Assembly (NCBI GenBank): GCA_022844105.1
Contig: JALHMJ010000004.1
Location: 124,001 to 188,000 of the forward strand
DNA from: Hyphomicrobium sp.
GTDB lineage: Bacteria > Pseudomonadota > Alphaproteobacteria > Rhizobiales > Hyphomicrobiaceae
Reading direction: 5' to 3'
Length of the DNA: 64,000 bases
Positions 1-64,000 of the stretch are shown here, piece by piece. Made by a program: the position numbers and the translations under genes. Under the pieces are notes generated by a model that did not search any database, was not told where the DNA came from, and saw only the letters and a list, made by a program, of their open reading frames with translations. The first letter of the stretch is position 1, and each line of letters begins with the position of its first letter.

Positions 1-637
1 CAAGCGCGGCCGCCGCATCCGCCCGCGCCGCCGCGATCGCAACACCTGTCTCGGACATCACCTCTTCCAGGCCCAGGAAGCGTGCGTTGTCGCGCACGTC
101 GTCCGCAAGCAGCCGATTGCGCTGCTGCATGGCCCGCTCGAAGCGCGACGCGCGCCGCCCGTGTTCGGCATCAAAACACAAGATCAAGCGGTCGAGGAAC
201 CGCCGCCTCTCAGACCCGGCACCGGTGAAAAGCCCGTCCATTGCCGGCGTTAGCCAGGTCACTTCGACATAGTCGGCAAGAACACCCGACCCCGGCTTTG
301 TCACGCCGTCGATGCGCACGATGCGCCCTGTCGCAGCCACTCCTCCCGCAGCAAGACCTGTACCGATATCGACAGCACCCAAGTCCGTGTGCACGCGCGC
401 CGCGACCGACCAGCTTGCGTCACCGGGCACGCGCGCCAGATCGGCGTAGGCCGCACGACGCAATCCTTGCCCCGGCGCCAACAGCGACACGGCCTCAAGA
501 AGGTTGGTTTTGCCCGATCCGTTGGCCCCCGCCAGCACCACCGGCCGAGGTCCCAATTCGAGAGTCGCGGCTTGGTAGTTGCGAAAATTGGTGAGCGTCA
601 GCCGCTCGACCCAAAGGCGCGGGGCCGCGTCAGCCAT
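1..637 (-). CDS. recF: DNA replication/repair protein RecF (N-terminal part, cut by window edge)
   Basis: RecF is an SMC/ABC-like ATPase that acts with RecO and RecR to load RecA at single-strand gaps. About 212 N-terminal residues are visible and the rest lies left of base 1. The protein opens with the family pattern RLTLTNFRNY, then a Walker A box GANGSGKT near residues 37-44, and later TWLTPAMDGLF and the RRRFLDRLI segment. ATG codons at 646, 643 and 637 are in one frame. I chose 637 because a GGA sits 9 bases upstream; 646 has it touching the start codon. It follows dnaN by about 40 bases, the usual recF-dnaN-dnaA order. Confidence 0.95.
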   Translation of the reverse strand, partial: MADAAPRLWVERLTLTNFRNYQAATLELGPRPVVLAGANGSGKTNLLEAVSLLAPGQGLRRAAYADLARVPGDASWSVAARVHTDLGAVDIGTGLAAGGVAATGRIVRIDGVTKPGSGVLADYVEVTWLTPAMDGLFTGAGSERRRFLDRLILCFDAEHGRRASRFERAMQQRNRLLADDVRDNARFLGLEEVMSETGVAIAAARADAAAAL

Positions 638-677
638 GGTCATCATTCCAGACTGGATCGGGCCAAACAGATCCGTC

Positions 678-1796
678 TCACACCCGCATCGGCATCAAAA
701 CGTACAGCGCGCCGTTGTCTTCGCTGTCTTTGATCATGGTCGGCGAGCCCGCGTCCGCCAATAGAAAACGCGCTTCCTCGCCTTCGACCTGGCTCGCGAT
801 GTCGAGCAGATAGCGCGCGTTGAAGCCGATTTCGATCGGCGCGGCATCGTACGTGACGGCGATTTCTTCCGTGGCGCTGCCACCTTCCGGATTGTTAACG
901 GAAAGCACGAGCTTATTCTTCGAGATTGCGAGCTTGACGGCCCGCCCACGCTCACTCGCAACCGTCGACACGCGATCGACCGCCGCCGTGAAGATGCTGT
1001 TGGGAACCAGCATCTCCTTGTCGTTCGACTGCGGAATGACGCGCCCATAATCGGGGAACGTGCCATCGATCAGCTTCGACGTCAGCGTCACCGTGCCGAT
1101 CTCGAACCGCACCTTGGCCGCCGACACCGAGATGCGCACCGGATCGGTCACACCTTCAACCAGCCGCTGTAATTCGTGCACCGTCTTGCGCGGGATGATG
1201 ACGCCCGGCATCCCGGCGGCACCCTTCGGCAAATCGAGTTCCGCCTGTGCCAGCCGATGCCCGTCGGTTGCCACCGCACGCAGCATCGGCTTCTTGTTCG
1301 TCTCCGCCGTGTGCAGGAAAATCCCGTTCAAATAGTAGCGCGTCTCCTCGGTCGAAATCGCAAACCGTGTCCGGTCGATGATGCGTTTCAGTTCCGCTGC
1401 CGGCACCTCGAAGGAATGCCCCAGATCGCCGGCCGCGATATCGGGGAAGTCCTCCGGCCCGAGCGTCTGCAGCGCGAACCGCGCCTGCCCCGCCGTGAGC
1501 GTCAGCCGTTCCTTTTCCGCATCGCGCTTCAATTCGATCTGCGCCCCGTCGGGCAATTTGCGCACGATGTCATGCAGCATGTGCGCCGGCACGGTCAGGG
1601 CGCCCGGTTGCGTCACGTCCGCCTTGGCTTCTTCGACAACCTCACGCTCCAGATCGGTGGCCTTGAATTCCAGACCTGCGGGCGACGCCTTGAGCAGCAC
1701 GTTCGACAGGATCGGGATAGTGGTGCGCCGTTCGACGACACTCGTGACATGCCCGAGAGCTCGCGACAGTTCGCCTTTTTCGATCACCAGACGCAT
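678..1796 (-). CDS. dnaN: DNA polymerase III sliding clamp, beta subunit
   Basis: This is the ring-shaped processivity clamp of the replicase. The protein is 372 residues, the normal length. It begins MRLVIEKGELSRALGHVTSV and ends with the clamp C-terminus YVLMPMRV; the repeat phrases RTTIPILSNVLL and YLLDIASQ are also typical. A longer reading frame continues upstream to 2066, but that extension is Arg/Gly-rich, derives from the repeat-bearing intergenic DNA and has no clamp similarity, so I start at the internal ATG. It lies between dnaA and recF on the same strand. Confidence 0.97.
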   Translation of the reverse strand: MRLVIEKGELSRALGHVTSVVERRTTIPILSNVLLKASPAGLEFKATDLEREVVEEAKADVTQPGALTVPAHMLHDIVRKLPDGAQIELKRDAEKERLTLTAGQARFALQTLGPEDFPDIAAGDLGHSFEVPAAELKRIIDRTRFAISTEETRYYLNGIFLHTAETNKKPMLRAVATDGHRLAQAELDLPKGAAGMPGVIIPRKTVHELQRLVEGVTDPVRISVSAAKVRFEIGTVTLTSKLIDGTFPDYGRVIPQSNDKEMLVPNSIFTAAVDRVSTVASERGRAVKLAISKNKLVLSVNNPEGGSATEEIAVTYDAAPIEIGFNARYLLDIASQVEGEEARFLLADAGSPTMIKDSEDNGALYVLMPMRV

Positions 1797-2212
1797 GTCT
1801 TGCTTGCCCTTGAGCTTGCTGCGGGGAATTGCGTTCGAACGTAAATGAGATGAGCGCCAAGACGCCACCCCAGGCGGCCCGGTGCGCCACCGGCGAGTGC
1901 CGGCACAGCTCCAGGGACCACGAACCGGGGATTCGCGGAAGGGCTGCAAAATGACCCGATCCCCCGCGCCGTTCAAGTGTTCCGGCAGCCCATAGGAGGC
2001 AAATCCCGCCGGGGTCCCCAAAAAACACGAGACGAGGTCGCGTTTTCGCCGTCCCCGACTCCCCAAAACAAGAGACGGGGCCGCGTTTCCGCGATCCCCG
2101 TACTCCCACCCCGCAACGTTTCGCCGCCTAAAGCGGCGAACGCGTCAGACCCGACGAGCTTTTGCCCTCTCTCCCGTCAGGTCCCCAAAAACCGGCGCCC
2201 AGACCTTGCGTC
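1797..2212. other. dnaA-dnaN intergenic region
   Basis: About 415 bases separate dnaA from dnaN and hold no convincing gene. The middle part carries two adjacent 44-45 bp direct repeats, annotated separately, with a weaker partial echo (GTCCCCAAAAACCGGCG) near 2180. I see no TTATCCACA DnaA box here. dnaN probably has its own promoter in this stretch, but I cannot assign its hexamers. Confidence 0.6.
2016..2104. repeat. Two tandem 44-45 bp imperfect direct repeats between dnaA and dnaN
   Basis: Copy 1 (2016-2060) and copy 2 (2061-2104) both run from CCCCAAAA through GAGACG, a GTCGCGTTT / GCCGCGTTT core, and a CCCCG-ACT end. On the minus strand the unit reads from a GGGGA-type start to a TTTTGGGG end. 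The units follow each other directly. The function is unknown; the position is next to the replication initiator gene. Confidence 0.7.
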
Positions 2213-3712
2213 CTAGTGCGCCAGCATCTTCTTCAGGTCATCCAGTTCGTCCCGGAGACGCTGATTGCCGTTGAGTTCACCCTCGATCTTGCGAATCGCA
2301 TGCAGCACGGTTGTATGATCACGGTTGCCAAAACGGCGCCCGATCTCCGGCAGCGACCGTGCCGTCAGCTGCTTGGCGAGATACATCCCGATCTGGCGCG
2401 GCCACACGACCGAGCGATGCCGGCGCTGCGAAAGCAGGTCACCCTTCGACACGCCGAAATGGCGCGACACGACCCGCAGGATGTCCTCGATCTTGATCCG
2501 CCGCTGATCCCCGCCCGAATGTATGAGATCGCGAATGACCGTCTCGGCGATATCCGGCGTCAGAGTGCCGCGAACGTGCTGCCACGTCTGGTGCAGGCGA
2601 TTGACCGCGCCTTCCAGTTCGCGGCCGTTTTCAGTCAACCGCTGCGCCAGCATTTCCAAGATTTCGCGCGACAATTCGAAGGCAGGGTCGGTGAGCTTCT
2701 TTTCCGCCACCCGCCGTTCGAGCACCTTCATGCGCAAGTCTTCGTCAAATGCGCCGATCTCGGTGACGAGACCCCGCTGCAGTCGCGACCGCATGCGTTC
2801 GTTGAGGCGCTCGATATGTCCGGGCGGACGCGACGACGCCACCACCACCTGCCGGCCACCATCGAGAAGGGCATTAATGATGTGCTCGAACTCCTGCTCG
2901 GTTTTCTCTCCCTGGAGAAACTCCAGATCGTCGATGAGCAGCATGTTGACGTGCCGGAATCGTTCCTTGAACGCCAGCGGATCAGAGCTGCGCACGGCTT
3001 CGACGAACTCGTACCGGAAACGCTCGGCCGTCAGATAAAGCACGTTGGCCGTCGGAGCGCGCCGGCGCACGTCCCACGCGATCGCCTGCAAAAGATGCGT
3101 TTTGCCGAGCCCGACCGAGGAGTGAAAGAACAACGGATTGATGCCGGGCGACCCGCTCAGCACCGTTTCGGCGGCCTGGACGGCAGCGGCATGCGCCAGG
3201 CGATTTGGCGCGCCAACGATGAAGTTCTCAAATGTGTGGTGCGGATAGAGAGGCGAACCGTCGACCCCGCCGGCTGGAATGCGTGCTGGCACCGAATGGC
3301 CAACGCCGACACTACCAGCCCGCATCGCCAAGGGCCGCGAACCCTGCTCCGGAGGCGATTGCGCCCCGCGGTGATCGTGCGCGGAAGCTTCACCGCGCTG
3401 CGCTTCGGCCAGCGAACTGACGACGCGAAGATTCTGGCCGCCCGGCTGGCGCAATTGCACATCAACCCGTTCCGCACCTTTGAATTCGAGGCGGCTGCAC
3501 GCCAGCAGATCGTCGATGTAGTGTGATTGAATCCAGTTGCGCAGGAACTTGACCGGCACCGATGCCGTCACGGTCTTGCCGTCGAAGCCGTCGAAATCGA
3601 GCGTCTTGAACCAGGACGTATAGATGTCGTCACCAAGACGCGCCTTGAGGGCGGCATGAACTTTCCTGCCGCGCGGCTCTTCGGTTGGCTGCAGTGCTTC
3701 CGACGTTTGCAT
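2213..3712 (-). CDS. dnaA: Chromosomal replication initiator DnaA
   Basis: DnaA is the AAA+ initiator that binds DnaA boxes and melts oriC. About 499 residues. Domain I covers the N-terminal 75 residues (TSWFKTLDFDGF), followed by a linker. Domain III has Walker A SVGLGKT near residues 199-205 and Walker B LLIDDLEFL. The C-terminal DnaA-box binding domain ends with the signature GNRDHTTVLHAIRKIE. A GTG at 3727 is also possible; I prefer the ATG at 3712, which has a GGGG about 7 bases upstream. It is first of the dnaA-dnaN-recF series. Confidence 0.96.
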   Translation of the reverse strand: MQTSEALQPTEEPRGRKVHAALKARLGDDIYTSWFKTLDFDGFDGKTVTASVPVKFLRNWIQSHYIDDLLACSRLEFKGAERVDVQLRQPGGQNLRVVSSLAEAQRGEASAHDHRGAQSPPEQGSRPLAMRAGSVGVGHSVPARIPAGGVDGSPLYPHHTFENFIVGAPNRLAHAAAVQAAETVLSGSPGINPLFFHSSVGLGKTHLLQAIAWDVRRRAPTANVLYLTAERFRYEFVEAVRSSDPLAFKERFRHVNMLLIDDLEFLQGEKTEQEFEHIINALLDGGRQVVVASSRPPGHIERLNERMRSRLQRGLVTEIGAFDEDLRMKVLERRVAEKKLTDPAFELSREILEMLAQRLTENGRELEGAVNRLHQTWQHVRGTLTPDIAETVIRDLIHSGGDQRRIKIEDILRVVSRHFGVSKGDLLSQRRHRSVVWPRQIGMYLAKQLTARSLPEIGRRFGNRDHTTVLHAIRKIEGELNGNQRLRDELDDLKKMLAH

Positions 3713-3829
3713 TGTGCTACCCCGCACTTGAACTTATTCCTTCACGCGATCCGGGCATGGCTCCGCCATTTGCCGTTTGCCCTCGAGCAACGGCGGCTTC
3801 ACGTCCAGATCTCTCAAAAGTCGAGCGCG

Positions 3830-4252
3830 CTACCCTTGCGCCCAAGGAAGACCAGCCGCCTTCCAACCAGCGACTGTCCCCCTATGGCGTCTGGCATCGG
3901 GAGGACCCTCGAAACCATCCGCCACATTGTGACACCGGCTGTATCCAACCGACGTCATAACCTCAGCCGCAGAGCGGCTTCGGGCTCCACTCCGGCAAAT
4001 GAAGAACAGATCGGTGTCCTTCGCCTTGCCGGCCTGCTCCAGTATTCGCGAGAGGCGGACGGCGAACTCGGGGTCCACCCGGCCGTCCAGAGATTGCCAC
4101 TCGAGCGTCAGGACCTGCCGGTCCAACCCCGAAAGATCGGGGAGTCCGACAAACGTCCATTCGGCCTTCGTCCGCACGTCGATAAGAACGGCCGCTTTGC
4201 TGCTTTGAAGACGAGCCCAGGTCTCCTGCACGGGCACATCATCGACACTCAA
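3830..4252 (-). CDS. Rhodanese-like domain protein
   Basis: A 140-residue single-domain sulfurtransferase. Rhodaneses move sulfane sulfur through a persulfide on one cysteine. Visible are the N-terminal VLIDVRTKAEW motif (residues 22-32) and the active-site loop CRSGAR starting at Cys86, of the six-residue rhodanese type rather than the longer Cdc25 loop. The start is a TTG at 4252, supported by AAGGAG seven bases upstream. It lies about 100 bases upstream of dnaA on the same strand. The in vivo acceptor is unknown. Confidence 0.88.
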   Translation of the reverse strand: MSVDDVPVQETWARLQSSKAAVLIDVRTKAEWTFVGLPDLSGLDRQVLTLEWQSLDGRVDPEFAVRLSRILEQAGKAKDTDLFFICRSGARSRSAAEVMTSVGYSRCHNVADGFEGPPDARRHRGTVAGWKAAGLPWAQG

Positions 4253-4972
4253 AGCTGAACTCCTTTTTCAACGGGACCGAACGCTCCGCAATGGACTGGC
4301 TTGCGCCTATCCCTCGAACCTTCCTGCCGCACAGCCAAGAGAGTTCGGATTGAAACTCATTTACACAGGGATGCGAAACAGCATTCCTCATCCCTAATCA
4401 GCCTGAGCGGCCAGCTGGACGAGAACGCTTCACACTGATGACGAGCAAACCAAAACGCGAAACGCACTTCAGGTTGGGGCTCGACGCACACCGAAACACG
4501 ATAAAATTCACACGACATGCCCACAAGCGGGGCACACCCCATTAAGTATCCCTTAACCCAACTCCGCGCAAGCAGCCGCAACACCCCCAACGGTCAGAAA
4601 AAGCCATTGAAATCATTGATGTTTTTAACTCGCTGACTCTCAGATTCAAGGCCAGCTCCAGCGTCTTTCGCATTGATCGCGAAGCGCTTTTACTCCCCAA
4701 CCCCGCACCCCTCTTGACACCGCGCGCAAATCACTCCGGCCTTGCATTTTTTACCATCAGCCCGATAGGCCTCGCCGCGACCCATCAACAACCTTGTCCC
4801 CCAACCGCCCGGAAATCCACGGGTTAGCGATGTTCAAAAACCTAGCGCCACTCAGCACGAGCCCTTCCTCTGTTGCGAACACGTCACAATAGGGACAATA
4901 GAGTTCGAACCTTCAGCATCACCGTTGACGCGTTATCATGGGCTTCTGCGGACAACAGACAAGAAATCGCAA
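4253..4972. other. Gene-free region between the rhodanese gene and rpsT
   Basis: About 720 bases have no supported gene on either strand. The stretch is less GC-rich than its neighbours and contains short A- and T-runs (4540-4680, 4880-4980). Its place beside dnaA makes it worth testing as an origin region, but I find no match to TTATCCACA and no iterons, so I do not call oriC. Confidence 0.5.
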
Positions 4973-4973
4973 T

Positions 4974-4999
4974 AAAAAACCGGGCACGAAGGCCCGGTT
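4974..4999 (-). terminator. Rho-independent terminator of rpsT
   Basis: Read on the minus strand this is AACCGGGC, a six-base loop, GCCCGGTT and then a run of T. It lies 37 bases beyond the rpsT stop codon and is oriented to end the rpsT transcript. Confidence 0.9.
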
Positions 5000-5035
5000 C
5001 CAATTTCCGCATTGAGACCGCAAGCGCCGGCGCAA

Positions 5036-5299
5036 TTACGCCATGCTCTTCACGCGCGCCGTCAGGCGCGACACCTTACGGCTCGCAGCTTTCTTATGCA
5101 GGATACCCTTTTGGGCCGTACGCGCCAGGATCGGCTCGACCGATTTCAAAGCGGCGGCGGCCTTGACCTTATCGCCGGTTGCGATGGCTTCCTCGACGCT
5201 GCGCACCGTCGACTTCAGCCGCGAGCGGCGCGTCTTGTTACGCGCCGTGCGGGTGATCATCTGGCGAGCGGCTTTCTTTGCCGAGGACGTATTGGCCAT
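5036..5299 (-). CDS. rpsT: 30S ribosomal protein S20
   Basis: An 87-residue, very basic protein beginning [20 protein letters not shown], the classic S20 opening; it binds 16S rRNA in the body of the small subunit. The frame is open upstream to 5497, but that extension is not S20-like and the internal ATG at 5299 gives the family length with AAGGAAAT upstream. It has its own promoter at 5454-5482, a leader of roughly 150 bases and a strong terminator, so it is probably monocistronic. Confidence 0.97.
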
Positions 5300-5416
5300 A
5301 ACGTTGATTTCCTTGTCTTTTTCGCGTGTGGAGACGGGGCGTCCCTGGCGCCGCCCTGAACCAGGCGGGGAGGGGCCGCAAGCCGGCCAGCCAACACCGA
5401 TTATTAAATGGAGTTG

Positions 5417-5440
5417 CGCCCGGAACCGAAGAACCGGGCG
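5417..5440 (-). promoter_or_regulatory. Stem-loop in the rpsT leader
   Basis: The arms CGCCCGG and CCGGGCG pair perfectly over a 10-base loop just after the predicted transcription start. No T-run follows, so it is not an ordinary terminator. S20 synthesis is known to be feedback-controlled in enterics; whether this hairpin takes part here is only a guess. Confidence 0.5.
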
Positions 5441-5453
5441 TTGCTTGGCGCGG

Positions 5454-5482
5454 TCTATAGCTTTTGCCCCGCATACGGTCAA
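5454..5482 (-). promoter_or_regulatory. Sigma-70 type promoter of rpsT
   Basis: On the minus strand TTGACC (5477-5482) is followed by a 17-base spacer and TATAGA (5454-5459). These are close matches to the housekeeping consensus at ideal spacing, and the start point would lie near 5447. The remainder of the stretch up to 5779 holds no gene that I can support. Confidence 0.8.
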
Positions 5483-5779
5483 CGGCCATTGCGCCAAATG
5501 GGCTTCCGGTCGCCCTACGATGGCCGCCCGTCGATTGCATCAACCATGGCCCCATGCCACCTAGGATGACGACGGCAGCGACCGGCAGGGGCGACGACGC
5601 CGCGATGCCCACAGTCACATCCTCTCACTCGGTCTGGCCACTACGCCACACAATCTATGAAATCATCGAAGTCGGCCGCGGCGACAACCGACTCAGCCGC
5701 GCCTTCGATACATTTGTTCTCACTCTGAACCTGCTCAATATCGCCGCGTTGATCAGGCCACATCGACCGGCCTCCACGA

Positions 5780-6043
5780 TCAATCAATGTTGGCCCGGCC
5801 CGTGAACGTGGAAACCGCCATCGCAGCAAGTTTCGCCACCGCCGCGGCGCCGAGGATGACCGCCGCCAGCGGAATGATGCCCGGCGCAATCTCCAGCAGG
5901 TTGACCATATAGAACGCGGCGAATGCGCCGCCGAGCCCCGCAAGGCCTCCGGCCAGCGTCGACAGGATTGAACCGTCGGCGAGTCCGATCAGGCCCCCGA
6001 CAATCAGCCCCGGATAAATACTGGGCCAGAAATGATCGTCCAT
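5780..6043 (-). CDS. Small membrane protein, unknown function
   Basis: An 87-residue protein with two or three hydrophobic segments rich in Gly, Ala and Leu (about residues 8-25, 30-45 and 50-70). No catalytic motif is visible. The ATG at 6043 is chosen over an upstream start because GGGAG lies nine bases before it. It sits downstream of the PP2C gene on the same strand, about 80 bases apart, and may share its transcript. The family is not recognised. Confidence 0.6.
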   Translation of the reverse strand: MDDHFWPSIYPGLIVGGLIGLADGSILSTLAGGLAGLGGAFAAFYMVNLLEIAPGIIPLAAVILGAAAVAKLAAMAVSTFTGRANID

Positions 6044-6124
6044 CACGGCGCTCCCGAATTGCTTCGCAATGCCCCGTCTTCCGCTGGGAGCCACTGGTCA
6101 TGCGCTGATCAAGATCAAAGCCGG

Positions 6125-6931
6125 TCAAGAAGAAGGGCTGGATGCGGCCGGAATGACACGCACGGCGACAACGGTCGCGTTGTCCTGATGCGGATCCCGC
6201 ACCGCCTCGACCGCCCGGATAAGCGCATGCGCCACGGCCTTCGCGCCGTCCGCCGCATAGGCCGACACGATCCGTTCCACCTCGCTCTGTTCGAGCGTCT
6301 GCAAGCCGTCGCTGGCCAGGATGACATAATCCCCCGGCTCCACGGCCAGAGGCTTCTTTGAAATGTCGACCAGGTCGATGTCATCCCCGGTCACCGCCGA
6401 TCGCAGCATATGCCGGCGTGGATCGCGACGCGCCTCTTCCATGCTGATATGGCCCGCCTCGGCCATGCGATCGAGTTCGGGAGCCAGGGAATGATCTTCA
6501 TTCAGCAGTGCGATCTCCCCGCGCCGGTAGAGCATCAGCGGACTGTCACCGACCGACACCCACTGCGCGCCATCATTTGAGAAAACAACGCCGACGAGTG
6601 TCGATCCCATCCCCGACAAGGCCGGATTCTCGTGCACTTTGCCGGCAATCGCCTCGTTGGCCGCCGCCAGCGCCGAGATCAATCGTGCATGTGTATCAGC
6701 GCCCTGCTCCTGCGCATAGGCATCGACAAAGGTCTCGCACACCGTCTGGCTCGCCAGCGCGCCACCCGCATGACCACCCATGCCGTCAGCGAGAATGGCC
6801 ACGAGTTCGCGTACCGCGCCTTTGCGGCCTGTCGGTGAGACGTAATCGTCCCCCGGCCACAGCATGGCGCTGTCTTCCTGATAGTTTCGCGCTCCTTTGG
6901 TGGAGCAACTTGCACGATCGAACACGATCAT
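6125..6931 (-). CDS. PP2C-family (PPM) serine/threonine protein phosphatase
   Basis: A 268-residue soluble phosphatase of the PPM/Stp1 type, which removes phosphate from Ser/Thr using two metal ions. The metal-binding and core motifs appear in order: RNYQED near residue 15, DGMGGHAGG near residue 50, GDSPLML near 128, ASDGL near 207 and DNATVV near 250. It is clustered with an FHA protein and a Ser/Thr kinase, so the natural substrates are probably that kinase and its targets. No membrane segment is seen. Confidence 0.93.
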   Translation of the reverse strand: MIVFDRASCSTKGARNYQEDSAMLWPGDDYVSPTGRKGAVRELVAILADGMGGHAGGALASQTVCETFVDAYAQEQGADTHARLISALAAANEAIAGKVHENPALSGMGSTLVGVVFSNDGAQWVSVGDSPLMLYRRGEIALLNEDHSLAPELDRMAEAGHISMEEARRDPRRHMLRSAVTGDDIDLVDISKKPLAVEPGDYVILASDGLQTLEQSEVERIVSAYAADGAKAVAHALIRAVEAVRDPHQDNATVVAVRVIPAASSPSS

Positions 6932-6988
6932 CCGCCAGAAAACCGGGACCTCAACGAAACCAGAACCTTAATGGGCCGCAGCCGCAAA

Positions 6989-7762
6989 TCAGCCATCCGC
7001 CAGGGCCGACCAGTCGAACTCTGCACCACAGAAAGGCACGAACACGAGTTGTGTGCGCCCCATGGTGATGACGTCCATGGCTTGCAATGCGACAGCAGCC
7101 GTCGGCCGCCGGTCATTTAGTGAAACGACGTTTGTCTTGGCAAGATTGGGCACGAACAAGAAAGAGCGATCCGAGCTGTCATAGCGGATGTAGGCCTGTT
7201 CCTCACCCGAAATAGCGTCATCTCCGAAATCGATGGCGATGCGGTTACCCGCCGCGCGGCCGACCGTGTTGTTGCCCTCGAAGATCGGCCGATATTGCCC
7301 GATACCCGGGCCGCCGACGATAACGAGCCAGCCAACGACCGGATCCGTCTCGAAGACGCCGCGTTTGACTTGTTGCTTGCCACGCACGAGCGACGTCCGC
7401 GCCGGCTCCTCGGTGGCGGGCTTTTGCGGGGAACGAAACACGCGCGTTGTTGGCGGCCGATCCGCTTCCGCCATGGATTGATCGAGCGGTCGCGGCGCGC
7501 CTTTGACCTCGCGCGCGGCATCTGCGGCCGACGGGCTTGCTCCCGGTGCGCCGTTTTGCGGCTCACCCGTCGCAGCAAGCGCCTCGGCGACCTTCGCTGC
7601 CATATCCGGCATGACCGGCATCGGCGGAGGCGTCGCGGAAACGGACACTGCGCTGCCGGCGGCAGCGGGAACCGTGTCATCGCGGCTCGCGGCGGCGAGA
7701 GCGTCCTTCAGAGAACCGAATAACGAATTGCGGGCTTGTGGTCCGACTGCGGCGCTCGACAT
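6989..7762 (-). CDS. FHA-domain protein
   Basis: A 257-residue protein with a Pro/Ala-rich disordered N-terminal half and a C-terminal forkhead-associated domain, a phosphothreonine-binding fold. Visible FHA marks are NTVGRAAGNRIAIDFGDDAISGE and the later TNVVSLND. The start is the ATG at 7762, which has AGGAG six bases upstream; a longer frame to 7798 lacks this. It is divergent from the kinase gene and about 60 bases upstream of the phosphatase. It probably reads the phosphorylation state set by the neighbouring kinase and phosphatase. Confidence 0.88.
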   Translation of the reverse strand: MSSAAVGPQARNSLFGSLKDALAAASRDDTVPAAAGSAVSVSATPPPMPVMPDMAAKVAEALAATGEPQNGAPGASPSAADAAREVKGAPRPLDQSMAEADRPPTTRVFRSPQKPATEEPARTSLVRGKQQVKRGVFETDPVVGWLVIVGGPGIGQYRPIFEGNNTVGRAAGNRIAIDFGDDAISGEEQAYIRYDSSDRSFLFVPNLAKTNVVSLNDRRPTAAVALQAMDVITMGRTQLVFVPFCGAEFDWSALADG

Positions 7763-8086
7763 GGGCGGCTCCTGGAAAAAGCGCGATGGCGTTGTCACGA
7801 GAAATGCCTGCGCCGGATGGAAGGGTTATCCAGCGCCGGTCGGTATTGCCCTGCCGGGCGCAAGGACTTCTACCAACCAGTGACCTTTCTCTGTGCGTCG
7901 TGCGGCAGCTTCGTGGCACGATCTCGTCGCTCGCATGAATTATGCTTTATCCGCGCACTGCCCGAAGGGTTGCCACATTCCTGCTCCATAGCTGCCGCCT
8001 CTCGTTGTTCGGCGAGTCGTTTTTTTGTGGCGCGCGCATGGCGTAATTTCTCGTTGGACGCTTCCCTGGGACCGCTCGGGCAATCC

Positions 8087-10474
8087 ATGACAAACCTTAT
8101 CGCCCTTCAGAGCGGAACGGAACTCGTCGGAGATTTCCGCATTTCCCGCGTCCTCGGCGCCGGCGGGTTTGGCATTACGTATCTGGCCGATGAACTGGCG
8201 CTCGGCCGCGCCGTGACCATCAAGGAATATTTTCCCGCCGACTTTGCGGTGCGCGGCCTTGCACTCGAAGCCGTGCCGCGCTCGGAGAACAGCGCCGCGG
8301 ACTATAACTGGGGACTTGACCGCTTTATTGACGAAGCTCAAACGCTCGCCCGCTTCAATCACCCCAATATCGTTCGCGTCTATCGCTATTTCCGCGCCAA
8401 TCAGACCGCGTACATGGTGTTGCATTTCGAGGAAGGCCAGAACCTGAAAGGCTGGCTGAAGAACCTCGGCCGCGCGCCCCGCCAGAAGGAACTCGACAAG
8501 ATCATCGGACCTCTGTTGCTGGCGCTGGAGGAAATTCACAAAGCCGACTTCCTTCACCGCGACATTGCGCCCGACAATATCATCATCCGCAAGGACGGCA
8601 CGCCGGTCCTGATCGACTTTGGCTCCGCGCGCGGCGAGATCGCAGCGCATTCAAAGACCGTCTCCGCTCTCGTGAAGCCCGGCTACAGTCCCTACGAGCA
8701 GTACGCTGAGACCGGCAAAAGCCAGGGGCCATGGACCGATATCTATGCGCTCGGCGCCACGCTCTACCACGCGGTCACCGGCAAGCGCCCGCCGGATGCC
8801 CCCTCGCGCATGGTCAAAGACGATTTCGTGCCCGCCCGCGAAGCAGCCGTCGGCGCCTATCGGGCCGGTTTCCTGCGCGCCATCGACAAGGCTCTTTCAC
8901 TCAGCATCGAGCAGCGCCCGCAAACGATCGCGGCCTGGCGCGGCGACCTTCTGGCGCCCGACCCCAAACCCGCATCCTGGCTCCAGCGCACGCTGGGCGC
9001 CGACGAGAAGCCCGCCGCGGCTGCGAAAGCAAAACCGATCGCAAGCCCCATCCCAGATGCGCCGGGGCCGCAGGGTGCGTTGTTGGACTACGTCGACAAT
9101 CTAAAGGAAAAAAACGGCGACCCCGCTGAACCGCCAGCAACGCCCGTCAAGATAAAGACGGTGCAGCCGCCCGCACCCGAACCGCCGGCGGCAAAAAAAT
9201 CCGAGCCCGCTCCGGCTGCAACGCGCAAGTTAGAGAGCCAGGCCCCACCCGCCAAGCTGCCGCGCATTCTGCAGCGCAACGCTGAGCCGAAACAAAAGGC
9301 CCAAGCCAATCCGCCGGCAAAAGTTGTCAAAGCGGCGAACGCCGAGGCGCCGCGCATCTACCGCACACCAAAACCGAAGCGCATTTCGGCGACGTGGGCC
9401 TGGAGCCCGGTTGTCTTCAAGCTGTTGATCGGCGTGGGCGTCGCCAGCGGCGCGGTGGCGTTGCAGGACCGCCTTCCTCAATTGGAAACGCGCGGCGCGG
9501 CGGTCACCTCTAATGCAACATCGGCACGCACCACCACCGGGTCGATCAATCAACCGCAACCGCGCATCGCAGCACCCACCGCGCGGCTGCAAGGTCATAC
9601 GGCCCCGGTGACGGCCCTGTCCTACTCCGACGATGGCACGGCCATTCTGACAGCATCCAAAGACGCTACGGTCAGAGTCTGGACGGCCAGCTCGGCCACC
9701 TTAAAGCGCACCATTGAATTGGACGACGGCCCTGCCGCCGCGATGGCTGTTTCCGGCGATAGGCTGCTGACGGGCCATGCCAACGGCGCTGTGGTTCTCT
9801 GGGATTGGCAACGGGCTGAGAAAATCTCGACCTATAAGCGCAACAACGCAGAGGTCTGGTCGGTTGCATTTCTCGGCAACGGACAGCGTTTCGCCACTGC
9901 CGGCCACGACTGGAAGATCGCGGTCTGGGATGCGGCAACCACAAGCGGTCCCTTCAGCGTCCTCGACGCCCACGACAGTGCCGTGCAGTCGATTGCCTTC
10001 GCCATGTCGGGATCAAAACCCATTCTCGCCTCCGGCAGTGCCGACAAGACGTTGAAGCTGTGGAACCTCGAGACGCTCGATCGCGTCCGCACCTATCGCG
10101 GCCATCGCGATTACGTCACCGCCGTCGTGCTCTCGCCCAACGGCCGCGACATGGCCTCCGCCAGCCTCGACGGCAACGTGCGGATCTGGTCGGGCCGCTC
10201 CAGTCGTCTCACCCGCTCACTTTCAGGTCACGAGGGTCATGCGGCGGCACTCGCGTTCTCACCATCCGGAGATGTCCTCGCCTCCGGCGGCGCCGACGGC
10301 AAGGTCCGCGTCTGGGACTTCAAGCGCAGCCGAACGCCGAAAACCCTGCCAAGCCACGGCGGTAACGTCACCGCGCTTGCCTTTTCACCCGATGGTCAGC
10401 ACATCGCCTCCGGCGGCGACGACAACATCGTGCGCGTCTGGGACAATCCGTTGCAGAAGCCGGTCACGAACTGA
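8087..10474 (+). CDS. Membrane-anchored Ser/Thr protein kinase with seven WD40 repeats
   Basis: 795 residues. The kinase domain spans about residues 15-290, with glycine loop GAGGFG (24-29), Lys46 in VTIKEYFP, catalytic loop HRDIAPDN (157-164) and DFG (177-179). The catalytic loop has Ala in place of the usual Lys of HRDxKxxN, a known variant in bacterial kinases of this style. A Pro/Ala/Lys-rich linker follows, one membrane segment near 440-459, then seven WD40 blades ending in VRVW- or LKLW-type strands. The predicted start is ATG 8087; a frame open back to 7736 has no kinase homology. The propeller should lie on the far side of the membrane as a sensor or scaffold. Confidence 0.9.
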   Translation: MTNLIALQSGTELVGDFRISRVLGAGGFGITYLADELALGRAVTIKEYFPADFAVRGLALEAVPRSENSAADYNWGLDRFIDEAQTLARFNHPNIVRVYRYFRANQTAYMVLHFEEGQNLKGWLKNLGRAPRQKELDKIIGPLLLALEEIHKADFLHRDIAPDNIIIRKDGTPVLIDFGSARGEIAAHSKTVSALVKPGYSPYEQYAETGKSQGPWTDIYALGATLYHAVTGKRPPDAPSRMVKDDFVPAREAAVGAYRAGFLRAIDKALSLSIEQRPQTIAAWRGDLLAPDPKPASWLQRTLGADEKPAAAAKAKPIASPIPDAPGPQGALLDYVDNLKEKNGDPAEPPATPVKIKTVQPPAPEPPAAKKSEPAPAATRKLESQAPPAKLPRILQRNAEPKQKAQANPPAKVVKAANAEAPRIYRTPKPKRISATWAWSPVVFKLLIGVGVASGAVALQDRLPQLETRGAAVTSNATSARTTTGSINQPQPRIAAPTARLQGHTAPVTALSYSDDGTAILTASKDATVRVWTASSATLKRTIELDDGPAAAMAVSGDRLLTGHANGAVVLWDWQRAEKISTYKRNNAEVWSVAFLGNGQRFATAGHDWKIAVWDAATTSGPFSVLDAHDSAVQSIAFAMSGSKPILASGSADKTLKLWNLETLDRVRTYRGHRDYVTAVVLSPNGRDMASASLDGNVRIWSGRSSRLTRSLSGHEGHAAALAFSPSGDVLASGGADGKVRVWDFKRSRTPKTLPSHGGNVTALAFSPDGQHIASGGDDNIVRVWDNPLQKPVTN

Positions 10475-10481
10475 TGCGCGC

Positions 10482-11165
10482 CTACTTGCAGTAGGGCTTG
10501 GTTCCGTTGCCTCTGTGGCGGGCCAGATCGACGTGAAAATGATCCTGGTGGAAGCTGTCGGACCCTGGTCCAAGTACGGTCGTGAACGTGCCGCACGCCC
10601 CGTCATGCACCGCGCGCAGGAAGAGGCGTTCACGCTCCCCGCCCCACCAGCCGCCCTTGACGGTAACGACACGCCCATCGGCAAGCGTGAATGCGGAGAT
10701 ATCAAGCGCGTTGGCATAGCCGTGTTCAGAAAGCCGTCCGCCAGACTGGTTGTTTCGCGGCCGGCAACCATACGACGCCGCCACTTTCATCTCCACGACC
10801 GGCACGCCGAAATAGTATTGCGCCATCGGCTTGACCACCTGCGCGACCCAGTGCTCGACCTGCGGGATCATCGGACAGCGCAAAAGTGCCGGCGGGCGAA
10901 GGGCGACCCGGCCCTGGTCCGCCGCTGACATTTCAAAAGGACGCGCCGCGCCGCACACGCTCGGGCCACCGAGCGCGGAACGCGTTTGCACGAACGGTGA
11001 TTGCCGCACGACACCGGCGGCGAGGCAGGCGTTCTCTTCCGTCTCACGCCAAGGTTCGTGCTTGGCAACGAACTCAGGACCGCCCGTGCTGCATCCTGTC
11101 AGGATGAGCAGACCAGCAGCCGACAATGTGAACAGAACACCACGCAACGACATGGATCGGGACAC
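10482..11165 (-). CDS. Extensin-like C-terminal domain lipoprotein
   Basis: A 227-residue lipoprotein with a signal peptide ending in the lipobox LTGC. The mature part matches the extensin-like C-terminal family, which shares the metallopeptidase M15 fold: metal ligands are visible in SEHGYANALDIS and DHFHVDLA. Paired cysteines are present (GCRP, GACG, KPYC). It is probably a periplasmic cell-wall associated hydrolase, substrate unknown. The listed start is GTG 11165; ATG 11153 is equally possible. It is convergent with the kinase gene, eight bases apart. Confidence 0.85.
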   Translation of the reverse strand: MSRSMSLRGVLFTLSAAGLLILTGCSTGGPEFVAKHEPWRETEENACLAAGVVRQSPFVQTRSALGGPSVCGAARPFEMSAADQGRVALRPPALLRCPMIPQVEHWVAQVVKPMAQYYFGVPVVEMKVAASYGCRPRNNQSGGRLSEHGYANALDISAFTLADGRVVTVKGGWWGGERERLFLRAVHDGACGTFTTVLGPGSDSFHQDHFHVDLARHRGNGTKPYCK

Positions 11166-11788
11166 TAAGCCCCGAGTGGCTAATGGGAGGTGAAGAACGG
11201 CCTCGGTGCGAAACCATTTTGTCTAGCCGGTGAGGCGCCTGCTCGTTCCCGCCGCGTTTTGAAAGCGGTCCTTTCACGGTTGATTCGTGGCGTTCAAAAA
11301 CTCCGACTGAGCTCAAGTGCCGGACGCCAGTTATCCACACCATTTAGGATGACAACGTACGATTGTCGCGGACATTAGACAGAACGAGGCGTAATTTGAA
11401 ATTGTCGAAGGCAAGGCAGCCTTCGGCAACAAGAGCAAGTCCTAATTAGCCGCCATCGTGTCGCGTATCAGTGGCTGAGCTGAAACAATGCGGGACATGT
11501 TTTTGCCCCTTGAAGTTGTGTTCGCCGCGTAAAGTGACGTGAGTATCGGTTCTACCCATCCCCCGAGCCGGGGTTCATGTCGACCAAAGTTTGTAATGCG
11601 TATGTGTCCAGATTAGCGTTTTGGTGCGTATAGGCCCTGGCTCTTCCGCCGTCTCGACCCCCTTGCGAGATTACCCCAAACGATGACGGCGAGGCCCTCT
11701 CTCGCCGGAGCTGGGGCCTAAAACCGAATTCCGGACCAACTTTCGCAAATCCCGCCAGCTCTTTTCCGACCTGTTCGATCGCGCGGTT
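11166..11788. other. Gene-free region between the extensin-like and hydrolase genes
   Basis: About 620 bases contain no reading frame that I can support. One perfect TTATCCACA DnaA-box match lies at 11331-11339, and there is an imperfect hairpin around 11408-11432 (GAAGGCAAGGCAGCCTTC). No tRNA or known RNA fold is recognised. It could be a remnant of lost genes. Confidence 0.5.
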
Positions 11789-12547
11789 TCAGCGCTCAAA
11801 AAATTCAAACACCGCCCCCTTAAAGCTCCGATCGCCGACGGCTTTCATATGGTCCCGGCCAACAATCTCGAATGTTTCGGCACCTGGAATGAGATCGGCA
11901 AGAATGTGCGCCGGTCCCGCGATGACGTCATTCGTGCCGACGGCGACTAGGGTCGGACACGAGAGACGCGCGATCTCCTCGCGCGCCACGGGATCGCGGA
12001 TCTGCCGAACACACACCGCCAATGCCTTCAAGTCGCTGTGTGTCTGCTCGGCGAACGCACGAAATGTGCGCGCCGTCGGGTTCACGACATCATCGATGGA
12101 CGGCGCCAGCAGCGCCTGGGCGATCGGTCCGGTACCTGCCATCGCGCGCACCATGTTATGGCCGAGCCCACCGAGCACCAGCCGTGCCACGCGGTCGGGA
12201 TGCGCAAGAGCCAGCGTCGCCGCGATTCGTGCGCCCATCGAATAACCGATGACGTGCGCTTGCCTGATCCCGAGGTGATCGAGCAGCCGGCGCGCGTCTT
12301 CGGCCATGATTTCGCGGCTGTAGGCCTCCGGCACATAGAGTTTTTCGCTTCCGCCATGGCCGCGGTTGTCGATCGCCACCACACGGTATCCGGCCCCTGC
12401 CAGATCGCGCACCCACGACGTCGCCACCCAGTTCATCTCGATGTTCGACGCAAATCCATGAATCAGCAGCACCGGCGGCGCGCGGGTTGCCGCGTTTGCC
12501 TCATCCAGATAGGCGAGCCGGACAGCATCGGATAAAAACGTCGGCAC
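11789..12547 (-). CDS. Alpha/beta hydrolase
   Basis: A 252-residue alpha/beta-hydrolase fold enzyme. The oxyanion segment LLIHGF, the nucleophile elbow GYSMGA (Ser near residue 103), the acid in GTNDVIAG and the histidine in GRDHMKAV make a complete Ser-Asp-His triad. The start is a GTG at 12547 with GGGAG six bases upstream. The substrate cannot be predicted; esterases, lactonases and C-C bond hydrolases share these motifs. It is divergent from the zinc-finger gene. Confidence 0.88.
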   Translation of the reverse strand: MPTFLSDAVRLAYLDEANAATRAPPVLLIHGFASNIEMNWVATSWVRDLAGAGYRVVAIDNRGHGGSEKLYVPEAYSREIMAEDARRLLDHLGIRQAHVIGYSMGARIAATLALAHPDRVARLVLGGLGHNMVRAMAGTGPIAQALLAPSIDDVVNPTARTFRAFAEQTHSDLKALAVCVRQIRDPVAREEIARLSCPTLVAVGTNDVIAGPAHILADLIPGAETFEIVGRDHMKAVGDRSFKGAVFEFFER

Positions 12548-12695
12548 ACTCTTCTCCCGCCAGTCTACCGCCAGATCGTGGCGACGAGCCGATCCGGTGC
12601 GGCGGCCCGCCGTTCCCCATCCCCTATCATTTCAACAGGCTAGCAGCTATGATATCGCCCTGATCGACAACGACCGCCAACGCCGAGAGAGGGCC

Positions 12696-12950
12696 ATGGC
12701 CGCACATTTCGTTCCCCACCTCGTAAATGACCAGGGCGCGGAGAAAATCTTCGTCGGCGTCAAGGAGTTGAACTGCATGGGCGCCAGCCCGCCGTTCGAT
12801 CATCCCCACGTCTATCTCGACATGGGTTCCGACGGGCAGATCCTGTGCCCCTACTGTTCGACACTCTATGTGTTTGACCCGCGTCTTGGCGAGCACGAGA
12901 CGGACCCGAAGGGCTGCCTCTCCGATGCGGCCTTCGGCTCCGCCGCCTGA
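12696..12950 (+). CDS. Zinc-finger CHCC-type domain protein
   Basis: An 84-residue protein with the zf-CHCC pattern: a Cys in ELNCMG, His in HPHVYL and the pair CPYCSTLY. This family includes bacterial relatives of the NDUFS6 (13 kDa) accessory subunit of respiratory complex I. The ATG at 12696 follows GAGAGGG; a frame open to 12597 lacks similarity. Its stop codon is two bases from the next gene, so the two are probably co-transcribed. Confidence 0.87.
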   Translation: MAAHFVPHLVNDQGAEKIFVGVKELNCMGASPPFDHPHVYLDMGSDGQILCPYCSTLYVFDPRLGEHETDPKGCLSDAAFGSAA

Positions 12951-12952
12951 CA

Positions 12953-14176
12953 TTGTCAAGCGCGAGGGGCGACAGCGAAATTCTCATCGCCGGCGCGGGC
13001 ATCGCGGGGCTCGCAACCGCGCTGGCGCTGGCCCGCTCGGGCCACGGCGTCACACTGCTTGAGAAGCGTTCCGGCGTATCGCAAGACGGCGCCGGCATTC
13101 AAATCGGCCCCAACGGCAGCCGGATACTACAGTCCCTCGGCGTGACGGCGAAACTACAGGGAAAAATCGCGCAGCCCTCGGCGATCCGCGTCATGGATGG
13201 CGTCTCTGGACGCAACCTCACCCGGCTGCCGCTCGGCGAAACAATCGAGCGCCGTCACGGGGCCCCCTATTGGGTGCTTCACCGCGCCGATCTGCACGAG
13301 GCGCTTTTGACCTGTGTTGAAACCCACCCCAACGTCACCATCTGCTACGACGCCGACGTCGTCGCTGCTCGTTCAGATGATGCCGGCGTGACTGTCGGCC
13401 TCTCGTCCGGCGAAACGATTGAGGCCGCGCTACTGGTCGGTGCGGATGGTCTATGGTCCACGGTGCGCACGCGCGTGATGGGGGCCGCGCCGCTCGTCTT
13501 CACCGGCAAGTCCGCCTTCCGCGCACTCCTCCCTGCCGCTGCCGCACCTCCGTCGATCTCGTTATCCGACACGACCATTTGGCTGCGTCCGCAGGCTCAC
13601 GTCGTGCATTACCCGGTCCGCGGTGGCGACGAACTCGCGATCGTCGCCATCTTTGACGATCAGGCACTCGGCGAAACTTGGGCCGGCGATGCCGACAAAA
13701 CCGCCATCACAGCGCGGACGCGACACGTCGCATCACCTCTCCGCGATCTGCTCCAGCAGCCGGACCGCTGGCGTCAGTGGTCGCTCTACACGCCAGCGTC
13801 GGCCGTGACATGGACGTCCGGCCGCATCGTGCTAATCGGCGACGCCGCCCATCCGCCGTTGCCCTTCCTGGCTCAGGGCGGCGTCATGGCTCTGGAAGAT
13901 GCAGTGATCCTCGCCGCACTTTTGCAAAACGCATCGCCGGCGCAACTTCCCGAGCGCTTGCAACGGTTCGAAGCGATCCGGCGCCCGCGCACCACCCGCG
14001 TCATGCAGGCGTCAGCCCGCAACGGCCAGATTTATCATCAAGACGGATGGAAACGCCGCGCCCGCGACGCGGTCCTCGCGGCCACACCGCCGCACATTCT
14101 CATGCAGCGATATGACTGGCTCTACGGCTGGACCGCGGCGGGAGAACTTCACAGGGCCGGCGTCATCGATCTCTAA
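12953..14176 (+). CDS. FAD-dependent monooxygenase (UbiH/salicylate hydroxylase type)
   Basis: A 407-residue flavoprotein of the class A aromatic hydroxylase group. The Rossmann motif GAGIAGLATALALA is at residues 14-27, the family's DG motif is in LLVGADGLWSTVR, and the second FAD motif GDAAHPPLPFLAQGG follows. The substrate could be an aromatic compound or a ubiquinone precursor; no membrane segment is obvious. The start is TTG 12953, two bases after the zinc-finger gene stop. Confidence 0.88.
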   Translation: MSSARGDSEILIAGAGIAGLATALALARSGHGVTLLEKRSGVSQDGAGIQIGPNGSRILQSLGVTAKLQGKIAQPSAIRVMDGVSGRNLTRLPLGETIERRHGAPYWVLHRADLHEALLTCVETHPNVTICYDADVVAARSDDAGVTVGLSSGETIEAALLVGADGLWSTVRTRVMGAAPLVFTGKSAFRALLPAAAAPPSISLSDTTIWLRPQAHVVHYPVRGGDELAIVAIFDDQALGETWAGDADKTAITARTRHVASPLRDLLQQPDRWRQWSLYTPASAVTWTSGRIVLIGDAAHPPLPFLAQGGVMALEDAVILAALLQNASPAQLPERLQRFEAIRRPRTTRVMQASARNGQIYHQDGWKRRARDAVLAATPPHILMQRYDWLYGWTAAGELHRAGVIDL

Positions 14177-14182
14177 CGGGTT

Positions 14183-15118
14183 TCATGTCCCGAAGATGGA
14201 CCAGCCCATCCGTTGCGCAATCGCTTCGAGCGCCCGCGTACCCAGGAGTGAGTTGCCTTGCGCGTTCAGCCCCGGCGACCACACCGCAATCGACGCTTTG
14301 CCCGGAACGACTGCCAGGATACCCCCGCCAACCCCGCTCTTGCCGGGAATGCCGACCTTGAAGGCAAATTCCCCCGAACCGTCATAGTGGCCGCACGTCA
14401 GCATCAGCGCGTTGATGCGGCGCGCCCGCTCCTTCGACACGACCGGAATGCACGTCCGCGGATCGCGCCCGCCATTGGCTAAAAACAAACCCGCCTGTGC
14501 CAGTTGCACACAACTCATCTCGATGGCGCATTGATGGAAATAAACTCCAAGCGTCAGTTCCACCGGATTTTCGATATTGCCGAAGGCGCGCATGTAGTTG
14601 GTCAGCGCCGCATTGCGATACCCGTGCTCCTGTTCGGACCGTGCCACCGCCGGATCGATCGACACCGTATCGTCGTCGGCCGTCACGCGAACGAAACGCA
14701 GGATCTCACCAATGGCCTCGCGCGGCCGATGGCCGGCGAGGATCACGTCCGCGACGACGATCGCACCGGCATTGATGAACGGATTTCGCGGAATGCCTTT
14801 TTCGTGTTCCAGCTGCACGATCGAATTGAAAGCCGTGCCGCTCGGTTCCCGCCCGACCCGCTTCCAGAGCCCGTCGCCGATCTTGCCGAGCGCCAGCGCC
14901 AGCGCGAACACCTTCGAGATGCTCTGAATCGAGAACGCCTCCTCGGCGTCGCCCGCCATGAAGCACGCCCCGTCGAGCGTCGCGATGGCGATGCCGAACT
15001 TGCTCGGGTTCACTTTGGCCAACTCAGGAATATAAGTTGCAACAGTGCCCCGGTCGCTCGCCCTGTCCAGGTCGGCGTGAACCTCCCCCGCCAATGCTTG
15101 TAGATCGATCATAGTCAT
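14183..15118 (-). CDS. glsA: Glutaminase A
   Basis: A 311-residue serine-dependent glutaminase that hydrolyses L-glutamine to glutamate and ammonia. The fold is beta-lactamase-like. The catalytic SxxK is in [10 protein letters not shown], followed by the conserved [28 protein letters not shown] and GKSGVGGGI segments. The length is normal. It is convergent with the monooxygenase gene, and the last chromosomal gene before tRNA-Leu and the island. Confidence 0.95.
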
Positions 15119-15202
15119 TCCGGGTCTTAGCCCAGCCCTATAGCCCGCGACTTGAGGTTAAGCTTAGCCCGGGCCGCGCTCCCGGCCCCGCAACACGTCG
15201 TC

Positions 15203-16891
15203 TCACCGCGACAGTCGCTGGTGAAAGCGCGCCGTGTGCGATTGCACGCGCGCCCCAGCCGGAGCATAAAGGCTCGCTTCCCCGCGGACGTGGTGGAACG
15301 GTAGACACACAGGACTTAAAATCCTGAGGCGGCAACGCCGTGTGGGTTCGAGTCCCACCGTCCGCACCAAATCATACTTACCGGCCTGAACCAGTCGGAG
15401 AAGCCTGAATGGATGGGCGATTCCGCCGGTTCGATAACCCACATTTCGCTGGTAGGGCACACAGTTCCCAAACAGCAGTTTTGGCACTGTTCGGCGGGCG
15501 GCGAGGTGGCCGCAATCCCATAGTTTTCGCGGGTTTGCGATGAAGTTGATGGCGGTTCGATAAGTCGAATCGAAGTCAACGGCGGCACGCGCGGGCTTTT
15601 GCATTTTTTCTTGCAGTTCGATCTTGCGGGCATGAAGGCTGCGCACCTGTTCTTCATAGGCTGCGATCACTCCGGCGTTGTCCGCATTGAGTAAGCGCTC
15701 CATGATATGCGCGCTCTTGCGCTCGATCTGCTGCAACTCGTCTTTGAGCGTGCGGCGCTGCTCGCTCTGGCTCTTGTCCAAACTCTTGCAGGTTTCACGC
15801 AGCATATCCTTGAGCGCGTCCAGTACCTTCTCGCTGGGCCGCAGGTGATCGAGGAGTTTCTCGAAATCACCCTCAATCGTTTCCTTGCGGATGGACTTAC
15901 GGCCATCGGCGCAGGTTTTGGTTTGACAGAAGTAGTAGGCATAGCGCCCATTGCGGCCCTTCGACCATGCCGCTGTCATGGGCCGCTCGCAACACGCGCA
16001 CGTAACGATGCCGCGCAAGGGGAATTCCTCGCGGGTGTCTTTCCGCGACGAAACCTTGCCCGGCTTGTTCAATCGTTCCAATACGCGCTGGTGCGTTTCG
16101 AAACTAATGAGCGGCGTGTGCTTGCCCTGCACCAGGCTGATGCCCCATTTGGGCGCGTCCATGTACCCGGCATAAATGGGCCGTTCCAGCAACTCGCGGA
16201 TTTTCTGTAAATGCACTTCACGGCTGCGCTTGCCCAGAAAATTGGGATAACGCTCCAGATGGCGCTGCACTTCCACCTGACTTGCGAAACGGCCTGACGC
16301 GAAACCTTCCAGAACCTCGCGGATCACTGACGCTTTGGGTTCATCCGGCACCAGAATCTTGCCCTGACCGGGGCTGCGCTCATAGCGATAGCCCAGAGGC
16401 TTGGCGAAAACCCAATAGCCATTCAGAAAGCGCGAGCGCATCCGGTTGATGACTTGCTCGGCGTTCTTCTGGCGCTGGTGCTGGGATACGGAGGCAAGAA
16501 GATTCTCGACAAGGATGCTGTCGGAATCTTCGCCGAATTCGATGGATGGGCTTTCCAGCTTGCCACCTGCGCCGCCAATGGCTGCACGTAACTCAATATG
16601 AGCTTGCAGGCCTCGCGCAAGGCGGCTGATGTCGTCAATAATGACAACATGGTCGGCTTTCGCACGGTGCTTGCGGAGATAGGCCAGCATGATGAGCATA
16701 GCGGGCCGGTCGATCACGCCACCCGATACGGCTTCGTCGCGGAAGACTTCAACAACGGAATATCCTTTGTGCCGCGCATATTCGCGGCAGCGGTTTTCCT
16801 GCGAGGCGAGGCCGTCACCTTCTTTCAATTGGGCTTTGCTGGATACGCGGCAGTAAATAACGGCCCGTGTGGTAGGCGCGGCAGTGCTCAT
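15203..16891 (-). CDS. Large serine recombinase (integrase of the island)
   Basis: 562 residues in the integrated form. The N-terminal resolvase domain begins AVIYCRVSSKAQ with the nucleophile Ser17 and includes IDDISRLARG. It is followed by the recombinase domain (about 170-290), a zinc ribbon (TCACCERPM with a later FCQTKTC) and a long coiled coil (about 355-435). This is the phiC31-like architecture that performs one-way integration. The last roughly 55 residues are read antisense through tRNA-Leu and the DNA beyond it, so the natural C-terminus depends on the att junction. It overlaps the preceding small gene by ATGA. Confidence 0.9.
   Translation of the reverse strand: MSTAAPTTRAVIYCRVSSKAQLKEGDGLASQENRCREYARHKGYSVVEVFRDEAVSGGVIDRPAMLIMLAYLRKHRAKADHVVIIDDISRLARGLQAHIELRAAIGGAGGKLESPSIEFGEDSDSILVENLLASVSQHQRQKNAEQVINRMRSRFLNGYWVFAKPLGYRYERSPGQGKILVPDEPKASVIREVLEGFASGRFASQVEVQRHLERYPNFLGKRSREVHLQKIRELLERPIYAGYMDAPKWGISLVQGKHTPLISFETHQRVLERLNKPGKVSSRKDTREEFPLRGIVTCACCERPMTAAWSKGRNGRYAYYFCQTKTCADGRKSIRKETIEGDFEKLLDHLRPSEKVLDALKDMLRETCKSLDKSQSEQRRTLKDELQQIERKSAHIMERLLNADNAGVIAAYEEQVRSLHARKIELQEKMQKPARAAVDFDSTYRTAINFIANPRKLWDCGHLAARRTVPKLLFGNCVPYQRNVGYRTGGIAHPFRLLRLVQAGKYDLVRTVGLEPTRRCRLRILSPVCLPFHHVRGEASLYAPAGARVQSHTARFHQRLSR
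15284..15369 (+). tRNA. tRNA-Leu (anticodon UAA), CCA encoded
   Basis: The acceptor stem GCGGACG pairs with CGTCCGC. The anticodon stem CAGGA/TCCTG encloses a loop with TAA, reading leucine codon UUA. The long variable arm GGCGGCAACGCC is typical of leucine tRNAs. The T arm is GTGGGTTCGAGTCCCAC, and the CCA end is encoded at 15367-15369. Foreign DNA begins immediately after it, so this is the likely insertion target, and the tRNA remains intact. Confidence 0.96.
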
Positions 16892-17202
16892 GGGAGTTTT
16901 CTCTCCTTTTCTTGTTGGTGGTTGTTGTCATTGGCAGCTGTCGCCTCCGGCGGGAGGTCGGCGCTTTCACATAAAAGCGGTGTTGCGGCGGCTTGCTGGA
17001 AATAGTCTATCATATTGGAATTAAACAAGGAATCATTATCATTCGCGGCATTGGTCGCCAGTTGCACCGGATGCACGCCATAAGCCATATCGGCCACGGC
17101 TTCGGCGACGCTCCAGAGCGCTGCGATCATCTCGCGCTTTTGGTCAGGCGTAAGGTCGAACTCATCAAAGAACGGCAAATATTTTTCTACATCGAGTGGC
17201 AT
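16888..17202 (-). CDS. Hypothetical protein upstream of the recombinase
   Basis: A 104-residue acidic protein, not recognised. The first half is predicted helical (FDLTPDQKREMIAALWSVAE), and the second half is Asn/Gln/Ala-rich and probably disordered. Its last four bases overlap the recombinase start (ATGA), so translation is likely coupled and it may be a partner or controller of the recombinase. The ATG at 17202 is chosen over the upstream frame (to 17262) because the protein-like composition begins there. Confidence 0.65.
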   Translation of the reverse strand: MPLDVEKYLPFFDEFDLTPDQKREMIAALWSVAEAVADMAYGVHPVQLATNAANDNDSLFNSNMIDYFQQAAATPLLCESADLPPEATAANDNNHQQEKERKLP

Positions 17203-17339
17203 GGCTTGGCACTTATCCTTTCCCTGCGAAGCCGAGAGCGCTATGCGCCAGAGGCTTCGCAAAATTTTTTATAAGCGCCGATCATGCACGCGCCCGCGCC
17301 GCAAGTCGGGAAGATGCGGCGTGGGCGGAAGTTTGATAT

Positions 17340-17567
17340 TTATGCAGCGCTGTCTTTCATCGTCCGGTGAAGTGCGAGCGTCGCGCGATAGAGTTGCAGC
17401 GCGAGTTCTAAATCCTGCTCGATTACCAGCAACGTGCCGATGGCAAGATTGCGCTTTTCAAGTTTCATCGCGGCTGCGGCTTCGCTGGTGTGATGCACAG
17501 CGGAGAGCAAGCGTTGATCGATGGCGCTAATCAGGACTGAAAGCGTGCGGTTGGTGGATGTGCTCAT
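17340..17567 (-). CDS. Small hypothetical protein
   Basis: A 75-residue, mostly helical protein with no motif that I recognise (SVLISAIDQRLLSAVHH; LELALQLYRATLALHR). It sits between the methyltransferase and recombinase genes, 11 bases after the methyltransferase stop, on the same strand, so it may be part of the same transcript. It could be a small DNA-binding or regulatory protein, but nothing shows this. Confidence 0.5.
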   Translation of the reverse strand: MSTSTNRTLSVLISAIDQRLLSAVHHTSEAAAAMKLEKRNLAIGTLLVIEQDLELALQLYRATLALHRTMKDSAA

Positions 17568-17578
17568 GGTTTTTCCCC

Positions 17579-18193
17579 CTATGCCAGCGCGGTGTTGAAA
17601 GGGGCGGTCGAGAGCCAGCGAAACGCGGTATCGCCTTCATGCGCATGATCCCAGATCACCCACGCATAGCGGTGCTTGGCGGTGTGCGCCGTGGCGCGGC
17701 CCGGATCGCCCAAAGGAAAGCAAACGCAATCATCTAGCGCGTAAATCACGCTCGGCGGGCGGCGGACAAAATCAGCGTGCCGCCGTGGATGACAGAGCGA
17801 GGCGATATTCAGCAGCATGGCCACGCGCCCGCCCGTGTCAGCGGTAAACGTCAAAGCCTTCTCAACGAATTTATCAGCCATGCCCCAGCCATAAGGTGGG
17901 TTGGTCACGATGTTGCGGGCAAAAGGCTTTTGCAGCGTCAGAAAATCATAGCCGGGATAGCCGTAGCCCCAATCCGTAATGTCGGTGGCAATAACGTCAT
18001 ACCCGGCCCGCACCAAGTCGCGGCCAATCGCGCCATCACCGCAAGCGGGTTCCCAGATGTCGCCGTCAAACTGCTCGACCGATAACAACGCTTGAATTGC
18101 TGCGGGTGGTGTCGGGTAAAACTCAAACGGCGCGCGGCGATCCGGAAAGCGCGGCTTGAAATAGGTTGAATATTCTTGTGATGCGACTTGCAT
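17579..18193 (-). CDS. SAM-dependent DNA methyltransferase, phage-type N6-adenine
   Basis: A 204-residue methyltransferase. SAM-binding motif I is WEPACGDGAIGRDL and the catalytic motif IV is NPPYGW, the (D/N)PP(Y/F) signature of amino-methyltransferases, most often adenine N6. It lacks a separate target-recognition domain, like solitary phage or plasmid enzymes. No partner nuclease is adjacent, so it is probably orphan and may protect the element from restriction. It is separated from the helicase gene by a terminator and a structured gene-free stretch. Confidence 0.82.
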   Translation of the reverse strand: MQVASQEYSTYFKPRFPDRRAPFEFYPTPPAAIQALLSVEQFDGDIWEPACGDGAIGRDLVRAGYDVIATDITDWGYGYPGYDFLTLQKPFARNIVTNPPYGWGMADKFVEKALTFTADTGGRVAMLLNIASLCHPRRHADFVRRPPSVIYALDDCVCFPLGDPGRATAHTAKHRYAWVIWDHAHEGDTAFRWLSTAPFNTALA

Positions 18194-18226
18194 GGCTTAG
18201 TTCCTTTCGTGTTCGGCAAACCCAAT

Positions 18227-18251
18227 AAAAAAAAGGGGTTCGCATGAACCC
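18227..18251 (-). terminator. Rho-independent terminator
   Basis: On the minus strand this is GGGTTC, loop ATGC, GAACCC, followed by eight T. It ends any transcript coming leftward from the helicase/OLD genes and isolates the methyltransferase gene from them. Confidence 0.88.
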
Positions 18252-18495
18252 TTGGCCCTCGCCGAGAGCGGGGGTGCAAGTGCAAGGAGGCTCCGAACGA
18301 GGGGCCACGCCGATAGGTGGGGATGCGTTTGGATGCCTTGCGCGCGCAAGGGGCGGCTGCCCCTTAGCTTCTTGCGTCAGGGATGGAAGCCCGAAGGGCC
18401 GAGACAAGCGACGCGACGGCTCGGTTCACGAGAGCCCGGCCCCGGCAATTGAGCCGGGGGGAACGCCAAAGGCTTTTGATTTCAGACGTTGCTTA
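18252..18495. other. Structured gene-free stretch with consecutive hairpins
   Basis: No supported gene, although the base composition is GC-rich, unlike the AT-rich helicase next to it. Two hairpins follow each other: GGCTC...GAGCC at 18418-18436, and CCCCGGC/GCCGGGG over AATTGA at 18440-18459. A short GCCC-GAA-GGGC hairpin lies just before them, near 18389. It may be a structured RNA or a DNA site used by the element; this is inference. Confidence 0.5.
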
Positions 18496-19536
18496 TCATG
18501 TGGTTGGCAACGAGAAGCTGCCAATAAGCGTCTTGAGCTGCTTTTCTCTCATAAAATAAACCGATCGCCGCGCACGCGTCATGGCAACGTAGAGCTTATT
18601 TCGAGTTTGAGGCTTTAACTGATCTAACTTATTGCCAGCAAAGTGCTTGTAAGTTTCATCGTTGAGAACAACACAAACATCGACGAAATCATTTTCGCCC
18701 TTCGATGCGCCCCAGTTTCTAGAAGCGCAATCGTACTTGCCCGCATCTCGGAAAAACAGCTTTACGGTCGCATGGTCCCGGTAGATATCTGCGATCAACT
18801 TATCATTATCAACAAATTCAACTTCGGTCGCATCTGTCCGCTCGGACTCAATACTGATACCGAGTTTTTCTTTAATGAACTCGCATATTGTAGGGCTGCA
18901 CCGATGGCTCTTGCCCAGGGTTTCTTGATCGGCCAGAAGCCCCAACTGTTTGACGCGGCTGATGTAGCCGGCAAAGCTCTCATGCAAGTTTTTATTGACG
19001 TTGCCGTCTCTGCTCGTATCGAAGGTATGCTGGTAAAAATCTCCGACAAAGATCGATGCGGATCGTGCATTTACGAAGTGCGTTAAGAAATTAAAATCAT
19101 GTGCAGCAAAGTCTTGCACTTCATCGATCATCGCTACGTCAAAATATTTGCTGATCCTGTTCTCGACGAGGCCTCCAAAGCCCTCGGAGTCGATGAACTT
19201 GGCGAGCCGGTTGGAGTATACTCGCCCAAACTTGTCGATGAAACGATCGAGCCCTGCGGCAAACCTATTTTGACATGGATCGAAAGTTAGGCCTTTGGCA
19301 TCTGTCGTGAACAGCATGAAAGGCTTGAAACAAAATCCGTACAGAAATGAAAAGTAGGTGAAGACATGAATGTTGGATGGCACGCATCCAAATTTTTCGA
19401 TGATCCGGCGCTTGATGTTACGCTCGTTGTTGTTTGTAAACGTGATGATAGCAAATCGCTCGTCGATGTTTAGGCGCTCGATGAGAAGGCGGGTCTTGCC
19501 AGACCCTGCAACTGCCAAAACTATGCGGTTATCCAT
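18496..19536 (-). CDS. Compact UvrD/PcrA-like superfamily 1 helicase (GajB-like)
   Basis: 346 residues, roughly half a normal UvrD helicase. The SF1 motifs appear in order: I VAGSGKT (9-15), Ia around ITFTNNNERN (31-40), II IDEVQD (137-142), III VGDFYQ (164-169), a motif V-like ASKGENDFVDV (277-287) and VI KLYVAMTRAR (314-323). The spacing leaves no room for full 1B/2B domains. It overlaps the OLD nuclease gene by 16 bases, so they are translated together. Pairing of an OLD-TOPRIM nuclease with a UvrD-like helicase is the Gabija anti-phage arrangement. Codon use is AT-rich compared with the flanks, suggesting transfer. Confidence 0.83.
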   Translation of the reverse strand: MDNRIVLAVAGSGKTRLLIERLNIDERFAIITFTNNNERNIKRRIIEKFGCVPSNIHVFTYFSFLYGFCFKPFMLFTTDAKGLTFDPCQNRFAAGLDRFIDKFGRVYSNRLAKFIDSEGFGGLVENRISKYFDVAMIDEVQDFAAHDFNFLTHFVNARSASIFVGDFYQHTFDTSRDGNVNKNLHESFAGYISRVKQLGLLADQETLGKSHRCSPTICEFIKEKLGISIESERTDATEVEFVDNDKLIADIYRDHATVKLFFRDAGKYDCASRNWGASKGENDFVDVCVVLNDETYKHFAGNKLDQLKPQTRNKLYVAMTRARRSVYFMREKQLKTLIGSFSLPTT

Positions 19537-21083
19537 TTCACTGCTCTCACAACATAGTCTGGACAGGTAAGCTCCTCATCTGCCTCCAACAGCGCAAGAG
19601 CCGCCTCTGTCTTGTTCTTCAGCATGTAATCTTGAGTAGTCAGAGTGCGTCTTCCCGCAGCAAATTTTTTCTCACAGAGTTCTTTGTTGTCCTGATAAAT
19701 GCAAATTTCAAAAGTGTGGCGATCGTTATCGGGATCAGCGAAAACATTGATGTTTGATCCAACATAGTCTGCGTAGCGATCCACGCAATTCACCTGATGG
19801 TCCATATCATTGTCGCGCAGAACTGCGACTTTTCCGCCCAAAATCTTAGCGATGTCGAGGTACCGCTTAAATGTTAGTCCATCAACTGCCATGATGTAGA
19901 CGCCTACATCATGCGGTTTGTTATCGGTGACCTGTTTGAATAGTCGATCCATGAGGATGTATTCTGCATCCCCTTCCACCAAGATGACTTTTTGAGATAG
20001 TGCGAAGTCCAATATCCCGTGATCCGGTGCTTTTAAGAAGAACTTCGCTGTATCCGAAGATAAATTCGCAAGCGTCATCGCCTTAACGCCCGAAGTGTGA
20101 AGAAGGATGGCGTTGCGTAAGTCCAGTCTTGATGCGATCAGGTTGCTGTGGGTCGCTATTATAAGCTGCTGATCGTCAGAGGCGCGTATTTTTCCAATCA
20201 GCCTGCTCATGTTGATGTGGCTTAAATGGTTTTCCGGCTCTTCCAGTAGAACGACGTCTAGCTTGTTATTATTTTTCGTCCTGCTCAGCGCAAAGTCGGT
20301 TTTTACAAAGCATTGGCGGCCTTTGCCGCGATTGTCGACTGGGATGTCATCCTCTAGCAGCGTCAGGTCGGTACGCAAATTAGTTTTTGTATCGCTCTTT
20401 ATTGAGAATGCGTACGAAGGCAAACGTTGATTAAGGCTTGCAAGGGCAGTCTGCCTGAAAGTCTGCTTCGATTTCCTGTATTCGTATTGATGTTTATTGT
20501 ACTCAGTGCCGACAATGTGGGCGTCATACATGCTGTTCACGTAATCTCGAACCGCATAGTCGCTGCCAATTTGGGCGGTGTCGATAACGATGTGCCTTAG
20601 AAATTTCTTATAGCCGCTGTAGCCGTCCCCTTGGAAGGTCGTGAATTTCACGGTGTAGTAGTCAAAGGGAAATATGGGGTCGTCGCTTTTTAGAATCTCC
20701 TTGATTTCCTCGCCTAGCGATTGATCAGGAGAGCATTCCAGCCGCAGTCCGTCATGCTCTTGCGACTTACAGTTGTTTTTTCCATTCAGTTGAAAATTGT
20801 TTTGTTCATTGAACCAAAGTTCAATGAACATGATCGGTAGATCGTTGTAATTCTTCTTAGAGGCCAAAAAAGCGCTGACAGCTTCAGCGCGAATGAGACG
20901 CTCAGCACCGATGGCTTCAAATTGACTTCGGCTACCACTCAGTACGAGGTTGATAGCTGTAAGGATGCTACTCTTCCCAGCCTCGTTCGCGCCGATTAGA
21001 ATGTTTAGAGATTTATTGAGCAAGAGCTCTAAATCATTAAATCGCTTGAAGTTATGGAGAATGACTTTTTCGATATATTTCAT
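19521..21083 (-). CDS. OLD-family ATPase with TOPRIM nuclease domain (GajA-like)
   Basis: 520 residues. The N-terminal ABC-type ATPase has Walker A GANEAGKS (31-38), Walker B LLEEPENHLS (279-288) and a switch His in IATHSN (309-314). The C-terminal TOPRIM domain has VEGDAE with Glu370, then RDND with Asp424/Asp426 and a Lys in KNKTEAAL (489-496). These are the metal and ATP residues of class 2 OLD nucleases, which cut DNA and form Gabija with a UvrD-like helicase. The helicase is directly downstream and overlapping. The gene is strikingly AT-rich. A role in defence is inferred from family and pairing, not shown. Confidence 0.87.
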   Translation of the reverse strand: MKYIEKVILHNFKRFNDLELLLNKSLNILIGANEAGKSSILTAINLVLSGSRSQFEAIGAERLIRAEAVSAFLASKKNYNDLPIMFIELWFNEQNNFQLNGKNNCKSQEHDGLRLECSPDQSLGEEIKEILKSDDPIFPFDYYTVKFTTFQGDGYSGYKKFLRHIVIDTAQIGSDYAVRDYVNSMYDAHIVGTEYNKHQYEYRKSKQTFRQTALASLNQRLPSYAFSIKSDTKTNLRTDLTLLEDDIPVDNRGKGRQCFVKTDFALSRTKNNNKLDVVLLEEPENHLSHINMSRLIGKIRASDDQQLIIATHSNLIASRLDLRNAILLHTSGVKAMTLANLSSDTAKFFLKAPDHGILDFALSQKVILVEGDAEYILMDRLFKQVTDNKPHDVGVYIMAVDGLTFKRYLDIAKILGGKVAVLRDNDMDHQVNCVDRYADYVGSNINVFADPDNDRHTFEICIYQDNKELCEKKFAAGRRTLTTQDYMLKNKTEAALALLEADEELTCPDYVVRAVKWITA

Positions 21084-21119
21084 ATTTTCAACCAGACATT
21101 CCGGAAATTACTGCAAAGC

Positions 21120-21854
21120 TCATCGCGCGGCCTCTGCCGCGATGTGACCGGCGAAGCTGGTGACGAACGTCTTGAGGCTTGTCATATCGTCCAGTTCCGC
21201 ATAAGCACCATTCGTCGAAGCGGTGCGCGGCGAGGTGATGATGGCGGCAGCGGAATAGAGCTGCTCCTGCATAAGGCGCTGGCAGAGGATGTTGTATCGC
21301 TGTTGGTACGACGCCCCGGCGAACTCCTTGAATACGGGGAAATGCGGGGAGCGGTCGGTTACGGGCCTTCGTGACTCAGGCGCATCCTCGACCATCATCA
21401 TCCAGCCAACGAATGGGCGGGGTTGTTTCCCGAATGCACCCTCGCGATAGGCTGTCCAGAGATCATGTGCCGTTCCGATAGCTTCTTCGGTACGGTTGTT
21501 GAAATTATTGCCGAAGGATGGGCCGACCTGGCTTTTGAATTCGACGGCGGCGATGAGCCGTCCTTCGTTGATGACCACCAGATCCCATAGCTTGGTGGGA
21601 CGGAAATATCCGGGCAGGGTTACGACCGCGCGGCCCTGATGAATGTCGGCATGGCCGAGGCCGTTGTTGCGCACAAGATCGATAACCAGTGCAACGAAGC
21701 CATCCATGTTCTTTCCGGCGGTCACGCCAGCGCGTTCGCCAGCATCGATGTTGCCGGATTCAATTTGCTTCTGACGCGCCATCTCGCGGTTGCCCCAGAA
21801 GGCTTGAACCGCCTCGCGCGATTGTTTCTCATAATCTGCAAGATCGATCGCCAT
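21120..21854 (-). CDS. Type II restriction endonuclease, PaeR7I/XhoI-like
   Basis: A 244-residue nuclease resembling the PaeR7I family, whose known members cut CTCGAG. The central block [20 protein letters not shown] carries the PD-(D/E)xK-type catalytic residues (Asp, then Glu-x-Lys), followed by the family phrase [17 protein letters not shown]. It starts directly after the methyltransferase stop (TAGATG), so the two genes are one unit. Specificity for CTCGAG is inferred from the family. Confidence 0.85.
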
Positions 21855-23579
21855 CTAGTCTGTGTTCCCTTCGATGGCGGCTCGTTCGGCGGCTGTCAGG
21901 CCGTAGAGCTTGAAGACGGCCTTGTTGCAGGCGACTGTATCGCCGCGCTCGGCGGCGGCGATCAGTGCTTTGCGAACCGCAGGCGAGACAGCGGACCAAT
22001 GGGGAACCCGGATACGGCGCAAATACTGCGCCTGAAAGCGCATGTAGCCGCCGAGCATCCGGGTGGAATAGGTCGCAACAAACAAGCGGGCGATGCCTGA
22101 GAGCAGCACGGCCTGCATAGCCTTGAGATCCCAATCATCGGAGGTGATGAAATAGAGATTGTGATGAGGATAGAGCTTGCCTTCCTCGTACACGATATGG
22201 GCCTGTCCCTTGATGTCGGGGATGAGCAGCTTGGGCTTCGCGGCGATTGCCGGATAAATGCGATCAATCGTTCTGTACCAGCTGGCCGGCGACTTCTCGG
22301 CAACGTGGCGCTTGGCAATTAGCTCCTTTCGCGCTTCGAGATAGGCGCGGAGCTTGGGATACATCTTGAGATCCACAAGGCCGCCGTCATCCTTGAACGG
22401 GTTGATGACGCCGAAGCCGCGCCATGCGACGTGGCCGCCATTGATGTCGCGCGTCATGACCAGAGGGAGTTTGCGATCCGCTTCGACGTCAAGCTCGTCG
22501 AAAAGCCCGATGAAAGCCTTGTCGGCACCGGTGGCAACGCCGATGCCAACCTTGCAACCAGCTTCTTCGAGAGTGGGAAACGCGCTTTCCAATCGCCTGA
22601 CAACGGCCAGCTGGTCGAATGATTCAAGAATCCACGGTTCAGATCCCGAAGCCACCCCGTGTAGTTCGCGGACCCCGCTTTCAGGCGGCGGCACGGCTTT
22701 GCCTGTGAAGGCTTTGGCCAACTTCTTGAAGCCAGCTGCGCTGATTTCCGGGCGACGGGCAACGCGGGTGCTCTTGCCCCTTTCGCGGGCGATGATGGTG
22801 ATGGCAGGATAGGCGATCACATCGCTATGGAAGGCGGGGGTGTCCACCATGTCCACATAGGTGCGTAGATGAAACGATCCCGCCACCAACTTGCGGAGTG
22901 GCCCGCCATAACGATTTTTCATCCAGCGATCGGCGCAGATGAATCCGAGAACGCCGGCCTTGGATAGCTGCGCCAGCGAATGTTCGATGAACGGGACATA
23001 GAGATCGGCGCGGTCATAGATTGTGTGATAGCGCGAGCGGTACTCGGCCATAAGCACATCGGGAATGAGTTCCTGCCGGACATAAGGCGGGTTGCCGATC
23101 ACCACATCAAACTGATGTGGGAAGTCTTGCAGCAGAAAGTCGCCCTGCTTCAGCCATGCGTTTATAAGCTGGGCACACTGGGCAGCGTCAACGTCGGACG
23201 AGCGGAGCAACCTCAGCGTGGCGGCCTGCGCTTTGAAGAACGTCGCTTCGTGTAATTCAACGCCCCGGATTGCACCCGACAACACCCGGCCCATATCACG
23301 CGCAGGAATTTTGTGACGCTTGGCGGATTCTATGAGCCGGGCGATCGCAGGGAGCAGGAAGTCGCCGTCACCAAACGAAGGCTCCAGCAAGCGCAACTCA
23401 TGGAGCGGTCGATCAGCGGTGTAGCCCGACAGGTCAAGGATGAAGTCCACGACTTCTTTGCGAGTGAAGATTGCGCCACGTGCCTCGATCCCGGCGGTCG
23501 CGAGCGCCCTGACAGCCGCAGGAACCGGCGAGAGTTCGGGAAATGCGAGTTGCCGCGCTGTCGATGTTCTTGCCGCCAT
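21855..23579 (-). CDS. Type II DNA adenine-N6 methyltransferase, PaeR7I-like
   Basis: A 574-residue gamma-type methyltransferase. SAM motif I is in [16 protein letters not shown], the catalytic motif is [10 protein letters not shown], and a long C-terminal target-recognition part follows. It protects host DNA against the adjacent endonuclease. It starts at 23579 with a one-base overlap with the ribbon-helix-helix gene (TAATG), giving the order regulator - methyltransferase - endonuclease, which lets protection appear before cutting. Confidence 0.88.
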
Positions 23580-23797
23580 TATCGACCTCTCGCAATTCTG
23601 TTTCGAGAGATAGCACCGGCGGCATTGCTTTTATCGGCAGCGCTACGGTTTTGAACGAGATCGCTTACGGCACGACGGATGACCCACGCGACCGATACGT
23701 CATCGTCACGGGCGATCGCGCAGATCGTCCGATACGTCTGCTCGTCAAGGCTGACGGACAGGCGCGCGGTTTTCGGATTGGGAGATTGACGACTCAT
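23579..23797 (-). CDS. Ribbon-helix-helix (CopG-like) regulator of the R-M operon
   Basis: A 72-residue basic protein with the RHH pattern: a beta strand [13 protein letters not shown] followed by two helices ([24 protein letters not shown]). It is the first gene of the restriction-modification operon and overlaps the methyltransferase start by one base. A palindrome lies just upstream (23812-23828), fitting self-control of the operon. The ATG at 23797 has no Shine-Dalgarno; the upstream frame to 23845 would run across the palindrome. Confidence 0.7.
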
Positions 23798-23811
23798 GAA
23801 GTGATGATAGT

Positions 23812-23828
23812 TGCACCACTTTGGTGCA
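23812..23828 (-). promoter_or_regulatory. Palindromic operator candidate for the R-M operon
   Basis: TGCACCA-CTT-TGGTGCA is a perfect 7-bp inverted repeat 14 bases before the regulator's ATG. On the minus strand a possible -35 (TTGCCT) and -10 (TATCAT) flank it, so binding here would block RNA polymerase. The start point would fall about at the ATG, which suggests a leaderless message. Confidence 0.6.
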
Positions 23829-23916
23829 GGCAAGATTTTTCCCAATCCAATGCATCAAACCGCTGTGGGTATGTTCGCAAGATTTCAAATTGCCAGTCTG
23901 TCGGTCACCCTTGCGT

Positions 23917-24135
23917 CTACGGTCCCCATTCGGCATCCACCTCATCGCGTAACCGCGTCAGTTCGCCGATTTCCGCCTGAGATAATGAGATTGACTCAAG
24001 ATCTCTGTCGAAGCTGAGGAAGTGTCTGCCTTCGTGGCTAAGGACATGAGAGATGTAGGCCTTGATAATTTTGGCGTAGTCGATCTCATTTTGCTCGACG
24101 CACAATGCCTGTGCCTCGTGACGGTCGTTTTGCAT
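23917..24135 (-). CDS. Small hypothetical protein
   Basis: A 72-residue acidic protein, not recognised. It has a central segment KIIKAYISHVLSHEGRHFL and an acidic helical tail (LSQAEIGELTRLRDEVDAEWG). The ATG at 24135 is decided by AGGAGAG nine bases upstream; the frame stays open to 24414, but that part is GC-rich leader sequence with hairpins. It lies upstream of the R-M operon on the same strand with a gap of about 120 bases. Confidence 0.6.
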   Translation of the reverse strand: MQNDRHEAQALCVEQNEIDYAKIIKAYISHVLSHEGRHFLSFDRDLESISLSQAEIGELTRLRDEVDAEWGP

Positions 24136-24517
24136 CGTGGATCTCTCCTGCTGGTTGGCGAAATTCATACGTCGCACGGAGCACGAGTTTGGGAGAAAGT
24201 TCCAGATTCGACCACCCCGTGTTGAGCCGGGAGGGATGCAACGGGAGGCGCGCAGCGGGCCTCCCTTGCCGAGGTGTCGCGACGCCGAGACAAGATGGTG
24301 CTGTATGACAGCACACATCTTGCGCAACATCTTAAGCCAACTTTTCAGTTGCGGTTGTCGCTGCTCAGGATCTGATTGGACAACGCGTTTGATAGGTTTC
24401 CCGCTCTCAGACATCGAATGAGATACGAACGAGCCAGCGGAGCATCGTCAACATTTTCCCAAGGTAGGGCCAGCTAGGCCCCATCGTGAATGGTGACAAT
24501 GGTATGGAACTTGAGAG

Positions 24518-24928
24518 ATGGTTGACACTTCGCACCATAATCTAGAGCTGGGCTTCTTTAATCGCTTCGTTGCATACGACTGCGATGACAAAAACGACGG
24601 TTTCGATGACGAAACCATTCAATGGTTTTGCCCGGTTGAGATGCAGATTGTGATTCGGCGACTGTGGTTCTTCGGCGGTAGCGCCTTTGGCATGGACATC
24701 GCGGAGGATCTTGGGGTCGGTAAGGGTTCTAATGGAAGCCGATGGGGCATCGTCGCGGGCTTCTCGCCTCGCGAAAGCAGCGACCTAGATGAGTGGCTAA
24801 CATTGCTGGCAAGAGATACTTGGCGAGGTTGCTTGGTTTCAATTTCCTACAGCATTCCAGAAACCGCGATCGAATTGTTCCTCGGCCCAGCCACGCCTAG
24901 TGGACCCACTCCACGCCTGCGCGTTTGA
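24518..24928 (+). CDS. Hypothetical protein
   Basis: A 136-residue acidic protein, not recognised (DCDDKNDGFDDETIQWFCP; VIRRLWFFGGSAFGMDI). Its composition is protein-like up to about residue 125. The last residues overlap the 3' end of the oppositely oriented resolvase gene, which may mean that the true C-terminus was altered when the resolvase gene was acquired. No signal peptide or membrane segment. Confidence 0.5.
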   Translation: MVDTSHHNLELGFFNRFVAYDCDDKNDGFDDETIQWFCPVEMQIVIRRLWFFGGSAFGMDIAEDLGVGKGSNGSRWGIVAGFSPRESSDLDEWLTLLARDTWRGCLVSISYSIPETAIELFLGPATPSGPTPRLRV

Positions 24929-25508
24929 ACCCGCGCGTTACGGTGGCGGGAGAAACCTTGTAGCGCTTTGCGACCTCGATGATTGGCAGGCCTTGCTGCA
25001 TGACCGCGCGATGGCCAGCGAGGATTGTGTCTATCGACAGGGATGGCGGGCGTCCTAGCGCTTTGCCGCGTTGCTTTGCGGCTGCAAGCCCTAGCGCCGT
25101 ATTTTCACTAATGATGTCGCGTTGGAATTCGGCGAAGGCGGCGAAGAGGTGATAGACGAGTTTGCCGCCGGGCGTAGTGGTGTTGATGCCTTCGGCCAGC
25201 GAGCAGAAATGGATGCCTTCGTTTTCGAAGCGCACCAGCAGGTCGGAGAGGTGCTGGACGGAACGACCAAGACGGTCGAGCTTGAGGACGACTAGAGCAT
25301 CGCCGCGCTTTAATGTCTTGAGCGCCTTATCGAGTCCGGGGCGGCTGGCTTTGCCGCCGCTGATGCCGTGATCTTTGAAGATGTGGTCGCACTGCGCAGC
25401 TTTAAGAGCATCGAGCTGCATGCGCAGTTTTTGATCTTGGGTGGAAACCCGCGCGTAGCCTATCCTGCGCCCTGTAACTTCGATGCTTGGGAAAAAGAAG
25501 GCGTTCAT
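24897..25508 (-). CDS. Small serine recombinase (resolvase/invertase family)
   Basis: A 203-residue resolvase of the Tn3/Hin type. The catalytic Ser22 is in IGYARVSTQDQ. Further marks are LDRLGRSVQHLSDLL, the long E-helix region FQRDIISENTALGLA, and a C-terminal helix-turn-helix (PIIEVAKRYKVSPATVTRGFKR). Such enzymes resolve dimers or invert segments. No res site pair or transposase is visible nearby, so its DNA target is unknown. Confidence 0.9.
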   Translation of the reverse strand: MNAFFFPSIEVTGRRIGYARVSTQDQKLRMQLDALKAAQCDHIFKDHGISGGKASRPGLDKALKTLKRGDALVVLKLDRLGRSVQHLSDLLVRFENEGIHFCSLAEGINTTTPGGKLVYHLFAAFAEFQRDIISENTALGLAAAKQRGKALGRPPSLSIDTILAGHRAVMQQGLPIIEVAKRYKVSPATVTRGFKRAGVEWVH

Positions 25509-25655
25509 GACGTCACCTCGCCAAAATCGATCCTTTTTGTCGAGGTGTTGCGGGCGCTAGTGCTAGTGCCCCAGATTGGCGGATTTCCGCCGCGTTGCCA
25601 GTGTCGTGCTTTCATTCTCGTGCTAGTTTTTCCTCCTCTACAATAACGATCGTTT

Positions 25656-25997
25656 ATGTTGAGCAGAAAAACCCTAGCAATAGCAAGCCTGAGTACCATC
25701 GTATGCACACAGGCGGGGCTCGCTGAGGAGGCGTTCAAGAGTTCGAAATTCCTGACCTATCCGGCAGATTCACAGAAGAGCTACATCGCCACATCTGTGC
25801 TGATGGCTGTTGCTATCGCAGGCGATAATAACCCGGAACAAAACAGATGCTTAAAGCGGTGGCTGACAGAGAACGATGGTATCGGATTTCCAACTGTCAA
25901 AGCTGCAATGGATCGCTTCCCTGAACACCATCCGACAGGCGTCATCGTTGCCGTGCTTGAGAAGGAATGCGGCTCATTCAAATTCGTTGCTAAATAG
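25656..25997 (+). CDS. Small exported protein, unknown function
   Basis: 113 residues with a probable signal peptide (SLSTIVCTQAGLAEE, cleavage after Ala near residue 23). The mature part has two cysteines (NRCLKRW; KECGSF) and the helical pattern YIATSVLMAVA, then AMDRFPEHHPTGVIVAVLEK. This vaguely recalls Rap1a/Tai-type small periplasmic proteins, but I would not assign it. No Shine-Dalgarno is obvious. Confidence 0.55.
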   Translation: MLSRKTLAIASLSTIVCTQAGLAEEAFKSSKFLTYPADSQKSYIATSVLMAVAIAGDNNPEQNRCLKRWLTENDGIGFPTVKAAMDRFPEHHPTGVIVAVLEKECGSFKFVAK

Positions 25998-26002
25998 CGG
26001 GA

Positions 26003-26842
26003 CTATAGGGATGGCTTAGTTATTGTTGGGTTTGTCGTGGGAAGTGCTTCTACGTGGCGTGCTACTGGATCAAAATTCACTGTGGCCCCCAAGTTCGTTT
26101 CGATTTCCTCCAATCTATTTCGCATTCCGCCCGCGTCCTTCGCCGATTCATCGACCGCCTGCTCCCGCTCGTCTTCATCCAAATCAGGATCGGTCATGCA
26201 CTCTTGATACGTTTCAGCGCGGCTGTCGATGCCCGTGGCTTCTTCCTTGTACTGCACCAGTTCTGATATGCGGGATTGCCCGGCGTCTTTGTGTTCGCCC
26301 ATCGTCTTGCCTTTGAAATCTACACCCTGCACTTCGTCCGGCGGCACCGTGCGGCCATCTTCGGTTTCGACGCGACCGTCGGCATACGGAAAAATGGGCT
26401 CGCCGGTGACTGGGTGGCGGGCGGCATTGCTTATGAGAGCCTGATAGTCGTGGCGGGCGTCTTTTAGCATGCCTTCGATCCGTTCGAGCAGTTCGCGCGC
26501 TTTATCCCGGATGTCGTCGAAGGCCTTGTATGTTTCGCGGAGCTTCTCGGCCAAGCGCTGGCTCGTGATAACCAATAATAGCGTCTCCATCCGCTCCTTA
26601 CGACCACGCTCCGCGTGGTCGTCGCTCGTAGCGCTACGCCCTCCGAGCGTGAAAAACTCCTGTTCACGCTTTTCCTTGGCCTCGATAATGATTTCTTTGT
26701 GTTTGAGCTTGACCAGCGCGGGGTCCAGCGGGCCGAATAACTGGCCCTTCACCGCCTCAAACGCTTCATCCAAATTCGGTAAGTTCTTAAAGTCCGTCTT
26801 CAATTTATTCCGCACACCCGTTTTATGACTATTGTACCGCAA
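26003..26842 (-). CDS. Hypothetical coiled-coil protein
   Basis: A 279-residue hydrophilic, strongly charged protein with long helical stretches (LVKLKHKEIIIEAKEKREQE; RLAEKLRETYKAFDDIRDK) and an acidic C-terminal part. A short segment HPVTGEPIFPYADGRV resembles a structured insert. No known family is recognised. It is convergent with the exported-protein gene and upstream of nothing on its strand, so it is probably a single-gene unit. Confidence 0.6.
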   Translation of the reverse strand: MRYNSHKTGVRNKLKTDFKNLPNLDEAFEAVKGQLFGPLDPALVKLKHKEIIIEAKEKREQEFFTLGGRSATSDDHAERGRKERMETLLLVITSQRLAEKLRETYKAFDDIRDKARELLERIEGMLKDARHDYQALISNAARHPVTGEPIFPYADGRVETEDGRTVPPDEVQGVDFKGKTMGEHKDAGQSRISELVQYKEEATGIDSRAETYQECMTDPDLDEDEREQAVDESAKDAGGMRNRLEEIETNLGATVNFDPVARHVEALPTTNPTITKPSL

Positions 26843-26932
26843 TCAGCCCCCAAAAGTCAAAAAATGACTGATGATCATGGACTTAGGTTAGTTTTGGCGG
26901 CCTTAGCAACGTCTTGCATCCCGGCCCGATGA

Positions 26933-26941
26933 CGGGTACCC
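26933..26941. promoter_or_regulatory. GGGTACCC palindrome, copy 1
   Basis: CGGGTACCC occurs about 50 bases upstream of the ATG at 26988. The same octamer recurs twice at 27813 and 27834 after the gene, which makes it a candidate binding site. Confidence 0.5.
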
Positions 26942-26987
26942 TACAAATGATTTTGATCCGTTTGTTTGGATAGAATTGGAGGATGCG

Positions 26988-27806
26988 ATGCCAGTGGGCG
27001 ACCGCTACAAATCGCAGAGTGCAGGAAGCACGACAACTCGTCAGAAGAAGACAGACTCGCCTCTGCGCAGTCGGCAGAAGGTAGAAAGTTCTGATGCGCA
27101 CTCGGCACCATTACTCAATGACGCTATCATTACTGCGATTAGCCAGCGCCTTATTGACCTTTCGGTGCGCGATCCGGTTCATGGATTTACGCCTGAACGG
27201 TATTGGCGGGCGGTCCTCGAAATCCTAACAAAAGAAAATAATACCGGCGTTCGAAGTGACGACCCGAAAGAGAGGATGAAAGCCTTGGCGGCGGGCAGTG
27301 GCTTTTCGCCAAGTCAGCTTTTTCCCTCGATTAAGCGAGGAGATACTGAGCAAGTTCGGAGCAGGTCGGCTGCCTTCTTCGGTGTTGTAAAGAACGTTAT
27401 TGAAGGGCTGTTGAAGACGGGAGTAGCTCCCAATCCTCGCAATTTGAAATCCGTAATTCCATTTAGTATTGGAAAAGGAATACAGTCAGATGATATGATG
27501 AATTCGTATATATCTGAATTGAGGAATTATATTCACAGTGACGAGCAATTAAAACGGAAATACAGACGCCGCGCGGAATTCCCCGATCCGACGCAGCGCG
27601 CCGATGCCGAAGTGAACCGGCCCACCGTACAACTCAAACTTAGAGTTGATCCTGCGATAGCAGAAGCCATTGACGTCGCCGTCGCCGGTTCGGGCCAAAC
27701 GCGCAGCGAATGGATGGCCGACGCAGCGGCCGAGAAGATCAAACGAGAAAAGCCAGAAATACTAAACAAAATCAATAACCTTGAGCGAGGTCAGCCACAA
27801 AGATAA
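26988..27806 (+). CDS. Hypothetical protein with C-terminal ribbon-helix-helix-like domain
   Basis: 272 residues. The N-terminus is Ser/Thr/Lys-rich, the middle is helical and unrecognised, and residues from about 210 resemble an RHH DNA-binding unit: strand TVQLKLRVDP, helix AIAEAIDVAVAG, then TRSEWMADAAAEKIKRE. ATG 26988 has GGAGG five bases upstream; a TTG at 26976 overlaps that signal. The gene is bracketed by GGGTACCC palindromes, so it may bind them. The middle part is more AT-rich than the ends. Confidence 0.6.
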   Translation: MPVGDRYKSQSAGSTTTRQKKTDSPLRSRQKVESSDAHSAPLLNDAIITAISQRLIDLSVRDPVHGFTPERYWRAVLEILTKENNTGVRSDDPKERMKALAAGSGFSPSQLFPSIKRGDTEQVRSRSAAFFGVVKNVIEGLLKTGVAPNPRNLKSVIPFSIGKGIQSDDMMNSYISELRNYIHSDEQLKRKYRRRAEFPDPTQRADAEVNRPTVQLKLRVDPAIAEAIDVAVAGSGQTRSEWMADAAAEKIKREKPEILNKINNLERGQPQR

Positions 27807-27810
27807 AAAT

Positions 27811-27846
27811 TTGGGTACCCGACATATTGAATTGGGTACCCGACTT
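27811..27846 (+). promoter_or_regulatory. Two GGGTACCC palindromes 21 bp apart, operator candidate
   Basis: TTGGGTACCCGAC and ATTGGGTACCCGAC occur at 27811 and 27832, with the octamers starting at 27813 and 27834, exactly 21 bp (two helical turns) apart. They lie 60-90 bases upstream of the gene at 27904. A weak -35-like TTGAAT (27827) would put the second palindrome in the promoter spacer. Confidence 0.6.
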
Positions 27847-27903
27847 TGCTAAGTTAACTCCAGACGGACGCGCCCGTGCGTCCAATAGTTTGGAGCTATT
27901 TAG

Positions 27904-28326
27904 ATGATCAAGCTTCTTCCGTTGCCCATCGCGGCTGCATCTGCGCCAGATTTCGAATTCAACAAGCGTTCAGTTGTAATGGCCAGTGACTTCCAACTCG
28001 GACGCAAGTCGCAAGTGCAGCGCCTTGCCATCGCAGCCAAGGCCGAAGACTTGCCTCGGCGTGAATGGCCAAATGCGATTGTCGATGCCATCTACGGCTT
28101 CGAGGGTACGATCTACTATGCTGACGGCCGCAAGTTCGAGCCAACCGACACCGAAATCGACGACACGTTTAACGATCCGGAGTTTCGGTGGATCTCCGAC
28201 TTTCTGTCGTTCGCGGTGATGGAGCCACGCCAGCGTCCGCAGCGGCGCGTGATTGCACGCTTGCGCCTGATCGATCTGTATTTCCGCATCAAGTACCCTG
28301 AGCGGGCGAGGCTGATCGCGGAATAA
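27904..28326 (+). CDS. Hypothetical protein, paralogue of the gene at 32975
   Basis: 140 residues, not recognised. It shares a long similar stretch with the protein at 32975-33409: VVMASDFQLGRKSQVQRLA here against VVVASDEELSRRSHFQRLA, then AIYGFEG / TIYGFRG, FRWISDFLSF / FRWLSTFMYF and RRVIARLRLIDLYFRI / KRIIARLRLIDLAFRI. It ends in a strong terminator. Repetition of the family within one island suggests a dosage or target-specific role, but none can be named. Confidence 0.65.
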   Translation: MIKLLPLPIAAASAPDFEFNKRSVVMASDFQLGRKSQVQRLAIAAKAEDLPRREWPNAIVDAIYGFEGTIYYADGRKFEPTDTEIDDTFNDPEFRWISDFLSFAVMEPRQRPQRRVIARLRLIDLYFRIKYPERARLIAE

Positions 28327-28347
28327 CGCTAAATCAAATAAATCGAG

Positions 28348-28381
28348 GCGCCCGGCATCGCATGCCGGGCGCTTTAGTTTT
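28348..28381 (+). terminator. Rho-independent terminator
   Basis: GCGCCCGGCAT, loop CGC, ATGCCGGGCGC, then TTTAGTTTTA. An 11-bp perfect stem 22 bases after the stop codon at 28326. Confidence 0.9.
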
Positions 28382-28393
28382 ATTCTCAGCGAT

Positions 28394-28864
28394 CTAGAAA
28401 TCCGTCAGCCTGAATTCTTGTGTTGATCCGCTGCCATCAGGGTATTTCTGCTTGATTGTGAGCAACTCGCCGTTATTCCCATGGCTGAATATCAGACGTT
28501 CTTCCCATTGATAATTGTTGCGCCAGCGCCCATCAAGAGCGGCCCAGACAACGTGATCACCTTCAATCGTGCATTTTTGCTGCCATAGCGTTCCATCATC
28601 TGGCCGATTATAGGAAACGGTTGCGAGAGATTGATTCATGGAATCGACACGAATGATTCCGACAGGCCGACCCATGACGATAGAAATAGCAGCGCGGCAT
28701 AGATGGCCGATATTAAAGCGATCCGATTTTGCAGTGATCGTCGGAGCAGCGTTTTGAGGTTGGATTGATCCAGCAACAACAAAGGCCAGCAAAACTATGG
28801 AAGCAAAAGCGCCTGCAATGAAGGCGGGGCTGGCATCTTTCTCGCCCCAATTCGAACCTGACAT
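28394..28864 (-). CDS. Hypothetical membrane-anchored protein
   Basis: 156 residues with one N-terminal membrane segment (AFIAGAFASIVLLAFVVAG, about residues 14-32) and a C-terminal domain of mixed strands, probably periplasmic, with two Cys (GHLCRAA; QQKCTIEG). ATG 28864 is chosen because GGAG lies six bases upstream; the frame starts at 28876. The family is not recognised. Confidence 0.6.
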   Translation of the reverse strand: MSGSNWGEKDASPAFIAGAFASIVLLAFVVAGSIQPQNAAPTITAKSDRFNIGHLCRAAISIVMGRPVGIIRVDSMNQSLATVSYNRPDDGTLWQQKCTIEGDHVVWAALDGRWRNNYQWEERLIFSHGNNGELLTIKQKYPDGSGSTQEFRLTDF

Positions 28865-28876
28865 AAAAATCTCCAC

Positions 28877-29260
28877 ACACTAAATACAGAAATCATGATT
28901 GCTAAAAGTTGACGAATGGTTTCGCAGAGGAATGCGCGTGTATCCGCCTGATGGCGAATAAAAGTTTATTTAATGACGAATATTGTATAGAATAGAAATA
29001 GTTGGAGTTTTTCCAGCCGGGGTATCGAAACCCCTTTCTGTTGCGCGGTTGGCATCAACCGTGATTGGTGCGTTTTCCTCAACATGATGGCGGCGCGCCA
29101 AAGATGTCGCTTCTCGGCTTAGACCGGGGGGCGGCAGTGTATGTTCAGGCTTCGCGGCTAAAGACTGCCGCACCGTTGACGTAACAGAGCGGTTTCGAAC
29201 TCCCGGTCACCATGAAGCAAATGCTTCGGGTGGCCGTTTCGTTTTGAAGTGGGGGAGTTC
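28877..29260. other. Gene-free region upstream of the secreted-protein operon
   Basis: About 380 bases between divergent genes, with no reading frame that I trust. Promoters for both flanking genes should lie here, but I cannot assign them. The right end carries a long imperfect hairpin at 29203-29236. Confidence 0.5.
29203..29245 (+). terminator. Possible terminator or attenuator hairpin
   Basis: CGGTCACC..GAAGCA pairs imperfectly with TGCTTC..GGTGGCCG and is followed by TTTCGTTTT, ending 16 bases before the ATG at 29261. It could end an upstream transcript or attenuate the secreted-protein operon. Confidence 0.5.
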
Positions 29261-29539
29261 ATGCGTCTATTTATTGCAACAGCCGTTCTATGCGCGGCGT
29301 TCATATTCAATCCGGCGTTCGCACAGGAAACGTCCAAGCAAGAAGCCGTGCGGATTGAGATGGATCAGGAGGCCAAAGTCTTCGTCTTCATCATCGACGA
29401 TGAGCCGGTCGCGCTGCTGGATAAACACGGAATGGAGATAGTCGAGCATCTTAACTACGGCGGCATGCTTACCGACAAGGGAAGAGAAAGCGCCCGCCGC
29501 GACATAGAACAGAAAAGAGGGGGTGCCGCCGATGAATAA
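29261..29539 (+). CDS. Small exported protein upstream of the fibre-like protein
   Basis: 92 residues with a signal peptide (MRLFIATAVLCAAFIFNPAFAQ, cut after AFA). The mature part is charged (FVFIIDDEPVALLDKHG; a basic tail). It is not recognised. ATG 29261 follows GGGGGAG. The stop overlaps the start of the next gene by eight bases, so the two exported proteins are made together and may interact. Confidence 0.6.
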   Translation: MRLFIATAVLCAAFIFNPAFAQETSKQEAVRIEMDQEAKVFVFIIDDEPVALLDKHGMEIVEHLNYGGMLTDKGRESARRDIEQKRGGAADE

Positions 29540-31346
29540 ATTCCTCCTCTCCCTTCTCGCAGCCATGGCGATAATTTCATCGGCCTACGCGGCTGAACCG
29601 TTGCCGGGTGATGCCTGCAGTGCTGCAAACAACCTTCAATTTACAAGTGGGCCGGAGGTATCCGGCGGTGGTGGTCATGCTATGCTCTGCGAGGGTGGGA
29701 CTTGGAAATCCATACTGAGCTTCAACAGCACCGCTGGTCTGACCAAGCTTGGCAGCCAGACTTGCGCGACCAATGAGATTCTTAAATTCAACGGCACCAC
29801 ATGGGTCTGCGCGGCGGATGCCAGCGGGATCAGCGGCCTGCCAACACTTACGTCAGCCAATATCTGGGTTGGTAACGCATCAAACGCCGCAACGGCTGTC
29901 GCCATGTCGGGCGATGCCACGCTTTCGAACGCGGGCGTACTAACGATTGGATCGAACGCCGTTGGCTCAGCGGAGATTACAGATGCCAGTGTTGCGCTGG
30001 CCGATTTGGCTGGGAACTCGGTCAACGCATCCAAGATCGTTGATGCCAGTATTGCCTTGGCCGATCTCTCGGCCACCGGAACGGCAAGTGCCACCACCTA
30101 TCTGCGCGGGGATAACACATGGACAACAGTTCCATCCGGCGCGGACAATCTCGGGAATCATACGGCGACACAAGCTCTAAACATGGGCGGTTTTAATGTG
30201 ACCGGGGCGGCACGAATACTGTCTGGCGGTTCTTCACCCAATCCGGTGAGCGGGATTGATACATTCGGTCTTATGGCGTCAGGCAGCTTTGGTGCCGGTA
30301 TTGGTCTGCAAGACGGAACTGGTGATTTCGGCCTGTGGCTGGATGGGACTGGTACGAATGCGCGGTTCGGGTTTGGCGCAAGCCTTGGTCCGCTGACGAC
30401 AGCCATGTCGCTCACCAACACCGGCACGGTATCGGCCACGACGTTCTCAGGATCAGGCGCATCGCTGACAGCACTTAACGCATCCAATCTTTCATCGGGC
30501 ACAGTTGCACCAGCGCGATTGGGAACCGGCACAGCCAACAGTTCCGTTTTTCTGCGCGGTGATGGGGCTTGGGCTGCGATAGCCGGTGACAACTTGGGTG
30601 CAGGCGGCACGACAACTGGACAAATCACAATCAACAACGGCTCGCCGACGATCTTTCTTCAAGACACTGATCAACGCTCGGCGATGCTGCACAACAACGG
30701 CAATCAGTTCTACTTGCTGACAGGGAGCGGTATAAACTCCGGCACCTGGGCGCTCAATGGCGGTGCTTGGCCCATTCAAGTTGATCTAACGTCCGATAAC
30801 ATCACCCTCGGCGGACAAGTCAATTTGGTTGAAGGGGCGCTTAGCCTCGGCACACAAGGAGTCACCAGTAGCGCAGGTACAGTGATCGACGGAAGCGGTG
30901 GTTGGCACCGCACGTATGGCGCTACTGGTTGGTATAACGGAACTTTCGGCGGCGGATGGCACATGTCGGACGCGACATGGATTCGATCGTACGGCGGCAA
31001 GTGGGTTTATACTGACACAGGAATGCGTGCTGACGGAAACGGCGTTCGCACCACGCAAGTTTGCGATGTAAATGGCGCAAATTGCAGAACTCCGGCCCAA
31101 CTTGCGGCGGGTGGCGGGGGCGGCATAACTGACCAAACCACAACGACCTGTACCACCGCTTTTTGGGGATACTCCACTTGTTCGACCCCTGCGTGTCCAG
31201 CTGGTTATTTTAGAAGTGGCTGTAGCGCCGTCGGCGGAGCAGGAGGGGGTTCTGGAGCATCTCCGAGTGGATCCAACGCGTGTCTTTGTACAAACGGCAC
31301 TACTGACGGGGTTCAAACCTCTTGCTATACATACTGTATGAAATAG
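29532..31346 (+). CDS. Exported tail-fibre/adhesin-like protein
   Basis: 604 residues with a signal peptide (MNKFLLSLLAAMAIISSAYA). Most of it is a low-complexity beta-rich Gly/Ser/Thr/Asn/Ala sequence with recurring phrases such as GDATLSNAGVLTIGS, ITDASVALADL / IVDASIALADL and TYLRGDNTWTTV / VFLRGDGAWAAI. This is the style of phage tail fibres and trimeric or pilus-tip adhesins. The last 70 residues are cysteine-rich (CTTAFWGYSTCSTPACPAG; CLCTNG). The signal peptide argues for a surface protein rather than a virion fibre. No other phage structural genes are present. Confidence 0.65.
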   Translation: MNKFLLSLLAAMAIISSAYAAEPLPGDACSAANNLQFTSGPEVSGGGGHAMLCEGGTWKSILSFNSTAGLTKLGSQTCATNEILKFNGTTWVCAADASGISGLPTLTSANIWVGNASNAATAVAMSGDATLSNAGVLTIGSNAVGSAEITDASVALADLAGNSVNASKIVDASIALADLSATGTASATTYLRGDNTWTTVPSGADNLGNHTATQALNMGGFNVTGAARILSGGSSPNPVSGIDTFGLMASGSFGAGIGLQDGTGDFGLWLDGTGTNARFGFGASLGPLTTAMSLTNTGTVSATTFSGSGASLTALNASNLSSGTVAPARLGTGTANSSVFLRGDGAWAAIAGDNLGAGGTTTGQITINNGSPTIFLQDTDQRSAMLHNNGNQFYLLTGSGINSGTWALNGGAWPIQVDLTSDNITLGGQVNLVEGALSLGTQGVTSSAGTVIDGSGGWHRTYGATGWYNGTFGGGWHMSDATWIRSYGGKWVYTDTGMRADGNGVRTTQVCDVNGANCRTPAQLAAGGGGGITDQTTTTCTTAFWGYSTCSTPACPAGYFRSGCSAVGGAGGGSGASPSGSNACLCTNGTTDGVQTSCYTYCMK

Positions 31347-31359
31347 CGTTTAAGCATCC

Positions 31360-31385
31360 GGGGACACGATGCTGATGGTGTCTCT
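31360..31385. repeat. Imperfect hairpin, copy A of the GGGGACAC family
   Basis: GGGGACACGAT-GCTG-ATGGTGTCTCT, with several mismatches or G-T pairs. It lies 14 bases after the fibre-like gene. It is related in sequence to copies at 31467 and 32142. Confidence 0.5.
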
Positions 31386-31466
31386 GTGTCATGGCTTGTA
31401 AGCGCATCACCGAACCATCGTGCGCCAGAGAATGACGATGTTCGCCCAGACGAGCGTCTGGAGCGT

Positions 31467-31496
31467 CTGGGGACACAATACTTATCGTGTACCCAG
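31467..31496. repeat. Hairpin, copy B of the GGGGACAC family
   Basis: CTGGGGACACAAT-ACTT-ATCGTGTACCCAG, 11 of 13 arm positions paired. A tandem of the 9-mer GAGCGTCTG precedes it (31453-31470). A run of six T follows after five bases, so it could also terminate rightward transcripts. Confidence 0.6.
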
Positions 31497-31585
31497 TGAC
31501 ATTTTTTCAGAGATAATCGCGTGCTAGCGGTCAATAGTTGTTGCATCCAACTTAATTCAAGAAACGCAAAGGCGAATTACAACGC

Positions 31586-32101
31586 ATGCCCCAACGCTCG
31601 ACTCTCTTTGCGCGCGCTTGCGCTATAAGCGCGGTCTTCGCAACCTCACTATGCACGCACCACCACGTTATCGCCGATGAAATCCCACTCGGTGGTCGCT
31701 TTGATCAGTTTACGCCTCTTTTTAACGCAGCGGCTGCAAAGATGAAATTGGATGTGAGCGTAGCCCAAATAGATTGCGGTGCGCCAAGCCAGTGCAATGT
31801 GAGTTTTGGGGACGGAGTGGCCGGGCACATATCGGCAGTTGACGACGACAAGCCAATTCTTGAAACAGCGCTAATCTCGCACGACTGCAACAATACCCAT
31901 GCTGATATTCTGAGGGATGTCAGCAAAGTCGTTGTCAGCATGTTTAGCGGGAAACGCGCCAGTACACAGGGTCATGACAAGCTGGCAGCAGCGATCCGGT
32001 CACCTGTAAAGCAACAAATTTCTATGGTGATTGACGGAATAGAGTTCGTCAACAGCAATATCTCTTGCACGTTGCTAATTGCGAGGCCGCAAAAAGATTA
32101 G
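31586..32101 (+). CDS. Exported hypothetical protein
   Basis: 171 residues with a probable signal peptide (RACAISAVFATSLCTHHHVIADE). The mature part has several cysteines (QIDCGAPSQCNVSFGDG; SHDCNNTH; NISCTLL) that may form disulfides. It is not recognised. It lies 240 bases after the fibre-like gene with hairpin repeats between, so it is probably transcribed separately. Confidence 0.6.
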   Translation: MPQRSTLFARACAISAVFATSLCTHHHVIADEIPLGGRFDQFTPLFNAAAAKMKLDVSVAQIDCGAPSQCNVSFGDGVAGHISAVDDDKPILETALISHDCNNTHADILRDVSKVVVSMFSGKRASTQGHDKLAAAIRSPVKQQISMVIDGIEFVNSNISCTLLIARPQKD

Positions 32102-32132
32102 TCGTATGCAATAATCTTAGCCGATTGAGCGA

Positions 32133-32894
32133 CTAGAGTGTCTTGGGGCACAATACTGATTGTGCCCCAAGCGGGTTCTTGAGCAGATAACGACGAAAGT
32201 CTTCGTAAAGCCGAAGTTCAGGATGCGCGAACGGCTTCGCGCCGGGGATGAACTCAGCGAGCTTTTGCATCGGTTCACGCGGGTTAAGGTGCGGGATAGC
32301 ATAGGCAAGGCGCAGAACAATCTCACGCGCGGCATTCTCATCCTCATATAACCCAACCCCGCGCAGATCGAGCGCGCACATAAGCCGGACAGCGGTTTCG
32401 TGGACGTGTTCCAATTCTTCATCCGGACATTTTAATCGCGGCGCGTGATGACGGCGGTGGCGGCGGAATAACGGGCTGCGCCGTGCGGCGTGAAATAGTG
32501 CGGGCGCTTCGTGATGGGCAAGGACCAATCCAGCACCGCTAAAACTCTTAGGATGCGTGCTGATTGCGATTGGCAGATGTGCGCGCAGCGCCCCGTAGGT
32601 GGCGCGAATGGTTTTTCCGCTGACATGCGTTGAGGGTTCCAGCACGTTTATCGGCGTGCCTTCGGCGAAGCCGTGCAGAAGCCGCAGGAATTTATGCTCG
32701 GATAATTTAGCCCCTGCGGAATAGCGATTTTTGAGAGCGATTCGTGTCGCTCTTTTTGGTTTTTTATATTCCCCGATCTCTGCGCTCACGTTCAATCCAT
32801 GATTGCTTTTGTGCGCCTGTTCTTCCCTTCGATTTTGCAGAACGAAGACGCGTTCCGTTATTGTCGCATCATGTGCTGAGCGAGAAAAGAGCAA
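32133..32894 (-). CDS. Hypothetical protein with helix-turn-helix-like segment
   Basis: 253 residues, basic, not recognised. The segment EHKFLRLLHGFAEG followed by HVSGKTIRATYGALRAHL recalls the helix-turn-helix part of IS1595-type transposase-associated proteins, but no catalytic residues are visible. The C-terminal residues LGAQSVLCPKTL are encoded by the perfect hairpin at 32142-32171, so the natural end of the protein may have been replaced. Confidence 0.55.
   Translation of the reverse strand: MLFSRSAHDATITERVFVLQNRREEQAHKSNHGLNVSAEIGEYKKPKRATRIALKNRYSAGAKLSEHKFLRLLHGFAEGTPINVLEPSTHVSGKTIRATYGALRAHLPIAISTHPKSFSGAGLVLAHHEAPALFHAARRSPLFRRHRRHHAPRLKCPDEELEHVHETAVRLMCALDLRGVGLYEDENAAREIVLRLAYAIPHLNPREPMQKLAEFIPGAKPFAHPELRLYEDFRRYLLKNPLGAQSVLCPKTL
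32142..32171. repeat. Perfect hairpin, copy C of the GGGGACAC family
   Basis: CTTGGGGCACAAT-ACTG-ATTGTGCCCCAAG is a perfect 13-bp inverted repeat between two convergent genes. It lies inside the last codons of the minus-strand gene 32133-32894 and can serve as a hairpin for both directions, although no T-run follows. Confidence 0.7.
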
Positions 32895-32974
32895 CTAATA
32901 CGTGTGTATGCATCTTGCGTCAGTGCAGCGGTCAACAGGCCGCCAATAACAACAAAAACAAGGAGACTTGAGTA

Positions 32975-33409
32975 ATGACCCACTGCCAACGATGCGGACG
33001 CGATGTCTGCCAACCCTGTACCTTCAAACCCGTCAATGACAACAAGCGCGTTGTTGTAGTGGCGAGCGATGAGGAGCTTTCCCGACGCTCTCACTTTCAA
33101 AGATTGGCCACGGCCACCCGCGCACTTGGAATCTCACGGCGTGAACTTCCCAACTGGATTGCCGACACGATCTATGGCTTTCGCGGACGCATTACGTGGC
33201 AGAACGGCAAGCCGTTCGAGATTGACGATGAAGATATCGACGCGGCGTTCAACGATGATGGTTCGTTTCGCTGGCTCTCAACCTTCATGTATTTCGCGGA
33301 ATACGATCCGCGTCAGGCACCGCAGAAGCGCATCATCGCGCGCTTGCGATTGATCGATCTTGCCTTCCGCATCTCGAACCCCGTGCGTGCCGGGTTCATT
33401 GCGAAGTAG
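32975..33409 (+). CDS. Hypothetical protein, paralogue of the gene at 27904, with N-terminal Cys cluster
   Basis: 144 residues. The first 15 residues hold CQRCGRDVCQPC, a possible metal-binding cluster that the paralogue at 27904 lacks. The remainder aligns closely with that paralogue (IYGFRG, DAAFNDD, FRWLSTF, RIIARLRLIDLAFRI). ATG 32975 has AAGGAG upstream. It is not recognised as a known domain. It opens a rightward run that leads through two small membrane proteins to the coupling protein. Confidence 0.65.
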   Translation: MTHCQRCGRDVCQPCTFKPVNDNKRVVVVASDEELSRRSHFQRLATATRALGISRRELPNWIADTIYGFRGRITWQNGKPFEIDDEDIDAAFNDDGSFRWLSTFMYFAEYDPRQAPQKRIIARLRLIDLAFRISNPVRAGFIAK

Positions 33410-33542
33410 GGCGAATTAGAGCGCGCAGCTTTTTCCCAAAGCTCCCCCAGTATTTTCGGGCACGTCGATAGTTTGCTTCTCAGTCGCTTCAAGTCCGCCG
33501 CCACGTTGGCGGCGGGCCAAGCGGTGAAAGGAGCAAGCTCTC

Positions 33543-33845
33543 ATGCGCAACGTCAACGACCACCGCCAGAAGCGTCAGGATGTGTTCATGCAGTCCGTTG
33601 AGTGGACGGCGAACATTCTGGCCTTCATCGCGGCCTTCCTGCTGACCCCGGAAATTTACATCCGCACGGTTGGTTGGGTCACCCGCATCGCCGAAGAGCG
33701 CTACGGCGCATCGGGCGATCTTCTCGGCCTCGTCAGCCTCGTCTGGTTCGTCACCATGGCGCTGCTGACGTTCTCACTCTCACGCGCCACTCTCGCAACA
33801 GCCATCGTCGCAGCGGGCCTCGCTGCCGCGACCAAGTTCATCTGA
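33543..33845 (+). CDS. Small membrane protein
   Basis: 100 residues, two membrane segments (about residues 20-42 and 62-98: NILAFIAAFLLTPEIYI; LVWFVTMALLTFSLS). It is not recognised. A perfect 9-bp hairpin (CCGCCGCCA/TGGCGGCGG, 33495-33515) lies in its leader. It sits with another small membrane protein just upstream of the coupling-protein gene, which suggests a role at the membrane in transfer, but this is only context. Confidence 0.55.
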   Translation: MRNVNDHRQKRQDVFMQSVEWTANILAFIAAFLLTPEIYIRTVGWVTRIAEERYGASGDLLGLVSLVWFVTMALLTFSLSRATLATAIVAAGLAAATKFI

Positions 33846-33877
33846 TGCCCCCAAACACATCTGAAAGGAAATCTGCA

Positions 33878-34102
33878 ATGGCTAACATCCCTGACGTGAT
33901 CATCAGCAAGCCCCGCAAGTTCGCGCATGACGCATTCAGCGTCCTCGCGGTGCTCGCCTTCATCGTAGCGGCCATCAACCTGATCGCAGGCAACATCGGC
34001 ATCGCAATCCCGTTCGGCATCGTGACTGCTGTGCTCGGCAACGTTGCCTCGAAGATCAAGTTCAAATGGACGCTGCGCGGCGGAGCCGCTGTGTTTGAAT
34101 AA
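33878..34102 (+). CDS. Small membrane protein
   Basis: 74 residues with two membrane segments (FSVLAVLAFIVAAINLIAG; IGIAIPFGIVTAVLGNVAS) and a basic tail. ATG 33878 is preceded by AAAGGAA; the upstream extension of the frame to 33602 overlaps the previous gene in another frame and is not protein-like. It is followed by a terminator hairpin. The family is not recognised. Confidence 0.55.
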   Translation: MANIPDVIISKPRKFAHDAFSVLAVLAFIVAAINLIAGNIGIAIPFGIVTAVLGNVASKIKFKWTLRGGAAVFE

Positions 34103-34111
34103 ATGCCGACT

Positions 34112-34137
34112 GGGGCCGCAGCGATGCGGCCCCTTTT
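34112..34137 (+). terminator. Rho-independent terminator before the coupling-protein gene
   Basis: GGGGCCGCA, loop GCGA, TGCGGCCCC, TTTT. It ends transcripts from the small membrane genes and leaves only about 27 bases for the start region of the coupling-protein gene, so some read-through is likely. Confidence 0.8.
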
Positions 34138-34164
34138 CTATGGAACGTTAGCTGGAGCACTCCC

Positions 34165-35649
34165 ATGCACTCTACCGATTTTAACGAGCAGTATCGTTTC
34201 GGCAGCGCTGGCTGGGCCGATGAGCGCCAGATGCGCGGGGCCGGTCTGTTCGGCGGGCACGGCCTTCCCATCGGCTTCATGGGACGCAAATCTATTCATC
34301 TAGAAGGCGATGCGCCGCTCATTACCTTCGGCGGTGCTGGCACTGGCAAACTCACCACAGTGATCGGGCACGTGATGTGCACCGTCAAAGACCGCTCGAT
34401 GATTGTTCTCGATCCGCGCGGTGAGATCGCGGCCACGTTTATGCCCGCGCTGGCGCGGCACAGGATTGAAGCATTCCTTTGGAATCCTTATCGCTTGCAC
34501 GGGCTTCCGTCGCATCGCTGCAATCCGCTTGATCCCATCGATCCGCGCAAACCCACCTTCCACGCCGACTGCAAGCTGGTGGCGCGCGCGCTGGTGAGCG
34601 TGACCAGCAAATCGGATGGCAAATATTTTGAGCAGCGCGGCAGTGGCTGGGTTGAGGCGATTCTAAAGTTCGATGCGGAGGTGTTCGGGCACACGAACCT
34701 TGGCAATCTTATGCGCGTGATCAATGTCATTGAGGGCGATCTAACGAACTGGGCAACGTTTTTAGAGGCCATGCGCACCTCAACTTTCGACGACGTGCGC
34801 CGCACGGCGGGGGAGATGATCACCAAGCAGCAGGATTCCCCGCGCGAGTTTGGCTCGGTGATGGGGGAGATTTACGCAAGCCTGTCATTCCTTGACGATC
34901 CAACGTTGCGTGCTTCGCTGGAAAATCCGGATTTCTCGCTGGCCGATGTTTGCAATTCTTCCAGCCCCAAGATTGTTTTCCTGATGATCCCGGCGGAATA
35001 TCTGCATCAGAGTGCCGCCTGTCTGCGCCAGTTCTTCACGGCGTGCATGCTCTATAAATCCCGCGCGCCGGGTTCGCGGCGATTGCTGATGCTGATCGAT
35101 GAAGCCGCACAGCTCGGTTCGTTCCAAGCGCTACAGCAGCTTTACACCTATGGGCGCGGAATTGGCATTCAGCCTTGGACATTCTGGCAGGATATCGGCC
35201 AGATCAGTCATAATTTTGGAGCAAGCGGCACGGACACGTTTATGGCATCCTCGCAGATGCGTCAGTTTCTTGGCACGCGCGATTTGAATACAGCGCGGCT
35301 AATTTCCAACATGCTCGGCACCGAGACGCTGGAATACGATGACACGCGCCAGCAGGAAGAAGCTTCGCGCCAAAAGCGGCTCGCCGTGCAGCGCGCGCTG
35401 CAAGGAGAGGATATGCTTTCGGCTATGCTGGAGGCCGCGCATTTCTCAAAGGCCGCGCGGATGCGCACGAAGCAATCGCGCAAGCTGCTAACCGACGAAG
35501 AGGTGCTTTCGTTGGTCTTGGATAAGCAAATCATCTTTCTGTCTGGCCGGGAACCGCTTGCGGTGCTCGCGGATCGCAAGCCGTATTTCGAATGCCCAGA
35601 GCTGGCAGGCCTGTATCTGCCCAATCCGTATCACCCGCTAAAAAAATAG
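34165..35649 (+). CDS. Type IV coupling protein (TraG/VirD4 family)
   Basis: 494 residues. These ATPases bring the relaxase-DNA complex to a type IV secretion channel. The P-loop GGAGTGKLTT (56-65) has Leu where Ser or Thr usually follows the Lys. The Walker B LLMLIDEAAQL follows, with the later family segment YTYGRGIGIQPWTFWQD. The N-terminal membrane segments common in VirD4 are missing, so the protein is short and probably soluble, perhaps anchored by the small membrane proteins upstream. No VirB/Trb genes are in the window. Confidence 0.85.
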   Translation: MHSTDFNEQYRFGSAGWADERQMRGAGLFGGHGLPIGFMGRKSIHLEGDAPLITFGGAGTGKLTTVIGHVMCTVKDRSMIVLDPRGEIAATFMPALARHRIEAFLWNPYRLHGLPSHRCNPLDPIDPRKPTFHADCKLVARALVSVTSKSDGKYFEQRGSGWVEAILKFDAEVFGHTNLGNLMRVINVIEGDLTNWATFLEAMRTSTFDDVRRTAGEMITKQQDSPREFGSVMGEIYASLSFLDDPTLRASLENPDFSLADVCNSSSPKIVFLMIPAEYLHQSAACLRQFFTACMLYKSRAPGSRRLLMLIDEAAQLGSFQALQQLYTYGRGIGIQPWTFWQDIGQISHNFGASGTDTFMASSQMRQFLGTRDLNTARLISNMLGTETLEYDDTRQQEEASRQKRLAVQRALQGEDMLSAMLEAAHFSKAARMRTKQSRKLLTDEEVLSLVLDKQIIFLSGREPLAVLADRKPYFECPELAGLYLPNPYHPLKK

Positions 35650-35803
35650 AGAGCGCATTGCGCGATGCTTTGGGCATCGCGGGATGCACGCGTGATCACT
35701 GAATCCGTGCCCGATATATTTTGGTCTTTCGCCCAATATCGGGATGGAAGTTGGGCATATGTAGAAGGCTATGAGCCAACCTGACACATAAGGAGATCAG
35801 ACC

Positions 35804-36112
35804 ATGAGTAACGAAGAAAAAAAGAAGCCGTCTTTCCACATCTTCGCTGTGCGCGATAGCGAAGACGGAAAGGCATATTTCAATCGCATCGGCACAGCCT
35901 TTCCGCACGGCGATGGAAAAGGGCACAGCCTCGATCCGTGGGCCTTTCCCGCGCCGGGTTCACGCCTCGTCATTCGAGAGCCTGAAGAACGCATTCAGGA
36001 ACTGAAAGACAAACCGCGTGATGGCGACAACCGCAACGGGGATCGCCGTGATGACAAGCGCAGTCGGGAGGAGCGCCCGCCCCGGGATACCGCTCCCCGT
36101 TATGAGCGGTGA
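35804..36112 (+). CDS. Hypothetical charged protein
   Basis: 102 residues. The first 60 look globular (FHIFAVRDSEDGKAYFNRIG; AFPAPGSRLVIRE), and the remainder is an Arg/Asp-rich disordered tail. ATG 35804 follows AAGGAG. Its end overlaps the next gene by four bases (GTGA), so they are translationally coupled. It is not recognised as a named family. Confidence 0.6.
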   Translation: MSNEEKKKPSFHIFAVRDSEDGKAYFNRIGTAFPHGDGKGHSLDPWAFPAPGSRLVIREPEERIQELKDKPRDGDNRNGDRRDDKRSREERPPRDTAPRYER

Positions 36113-36384
36113 GTAAAGAGTTTGGGCGGGCCGCTTCCGGTGTTGTGACCAAAGCGGAACTCGACCAACGCATCGCAGCTCAGCCCAAGCCAAGGGCTGA
36201 GCTGCATCTCACGCCGAATGGCTGGGAAGTGCAGGCGGTGAACACCGAGCAGTTCAAAGCCTACCGTGATCGCATCCATCATCTGCGTGAGCGACTCAAC
36301 ACGGCGCACGATACGTTGCGTGATGATCGCGCGAAGGCGCTGGTGCGCGGACGTGCCAAACAGGAATTCGACCGGGGACGGTAA
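36109..36384 (+). CDS. Hypothetical helical protein
   Basis: 91 residues, mostly helical and charged (FKAYRDRIHHLRERLNTAHD). GTG start overlapping the previous gene by four bases. Not recognised. A hairpin ACCGGGG/CCCCGGT (36371-36394) spans its stop codon and may lower read-through into the next gene. Confidence 0.55.
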   Translation: MSKEFGRAASGVVTKAELDQRIAAQPKPRAELHLTPNGWEVQAVNTEQFKAYRDRIHHLRERLNTAHDTLRDDRAKALVRGRAKQEFDRGR

Positions 36385-36418
36385 TCGCCCCGGTAACTTG
36401 TTTCCAAAGGCCATCGCC

Positions 36419-36646
36419 ATGACAACCTTCACCAAACTTGATCAAATCCGCGCGCATCTGCGACCCGAACCGCAAGCTCCGGTCAGCGTCGCAACGCTGG
36501 AAGGTGGCAAGCGCGTACAGAAGAATCTGTCCATCCTCGAAAGCGATGCCGAGCGCTTGTCGATGTTTGCCAAGCGCGATGGAATATCTCAGGCTAAACT
36601 GCTCTCAGCGGCGCTGGATGCGTATGATAGTTCTAAAGTTGGCTGA
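36419..36646 (+). CDS. Small protein, possible ribbon-helix-helix fold
   Basis: 75 residues. The stretch KRVQKNLSILESDAERLSMF, then GISQAKLLSAALDAY, resembles a beta strand plus two helices of an RHH domain, so it may bind DNA. ATG 36419 has AAAGG nine bases upstream; the frame starts at 36266 within the preceding gene. It is third in a small rightward cluster. Confidence 0.5.
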   Translation: MTTFTKLDQIRAHLRPEPQAPVSVATLEGGKRVQKNLSILESDAERLSMFAKRDGISQAKLLSAALDAYDSSKVG

Positions 36647-37094
36647 GATCAGTAGCGCCGAGTTGTGTACTAAAGGATGTGCAATAGGCTGCGAGCGTCG
36701 CCTTCACGGCAGGATAGATGTCTCGCCGTTTTTGCCCCTGACCGATCTCTCTACCGCCGTGCGGATCGCCAAGACGGGAGAGCCCAAGAATCATTTGTCC
36801 AAGTATTGCGGGCGGTCGATACCAATCCGTTCCGGCAATAAACGGTATGGGATGGCTGGCGTCGGTCTGCACATGCTTGGTGCCATTACAAATGGCGCGA
36901 ACGACGTCAAACGAATCTCCGCATGCTGCGCGCATTGTAGTTTCTATGCTCGTCAGCCCCGCGCTCTTCAGATGATCCTTTATGTGAAAGGTGGCAATGC
37001 AGGAAAGGTAAGCAAGACGCCGTGACTGGGGCGCGCGCTTGAACTCGGCGACGGTCGGTAGAACGATTTCGTCCATAAATCCCTGAGGCGTCAT
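36633..37094 (-). CDS. Hypothetical protein
   Basis: 153 residues, not recognised. The segment LAYLSCIATFHIKDHLK, then CNGTKHVQTDASHPIPF, looks like a conserved helical domain of cytosolic cargo proteins. It overlaps the preceding gene tail-to-tail by 14 bases. No signal peptide. Confidence 0.6.
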   Translation of the reverse strand: MTPQGFMDEIVLPTVAEFKRAPQSRRLAYLSCIATFHIKDHLKSAGLTSIETTMRAACGDSFDVVRAICNGTKHVQTDASHPIPFIAGTDWYRPPAILGQMILGLSRLGDPHGGREIGQGQKRRDIYPAVKATLAAYCTSFSTQLGATDLSQL

Positions 37095-37229
37095 AGTTAT
37101 CTTGCTCTTATAAACGTACTAATGATCGGCTTGCGCGCGAAATATATAGCGCTTTAGCATTCGGAAGAACTCCCAGGCATCAAGCTTAGCCATGCTCTCT
37201 TGCGCCGATGGTCAGCAGGAGGCCCTGAA

Positions 37230-38258
37230 TTGCGAACGACACTGTCCATCCTCGGCATCTGTGCCGCGCTGGTCATGTGCGCGGTATCCGGCGCGATGAA
37301 CTATCTGTTCATGGCCTCTCTCGGCAAAACGCCGCTTGAGGGGCAGGTGCTGGGCGCGGCCTCGGCGGCGGCCGATGTGCTGAAGGCGCTGCTGCCATTC
37401 TTCATTGCGTGGAGTTGGGAAGCGCGGCGCATGGTGCCTGCCGTGAGCGGCACTATTGTCTTTCTATTCTTTGCCGGTTTTTCCCTGTTCAGCGCCATCG
37501 GTTTTGCTGCGGATAATCGCGGCAGTTTAGTCGATGGCCGAAAAAGTCTCTCCGAAGAATACAATCGTGTGCAGCTTGCCTTGAGTGACTCAGAAGCACG
37601 TCGCGTGGCACTGCCGTCACACCGCCCCGTGACGGTCGTCGCTGAGGAAATTGAAGTTCAACGTCAGAACCGTCGCTGGAGCGCGACACAAGACTGTCGA
37701 AACGCGACCGAAACCGAGAGCCGGGCATTCTGCGCCGAATATTTTCGCCTGCGCTCCGAATTGGCGGCGGCGCAAGAGTCAGAGATACTATCCGCTCACA
37801 TCATCTCGTTGCAGGCTCAAAGCGGCAAGCTCCGCGAAAATCGTGCAGAGCAAGACATCGATCCGCAAGTATCGCTCCTTAGCCGCATCACGGGGCGAGA
37901 TGTTGAGTCGGTGCAACTGACTCTGACGATTGCCGTGGCGCTTCTCGTCGAGATCGGAGCTTCGCTGGGCCTTTTTTTGGCCAGCGGGCATCGTGCTGGC
38001 CTGCAATCCCGCTGCGCTACGCCCGCTGCAAACAAACCTATCGGCTCCATCGAAGATTTTTGCCTAAAAGGGCTTATTCCAATGAAAGGCGCGAACTTCA
38101 GTCTTAAAACGCTGTTCATGGGATATCAGCAGTGGTGCAAGGACGGCGGCTTGCAGGCATTGCCAGAGGCTATATTCAGGCGAGAGTTTGACTTGCTTTG
38201 CGGAGCAGTAGGTCTGAAGGTTCGACAAGGCGTCTTGCACGACATCGCGCTTATTTAA
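37230..38258 (+). CDS. Multi-pass membrane protein with coiled coil
   Basis: 342 residues. Membrane segments are near residues 5-25, 40-60, 68-90 and 230-252, a coiled-coil domain lies between about 100 and 215, and the C-terminal 80 residues look globular (SLKTLFMGYQQWCKDGG). The start is TTG 37230, decided by AGGAGG seven bases upstream; the frame opens at 37200. Similar membrane proteins accompany mobilization genes, but I cannot name the family. Confidence 0.6.
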   Translation: MRTTLSILGICAALVMCAVSGAMNYLFMASLGKTPLEGQVLGAASAAADVLKALLPFFIAWSWEARRMVPAVSGTIVFLFFAGFSLFSAIGFAADNRGSLVDGRKSLSEEYNRVQLALSDSEARRVALPSHRPVTVVAEEIEVQRQNRRWSATQDCRNATETESRAFCAEYFRLRSELAAAQESEILSAHIISLQAQSGKLRENRAEQDIDPQVSLLSRITGRDVESVQLTLTIAVALLVEIGASLGLFLASGHRAGLQSRCATPAANKPIGSIEDFCLKGLIPMKGANFSLKTLFMGYQQWCKDGGLQALPEAIFRREFDLLCGAVGLKVRQGVLHDIALI

Positions 38259-38276
38259 CGCAAAGCATGCAGAGGC

Positions 38277-38699
38277 ATGAGGGGGGGGGGGAGGTTGAAA
38301 ACGTTTCTCAAAAAGGACTTCGAAACACCTGATGGCGAGAGGAAATTCACGCTCCTGGGACGCGCTTGGCTTGATGATAATGGCGGTACCATCGAATATG
38401 CGGTGCAAGATAGCGAGCGTGAGATAGTTCGCATCACAGTGCCGATTAGTAGAATAGACCTCGACTCCGTCGAAGTCATAACTATCGTACTGGTGGCTCC
38501 ATACGGAAAATGTTTGGCGCAAAAACTCTGGAACTATTCGATTGGCCAAATTGACGAGTGCCTGAAAAAAGCAAAGGTCTACGATAAAAACATGGATTGG
38601 CCTGATTGGCTCAGAGTTATGACGGCATGTCTGCAGACCAACGGAAATGCTACCGCGTCTGATATCGTAAAAGCGCTGTTGGATTGCGTTTGGGCATAG
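38277..38699 (+). CDS. Hypothetical protein with a G11 tract at the start codon
   Basis: 140 residues, not recognised (FTLLGRAWLDDNGGTIEYAV; SIGQIDECLKKAKVYDK). Right after the ATG comes a run of eleven G (38281-38291). A one-base change in that run would shift the frame and abolish the protein, so expression may be phase-variable; a sequencing artefact is the other explanation. The gene starts 18 bases after the membrane protein. Confidence 0.55.
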   Translation: MRGGGRLKTFLKKDFETPDGERKFTLLGRAWLDDNGGTIEYAVQDSEREIVRITVPISRIDLDSVEVITIVLVAPYGKCLAQKLWNYSIGQIDECLKKAKVYDKNMDWPDWLRVMTACLQTNGNATASDIVKALLDCVWA

Positions 38700-38702
38700 C
38701 TA

Positions 38703-38954
38703 TTACGGCGAACTCGGCCCTGAGCCATCGGTTGGCAAGCCGATAGCCATAATACGTGACGCTCCGCGCATCGCCATGGATAGGCCAACGACGAAAACGG
38801 GAGACGCCGCTACTACCAACGCCACTTCGGTATTGAAGATGCATGTAATCACTGCTCCAGCGCAGGTGATTCTAAGGCCAGTAGCGTCCGAAGCGCTTTT
38901 GATATAACTGTCTGACGCTTTCTTAATTGCGTCTGATAAATTTTTACGATCCAT
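38703..38954 (-). CDS. Small membrane protein
   Basis: 83 residues with a hydrophobic region (TEVALVVAASPVFVVGLSMAM) and a basic helical N-terminus (RKNLSDAIKKASDSYIKSA). Start ATG 38954 with AAGAAG upstream. Convergent with the previous gene, three bases apart. Downstream of the relaxase on the other side; not recognised. Confidence 0.5.
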   Translation of the reverse strand: MDRKNLSDAIKKASDSYIKSASDATGLRITCAGAVITCIFNTEVALVVAASPVFVVGLSMAMRGASRIMAIGLPTDGSGPSSP

Positions 38955-39025
38955 AACTTCTTGCAAATTTTATTTTTCAATCTTTTATTATTGAATTTGC
39001 TAAGTCAATTAAAAATATTCCGAGA

Positions 39026-40381
39026 CTATCGTTCTTGATCCAAATCCCGTTTTCGTCCGGCGCGCGGCGAGCGCTCTCCCTTGCGCAAGCGCTCGATGCG
39101 ATCTTCTGTTGATGGCGCAGGGCGAGCTTCTTGCGCGAATGCCCTCGACACTTTTGGTATAGCTTCGGGCTTCGCAATTTGCTTTGCCGCCTGCTGATCG
39201 GCGCGCAGTTCCTTGAACAGCGCGGCATGACGATCCCGCACGGCCTTGATCTGCGCTTGCAGGGCTTGACGGTCTTTCATCTGTGCCTCGATCAAGGTCT
39301 GGCGCTGTGCGCGGTCGCGGGCGAGTGCTTCGTAGGCTTCGCGCTCGTTCTGCTTTTGGGTTTCGGTGTGTTTGCCGGAAAGACGGCTCCACACGCCTTT
39401 CACGCCGCGATCAAACCGTGAGGCCCGCGCACTAGACTCTTTTGCCCACCTTTGTTCCTGCTTGGATCGTAGCTGCGAGCGCTCGTCCCGATGCTGCTGC
39501 ACCATAACAAGGCGCGATTGGTCGAGCGGACGCAGATCACGCCGTTTCTGTTCTTGAGCCTCTTGGCGCAGGCGCAGAAGATTGGAGCGGAGATCTTTGG
39601 CAAGCTGAGCCTTGCCTGCCTCCACACTGGGGAAAGCGTCGGGTGAGCCAAGGCGCTTTTCGATGTCCTTAGTTTTCTTTCCGGTATAGCGGGCCACGGA
39701 GAGCACTTCGCCTTCCGAAGTGATGGCGACATGGCCGCGCCTGTCGCCCTTGGCCAATGTTATCCCGCGCGCTTTCAGCGCCAGCACAAATGCGGCTTTG
39801 GAATCCGACACCGCCCAGCATTCCCGCATCACGACTTTAAGGTCGCGGGCATCAACGCCCATGCGCTTGGCTTGCTGCCATTCTTTCAGAGTGAAGTTGC
39901 GAGGATCGGCTTCGCGGCTATTCATAAGCCCGCGCGGCATCTTCCAGCCATTTTCCAGATACAGCTCGCGCGAAAGATCACGCATCTTGTTCTTGAAGAA
40001 GGGAAGGTTTTTAGCCGTCATGGTTTCCGCATCAATTCGGCTCCAGACGGCATGGGCATGGCGGCGGCCTTCCTTCTCGTGAAAGACCACAATTCTTGGC
40101 TGGTCTTTCAACCCATTCTTTTCTTCAATACGCGCGATAGCGTTTTCAAACACATCAACGCCCACGCGCTCTAGTGGCGGCGGATTGAGCGATACGGAAA
40201 ACAGGAACTGCTTGCAGCGCGTGCCTTTGCTGACGGCATAGGCTTCTTTCAGCGCGGCAACGATGTCATCCGAAACAAAGCCCCGGATTTCATGCACTTC
40301 CACGTGTTCATTGTCCTCCATCTTCATCAGATGCAGACCGAGCTGCTTGCCGCCCCCGCGCTGTGATGCTTTGAGGATCAT
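39026..40381 (-). CDS. Relaxase / mobilization nuclease
   Basis: 451 residues. Relaxases nick oriT and carry the DNA strand into the recipient. The three-His metal site is visible as HEKEGRRHAHAVW (His101, His108, His110). The N-terminal ILKASQRGGGKQLGLHLMK and RGFVSDDI are typical of a relaxase group common in alphaproteobacterial elements. The last 180 residues are a charged coiled coil. The catalytic Tyr is not certain; Tyr48 is a candidate. It lies six bases downstream of the MobC-like gene on the same strand. Confidence 0.88.
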   Translation of the reverse strand: MILKASQRGGGKQLGLHLMKMEDNEHVEVHEIRGFVSDDIVAALKEAYAVSKGTRCKQFLFSVSLNPPPLERVGVDVFENAIARIEEKNGLKDQPRIVVFHEKEGRRHAHAVWSRIDAETMTAKNLPFFKNKMRDLSRELYLENGWKMPRGLMNSREADPRNFTLKEWQQAKRMGVDARDLKVVMRECWAVSDSKAAFVLALKARGITLAKGDRRGHVAITSEGEVLSVARYTGKKTKDIEKRLGSPDAFPSVEAGKAQLAKDLRSNLLRLRQEAQEQKRRDLRPLDQSRLVMVQQHRDERSQLRSKQEQRWAKESSARASRFDRGVKGVWSRLSGKHTETQKQNEREAYEALARDRAQRQTLIEAQMKDRQALQAQIKAVRDRHAALFKELRADQQAAKQIAKPEAIPKVSRAFAQEARPAPSTEDRIERLRKGERSPRAGRKRDLDQER

Positions 40382-40387
40382 CCGGGC

Positions 40388-40759
40388 CTACCTTTCCGGG
40401 ATGCCAAGCGCCTTCATCAGCATGGACTTCATGTCCGCGATATCGTGGCAGGCTTTTATGATGGCAGCTTCTGTATCGGGGCTGAGAGGCATTACGCCCG
40501 AAGCGATGCCGTAGGCGATCTGATTTAGGGCCGTTGCAGTAGGGCCGAGATTGGCCAACACCTGCGGAATAGCCTTTGCTGACTGACTGCGGCCTATCTT
40601 GGTTGGCTTGTTATTGTCGTTCGCTGGGAAAAGCCGCGCTCGCGCGTAAGCGCTAATTGGCTGGCGACCTGCGCGCAACTCAAGTTCGGCCCGCTGTTCA
40701 GACGACAGGGGCACGGATAGAATCCGACGCCGAGATTGTTTTGGCTGGTGTTCGGGCAT
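40388..40759 (-). CDS. mobC: MobC-like relaxosome accessory protein
   Basis: 123 residues, basic. The first part forms an RHH-like unit (ILSVPLSSEQRAELELRAG, then ISAYARARLF), followed by the segment LGPTATALNQIAYGIASG seen in MobC proteins that help the relaxase open oriT. I start at ATG 40759 rather than 40780. With the relaxase six bases downstream it makes a mobilization operon; oriT should lie just upstream, within 40760-41087. Confidence 0.8.
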   Translation of the reverse strand: MPEHQPKQSRRRILSVPLSSEQRAELELRAGRQPISAYARARLFPANDNNKPTKIGRSQSAKAIPQVLANLGPTATALNQIAYGIASGVMPLSPDTEAAIIKACHDIADMKSMLMKALGIPER

Positions 40760-41087
40760 GATGCCCGAACAGTGCCACACTCCCTCGACCCTACTGGGCG
40801 AATGTTAGTAGTATCACTTATAATTGACAGTGTACGGAGTAATGACTATATCTCTGGACTATTATCAACAACCGCAGCTTCAAGCACCGTGTTCCAATGC
40901 GTTAGGATTTCGAGCAATTGGTTCGATGTAGCTGTGTTTAGGTGCACCACCCTAAACCTCCGGCCGAGAGGCTACAGCGAACACCACGGCCAAGCGTGGC
41001 GCGGGGAGACGGAGTTTTGACGTCCGTGCTTGGTGCAAGTCGGACTTCCGCAATCACGCCAAACTTCCTAGCCCCTCAGCACCGAAA
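40760..41087. other. Gene-free region: probable oriT and right end of the island
   Basis: About 330 bases upstream of the MobC-like gene with no supported gene. The left half is AT-rich (40800-40870) as expected for an origin of transfer, and an inverted repeat GTTTAGG / CCTAAAC (40935-40957) with GGTGCACC inside is present. The right half is chromosomal in composition. Neither a nic site nor attR could be fixed. Confidence 0.45.
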
Positions 41088-41390
41088 TCATCCAGGCAAG
41101 CACAGCCAGGCGCCCAAGCAGGTTTTGGGTGTCGTCACTTGGCACGCCATCTGCGACGAGCGACACGTCGTTGTGCTTGAGCCGTCTTCGCACTTCATGC
41201 TAACAGGACCCTTGCCCACGCGGCCCTGCCCATAGATGATGTTGGCAAGACCGTTCTTTGCGAATAGTTCGGCAATATCGTGTGTGACGGCTTCGCCAAC
41301 CGCTCCCACGGTGACGCAGTCGGCGCGGACCGGCGCCGACAGTGCGCAGATCAGCGCGGTGGCGGCCAAACCCAGTTTCAAAGAACGCAT
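41088..41390 (-). CDS. Small exported protein
   Basis: 100 residues with a signal peptide (LGLAATALICALSAPVRADC). Six cysteines in the mature part are compatible with disulfides (ADC, MKC, TTC, MAC, KTC, WLC). It is not recognised. Its GC-rich codon use fits the chromosome, so it is taken as the first gene to the right of the island. Confidence 0.55.
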   Translation of the reverse strand: MRSLKLGLAATALICALSAPVRADCVTVGAVGEAVTHDIAELFAKNGLANIIYGQGRVGKGPVSMKCEDGSSTTTCRSSQMACQVTTPKTCLGAWLCLPG

Positions 41391-41542
41391 TTGCCCCTCC
41401 GAGAAGTCGTCTATCCCGGCTGGAAACTAGTTGAGCCCATGTCCCTCAACAACAGGCTCGACGGCCGGTTCGCTGAATTTACCCGCATCAAACCCGAAAG
41501 CGTGCCGCATCTGCCACGCATCCGGCGCATACCACACCATCA

Positions 41543-42274
41543 TCATGGTGCAATCGACCGCGGCGGCCCGGTCCGCCCGTGCCGAATGGCGGCGACAAGC
41601 AAGATGAAGAGCAGCAATGCGTTCAGCATATGCCACAGAGCGTGCGTGCCCCGCGCCCGTCCGAGCGCCGATGTCACGCTGCAAAACTCAAAGTCGACCG
41701 TCCTCAAGGTCAGCGAAACCGCAAAGATCGCGCCCGCCGTCACAATCAGCGAGCCGGCTTCGTGGCGACGGATCACGAGCGCAAACCCGACCAGAAGCAA
41801 CGCGGCCAGTGCCGGTACGTAGCCGAGCGAGCCGTTGAAGCACGGCCGCCCTGCTGCCGCTGTGATCGGCAGAAGCGCTGGATCGCAGGGGATCGCGCCC
41901 CCGACGCGCATCGCGGCGACAAACAACCCGAGCGCGACAGCAACACCAACGAACGACACGCCAAGAAAACGCCGCAACGCATAGGCAAGATACGCGATCA
42001 TGAAAATGCCGATCGGCGCGGTGTCGGCCACCGACGCCCATCGCGTTGCTGTGGTGTGAAACAGGAAGCTGCCGACGCCGATAATGAACACGATGACAAT
42101 AAGGGCCCACTCGACCCGCCGTGTTGCCGCGTCCGCGGTTCGAGACAGATAAACGGCGGCAGCGGCGGCAGCGATCAGGAACGCAACATTGGACATCGCG
42201 TTGAAAGGTTCGGCCCAGAATTGAGGCTCACCGGCCCGCTCGCAATACGCGAATATTTTCTCGGTCCAGTCCAT
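41543..42274 (-). CDS. Ceramidase-like integral membrane hydrolase
   Basis: 243 residues, about seven membrane segments. It matches the alkaline ceramidase (CREST) family: YCERAGEPQFWAEPFNAMSN at the N-terminus, GSFLFHTTATRWASVAD with the His and Asp of the zinc site, and THALWHMLNA near the C-terminus with the other histidines. The family hydrolyses amide-linked lipids; bacterial members may act on ceramides or other acyl amides. The start is ATG 42274. Confidence 0.85.
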   Translation of the reverse strand: MDWTEKIFAYCERAGEPQFWAEPFNAMSNVAFLIAAAAAAVYLSRTADAATRRVEWALIVIVFIIGVGSFLFHTTATRWASVADTAPIGIFMIAYLAYALRRFLGVSFVGVAVALGLFVAAMRVGGAIPCDPALLPITAAAGRPCFNGSLGYVPALAALLLVGFALVIRRHEAGSLIVTAGAIFAVSLTLRTVDFEFCSVTSALGRARGTHALWHMLNALLLFILLVAAIRHGRTGPPRSIAP

Positions 42275-42403
42275 GTCGATCCTGGGCTCGGCCCCGTTGC
42301 AAATTCATCGGTATCGCGACGTTGCATACCTGCGAATAGAAAATTGAGCCCGCCGTCGATATTATCTCAGCATCGCGACAGCTGCGACCCAGAGAGGTGT
42401 CTT

Positions 42404-42688
42404 ATGAAGTCGAACATTTTCGCCGTAGCGGTTCTGTTCGCTGTCCCCGTTCCGCTTGCCGCTCAGGACAGCGCCGTTACGCCTCGCCAAGTCCGCGAAG
42501 GAAAAGTGACAGCCTGCAGCTCGTACGGTCACAAGTGCTACACGGCCAAGCTTGTGCGCTCTCCCGTCGGATGGAAAATGCGTTTGAATGGCGGCACGCT
42601 GATTGATTGCAGCGTGACATGCCAGGACACGCTGCGGATTGAGACGGTCGATTTTTGGCAAGATCAACGCGAACGCGGAACGGATTGA
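42404..42688 (+). CDS. Small exported protein with disulfide-type cysteines
   Basis: 94 residues with a signal peptide (FAVAVLFAVPVPLAAQD). Four cysteines (TACSSYGHKCYTAK; LIDCSVTCQDTLR) probably form two disulfides. ATG 42404 has GAGAGG upstream. A frame open back to 41579 is antisense to the ceramidase gene and is discarded. Function unknown; typical of small periplasmic proteins of Hyphomicrobiales. Confidence 0.65.
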   Translation: MKSNIFAVAVLFAVPVPLAAQDSAVTPRQVREGKVTACSSYGHKCYTAKLVRSPVGWKMRLNGGTLIDCSVTCQDTLRIETVDFWQDQRERGTD

Positions 42689-42696
42689 TCAGCGCT

Positions 42697-43209
42697 TCAG
42701 TTGGCGGCTCTCTGATCCGGCGGAGCATCCGCCTTTTGCGCCGACGTCCCGGCTTTGCGCATCAGTGCCAGAACTTCATCCGGATTTTCGATGTCGAGGG
42801 TGTGCGGATGTTGAGGATCGGAGGTACCGACGAGGTCGCTGCGAACTTCACCGTCCGGTGTCATGAAGATCGTGCGGGGAACATAGGTCCCATCCGGTGC
42901 AAAAGCGCCATTCGCCGTCTTGTCCGCATCCGCATCGACAAGGATCATCACGACATCCTTTGACGCTGCCACCACGCGCTCGTCCTTGAACACCGACCGG
43001 AATTTCGCGCACGCGGTGCACCAGGGCGCGTGGAAAACCATCATGACGGTTTTGCCGGTTTTGGTCGCCTCGGGAATGCCGGTCTTGAGGCCGTGCCATG
43101 TGACGGCCGGTGCATTCCAGTTTTCCGAGCCAGGCGCCGTGGCCCGCGCTGGTCCCGTGGCGACCGCCAGACAAGCCGCGGCGACAACAATGGCAGACGA
43201 CAAACGCAT
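42697..43209 (-). CDS. Thioredoxin-fold protein, exported
   Basis: 170 residues with a signal peptide (AIVVAAACLAVATGPARA). The thioredoxin domain has the active site WCTAC in VFHAPWCTACAKFRSV, then VDADAD and VPRTIFMTPDGEV with the cis-proline after Val. It probably acts as a periplasmic disulfide reductase similar to DsbD-gamma or SoxW types. Convergent with the small exported gene, eight bases apart. Confidence 0.85.
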   Translation of the reverse strand: MRLSSAIVVAAACLAVATGPARATAPGSENWNAPAVTWHGLKTGIPEATKTGKTVMMVFHAPWCTACAKFRSVFKDERVVAASKDVVMILVDADADKTANGAFAPDGTYVPRTIFMTPDGEVRSDLVGTSDPQHPHTLDIENPDEVLALMRKAGTSAQKADAPPDQRAAN

Positions 43210-43308
43210 GAGGTTCTCCGCAAAGAATGTAAGACTTTGTGCCGTGTCTACGGCTGCCGATCAACGGGGGATTGCTTGCAACCCGGCGGTTACATCAAGC
43301 GTTTGCTT

Positions 43309-44964
43309 TTACAGCAATTTCGCCGGCACACCAAGCAACGGCGCCACCCGTTCGATGAGCCGAGCGGTGGTCGGGGCCGCATTTCGCCCTGCCGTAATCT
43401 CGCCCGCCGTCACATCTTGACCCTTCGGTTCAAACAGCATCACGAGCGTGAGAAAGGATGGATTTGACGCCGGGAAGGTCGCGAGAAACGACGCCAGAAC
43501 CGCTTTCTTGCGATAGCCGCCCGAGACCGCCATTTCGGCCGTCCCGGTCTTGCCGCCGACTTCGAAACCGGCGACGTCCGCACGGCGGCCGGTGCCAACA
43601 GGATCGGTTACGTTGCGACGCATGATGTCGCGCAAAAGCGCACTGGTGCGCGGCGATACCAATCTCCGACCCTTGGCGGGTGGGACTGCCGCGTCGCGGG
43701 CAAGAAAAGTTGGCGCGACCGCCGTGCCGCCATTGACAAGCGCCGCCGCCGCCGCCGCGAACTGGATCGGCGTCACGGCCATGCCGTGTCCAAAGGCCAG
43801 CGTGATCTGCTCGATGCGGCCGATCTGCGCCGGCTTCTGCGGTTCTGTCCCGGGCGAGACTTCAGTCCGCATCGGCCCCCACAATCCGAGCTTCTGAAAA
43901 AAGGCCTTCTGCGCCTCAAGCCCCGCAGATAGCGCCAATTGTCCCGCGCCCACGTTCGAGGAATGAACAAACACCTCACCCACCGTCATCGGCCGACCGA
44001 GCGGATGCAAATCCTCGATCGTGAACCGCCCCGCCTTCAGCGGCTGCGTCGTATCGACCATGCTCTCCAGAGATTTGCCGCCCTCCAGCGCGAGAGCGAC
44101 GGTGACCAGTTTCACGATCGAGCCGAGTTCGTAGGTGCCCGCCACCACCTTGTCGATGCGCGCCGGGTCCAGAGCCTCCTCGGCGATCGCGGGATCGACG
44201 CCCGGCCGTGAAACGGAGGCCACCACTTCGCCGGTTCGCACATCGAGCACGAGACCGGCAGCGCCCGCCGCTTCGTAGCGGGTCATTGCGCCAGCCAGTT
44301 CTTCATCGAGCGCGTGCATGACGGCGACGTCGAGTGACAGCCGAACCGGCGCCCGCGCCGACAGCCGTGCGCCGAACGCCGCCTCCGACGCACCGATTTC
44401 ATCGATATATCGCTCGACCCCAGCCACGCCGCGGTTGTCGATGTCCACCCGACCGAGGATATGTCCTCCAAGCCGTCCGGCCGGATAGGTCCGCCGGATT
44501 TCATCGACGAATAGCAACCCTGGAATGCCGAGATTGTGCACCCGTTGCGCCATGCCGGGGCTGAGCCCGCGCCGAACCCACACGAACCGCCGCGTGCGGT
44601 CGGCGAGGTTGCGCCTCAGTTCGCGCACGTTCAAACCTGGAAACAGCGTCGCCAGCTGCTCAGCCGCCTCATCGGCGTCTTGGATCATAAGCGGATCGGC
44701 GTAAAGCGACGGCATCTGCACATCGGTCGCCAGCAGCCGGCCATTGCGATCAACGATGTCCGGTCTGGCCAGCGTGCCGGATGGCGTCGACATCATCGAT
44801 ACTCGGATCGTCGACGCGCCCTCGTGGCGCAGCGCCAGATTGATGAGCTGACCTGCCACGGCAACGAACATGAGCGTGACGCCAAAAGCCAGCACGCGCG
44901 AACGAGACCGCGGCGAAGCCGCAGCGGTGATCACCGGCTCAGTCACTCTGGCGGCAGCAGACAT
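43309..44964 (-). CDS. ftsI: Division-specific peptidoglycan transpeptidase FtsI (PBP3)
   Basis: 551 residues. Class B penicillin-binding protein that crosslinks septal peptidoglycan as part of the FtsW-FtsI complex. One N-terminal membrane segment (FGVTLMFVAVAGQLINLAL), a dimerization domain with RGLSPGMAQRV, and all three transpeptidase motifs: SIVK with the nucleophile Ser, SSN and KTGTAE. ATG 44964 is used; the longer frame to 45138 overlaps ftsL. It follows ftsL by seven bases. In most relatives murE comes next, but here it does not. Confidence 0.93.
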   Translation of the reverse strand: MSAAARVTEPVITAAASPRSRSRVLAFGVTLMFVAVAGQLINLALRHEGASTIRVSMMSTPSGTLARPDIVDRNGRLLATDVQMPSLYADPLMIQDADEAAEQLATLFPGLNVRELRRNLADRTRRFVWVRRGLSPGMAQRVHNLGIPGLLFVDEIRRTYPAGRLGGHILGRVDIDNRGVAGVERYIDEIGASEAAFGARLSARAPVRLSLDVAVMHALDEELAGAMTRYEAAGAAGLVLDVRTGEVVASVSRPGVDPAIAEEALDPARIDKVVAGTYELGSIVKLVTVALALEGGKSLESMVDTTQPLKAGRFTIEDLHPLGRPMTVGEVFVHSSNVGAGQLALSAGLEAQKAFFQKLGLWGPMRTEVSPGTEPQKPAQIGRIEQITLAFGHGMAVTPIQFAAAAAALVNGGTAVAPTFLARDAAVPPAKGRRLVSPRTSALLRDIMRRNVTDPVGTGRRADVAGFEVGGKTGTAEMAVSGGYRKKAVLASFLATFPASNPSFLTLVMLFEPKGQDVTAGEITAGRNAAPTTARLIERVAPLLGVPAKLL

Positions 44965-44971
44965 GTTCCGC

Positions 44972-45268
44972 TCACTGCCCCGTCGAACTGGTGGTGATGC
45001 CGTGGGCGGCAACGCCCGCGCCGGGAATGAGATGACGGGCCGCCAGCGGTTCCAGACCAAGCCCGCGCGCCAGCGGCTCGATCCGCTCCGGTCGGGCAAG
45101 ATGCGCGCGCTCGGCCCGCAACACGGCGATATCGGCACGCGCGCGTTCCGCTTCTCGCTCTCGCGATTGCAGCCGGCTCTCGATCATCCGCGTGTCGTAG
45201 TTAAGCCCATAGAGCAGAAAGGCGCTCGCCAGCGCCAACAACAAGGCCGCGATGTTCACAATGCGCAT
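44972..45268 (-). CDS. ftsL: Cell division protein FtsL
   Basis: 98 residues with a single membrane segment (IVNIAALLLALASAFLLYGL, about 3-22) followed by a periplasmic coiled coil (RMIESRLQSREREAERA), the bitopic FtsL plan. The start MRIVNIAALL is at 45268; the open frame extends back into rsmH in another phase. FtsL links FtsB/Q to FtsWI. Identification rests on position between rsmH and ftsI and on topology, as the sequence diverges quickly. Confidence 0.82.
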   Translation of the reverse strand: MRIVNIAALLLALASAFLLYGLNYDTRMIESRLQSREREAERARADIAVLRAERAHLARPERIEPLARGLGLEPLAARHLIPGAGVAAHGITTSSTGQ

Positions 45269-45329
45269 GGCGACACTCCGGTTCGATCCGGCGGTTCGGC
45301 AAATCCACGTTGTGCTCGGGCCTGATCTT

Positions 45330-46322
45330 TCAGCCGCTACCGGAAACAGTGGACCACGCCGGGGCCTCCGTCCGGATGGCGGCCCTGAGCCGTGCCGAGC
45401 GGGCACGCGGGTTCACATCCAATTCACCTTTCTGAGGTGTTAACGGGCGCGAGTTAACAATCCGAAAACTCGGGGGCGAAACTTGTATGTTTTTCTGCGG
45501 TAGATAGCGGGAACCTTGATCGGCCTTGCCGGCCCGCTCGGCCATGAAACGCTTGACGATTCTGTCTTCCAGACTGTGGAATGACACGACCACCAGTCGT
45601 CCGCCGGGAACGAGAATTTTTTCCGCTGCGCCCAGCGCGCGCTCCAGTTCGCCCAACTCGTCGTTGATGAAAATCCTGAGTGCCTGAAAGGTTCGTGTCG
45701 CGGGATGCCGACCGTCTTCTTTGCGGCCGTGGAACACACGCAGCACCAGATCAGCCAGATTTTTTGTGCGCATCAACGGCGCTGCGTTGCGCTGTTTGAC
45801 GATCGCCCGTGCGATCGCCCGCGAGCGCCGTTCTTCGCCGAATTGATAGATAATGTCGGCGATCTGCTCTTCGTCAAACCCGTTGACGACATCCGCCGCG
45901 CTCGGACCTTCTCGTGACATGCGCATATCGAGCGGCCCGTCGTTCTGAAATGAAAAGCCCCGCTCCGCTTCATCGATCTGCATCGACGAGACGCCGACAT
46001 CGAGAACGACGCCATCGACCCCAGCAAGTCCGATGTCGGCAATCACCGCCTGCATTTCGCCGAACGCACGATGCATCAGCGTCAGCCGCGGCGCGAATTC
46101 ATCGACAAGCGCGGCCCCAGCGTCAATGGCCGTCGGATCGCGATCAAACGCGATCACGCGGCAGTCGGCAGCCGTCAGGATGGCGCGCGTGTAGCCGCCC
46201 GCACCGAATGTTCCGTCAATGTAGGTTTCGTTGGGCTTTGGCAGCAGCGCGTCCAGCACATCCGGCAGCATCACGGGGATATGTCGCGGTCCATCCGGCA
46301 TCGAACCGGAGCCCGCACTCAT
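45330..46322 (-). CDS. rsmH: 16S rRNA (cytosine1402-N4)-methyltransferase
   Basis: 330 residues. RsmH (MraW) methylates C1402 in the ribosomal P site. SAM motifs: IDGTFGAGGYTRAIL, then the family block GVSSMQIDEAERGFSFQNDG with PLDMRM, and the C-terminal VVSFHSLEDRIVK. Its start overlaps the mraZ stop (ATGA), showing translational coupling. The length is normal for the family. Confidence 0.96.
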   Translation of the reverse strand: MSAGSGSMPDGPRHIPVMLPDVLDALLPKPNETYIDGTFGAGGYTRAILTAADCRVIAFDRDPTAIDAGAALVDEFAPRLTLMHRAFGEMQAVIADIGLAGVDGVVLDVGVSSMQIDEAERGFSFQNDGPLDMRMSREGPSAADVVNGFDEEQIADIIYQFGEERRSRAIARAIVKQRNAAPLMRTKNLADLVLRVFHGRKEDGRHPATRTFQALRIFINDELGELERALGAAEKILVPGGRLVVVSFHSLEDRIVKRFMAERAGKADQGSRYLPQKNIQVSPPSFRIVNSRPLTPQKGELDVNPRARSARLRAAIRTEAPAWSTVSGSG

Positions 46323-46801
46323 GCCCCGTCTCCTTCGCTGCCGTCGCTTCGCGCGGCGCGTCCAAGAAGCTTGCGATGCTCTTGCACCTTTTCGCGGGCC
46401 GCTCGGCGGCGTTCGTCAAACCGCTCGGGTGCCCACATCTGGAATTTCTCACCAAGCCCAACGAAAGTGACTTCGGACTGAAGGCCGGCATGGGTGCGAA
46501 GCGGCTGAGGAAGGACGATGCGCCCGTCGCCGTCGATCGCGAGGACCTGAACGTCACCGTAGAGCGCGACAGAGAGTTCGTCACGCTCGTCCGAATAATC
46601 CGGCAGGCCTGCGAGAAGCCCATCGATCTTCTGCGCAAGTCTCTCGCCGCCTGCATCGAGTGCCGGAGCATCAAGCGAAGGGTAGCAGTAGATCCCGCCA
46701 CCGTATCCGTCGCGTTCGAGCACCGCACGGAAGGGTGCTGGGATTGAAACCCGCCCTTTGGCGTCGATCTTATTTGTGAATGTCGAGACAAAGCGGTCCA
46801 T
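46319..46801 (-). CDS. mraZ: Transcriptional regulator MraZ
   Basis: 160 residues. MraZ is an AbrB-like ring-forming regulator of its own division-cluster operon. Two DxxxR motifs are visible in the repeats (NKIDAKGRVSIPAPFR and AIDGDGRIVLPQPLR). It is first of the mraZ-rsmH-ftsL-ftsI series. A set of TGG repeats with a 10-bp period lies 180-215 bases upstream (46982-47016) and fits known MraZ boxes. Confidence 0.94.
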   Translation of the reverse strand: MDRFVSTFTNKIDAKGRVSIPAPFRAVLERDGYGGGIYCYPSLDAPALDAGGERLAQKIDGLLAGLPDYSDERDELSVALYGDVQVLAIDGDGRIVLPQPLRTHAGLQSEVTFVGLGEKFQMWAPERFDERRRAAREKVQEHRKLLGRAARSDGSEGDGA

Positions 46802-46981
46802 CCCCCGGTTTCGAACCTCGCCTTCGACGCCAACTCGATCTTCGATGGTCCAGCTCCCCTCGAGCCGTCTCGAAACTCACACCCGCCCCACCGGCGGGGC
46901 CGTGGCAGTCGACCTGATCTGGGCCCTCTCTCCAGATCGGCGCCACGCCACGGATCCCTACCCGGTGCGGTCGGGCATTAA

Positions 46982-47016
46982 TGGGATGCCATGGATAATC
47001 ATGGGCGTCAATGGAT
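46982..47016. promoter_or_regulatory. Probable MraZ operator: four TGG boxes at 10-bp period
   Basis: TGGGA, TGGAT, TGGGC and TGGAT begin at 46982, 46992, 47002 and 47012, exactly 10 bp apart. MraZ of other bacteria binds direct TGGG-type repeats with 5-base spacers upstream of mraZ. A TTGACG lies across the last boxes on the minus strand, a possible -35 of the operon. Confidence 0.7.
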
Positions 47017-47085
47017 CGTTAACGTTTTCTCCTGGGATAACTCAGCTCCTACGCCGTGCGGCCGGCTCGCCCACTTCCCGCGCCC

Positions 47086-47275
47086 GGCGGCCGGCTCCCC
47101 GGCAGGGGAGTCGCCCGGCGCCACAAAGGAGAGTCGCCCGGCGCAAACAATCTTCCTCGCCGGGCGGCCGGCTCCCCGGCAATGGAGTCGCCCGGCGCCA
47201 CAAAGGAGAGTCGCCCAGCGCAAACAGTCCTCCTCGCCGGGCGGCCGGCTCCCCGACAGGGGAGTCGCCCGGCGC
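47086..47275. repeat. 77-bp tandem repeat, about 2.5 copies
   Basis: GGCGGCCGGCTCCCC starts at 47086, 47163 and 47240, exactly 77 bp apart. Each unit includes a palindrome CTCCCC-GGCA-GGGGAG and GTCGCCCGGCGC segments. A partial related copy lies at 48424-48466 beside rnpB. Confidence 0.85.
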
Positions 47276-47307
47276 AAAAAAAAGGCCCGGTAAAAACCGG
47301 GCCTTTT
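47276..47307 (-). terminator. Terminator of the Pro/Ser-rich protein gene
   Basis: On the minus strand AAAAGGCCCGG, loop TTTTTA, CCGGGCC and then a run of T. It lies 24 bases after the stop codon at 47331. A-runs on the other side make it usable in both directions. Confidence 0.88.
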
Positions 47308-47330
47308 GTCGTTCGATTTGCAGCGGCCGA

Positions 47331-48269
47331 TCAAGGCGTCGGTGCCGACGGCTGCAAGGCCGGCGGCGTCGATGAACTGTCGCCCGACGGCGAAGCCGGA
47401 GTGCTTTCTGGGGTCGTTGAGGACGGCGAAGCCGGAGTGCTTTCTGGCGTCGTCGACGACGGCGAAGAAGGCGCTGGCGTCGATGGCGCGTCGGTCGAAC
47501 CGCTGCCGGAGGGCGACGCGGACGGCTCAGCCGAAGATGGCGTCGCGCTGTCCTGTGACGGCGCTGCCGGCGGAGTAGCCGAACTATCGGCAGGCTTTTC
47601 CGCGGACGGCGTCGTCGTTGGGTCCGCCGGCGGCGTTGCCGTGCTGCCGTCCGAAGGCGGCGTTGAGGTGGCATCGCCGGGCTGCGTGACCGTCGTGGTG
47701 TCAGACGGCGGCGTCGGCGAAGGTGCGGACGGCTCGGAGGCCGGCGGCGTTGCAGCGCTATCCGGCGTCGACGACGGAGCGGACGCTTCGCCCGTTGGTG
47801 CCACGGCCGGGGTCTCGACCGGCTTATCGGTCACCGCCTCGGCAGGCTTATCCTCAGCTTTAGGCTCTTCGGGCTTTGCCTCGGCTGCCGGCGGCGTCGG
47901 CTCAGTTATGATTTCGGCGGGCGTTTCTGAGGTCGCAGCCGGCGTTTCGGTGGACGGCGCGGCCGCCTCGGGCGCATCAGCAGGCTTCTCGCCGGATAGC
48001 TTCGAGCGTTCGGCCGCGATCACGTCCTCGATTTTCTTAAAGGCATCCTCGGCGACACTGCGCGCGGTTTCAGAGCCCGCGACTTTTCCTTCTAAATCGC
48101 TGACTTTTTCGGTCAAATCCTTGACCTGCTGAATGGCCCCATCACGCGCCAACTGCACGGTTTGCAACTGTCGCACCGCATCGTTGCGACTGGCCATCAT
48201 CCACCCGGCGATGCCTAGGCACGCGAGCGATACGGCCGCAAATGCTGTTTTGCTGATCCCTTCAAACAT
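47331..48269 (-). CDS. Membrane-anchored low-complexity Pro/Ser/Thr/Ala-rich protein
   Basis: 312 residues. One N-terminal membrane segment (TAFAAVSLACLGIAGWMMA, about 8-26), a short coiled coil (QLARDGAIQQVKDLTEKVSD, to about 90), then more than 200 residues of Pro, Ser, Thr, Ala and Glu with short repeats (SSTTPESTPASP twice). It is probably a periplasmic spacer-like protein. ATG 48269 has GGAGGAG six bases upstream. No known domain; its place between rnpB and mraZ is the only context. Confidence 0.6.
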   Translation of the reverse strand: MFEGISKTAFAAVSLACLGIAGWMMASRNDAVRQLQTVQLARDGAIQQVKDLTEKVSDLEGKVAGSETARSVAEDAFKKIEDVIAAERSKLSGEKPADAPEAAAPSTETPAATSETPAEIITEPTPPAAEAKPEEPKAEDKPAEAVTDKPVETPAVAPTGEASAPSSTPDSAATPPASEPSAPSPTPPSDTTTVTQPGDATSTPPSDGSTATPPADPTTTPSAEKPADSSATPPAAPSQDSATPSSAEPSASPSGSGSTDAPSTPAPSSPSSTTPESTPASPSSTTPESTPASPSGDSSSTPPALQPSAPTP

Positions 48270-48423
48270 ACACTTCTCCTCCCGGGCATCTCGGCGTGCC
48301 CCTCCCGCGTCCGCCTTGAGTGGCCGGCGCACTTTTATTGAGAACAAGTCTAGGAGATTAGCCGCCGCAGGTGAACACCTGAGTTGACGCTTTGGCGTAG
48401 AAGTTCTGAATTGGCAAACAACC

Positions 48424-48466
48424 GCGCCCGGCGGCCGGCTCCCCGTCAGGCGAGTCGCCGGGCGCA
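48424..48466. repeat. Dispersed copy of the palindromic GGCGGCCGGCTCCCC repeat
   Basis: CGCGCCCGGCGGCCGGCTCC leads a hairpin ending GAGTCGCCGGGCGC. The unit is shared with the 77-bp array at 47086, about 1.3 kb away, and abuts the 3' end of rnpB. Confidence 0.75.
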
Positions 48467-48480
48467 CCCAATAAAACATC

Positions 48481-48893
<413 letters not shown>

Positions 48894-48941
48894 TAAGTGG
48901 CCGCCGCGGCGCGAGCCGTCAAGCGGACGCTTCCCTGATCC

Positions 48942-49157
48942 TCAAGCCTTTGTCACCGTGCCGGCCTGATAAACCGGCCGGAACCGCCGCGCGCTGATCG
49001 TAATGCGCTCGCCGATCTGCGGCTGCGGCTGGCCCTGCAAAACAAAAATGACCGCCAAGCCGCTATCGGTGACGAGTTCACCGAATGACCCGCTCCACGA
49101 GCGCACGGTCCCGGTAAAAATTTGGGTTCCCGGCTCAAAAAGATCGAGTTCCCCCAT
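48942..49157 (-). CDS. Small hypothetical protein
   Basis: 71 residues, strand-rich and compact (FTGTVRSWSGSFGELVTDSG; AVIFVLQGQPQPQIGERITI), in the style of a cold-shock or OB-like small domain, but not assigned. It lies upstream of rnpB on the same strand. ATG 49157 has GAGCAGGG upstream. Confidence 0.6.
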   Translation of the reverse strand: MGELDLFEPGTQIFTGTVRSWSGSFGELVTDSGLAVIFVLQGQPQPQIGERITISARRFRPVYQAGTVTKA

Positions 49158-49266
49158 GTGTCCCTGCTCCGGCTGTTTTTATGATCCTGCCGATGAGAAA
49201 GCGGCAACTACCGCCTCGCCACGATAGCGATATTTCAGCCGTGTGAGACAAGCTTTTAACGTCCCA

Positions 49267-50052
49267 TCAACCGACCTCGGCTGCCGGTAGGCTTTCCACG
49301 AGACGGCGCAGCGTCATAAGTGTTGACCGGTCAAGGCGGCTGTCGACCCGCTGCGGCCGGAAATGCATTTGGAAAGCCCTGAGCACGAATTCCATTTCCA
49401 AATCGAGCGGCCCCGATGGCGCCACGCCGTAGCCATAGCGAGCAAGCAGATCGCGCGCGTCGCGAACGGCGGCCGTTTCGGCGCCGCGCCCCTCACCCGC
49501 ATCGGCGGGATCGACGGGCTCCGGCGGCAGCCAAAATCCAACACCTTCGCAAAACAGCCGCGGCCAATCGAATTTCTCCCCAGGATCGATCTTGCGCGAT
49601 GGCGCAATGTCGGAATGCGCCAGCACCCGCTCCGGGACAATGCCGCGCCGATGGCAGATATCCAACGCCAGCCCGATAACCGCGCGCATCTGCGCCTCTG
49701 GAAAATCCGGATAGCCCAGCGCATGACCCGGGTTTTGAATTTCAATCCCGATTGAGGCCGAATTGATATCCGTCTCCCCCTGCCACGACGACACGCCCGC
49801 GTGCCAAGCGCGCATCTCTTCGGCCACCATCTGAATGATGCGCCCGTCAACGTCGATAACGTAATGACACGAGACTTTGCAGTCCGGCCGCGAAAGCACG
49901 TCCAGCGCCCGCTCGACGGTTTCAAGGCCGGTATAGTGCAGAACGAGAACACTCGGCGTCAGTCCGCGCAAACGCGCTTCGATATTGGGCGAGGGAAAAA
50001 GATCAGCGACAAGCGGACTGTCCGGTGCAGCTATGACAGGCAAATCGCTCAT
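49267..50052 (-). CDS. N-acetylmuramoyl-L-alanine amidase (AmpD/AmiD type)
   Basis: 261 residues. The amidase_2 domain has the zinc ligand His in VLVLHYTG, the SIGIEIQNPGH block with the catalytic Glu, and HSDIAPSRKIDPGEKFDW with the second His and Asp. A C-terminal peptidoglycan-binding domain (LLARYGYGVAP, then VLRAFQMHFRP) follows. It cleaves muropeptides between MurNAc and L-Ala in recycling or remodelling. No signal peptide is visible, so a cytoplasmic recycling role is likelier. Overlaps the DjlA-like gene by four bases. Confidence 0.92.
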   Translation of the reverse strand: MSDLPVIAAPDSPLVADLFPSPNIEARLRGLTPSVLVLHYTGLETVERALDVLSRPDCKVSCHYVIDVDGRIIQMVAEEMRAWHAGVSSWQGETDINSASIGIEIQNPGHALGYPDFPEAQMRAVIGLALDICHRRGIVPERVLAHSDIAPSRKIDPGEKFDWPRLFCEGVGFWLPPEPVDPADAGEGRGAETAAVRDARDLLARYGYGVAPSGPLDLEMEFVLRAFQMHFRPQRVDSRLDRSTLMTLRRLVESLPAAEVG

Positions 50053-50759
50053 GCTCGCTTGCCCTTCAAGCCCCGCTCCGCCGCGATTGCTTCGTAAGCG
50101 GCGTTGATGTGGGCAAGCTTCGCCGTTGCTACCTTGATGACACCAGGCGGGGCTCCTTCGGCGATCAGTCGGTCCGGATGGGTCTCCTGCACCAGCTTTC
50201 GATAACGGGCACGAATGTCCCGCTCGCTGGCATCCGGCATGAGATCGAGAATAGTGTAGGGGCTGTCCGGGTCCCGCACGAATTGCGCGCGGATGGTGCA
50301 AAATTCGGTATCCGAGTAGCCAAATCGGCAAGCAACCGTCTTCAGATAATGATCCTCGCTCGGGTGCAGCACTCCGTCCGCGCACGCAATATACATCAGG
50401 CATTCGAAGACGCGCCGCTTGGTGTCGGGGTCGCGGCTCAACATCTCACCGACACGATCGGCATAGATCTCGTATCCGGTCACGTCCGCGGCCGCTTGCG
50501 CATAAACATTCTTTATCCGCTCGACATCACCCGGCGGTACATCAAGGAATTGCTCGAACACGGCTGCCTCCGACGATACGGCAACGCCGTCGGCCGCCGC
50601 CATCTTCGCCGCCAGCACGACGAAAGCCGAGGTAAAACCCGTCGACTGCGTCCAGCGCCGCCGCCGCAAAATTCCGTAGGCCTTCAGCCGTCGCGCGATG
50701 CGGGCAAACACCCCGATCCGGGGCCGCACAAGGGTATCGAGGATCGTCTGGTCGCTCAT
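50049..50759 (-). CDS. DjlA-like protein with TerB and J domains
   Basis: 236 residues. A TerB-like helical domain (AFVVLAAKMAAADGVAVSSE; MYIACADGVLHPSED) is followed by a C-terminal J domain with the HPD motif in QETHPDRLIAEG, which stimulates DnaK ATPase. The N-terminal membrane anchor of enteric DjlA is absent. Its stop overlaps the amidase start (ATGA), so the two are coupled. Confidence 0.88.
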   Translation of the reverse strand: MSDQTILDTLVRPRIGVFARIARRLKAYGILRRRRWTQSTGFTSAFVVLAAKMAAADGVAVSSEAAVFEQFLDVPPGDVERIKNVYAQAAADVTGYEIYADRVGEMLSRDPDTKRRVFECLMYIACADGVLHPSEDHYLKTVACRFGYSDTEFCTIRAQFVRDPDSPYTILDLMPDASERDIRARYRKLVQETHPDRLIAEGAPPGVIKVATAKLAHINAAYEAIAAERGLKGKRA

Positions 50760-50931
50760 GCGCCAGCACTAGCCGCTTTTCCGCGGCAACAGAAGGGCAT
50801 GCCCCCCGCCTTGGCGCCGCAGATCAGCTTGCACGATCGCACCCTGTCGTTTAGCTGAGCCCAGTCCACCAAACACGTCTTGCAATCGAAACCGTCACAT
50901 CGACTTTCAAACCGCAACGCCGGGGCCGGCC

Positions 50932-53900
50932 ATGCAGACCGCACTTGCGGGAAAAGATGCCTCACTTGCGGGCCAGAAGTGGCGCTTCTTCATCGACCGC
51001 GGCGGCACTTTTACAGACGTCGTGGCCAGTGATCCCAATGGCCGGCTCCACGTTCGCAAGGTCTTGTCCGTCAACCCGGCCGCCTACGCTGACGCGGCAC
51101 TTCACGCCATCCGCCAATTCCTGCTACTGCCCTCCGCTGCACCAATTCCTGCCGCCCGCGTCGAAGTAATCAAAATGGGTACGACCGTCGCGACCAATGC
51201 TCTCTTGGAGCGCAAAGGCGCTCCGACCGCACTTGTCATCACGCGTGGCTTTGCCGATGCGCTGGAAATCGGAACTCAAGCCCGCCCCGATATCTTCGCC
51301 AAAGCCGTCATCAAACCCGATATGCTCTACGACCGGGTCATCGAAGTCCGCGAGCGCATTCTGTCCGACGGCGTCACAGATCTAGCGCTCGATGAAGCCG
51401 CACTCGAGCAAGATCTGACCCGAGCGCGAGCCGACGGCATCGCAGCCGTCGCGATTGTTTTCATGCATGCCTGGGCCTTCCCCGAACATGAAATCCGCGC
51501 CGCCGCAATCGCGCGCCGATTGGGCTTCGCGCAAGTCTCGGTCAGCCATGAAGTCTCGCCACTTGTCAAACTGATCGGGCGCGGCGACACGACCGTTGCC
51601 GACGCCTACCTCTCCCCCGTGCTTGATGGCTACGTCGCCTCTCTCATCGCCAGCCTTGCCGCCGACGGCGACGATCGCACCCGCCTGATGTTCATGGCCT
51701 CGTCCGGCGGCATGACGGCGGCGGATCGGTTTCACGCCCGCGATGCGATCCTGTCCGGCCCGGCCGGCGGCATCGTCGCCATGGCCGAAACGGCGCGCCT
51801 TGCCGGTTTCGACCGCGTAATCGGCTTCGACATGGGCGGCACATCGACAGACGTGTCCCATTTCGCCGGCGTCTACGAGCGCTCCTTCGAAACGGAAATC
51901 GCCGGCGTTCGCCTGCGCGTCCCCATGCTCGATATCCACACGGTTGCAGCCGGTGGCGGCTCCATCATTCGCTATGATGCCAACTGCCTCCGCGTCGGTC
52001 CGCAAAGTGCCGGCTCCGATCCAGGACCAAAGTGCTACCGCAAGGGCGGGCCACTCACCCTCACCGACGCCAACATGATGCTCGGCAAACTCGACCCGGC
52101 AAGCTTTCCCCATCTCTTCGGCGCGGACGGCAATCTTGCCCCGGATCAGGACGCCGTCCACGCTGCTTTCCAACATTTGGCCCACGACATGGGCATCGCC
52201 GACCCGCACGAAGTCGCCGACGGCGCCGTCCGTGTCGGTGTCGAGAACATGGCCGCCGCCATTCGCCGCATCTCGATCGAACGCGGCTACGACGTATCGG
52301 CGTATGCATTGCAATGTTTCGGTTCCGCCGGGGGCCAGCACGCCTGCCTGATTGCGGACGCGCTCGGGATGACCACAATTCTCATCCACCCGCTCTCCGG
52401 CGTGCTGTCGGCCTGGGGCATGGCGCTCGCGCCCCAGCGTGCGAGCCGCGAACGCTCCGTCGAACTGCCGTTCGGCGACCACGCGCTCCGATCGATCGAG
52501 GATTTGGCCTGGGACCTCGGCAACGCCGCAACGGAAGCGCTCCTCGATCAAGGCGTCGAGCATGACGACATCGCCCTCGAGACGCGCCTGCATCTGGCCT
52601 ACACCGGCACCGATACGGCGCTCCCAGTCGCTCTCTCCGAGCCCGACATCATGCTTACCGACTTCGAAACCTTGCACAGGCGTCGCTTCGGGTTCATCTC
52701 GCCCGGCAAGCCGATCCGAATTGCACTTGTCGAAGTCGAGGCTAGCGGACAATCCGCCTCGCCCGACGTCGTCTTTCCCGCTGCCGGTCCGTCGTCTCTC
52801 CCCCCCGGTTCGACGCGGCCGTTCTACTCCAATGGCACCTGGCACGATGCGGCCGTCTACGATCGTTCCGCCATGACGCCCGAAAATTCCATTACCGGCC
52901 CCGCCATCATCCTCGAACCGCACCAGAGCGTTGTCGTCGAAGCAGGGTGGACAGCCGCGCTGACGCCACGCGCCGATCTCATCCTGACGCGCGCTGCGCC
53001 GCCGCAAGCACCGGCCAGTTCCGAGACGAAGAAAACGCCCAACCCGATCCTCCTCGAAGTGTTTGCCAACCGCTTCAAGTCCATCGCCGAGGATATGGGC
53101 GAAGCGCTGCGCGCCACGGCCCGCTCCGTGAATATCAAGGAGCGCCTTGATTTCTCCTGCGCCGTCTTTGACAGCAGTGGCGCACTCGTCGCCAACGCAC
53201 CGCACGTGCCCGTCCACCTCGGCAGCATGGACAGCGCCGTCGCCGCCGTCCGCGAAGCATTCGATTCCGCCATGTACGACGGCGACAGCTTCATGTTGAA
53301 CGCTCCGTACAAAGGCGGCACGCACCTTCCCGATATCACGGTAGTAACACCCGTTTTCGCCGGCAGCGGGACGCCGTCGTTCTATGTCGCGAGCCGCGGC
53401 CACCACGCCGATATTGGCGGCCTGGCACCCGGCTCGATGAGCCCGCGGGCCATCTCCGTCGAAGAGGAAGGCGTCTATATCGAGCCGGTCCGCCTTGTTG
53501 CCGGCGGACACTTCCTTGAAGCGCAAACGCGCGCCGTGCTCGGGTCCGCCCGCTATCCCGCGCGCAACCCGGACGAAAACATCGCCGACCTCAAGGCGCA
53601 GCTCGCCGCCAACACGCGCGGCGCATCCGAACTGGCCCGCATCGCCAGTGAGTTCGGGATCGATACCGTTGCCCGCTATATGGGTCACGTCCTCGACAAC
53701 GGCGAAGCCGCCATTCGCACACTGCTTGCCACTCTGCAGGGGGGCCGGGCCCGCATCGAAACGGACCAGGGCATGGCGATCGAAGTCGCCATCACCATCG
53801 ACAACAGCGCCCGCACCGCCGTGGTCGATTTCGCCGGAACTTCGCCACAGCAGCTAACGAGTTTCAACGCCCCCGCGCCCGTGACGCGCGCGGCTGTGCT

Positions 53901-54567
53901 CTACGTCTTCCGCGTGCTGGCCGGTGGCCCCATTCCGCTCAACGCCGGGTGCCTGCGTCCTATCGAAATCCGCATCCCCGGCGGTTCGATGCTCAAGCCC
54001 GCCTATCCCGCACCCGTCGTTGCCGGCAACACCGAGACGAGCCAGATCGTCACCAACGCACTGTTCGCCGCGCTCCGCCAAATGGCCCCGTCGCAAGGCA
54101 CGATGAACAACCTCACCTTCGGCAATAGCCGCGTCCAGTATTATGAAACCATCGCGTCCGGCTCACCTGCTGGACCGGACTTCGACGGCACGGCCGCCGT
54201 CCACGCACACATGACCAACACCCGTATGACGGACGCAGAAATTCTCGAGCTGCGCTATCCCGTCGTCGTCGAGGAATTCGCGATCCGCCGTGGTTCAGGC
54301 GGACGCGGACGCCACAGCAGCGGCGACGGCACCCGCCGCGCCATCCGCTTTCGCCAGCCGATGCACATTGCAATGCTCTCCGGTTATCGCACCATGCAGC
54401 CACCCGGCCTGGACGGCGGCTCGCCGGGCCAATGTGGCCGCAACACCATACGTCGGGCGGATGGCACAGTTTTCGACCTTGGCGGTTGTGGCGAATTCGA
54501 CGCCGCCGCCGGTGACGTTCTGATTGTCGAAACACCAACCGGCGGCGGCTTTGGCACGCCTGACTGA
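50932..54567 (+). CDS. oplAH: 5-oxoprolinase, fused hydantoinase A and B type
   Basis: 1211 residues. ATP-dependent 5-oxoprolinase opens 5-oxo-L-proline to glutamate. The HyuA half (about 15-690) has [35 protein letters not shown] and [14 protein letters not shown]. The HyuB half (about 705-1210) starts with [20 protein letters not shown] and includes [18 protein letters not shown] fused single-chain form is the normal eukaryote-like arrangement. It is alone on its strand. Other members of the family act on hydantoins or acetone, so the substrate is an inference. Confidence 0.9.
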
Positions 54568-54707
54568 GCGCACAACACGCAATGTTACTCCGTCACAAAC
54601 ACGGCCGAACTGTTATGCCCCGTCGTCCCCGGCCCTTGCTCGGGAACTAGAATCTGCCATCCTCGGGAAGTTATCCCAATCGACAGCCGTCGAGGAAGGC
54701 CAACGGA

Positions 54708-55547
54708 ATGCAAAAGGCTGCACGCATCTCTGTGATGGCCGCGATCCTGGCGACGTTCGCCGGGCCCGCAGCAATTGCCGAACCGTTCACATTCACGCTT
54801 GTTTCGCCTGAAGCCGATATGACGGCCCGCGAAATCACCGAGAACCTCTACAAAGCCAAAGCTGGCGAACGTCCCGATCTATCCGGCCGCGATCTCACCT
54901 ACCTCGATCTATCGACGATCGACTTCAAGGGGGCGAGCCTCGCCCGCACGGACCTTTACGGCACTGACTTCACGGGCGCCAATCTCAAGGGCACGGACCT
55001 GTCCGCAACACGGCTCGATCGGGCGGTCCTTATCCGCGCCGACCTTTCGGGTGCCAACCTCGCCGGTGCCACCATTCTGCGCCCGACGGTCTATTCCGAC
55101 ATGCACAACCTGCTGACCGACGCTCCGCGCTTTTCCGGCGCCAACCTGCGCGCCATCAAGGTTCAAGCGGATCTCTCTGGCGCCGATTTCCGCGGCGCCG
55201 ATCTGACCGACGCCGATTTCCACCCGCTTGAAGATCGTCCCGGTGAAGGCACGCTCACGACATTGCGCAAGAACGTCATCAAGTCGTGCGATTTTTCCGG
55301 CGCCACGCTCGTCCGCGCCAATTTTTCCGAAGCGGTGCTGACGTTTTCCCGCATGACGGGCGCCGACCTGCGTGATGCCAATCTGGCCGGCGCCGACCTT
55401 TCCAAAGTCGATTTCACAGGCGCCGACCTGACCGGCGCCAATTTTGAAAACGCCGATCTCGACGGGGCCAACTTGGCCGGCGCTCGCGGCCTCGACGCCG
55501 TTAAGGGCTTCGATACAGTGCGCAACCTGGAGAAGGCATTTCGCTAA
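54708..55547 (+). CDS. Exported pentapeptide-repeat protein
   Basis: 279 residues with a signal peptide (ISVMAAILATFAGPAAIAEP). From about residue 60 to 260 it consists of A(D/N)LxG-type pentapeptide repeats (ADLSGANLAG, ANLKGTDLSA, ADLTGANFEN), interrupted by one short non-repeat insert near 175-200 (HPLEDRPGEGTLTTLRKN). Such proteins form a right-handed four-sided beta helix. Function unknown. Confidence 0.88.
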   Translation: MQKAARISVMAAILATFAGPAAIAEPFTFTLVSPEADMTAREITENLYKAKAGERPDLSGRDLTYLDLSTIDFKGASLARTDLYGTDFTGANLKGTDLSATRLDRAVLIRADLSGANLAGATILRPTVYSDMHNLLTDAPRFSGANLRAIKVQADLSGADFRGADLTDADFHPLEDRPGEGTLTTLRKNVIKSCDFSGATLVRANFSEAVLTFSRMTGADLRDANLAGADLSKVDFTGADLTGANFENADLDGANLAGARGLDAVKGFDTVRNLEKAFR

Positions 55548-55556
55548 GAAAGCTCT

Positions 55557-56921
55557 TTAAGCGTTGATGTAATCGTCGACGACGCGATTGGGCTTGGGCA
55601 CGTCGGTGACGAACGTCTCGAGCGCCTCCAAGCCGCGCGGCACCGGTCCGCCATACGCCCAGTCGAGCAATTCCACCGTGTGCACGACGGGAATGCTCAT
55701 CCCGCCGGCGAGCTGCGTGATGCAGCCGATGTTGCCGGCCGCCACCACATCCGGCCGCATTGTTTTGATGTTCTGCACCTTCCGGTCCCGCAGCTGTGTC
55801 GCGATTTCCGGCTGCAGGATGTTGTACGTCCCGGCCGATCCGCAGCAAATGTGCCCCTCGGGAACATCAACCACCTTGAAGCCCGCCCGCGCCAGCAATT
55901 CCTTCGGCTCGTCGGTAATTCCCTGCCCGTGCTGGAGTGAACATGCGGAATGATACGCGACCTTGATCGATGACCAGCGCACCGGCGCGCCAATGCCAAT
56001 GCCGGCCACGAATTCGCTCACGTCACGCGCCAGCTCGGCGATCTTCTTCGCCGGACCTGCGTATTTGGGATCGTCGGCAAGCAGATGACCGTAATCCTTC
56101 ACCATCGTGCCACAGCCCGAAGCATTGATCAGAACGGCGTCAACCGGCCCCTTGCCGATCTCCTTCATCCACGCATCGATATTGCGTCGCGCCTGCGCCT
56201 TCGCCTCGCCCTCACGTCCCAGATGATGCACGAGCGCTCCACAACACCCCGCACCCGGCGCCACCGCGACGTCGATTCCTCGCCGGGCTAGCAATCGGAT
56301 GGTCGCGTCATTGATCGAGGGCCGCAAAACCTGTTGCGCGCATCCGGCCAGCATGATGACGCGCGCCCGCCTTTCGGCCTTGGTCAGAGCCGTTCCAGGT
56401 CCAGAAAAGCGTGCCGCCCGCGGCAGCACCGCCGGAGCCATATCGATCATTGTCGCCAGTTCCGTCAAACCAAGCCGCCGCATCATCCCACGGAATGGAC
56501 GGCCCAGCGGGGCCGCTCGCAGCGCCCAACGGAACCGCCTCGGATATGGCACGATCCGCGCCAGAAATTCGCGCATGAAGCGCGCTTTCGAAGCGCCCGG
56601 CGCGCGCTCTTCAATGTAGGCGCGGGCATGGTCAACCAAATGCATGTAGTCGACACCGGAGGGACAGGTCGTCATGCACGACAAACACGACAAGCAGCGA
56701 TCGATATGACGGCGAACTTCGACACTTGGGTCGCGCCCGCTCTCGAACATGTCCTTCATCAGGTAGATGCGGCCGCGCGGGCTGTCTCGCTCGTCGCCGA
56801 GCACGACGTAGGTCGAGCAGACCGCCGTGCATAGGCCGCAGTGCACGCACCGGCGCAGGATTTGGTCTGCCTCGGCCAGGCGCGGATCACGAAGCTGCTC
56901 GGCCGTGAAATTCGTCTGCAT
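55557..56921 (-). CDS. glcF: Glycolate oxidase iron-sulfur subunit GlcF
   Basis: 454 residues. GlcF carries two [4Fe-4S] clusters that take electrons from GlcD/GlcE to the quinone pool. The cluster motifs RCVHCGLCTAVC (near 28) and RCLSCLSCMTTCPSG (near 82) are intact, followed by two CCG domains (GAGCCGALVHHLG; HICCGSAGTYNIL). It is third in glcD-glcE-glcF, on the minus strand, 39 bases after glcE. Confidence 0.93.
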   Translation of the reverse strand: MQTNFTAEQLRDPRLAEADQILRRCVHCGLCTAVCSTYVVLGDERDSPRGRIYLMKDMFESGRDPSVEVRRHIDRCLSCLSCMTTCPSGVDYMHLVDHARAYIEERAPGASKARFMREFLARIVPYPRRFRWALRAAPLGRPFRGMMRRLGLTELATMIDMAPAVLPRAARFSGPGTALTKAERRARVIMLAGCAQQVLRPSINDATIRLLARRGIDVAVAPGAGCCGALVHHLGREGEAKAQARRNIDAWMKEIGKGPVDAVLINASGCGTMVKDYGHLLADDPKYAGPAKKIAELARDVSEFVAGIGIGAPVRWSSIKVAYHSACSLQHGQGITDEPKELLARAGFKVVDVPEGHICCGSAGTYNILQPEIATQLRDRKVQNIKTMRPDVVAAGNIGCITQLAGGMSIPVVHTVELLDWAYGGPVPRGLEALETFVTDVPKPNRVVDDYINA

Positions 56922-56960
56922 TGCGTCTCCTGTGCCGGATCGTCGCGAACGGCGTCGTCC

Positions 56961-58181
56961 TCACATCGTCTGATACATCCGGCCGGGATTGAGAAGACCC
57001 TGTGGATCGAAGGCAAGTTTGAGTCCGCGTGAAAGTTTCTCCAGCCCCGGCGCCTGTGGTTGGAACACATCCACTTCGCGGCGCACGGACTCATTCGCTC
57101 GAATGAGCGTCGCATGCCCGCCCGCAATAGCCACCGCCCGACGGATGTCAGCCGCGCCGGCATCGGCACAATCTGGAATTTCTAGCCACACCAGTCCGCC
57201 CGACCAGTCATACGTCGCCTCGACCGGCATATGCCGCCGCAAGGTGGCAACGAGATCGGCGGCCTTGCGCGGCGACGTCGAGATCCGCCACAGAATTGCG
57301 TCTGAGTGAGGCGTAAAGGCCATCCGCCGCAACTCGCCCCAGAATGAAAGCGACGCTTCCAGGTCGAGTTCGACAGGCCGGCCGTACGCCTTCAGAGCAT
57401 CGATAAGCCGGCTCTTGCGGTACCGCACCGACTTCATGAAATTCTCGATCCGCAACGCCGTCAGCGATGTTTTCTGGCCCGCCAGCGGCGCCGTTCCGAT
57501 GCGCGCGGCATGTCCGGACGTCAAATGCACCGTGCCCGAAACTTCATAAGGCGTGCCCATGGCCAACGACAACAGTTCGACCGCCAGATCTTCCGGCAAG
57601 CCCGAATACACGATGGTCGCAATGTCATCGGGAAGCGGCGCCACCTTGAACGTCACTTCCGTCATGATGGCCAGCGTTCCCCAGCTGCCCGTCAACGCGC
57701 GAGCCACATCGTATCCCGTCACGTTCTTCATGACGCGGCCGCCGGACTTGAACTGCTCCGCCCGCCCGTTGACCCCGCGCATCCCGATCAGATGATCGCG
57801 CGCTGACCCGACGCTGATGCGCCGCGCACCCGAATTGTTGGTCGCAAAAACGCCCCCGATCGTCGCCTGACCACCGGGCGAAGCCAAAGCCGCGCTGAAA
57901 TCGAGCGGCTCGAATGGCAGCATTTGCCCGCGCGAGGCAAGCTCGACTTCGATCTGCGAAAGCGGTGTTCCGGCCCGCGCCGACATCACCAGTTCCGTCG
58001 GCTCATAGAGCGTGATGCCGCGCAAGCTTGCGGTCGTGATCATGGCGGAGGCGTCAACCGGATGCCCGATCGCACGCTTGGTGCCAGAGCCGACCACCTC
58101 GACGGGCCTATTCTGTTCGCCGCACTGCGTAATCAGGCTTTTCAGCTCCCAATCGGCAGCAGGTCTGAGAAGTTCACTCAC
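56961..58181 (-). CDS. glcE: Glycolate oxidase FAD-binding subunit GlcE
   Basis: 406 residues. A FAD-binding (type 4, PCMH) domain with VVGSGTKRAIG, SPGGQATIGGVFATNNSGARR and DHLIGMRGVNG, then a C-terminal domain typical of GlcE. It forms the glycolate oxidase complex with GlcD and GlcF, which makes glyoxylate. It lies 16 bases after glcD and should be co-transcribed. Confidence 0.92.
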   Translation of the reverse strand: MSELLRPAADWELKSLITQCGEQNRPVEVVGSGTKRAIGHPVDASAMITTASLRGITLYEPTELVMSARAGTPLSQIEVELASRGQMLPFEPLDFSAALASPGGQATIGGVFATNNSGARRISVGSARDHLIGMRGVNGRAEQFKSGGRVMKNVTGYDVARALTGSWGTLAIMTEVTFKVAPLPDDIATIVYSGLPEDLAVELLSLAMGTPYEVSGTVHLTSGHAARIGTAPLAGQKTSLTALRIENFMKSVRYRKSRLIDALKAYGRPVELDLEASLSFWGELRRMAFTPHSDAILWRISTSPRKAADLVATLRRHMPVEATYDWSGGLVWLEIPDCADAGAADIRRAVAIAGGHATLIRANESVRREVDVFQPQAPGLEKLSRGLKLAFDPQGLLNPGRMYQTM

Positions 58182-58197
58182 GGATATCTAACCCCAC

Positions 58198-59679
58198 TCA
58201 CTCGGCAGCCACCGGGGTCACGGCCACGGGCGGCCCGGCGCGGATAGGCTGCGGTCGCCCGTCGAGCGGGAAGACCTTCGCCGGGTTCAACAGCCACGCC
58301 GGATCGAAGAGTGTCTTGATCCGCATTTGCTGCGCCAGATCCACATCCGAAAATTGCACCCGCATCAAATCGCGCTTTTCGATGCCGACCCCGTGCTCGC
58401 CCGTCAGGCAGCCACCGACAGACACGCACAACCGCAGAATGTCCGCGCCCGCCTGTTCCGCCCGCTCGGCCTGTCGCAGGTCGTTGGCGTCGTACATGAC
58501 GAGCGGATGCAGATTGCCATCTCCGGCATGGAACACGTTCGCCACGCCAAGGCCATAGCGGCTGCAGATGTTGCCGATCTCCTCCAGCACATGTGTGAGC
58601 TGCGACAACGGAATTGTGCCGTCCATGCACAGATAGTCGGCCTTGCGTCCGATGGCGCCGAACGCACTTTTCCGGCCCTTCCAGATTCTGGCGCTCTGCG
58701 CATCATCCGCGCTGATGATGAGCGATGTCGGCCCCAGTTCCTCCGCAAGTCCCGCGATATACGCAAGTCTGTCGCCGATTTCCTCTTCCGAGCCTTCGAC
58801 CTCGACGATGAGAAGCGCCTCGACGTCGAGCGGATAACCGGCTTTGGCAAACGCCTCGCAGACCTCGATCGCCGGCCGGTCCATGAATTCGATCGCCACC
58901 GGCACGATTCCCGACGCGATGATCCGCGATACACAAATACTGGCTTTGGCCGTCGACTCGAACCCGATCAGCATCGGCCGCGCCCCTTCTGCCTGAGGCA
59001 GGATGCGCACCGTTGCTTCCGTCACGACGCCGAGCTGTCCCTCCGATCCGACGACCAGCGCAAGGAGATCGTAGCCCTCCGCGTCGAGATGATCGCCGCC
59101 GATATCGACGATTGAGCCGTCCATCATGACCAGCTTGACGCCCAGGATGTTGTTGGTGGTCACGCCGTATTTCAGGCAGTGCGCGCCACCGGAGTTCATC
59201 GCGATGTTGCCGGCAAGCGTACACGCGAGTTGGCTCGACGGATCGGGCGCATAGAAAAAGCCATTCGGCCCTACCGCTGCCGAGATCGCCAGATTGGTGA
59301 TACCGGTCTGCACCCGCGCCGTCCGCGCCGACGTGTCGATTTCAATCACCTTGTTCATGCGCGACACGCCGACAACGATGGCGTCCTCGGCCGGCAGCGC
59401 CCCACCGCACAACGAGGTCCCCGCGCCGCGGGGCACGACCTTGATGCCGTTCTGATGACAATACCCAAGGACCGCGGCAACCACCTCCGTCGTCTCGGGT
59501 AGGATCACGGCAAGCGGCAGTCGTTTGTAAGCGGTGAACGCGTCGGTTTCGTATGCGCGCCGTCCATCGACATCCGAGATAATGGCCCGCGCACCAACGA
59601 TGGCGGTCAAATCCTTCACGATCGCATCGCGTCGATCGACGATGTCGGCATCGGGGTGCGGCAGTTCAATCGACGTCAT
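58198..59679 (-). CDS. glcD: Glycolate oxidase catalytic subunit GlcD
   Basis: 493 residues. The FAD_binding_4 domain has KVVPRGAGTSLCGGALP, AGNIAMNSGGAHCLKYG, and the C-terminal FAD-oxidase domain ends with the signature TGEHGVGIEKRDLM. ATG 59679 is chosen because AAAGGG lies 6 bases upstream; the frame opens at 59709. First gene of glcDEF. Relatives include D-lactate dehydrogenases, so D-lactate could be a side substrate. It is divergent from the LysR gene. Confidence 0.92.
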   Translation of the reverse strand: MTSIELPHPDADIVDRRDAIVKDLTAIVGARAIISDVDGRRAYETDAFTAYKRLPLAVILPETTEVVAAVLGYCHQNGIKVVPRGAGTSLCGGALPAEDAIVVGVSRMNKVIEIDTSARTARVQTGITNLAISAAVGPNGFFYAPDPSSQLACTLAGNIAMNSGGAHCLKYGVTTNNILGVKLVMMDGSIVDIGGDHLDAEGYDLLALVVGSEGQLGVVTEATVRILPQAEGARPMLIGFESTAKASICVSRIIASGIVPVAIEFMDRPAIEVCEAFAKAGYPLDVEALLIVEVEGSEEEIGDRLAYIAGLAEELGPTSLIISADDAQSARIWKGRKSAFGAIGRKADYLCMDGTIPLSQLTHVLEEIGNICSRYGLGVANVFHAGDGNLHPLVMYDANDLRQAERAEQAGADILRLCVSVGGCLTGEHGVGIEKRDLMRVQFSDVDLAQQMRIKTLFDPAWLLNPAKVFPLDGRPQPIRAGPPVAVTPVAAE

Positions 59680-59916
59680 TGCAGCCCTTTCCCGCAGGCG
59701 ATGAAGCACAACGTACCATCCCGGCCGACTTGGTTAACAGGTTCATTTGCCGACATCTTTGCGCTCCCTCGGCGGACCTGATGATTTTCAACGCTGCGGA
59801 ATAGGTGTTAGTCGTCCTAAGCAGCGCGATGTCACAATCCGAACAAGGCGGAGCGACATTCAACATTCAGTTGAAAGTCCTGAGACGCGCAACGTTAAAC
59901 GTTTTGAGGCGGCACC

Positions 59917-60900
59917 GTGACAGCTATCAGTGACTTCGACATCTTCGCACGCGTCGCAAGGACCGGCAACATGTCGGCGGCCGGCCGCGAGATGGGCTTG
60001 TCGCCCGCCGTCGTGTCGAAGCGGATCAGCCTGCTCGAGGAGCGGCTCGGGGCTCGCCTGTTCCAGCGCACCACTCGTCAATTGACACTGACTGAAACCG
60101 GCGAAGGCTACTTCCGCCGCGTGATCGATATTCTGAGCCTCATCTCCGAGGCCGACGACTTCGTCAGCCGCCGCAACACCAACCCGCGCGGGCAGCTGAA
60201 GGTTACCGCTCCCACGTCGTTCAGCCGCTTTCATTTGGCTCCCTACCTGCCGGAGTTTCTTCAGACCTACCCCGAAATCCAGCTCGACCTGCATCTGACC
60301 GACAATTTCGTCGACATTATTCGCGACGGCTTCGATCTCGCCATCCGCATTGGTGAATTGCAGGACAGCTCACTCGTTGCGCGCAAACTCTCGCCCGACA
60401 CCCGCGTCATCGTCGCGGCCCCGTCTTATCTCGAAAAGCACGGCACGCCAAAGTCACTGAAAGACCTTGATGACCACAACTGTCTGAGCGCGGGAGCGCA
60501 GGAATCTTGGTCCCTTGAAGGTCCCAGCGGCCCACAGGAGGTGCGCGTCAAAGGCAACATCCGTTCCAATTCGGCCGACCTGATCCGCGAAGCGCTCATC
60601 GGCGGCCTCGGACTTGGCCTCCGCGGCACCTGGGAAATCGGTCCCGAACTGCGCGCCGGCAAGCTCAAGGTTGTCCTGCCGCAGTATCGCGGGTCAACGA
60701 AGATGGCAATTTTTGCCGTCTATCCCTCGCGCGATTTCATGCCGGCCAAAGTCGACGTATTCCTGGATTTCCTCGGAAAGCATTTCGGCCCCGATCCGTA
60801 CTGGGAAAAAGATATCGGTCTCGGCAACCGTCCAGCTGCGGCCAAATCCGCTCCACGTCCGGCCCGCGCCGCCGGCAAGCGAGCCGGTGACACCGCCTGA
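59917..60900 (+). CDS. LysR-family transcriptional regulator
   Basis: 327 residues. The N-terminal winged helix-turn-helix (residues 5-62; GNMSAAGREMGLSPAVVSKR, then LGARLFQRTTRQLTLTE) is followed by the effector-binding domain and an Ala/Arg/Pro-rich tail. The start is GTG 59917. It is divergent from glcDEF and upstream of lutABC, so glycolate, lactate or related acids are candidate effectors, but the link is by position only. Confidence 0.9.
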   Translation: MTAISDFDIFARVARTGNMSAAGREMGLSPAVVSKRISLLEERLGARLFQRTTRQLTLTETGEGYFRRVIDILSLISEADDFVSRRNTNPRGQLKVTAPTSFSRFHLAPYLPEFLQTYPEIQLDLHLTDNFVDIIRDGFDLAIRIGELQDSSLVARKLSPDTRVIVAAPSYLEKHGTPKSLKDLDDHNCLSAGAQESWSLEGPSGPQEVRVKGNIRSNSADLIREALIGGLGLGLRGTWEIGPELRAGKLKVVLPQYRGSTKMAIFAVYPSRDFMPAKVDVFLDFLGKHFGPDPYWEKDIGLGNRPAAAKSAPRPARAAGKRAGDTA

Positions 60901-61008
60901 GGCAACACCAAGCCACCCGTTGCCCTGAACCCCGCACTCCCGTATCCGTGGGTCCTTAACCACCGCGAGCCAATCCACCACGAGCCAATCCTCCGCGAGA
61001 GTGACCCC

Positions 61009-61782
61009 ATGCAGGCTGCACGTGCCGGCCTCTTCGTCACATGCCTGATCGATCTGATCCGACCTTCCGCCGGGTTTGCCGCCGCGCGCCTGATCGAAGG
61101 TGCTGGCTGCACGGTCGTCGTGCCAGATCGCCAAACCTGCTGTGGCCAGCCGGCCTACAATTCCGGCGACCGGTCGGGCGCGCTCGCTCTCGCCTTGCAA
61201 ACCGTGCGCGCCTTCGCCGATTGCGACTACGTCGTCGTCCCATCCGGTTCATGCGCCGCCATGCTCAAAATCCATTACCCGCGACTGTTTGCAAACGCTG
61301 ACGCCGCGACGCAGAAAGACGTGTCGGCCTTTGCGGCCAAAGTCCACGAACTGTGCGCCTTTCTCGCCGACGTCCGCCACATCGACGCTGTGCCCGGCCG
61401 CTATCAGGGCCGCGTGACGTATCACGACGCCTGCTCGGGCCTGCGCGAACTCGGCATCAAATCGGCGCCACGCAAATTGCTGGCACTCGTCCCCGGCGTC
61501 GATCTTAACGAAATGAGCGAACCGGAAGCCTGCTGCGGCTTCGGCGGTCTCTTTGCCGAAAAGTATCCGGGCATCTCCAATGCGATCGTCACCCGCAAAC
61601 TGGACGACGCCACTGCGGCCGATGCCGGTCTTCTCCTCGCCGGCGATCTCGGTTGCCTCATGAACATTGCCGGCAAAATGAGCCGCACCGGCTGTTCTGT
61701 CGCTTGCCGTCATATCGCTGAAGTGCTGGCCGGCGAACTTTCCGATCCGCCCATCGGGCGTGGCCCGGCGGAACACCCGTGA
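61009..61782 (+). CDS. lutA: Lactate utilization protein A (Fe-S, CCG domains)
   Basis: 257 residues. Two CCG domains bind iron-sulfur or heterodisulfide-type clusters: TCCGQPAYNSG with VVPSGSCAAMLK, and YHDACSGLREL with PEACCGFGGLF. LutABC oxidizes L-lactate to pyruvate in other bacteria. It overlaps lutB by four bases (GTGA). Confidence 0.92.
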   Translation: MQAARAGLFVTCLIDLIRPSAGFAAARLIEGAGCTVVVPDRQTCCGQPAYNSGDRSGALALALQTVRAFADCDYVVVPSGSCAAMLKIHYPRLFANADAATQKDVSAFAAKVHELCAFLADVRHIDAVPGRYQGRVTYHDACSGLRELGIKSAPRKLLALVPGVDLNEMSEPEACCGFGGLFAEKYPGISNAIVTRKLDDATAADAGLLLAGDLGCLMNIAGKMSRTGCSVACRHIAEVLAGELSDPPIGRGPAEHP

Positions 61783-63206
61783 AGCCATCGAGCTCGCGAT
61801 TTCCCGACAATGCTGCCGCCGCTCTCGCCAATCCCCGCCTGCGCGCGGCCCTCGACACGCTGCCCGGCGGGCTTGTCGCCCAGCGCCGTGCCGCCGTCGC
61901 CGCCGTTCCAGAGTTCGAAGCCCTGCGCGAGGCCGCACGCGCCATCCGCGATGCCACGCTCGACGATTTGGCATCCCATCTCGAAGCCTTCGAAACGAAG
62001 GCGATCTCCATGGGTTCGAAAGTCCACTGGGCCAGCGACGCAAGTGAGGCCTGCCGCATCGTCTTGGACATTTGCCGCGCGGCGCGCGCCCGCCTCGTCG
62101 TCAAGGGCAAGTCGATGGTCTCCGAAGAAATTGGCCTCAACGCTCACCTTGAAGCCGAAGGTCTCGAAGTTGTCGAAAGCGACCTTGGCGAATACATCAT
62201 CCAGAAGCGCGGTGAAACGCCAAGCCACATCATTGCGCCCGCGATCCACCTGACCGAAGCCGATGTCGCGGCCGACTTTCGCGCCTACCACACGCACCTG
62301 CCGGCCGATCGACGGCTCGATACACCTCAAAGCCTCGTCGCCGAGGCGCGCAATGTTTTGCGCCAGAAGTTCCTCGCCGCCGACGTCGGCATCACCGGCG
62401 CCAACTTCCTCGTCGCCGAGACCGGCTCATCGATCATCGTCACCAACGAGGGCAACGGCGATCTCGCCCAAACGTTGCCGCGCGTCCACATCGTTGTCGC
62501 CACGATCGACAAGGTCGTGCCGACACTTACCGAAGCAATGACGCTGCTGCGCGTCCTTGCCCGTTCCGCGACGGGCCAAGACATGACCGCTTACACGACG
62601 CTGGCGACGGGCCCGCGCCGTCCAGGCGACTTGGATGGCCCCGAGCAGAGCCACATCGTGCTCATCGACAATGGTCGCAGCGAGATGCTGGCATCCGACA
62701 TGCGCGACGCATTGCGCTGCATTCGCTGCGGCGCCTGCATGAACCATTGCCCGGTCTACAACGCCATCGGCGGCCACGCCTACGGCTGGGTCTATCCAGG
62801 CCCCATCGGCGCCGTCCTGACACCGAGCCTTTTGGGAATCGTGGAAACGAGCCATCTCCCCAATGCTTCGACGTTCTGCGGCAGCTGCGAAACAGTATGC
62901 CCCGTCAAAATCCCGCTGGTATCGCTGATGCGCACCTGGCGCGAACGCGCCAAGCAACAGCGTCTGGAAACGTGGCCCGCCCGCGCACTGTCCAAGCTAT
63001 GGATCTCCACCGCAACGAGGCCAGCGCTCTATCATCTGCTCGCTCGCGTCGCCGTGGCGATCGGCGGTGCCCTTGGCCGGCGCAAAGGGCGATTTTCCTC
63101 TCTTCCATTCGCCCGCGGCTGGCTCGCACACCGCGAACTGCCCGCCCCACAAGGTCGTACCTTCCAGCAACTGTGGAGAGAAACCGAACGCGGAGTGCCA
63201 CGATGA
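61779..63206 (+). CDS. lutB: Lactate utilization iron-sulfur protein B
   Basis: 475 residues. It has an N-terminal LUD-type domain (LVVKGKSMVSEEIGLN; GANFLVAETGSSIIVTNEGN) and two [4Fe-4S] motifs, CIRCGACMNHCPVYNAIGGH and FCGSCETVCPVKIPL. GTG start at 61779 overlapping lutA. Core redox subunit of the LutABC complex. Confidence 0.93.
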   Translation: MKPSSSRFPDNAAAALANPRLRAALDTLPGGLVAQRRAAVAAVPEFEALREAARAIRDATLDDLASHLEAFETKAISMGSKVHWASDASEACRIVLDICRAARARLVVKGKSMVSEEIGLNAHLEAEGLEVVESDLGEYIIQKRGETPSHIIAPAIHLTEADVAADFRAYHTHLPADRRLDTPQSLVAEARNVLRQKFLAADVGITGANFLVAETGSSIIVTNEGNGDLAQTLPRVHIVVATIDKVVPTLTEAMTLLRVLARSATGQDMTAYTTLATGPRRPGDLDGPEQSHIVLIDNGRSEMLASDMRDALRCIRCGACMNHCPVYNAIGGHAYGWVYPGPIGAVLTPSLLGIVETSHLPNASTFCGSCETVCPVKIPLVSLMRTWRERAKQQRLETWPARALSKLWISTATRPALYHLLARVAVAIGGALGRRKGRFSSLPFARGWLAHRELPAPQGRTFQQLWRETERGVPR

Positions 63207-63859
63207 GCCGCGACGCCATTTTGACCCGCGTGCGCGCTGCCGGTGCGATGACGCCCAAACGTGCCACCCCGCCGCTGGCTGCCCCGCCGAGCCTGACGAC
63301 ATCGGGCGATGCTGCGATCGCTCGCTTCCGCACCATGGCCGCCGCCAAAGGCATCACCATCATCGACGCTCCCGCGCGGGACGCTGTTCCGCAGGCGATT
63401 GCGAGCATTCTGTCCTCCACCGAAATCGAGACTCGGCAGATCCGTCTCAATGATCCAGCCATGACGAAGTTCGATTGGCGAGCATCAAGCCTGTCGATCG
63501 AGCTTGGTGCAGCTGAGCCGCAAGATGTGATGGCCCTCTCCACAGCACGCGCTGCGGTCGCCGAGACCGGCACGCTATTGCTGGCCTCTGGCGCGGAAAA
63601 TCCGGCGACGTTGGCGTTGCTTCCCGAGACTCATGCCATCGTGATCGACGCCATGAATATCGTCGGCACCTTCGAAGACGCGCTGACAATTCTGCGCACT
63701 CACTACGGCGAAAGCCTCCCGCGCGCCGTCAATCTGATATCGGGCGCCTCCCGCACCGGCGACATCGGCGGCCGCATCGTGCATGGTGCCCATGGCCCCC
63801 ACCGGCTGATCGTCATCATCGTCGCAAACGAAATCAGGGCGCCGCAACCGGCGCCCTGA
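63203..63859 (+). CDS. lutC: Lactate utilization protein C (LUD domain)
   Basis: 218 residues of LUD domain: the segment ETGTLLLASGAENPATLALLP and the C-terminal SGASRTGDIGGRIVHGAHGP are typical. ATG 63203 overlaps the lutB stop (ATGA); the frame opens earlier at 62747 inside lutB. Last gene of lutABC. A hairpin AGGGCGCC/GGCGCCCT (63836-63857) covers the stop codon. Confidence 0.92.
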   Translation: MSRDAILTRVRAAGAMTPKRATPPLAAPPSLTTSGDAAIARFRTMAAAKGITIIDAPARDAVPQAIASILSSTEIETRQIRLNDPAMTKFDWRASSLSIELGAAEPQDVMALSTARAAVAETGTLLLASGAENPATLALLPETHAIVIDAMNIVGTFEDALTILRTHYGESLPRAVNLISGASRTGDIGGRIVHGAHGPHRLIVIIVANEIRAPQPAP

Positions 63860-63882
63860 TCAATGTTCGAATTGTTCGGCCG

Positions 63883-64000
63883 CTATTTTCCGCGGCAGGT
63901 CTGCAGGCATCGCGTTAATTCGGCGCCACACTTGGGATCATCGCTCGTCGCGCGGCGACAGGCGTTTTCCTGCGCGTAGCACTGCGCGGCGCATTGATTA
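63883..64000 (-). CDS. Cysteine-rich protein (C-terminal part, cut by window edge)
   Basis: The last 38 or so codons of a minus-strand gene run off the right edge, ending NQCAAQCYAQENACRR..., then DPKCGAELTRCLQTCRGK and a TAG at 63883. Six cysteines in this short stretch suggest a small exported disulfide-bonded protein. The start lies beyond base 64000; the family is not recognised. Confidence 0.6.
   Translation of the reverse strand, partial: NQCAAQCYAQENACRRATSDDPKCGAELTRCLQTCRGK

Follow-up and report, generated by a model that had tools for sequence, protein, structure and literature searches.

A compact Gabija-type gene pair with a GajB-like helicase lacking subdomain 2B in Hyphomicrobium sp.

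Two overlapping genes on the minus strand of the window, the whole stretch of 64,000 nucleotides from Hyphomicrobium sp. that was analysed, encode an OLD nuclease similar to GajA and an SF1A helicase similar to GajB. Both open reading frames lie exactly where the original prediction had placed them, at 18496-21083, and have no internal stops. The features considered below are:

15203..16891, minus strand: large serine recombinase (Resolvase, Zn ribbon), the presumed integrase of the element, with the tRNA gene inside its reading frame
15284..15369, plus strand: tRNA-Leu (taa), left edge of a lower-GC element
18496..19536, minus strand: gajB-like gene, 346 aa; SF1A helicase core with 1A, a GajB-sized 1B and 2A, and no 2B
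19521..19536, minus strand: gajA/gajB overlap of 16 bases, the length depending on the start codon chosen
19521..21083, minus strand: gajA-like gene, 520 aa; OLD nuclease with ABC ATPase, TOPRIM domain and C-terminal helical stretch
GajA-like protein, about residues 175-219: helices inserted in the ABC ATPase, at the place of the GajA/OLD dimerisation domain
GajA-like protein, E370, E374, D424, D426: residues of the TOPRIM domain
GajA-like protein, E459, K491: residues of the C-terminal helical stretch
21120..21854, minus strand: XhoI-type restriction endonuclease, 244 aa (match 2.4e-101), ending 36 bases before gajA
21855..23579, minus strand: type II N6-adenine methyltransferase (Eco57I/TaqI_C), 574 aa, presumed partner of the XhoI-type enzyme
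23579..23845, minus strand: ribbon-helix-helix protein, 88 aa, overlapping the methyltransferase by one base
34165..35649, plus strand: VirD4/TraG-type coupling protein of the element
39026..40381, minus strand: MobA/VirD2-type relaxase of the element

Overlaps of gajA and gajB were worked out, with the same dependence on start codons, for 18 other short loci: 11 of these share the length of 16 bases, and the remaining 7 have overlaps of 4-23 bases. The pair had been described as strongly AT-rich. This holds in a relative sense, with 46-47% GC in gajAB against 62-63% in the flanks.

The predicted mobile element is borne out by the large serine recombinase at tRNA-Leu, the coupling protein and the relaxase. 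The best reading is that gajAB sits on an integrative, mobilizable element with tRNA-Leu as its probable integration site. The right border of the element is placed by GC only, because the tRNA region (15150-15450) shares no 14-mer with the window right of 17000. Scans for promoters (8 against 5.0 +/- 2.3) and terminators (9 against 7.7 +/- 2.7) gave numbers not clearly above chance.

The adjoining restriction system, also foreseen, consists of the XhoI-type endonuclease and the Eco57I-type methylase directly upstream of gajA, and the ribbon-helix-helix protein is a possible regulator of this run of genes. The restriction-modification genes were rejected as a functional partner of the pair. 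Their GC content is 58-59% against 46-47% in gajAB, and no relatives of the XhoI-type restriction genes were found in 108 other loci (57 short-Gabija locus ids included, overlapping fetches counted), many of them only a few kb long, too short to include restriction genes that lie farther away.

The GajA-like protein matches the PADLOC profile PDLC00102 at 4.6e-109 over 3-517 of 520 residues, and the helicase matches the GajB profile PDLC00148 at 6.1e-54 over 1-331 of 346. GajA and GajB side by side on one strand with near full-length profile matches, as seen here, are what the Doron/PADLOC definition of Gabija describes. Judged by sequence, the pair belongs to the PADLOC GajA/GajB family of this size. 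The best PADLOC GajB profiles, PDLC00148 and PDLC00140, are only 369 and 365 positions long (532 and 534 for GajA PDLC00102 and PDLC00098), and therefore Gabija as catalogued already includes the short form, under labels drawn from sequence lists of predicted systems rather than from experiments on this subgroup. Its novelty, suggested earlier, was not supported: PADLOC has profiles of that size, and the short form is common on plasmids. A retron (Class 3 OLD) or PARIS ATPase was considered and rejected, as the PADLOC score for GajA is 363 bits against 78 bits for AriA among the best 25 of 143 matches. The NCBIfam scores for retron Ec78 PtuA (44 bits) and the retron Eco8 effector (18 bits) lie far under the cut-offs of 500 and 250.

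A class-wide search with a PADLOC GajB profile matched 372 of 385 genomes, and 12 of the 14 controls as well, since UvrD-type helicases are also caught by this profile. Only the genome of the window, G319 and G311 reached about 180 bits or more, the next best score being 56. The window helicase is a divergent member of the family (180 bits against 468 and 393 in two other genomes), and a single-sequence search of genome contigs with it gave three weak matches, with 27-33% identity over parts of the helicase. At 1e-30, the Old profile matched 2 of 142 genomes and the PADLOC GajB profile PDLC00120 one of 249; the protein found with the latter had no plasmid match at 1e-10 (tblastn).

The GajA-like protein has the predicted Walker A motif (G31-A-N-E-A-G-K37-S), Glu370 and Asp424/Asp426, and G31, K37, E370, D424 and D426 are invariant in a GajA alignment of 21 rows. 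E459 and K491 are conserved in all 36 short GajA proteins and in a mid-size relative. By these residues the protein carries the Class 2 OLD catalytic set. It also has other features of this class, namely a UvrD-like helicase gene in tandem and a C-terminal helical domain with late Glu and Lys, the helices being predicted between residues 458 and 519 of the structural model (pLDDT 87.7). The Class 2 OLD proteins of Burkholderia and Xanthomonas (6nk8, 6njv) likewise combine TOPRIM with a C-terminal helical domain. Papers are cited here, by PMC number, from excerpts; in one of them (PMC6755086) the late residues of the Burkholderia enzyme are E508 and K562, which align with E459 and K491. However, the spacing is 32 residues in the window protein against 54 in the Burkholderia enzyme, and the helical region is shorter. 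The usual length of Class 2 OLD exceeds 520 aa, which is a Class 1-like size.

This size could point to a Class 1 OLD nuclease placed by chance beside a small unrelated SF1 helicase. Class 1 proteins (P2 Old, Thermus 6p74) have the overall fold and the E/DxD site in common with the window protein. The 21-row GajA profile compared with PDB scored the solved GajA chains at the top (66.0 bits) with 6p74 practically tied (64.8). By Z score the model aligns best with 6p74 (21.4, 408 aligned), ahead of the GajA structures 8tjy (18.1, 385) and 8sm3 (17.8, 434); Foldseek ranked 8sm3 first. On the other hand, Class 1 OLD is a lone gene, whereas here the helicase gene overlaps gajA and is inherited with it. 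Of 20 viral-contig loci that have an entire short gajA, 19 carry a helicase gene in tandem, and the contig of the last one ends there. Class 1 OLD 6p74 has no helical domain, and its catalytic basic residue lies in a loop. A profile of the C-terminal part of GajA aligns with 6njv (9.1e-7) and 6nk8 (2.5e-5) through the helical domain and almost to the end of each, and also finds GajA structures, but at E 0.01 it does not pick up 6p74. In the three Old-type rows, the columns of the late Glu and Lys are variable; two of these rows are labelled only by a best PADLOC match to Old of 178-188 bits over part of the protein. A grouping with Class 1, named in advance as an outcome that would speak against Gabija, was not observed: in the GajA tree the window protein groups with mid-size GajA (99/96), apart from the Old-type proteins. 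Given the overlap, the co-inheritance, the late residues, the C-terminal profile and the tree, we rejected the chance pairing as very improbable.

In the helicase, K14, D138, Q169, R212, K279 and R321, which we take to be of motifs I, II, III, IV, V and VI, respectively, are identical in all 37 short helicases and all 10 long GajB proteins, in agreement with the prediction that the 346-residue protein keeps the six motifs. The prediction that it lacks room for full 1B and 2B was half right. The distance between motifs IV and V (R212-K279) is 67 residues, compared with 159 in one mid-size relative, 241-256 in the 10 long GajB proteins and 250-272 in 6 PcrA/UvrD-type helicases, and 2B is absent. 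At its position the model (pLDDT 88.9) has a loop of some 10 residues (roughly 262-271) joining strands 257-261 and 272-274. However, 1B is kept. The segment F64-D138 has 74 residues, fewer than in PcrA/UvrD (116-129) but within the range of long GajB (68-134), and is predicted to be mostly helical, and the GajB contact helix of 1B is present by profile alignment only.

The GajB profile compared with PDB ranks Rep (67.4 bits) and GajB (66.9) highest; among three alignments shown, that with GajB has the longest single stretch. In structure comparison the helicase model resembles Rep (Z 23.2) more closely than it does solved GajB (Z 15.8, rmsd 8.0), for which the orientation of the domains may be the reason. 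Solved GajB stands low in the two structure lists, at ranks 23 and 49.

The closest characterised system is Gabija of B. cereus VD045 (GajA 578 aa, GajB 494 aa; PDB 8sm3, 8j4t, 8jqb). Common to both are the gene order, the ABC ATPase with TOPRIM acidic residues and the SF1A motifs, and the pattern F-x(6)-[KR]PF at the start of 1B aligns between VD045 GajB and the window helicase (F64-F73). VD045 GajB has four subdomains (1A, 1B, 2A, 2B), with 2B at 306-416 (PMC10822852), and the VD045-type architecture is a 4:4 complex of GajA and GajB; the pair was not filed under this architecture because 2B is absent from the window helicase. The Doron/PADLOC definition does not require 2B, and GajB profiles of 365-369 positions are among those it uses. 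The window GajA is 58 aa shorter than that of VD045. When compared with mid-size L096 only (573 aa), 40 of the 53 missing residues fall between Walker A and Walker B, in the ATPase/dimerisation stretch. In VD045 the genes are one nucleotide apart (PMC8136825), compared with the 16-base overlap in the window.

If the helicase were a GajB in decay that had lost part of its length, it would likewise be clearly shorter than the solved protein. Such decay could account for gajA being split into two frames in two related loci (L038, L060) and for some plasmid matches to gajB coming in 2-3 pieces. However, the 37 short helicases (337-385 aa) keep the six motif residues, while identity falls as low as 16% within the 33 rows paired with GajA, and the missing segment corresponds to a single internal domain. 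No long close relative, which the original prediction had named as contrary evidence, was found among the loci examined. Within these loci a truncated remnant was rejected and is hardly credible.

The phylogeny, proposed as a check, shows that the 37 short helicases form one clade (100/99), whether or not the 2B columns are included. They are split deeply from long GajB, and their genes lie beside those of similarly short GajA proteins. NCBIfam assigns the six helicases of the outgroup to the PcrA/UvrD/Rep type, in each case under the equivalog cut-off. In the GajA tree the short and mid-size proteins together form a clade (99/96), the short ones alone a weaker one (78/63), and there are two long branches. 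Over 33 pairs, the distances among GajA proteins follow those among GajB proteins with r = 0.96, a value reached in 0 of 2,000 shuffles; the four helicase rows without a GajA mate (L046, L038, L006, L007) were left out. L049, a near-copy of L046, and the partial L079 and L090 were dropped before counting. The GajA proteins of L038 and L060 were dropped for their split frames, and those of L006 and L007 are cut by the locus end, L107 replacing L006. L052 has no GajB as its contig ends, L110 has no usable gajA beside the helicase, and L111, whose gajA is annotated as two genes, is in the helicase tree only.

The short pair matched 1,806 of 72,556 plasmid records (E 1e-5) and one long GajB query matched 50 (E 1e-15), a rough contrast, the long query being a single sequence and the collection rich in Enterobacteriaceae. 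An F-plasmid pair of Enterobacteriaceae annotated 'AAA family ATPase / helicase UvrD', e.g. L036, beside ccdAB and vapBC, has about 44% identity to the window pair over 97-100% of both proteins and likewise a 16-base overlap. However, it lies on another element with other neighbours and no relative of the XhoI-type restriction genes. One F-plasmid allele, at a coverage of at least 80%, occurs in 732 of 5,426 complete E. coli genomes, and 780 of its 790 E. coli places are on plasmids. In ten listed E. coli rows the annotation is nuclease and helicase, not Gabija.

Both this association with plasmids and the deep split from long GajB would suit a sister system of Gabija ancestry that works otherwise, e.g. 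as an anti-plasmid or plasmid-competition device of conjugative elements, or with its helicase as a constitutive motor feeding DNA to the nuclease. However, the gene order, active sites and profile matches are those of Gabija, and a Gabija of lactic acid bacteria, whether compact or long, lowered plasmid uptake as well as phages (PMC13304284). We consider a sister system unlikely.

The description of the pair as a minimal Gabija variant agrees with its near full-length PADLOC matches, its Class 2 OLD residues and the single clade of short helicases. It is probably a functional compact Gabija, which would act in phage defence as follows. By analogy with B. cereus GajA, the ABC-ATPase body of the Class 2 OLD protein would assemble into the core of the complex, holding a two-metal TOPRIM nuclease (E370, E374, D424, D426, E459, K491). 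The 2B-less GajB, an SF1A motor, would dock on the GajA ATPase domain via its 1A/1B half. Its tasks would be to detect DNA ends or single strands, to hydrolyse ATP and to allow GajA to nick and degrade DNA that invades the cell. Loss of 2B would leave complex formation intact and may yield an uninhibited translocase/NTPase, because 2B autoinhibits Rep-type helicases and B. cereus GajB contacts GajA through its N-terminal half only. Indeed, the N-terminal region of GajB was reported to bind GajA and the C-terminal region not (PMC10822852), mutations at the GajA contact in 1B of GajB break up the complex and leave defence markedly weaker (PMC10781630), and Rep is activated by deletion of 2B (PMC13238157, PMC6158625).

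It is doubtful that compact Gabija is a mechanistically separate subtype, with the 2B-less GajB as a naturally uninhibited motor that starts from DNA ends, translocating or unwinding, and supplies GajA with substrate. Such a GajB would be nature's equivalent of Rep with 2B deleted, in contrast to the larger GajB of B. cereus, in which no unwinding is seen. In the excerpts of PMC10681800, characterised whole GajB has no helicase activity, and B. cereus GajB is helicase-like with DNA unwinding not seen; the release of autoinhibition may therefore be moot. For PA14 Gabija, dependence on a RecBCD antagonist was reported (PMC12407980). The Gabija literature searched, with most subscription papers and all supplements outside its scope and the papers seen in part, yielded no description of a 2B-less GajB.

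The compact lineage offers a direct comparison for what GajB does, with 2B removed by evolution. If compact pairs still defend, 2B would be dispensable for Gabija, and the core together with 1B would carry the essential role.

Two overlapping reading frames on the minus strand encode the candidate nuclease and helicase.

18496-19536, minus strand: gajB-like ORF, 346 aa, UvrD-helicase (Pfam)
19521-21083, minus strand: gajA-like ORF, 520 aa, AAA_15 and OLD-like TOPRIM (Pfam)

The overlap is 16 bases, internal stops are absent from both frames, and a search of the window's own genome gives a single match for each protein. The best PADLOC match of the 520-aa protein is GajA PDLC00102 (4.6e-109, residues 3-517); those of the 346-aa protein are GajB PDLC00148 (6.1e-54, residues 1-331) and PDLC00140 (2.3e-45). 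As these GajB profiles have only 369 and 365 positions, respectively, the short helicase is already within PADLOC's Gabija. The PADLOC profiles for these systems are described as made from retrieved sequences of the Doron systems (PMC8565338). Within a compact lineage to which PADLOC already gives the name Gabija, the pair is a divergent member.

The original prediction was that the helicase has no room for full 1B and 2B domains. This holds for 2B, whereas 1B is kept at GajB size, as follows from residue spacings measured across 54 aligned helicases (37 short forms, ten long GajB, a single mid-size GajB and six of PcrA/UvrD type). Between R212 of motif IV and K279 of motif V, the site of the 2B insertion, there are 67 residues in the window protein and 67-84 in the short forms (n=37), compared to 159 in the mid-size GajB (n=1), 241-256 in long GajB (n=10) and 250-272 in the PcrA/UvrD type (n=6). 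The F64-D138 spacing, the place of 1B, is 74 in the window protein and 74-103 in the short forms (n=37); it is 102 in the mid-size, 68-134 in long GajB and 116-129 in the PcrA/UvrD type. The GajB model (pLDDT 88.9) aligns with Rep (1uaa) over 313 of 346 residues (Z 23.2, 3.4 A) and with the solved B. cereus GajB (8sm3) over 291 residues (Z 15.8, 8.0 A); the large deviation in the latter case probably reflects domain orientation.

A phylogeny had been proposed to see whether the short helicases make a clade, and they do: in a tree of the same 54 rows, a single branch supported at 100/99 separates all 37 from the others, and the result is the same after restriction to columns with 70% of rows filled, which takes out 2B. 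Under the assumption of a root on the PcrA/UvrD type, long GajB branches off before the mid-size and short forms, (long, (mid-size, short)), so that the short form would have arisen by loss of 2B. In the GajA tree, support for the 36 short rows as a group is only 78/63, and that for short plus mid-size rows is 99/96; these lie apart from nine long GajA and three Old-type proteins, and P2 Old and the mid-size row form long branches. Across 33 GajA-GajB pairs, the distances of the two proteins are correlated at 0.96 (0 of 2,000 shuffles as high), which shows inheritance of the two genes as a unit, not contact.

The fold and the overall sequence of the nuclease do not separate the OLD classes, since the comparisons disagree or tie. 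By VIA-align, the GajA model (pLDDT 87.7) fits best the Class 1 OLD of Thermus, 6p74 (Z 21.4, 408 residues), ahead of the solved GajA structures 8tjy (Z 18.1, 385 residues) and 8sm3 (Z 17.8, 434 residues). In the Foldseek ranking, 8sm3 is first and 6p74 third, and the whole-length profile scores solved GajA at 66.0 bits and 6p74 at 64.8 bits. The C-terminal part does separate the classes at the level of sequence profiles. The C-terminal profile (12 rows) matches the Class 2 structures of Xanthomonas, 6njv (9.1e-7), and Burkholderia, 6nk8 (2.5e-5), nearly to their ends, and GajA over the TOPRIM part (1.5e-6); 6p74 is not among its matches at 0.01. Positions E370, D424, D426, E459 and K491 are invariant across all 36 short GajA, and the mid-size GajA has the same residues. 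The E459 column is D in nine long GajA, and the E459 and K491 positions are variable in the three Old-type rows. The Xanthomonas enzyme has its late Glu and Lys at the positions aligned with E459 and K491; the reported Burkholderia counterparts of these two are E508 and K562, beside E400, D455 and D457 (PMC6755086, PMC7049728). This Glu and Lys are separated by 54 residues in the Burkholderia enzyme and by 32 in the window GajA, which has a shorter helical region.

The compact form is common on plasmids. A tblastn search of 72,556 plasmid records with the window helicase gave matches in 1,806, with coverage of at least 80% in 1,755 and identity below 60% in all; Klebsiella (824) and Escherichia (663) dominate. 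A typical case, locus L036, is an IncF plasmid with vapBC followed by the pair, likewise with a 16-base overlap. This allele has a match in 769 of 5,426 complete E. coli genomes (732 at coverage of at least 80%), and 780 of its 790 E. coli places are on plasmids. Among the rows listed, the pairs on Enterobacteriaceae plasmids carry annotations as a helicase together with an ATPase or nuclease, and not the name Gabija; given this annotation, reports may understate how often the compact pair occurs as a defence system. One long GajB query at 1e-15 matched 50 plasmid records, a number that understates long Gabija because the query is a single sequence.

The compact GajB of an unverified record labelled Listeria phage matched plasmids of Streptococcus, Lactiplantibacillus, Lactococcus and Kurthia over 97-99% of its length. 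In locus L042 (labelled Listeria phage LM 4-11-1, unverified), a 793-aa helicase-like ORF, UvrD-like by eye, immediately precedes compact gajAB. On viral contigs, a whole short gajA was found in 20 loci and an adjoining short helicase in 19; in the 20th, the contig ends where the helicase would follow. In loci L038 and L060 (contig shared with L046), the short gajB is open and gajA is in two reading frames. At 1e-20, the short-helicase profile had 12 matches in 398 genomes drawn from the window's phylum: 10 full short helicases including the window's own, one fragment near a contig start, and one mid-size GajB. The helicase was absent from 59 other genomes of the same genus, family and order (1 of 60, its own genome), as would be expected if it had been acquired by transfer.

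GC content is lowered in a stretch around the pair, from a tRNA-Leu gene at 15284 to approximately 41 kb (GC 54.6%, flanks 62-63%, gajAB 46-47%). We read this stretch as an integrative, mobilizable element, since, besides a large serine recombinase located at the tRNA gene, it encodes a relaxase and a coupling protein.

15203-16891: large serine recombinase, frame continuing through the complement of the tRNA-Leu gene
15284-15369: tRNA-Leu, overlapped by the recombinase frame

The last residues of the integrase would therefore derive from the tRNA gene. No right attachment site was found in the window. The element also contains a second, small serine resolvase/invertase (24897-25508). By eye, a 607-aa protein (29523-31346) has a signal-like start, stretches rich in Gly, Ser and Thr, and many Cys at its end; it has no Pfam match at 0.001, and is perhaps a tail-fibre or surface protein.

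Just upstream of the pair, in the same direction and with gaps of at most 36 bases, are genes of an XhoI-type restriction enzyme, its methyltransferase and a ribbon-helix-helix protein; together with gajAB they look like a single transcript. However, within reach of the compared loci this neighbourhood is not a conserved partnership, as the restriction genes have GC of 58-59% and no relatives in 108 other loci, including 57 short-Gabija locus ids (1.8-11.6 kb long, overlapping fetches counted).

In the Gabija systems described from B. cereus and P. aeruginosa, GajA forms the core, GajB sits on its ATPase domain, and defence needs both (PMC10781630, PMC10822852, PMC12407980). The window pair probably works alike, with GajB docked on the ATPase domain of a GajA core and both proteins required. 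Similarly, it would act on DNA ends that RecBCD does not hold, as the PA14 system is proposed to act on ends without RecBCD (PMC12407980). The loss of 2B need not break the complex, since for B. cereus GajB, binding to GajA is reported for the N-terminal half and lack of binding for the C-terminal region (PMC10822852). The reported contact is made by V147 and Q150 on a 1B helix (PMC10781630). In the profile alignment with 8sm3, this helix corresponds to the one preceding motif II of the window protein (approximately residues 121-131), V147 falling on an aligned position and Q150 in a gap.

A lactic acid bacterial GajA is reported as a non-specific nuclease, and the gene pair as protecting E. 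coli from plasmid uptake as well as from phages, with a stronger effect on T5 than on T7 (PMC13304284); it is not counted here as compact, protein lengths not being given in the source as available.

In Rep-type helicases, 2B is described as autoinhibitory, and its removal as activating Rep unwinding and weakening the displacement of bound proteins (PMC13238157, PMC6158625). Hence GajB without 2B could be an uninhibited motor or NTPase. The loss may also be neutral, since B. cereus GajB is described as lacking the UvrD elements for unwinding, and unwinding was not seen in that report (PMC10681800). The window pair is ordinary in kind and informative in detail, and the natural absence of 2B is the point worth following.
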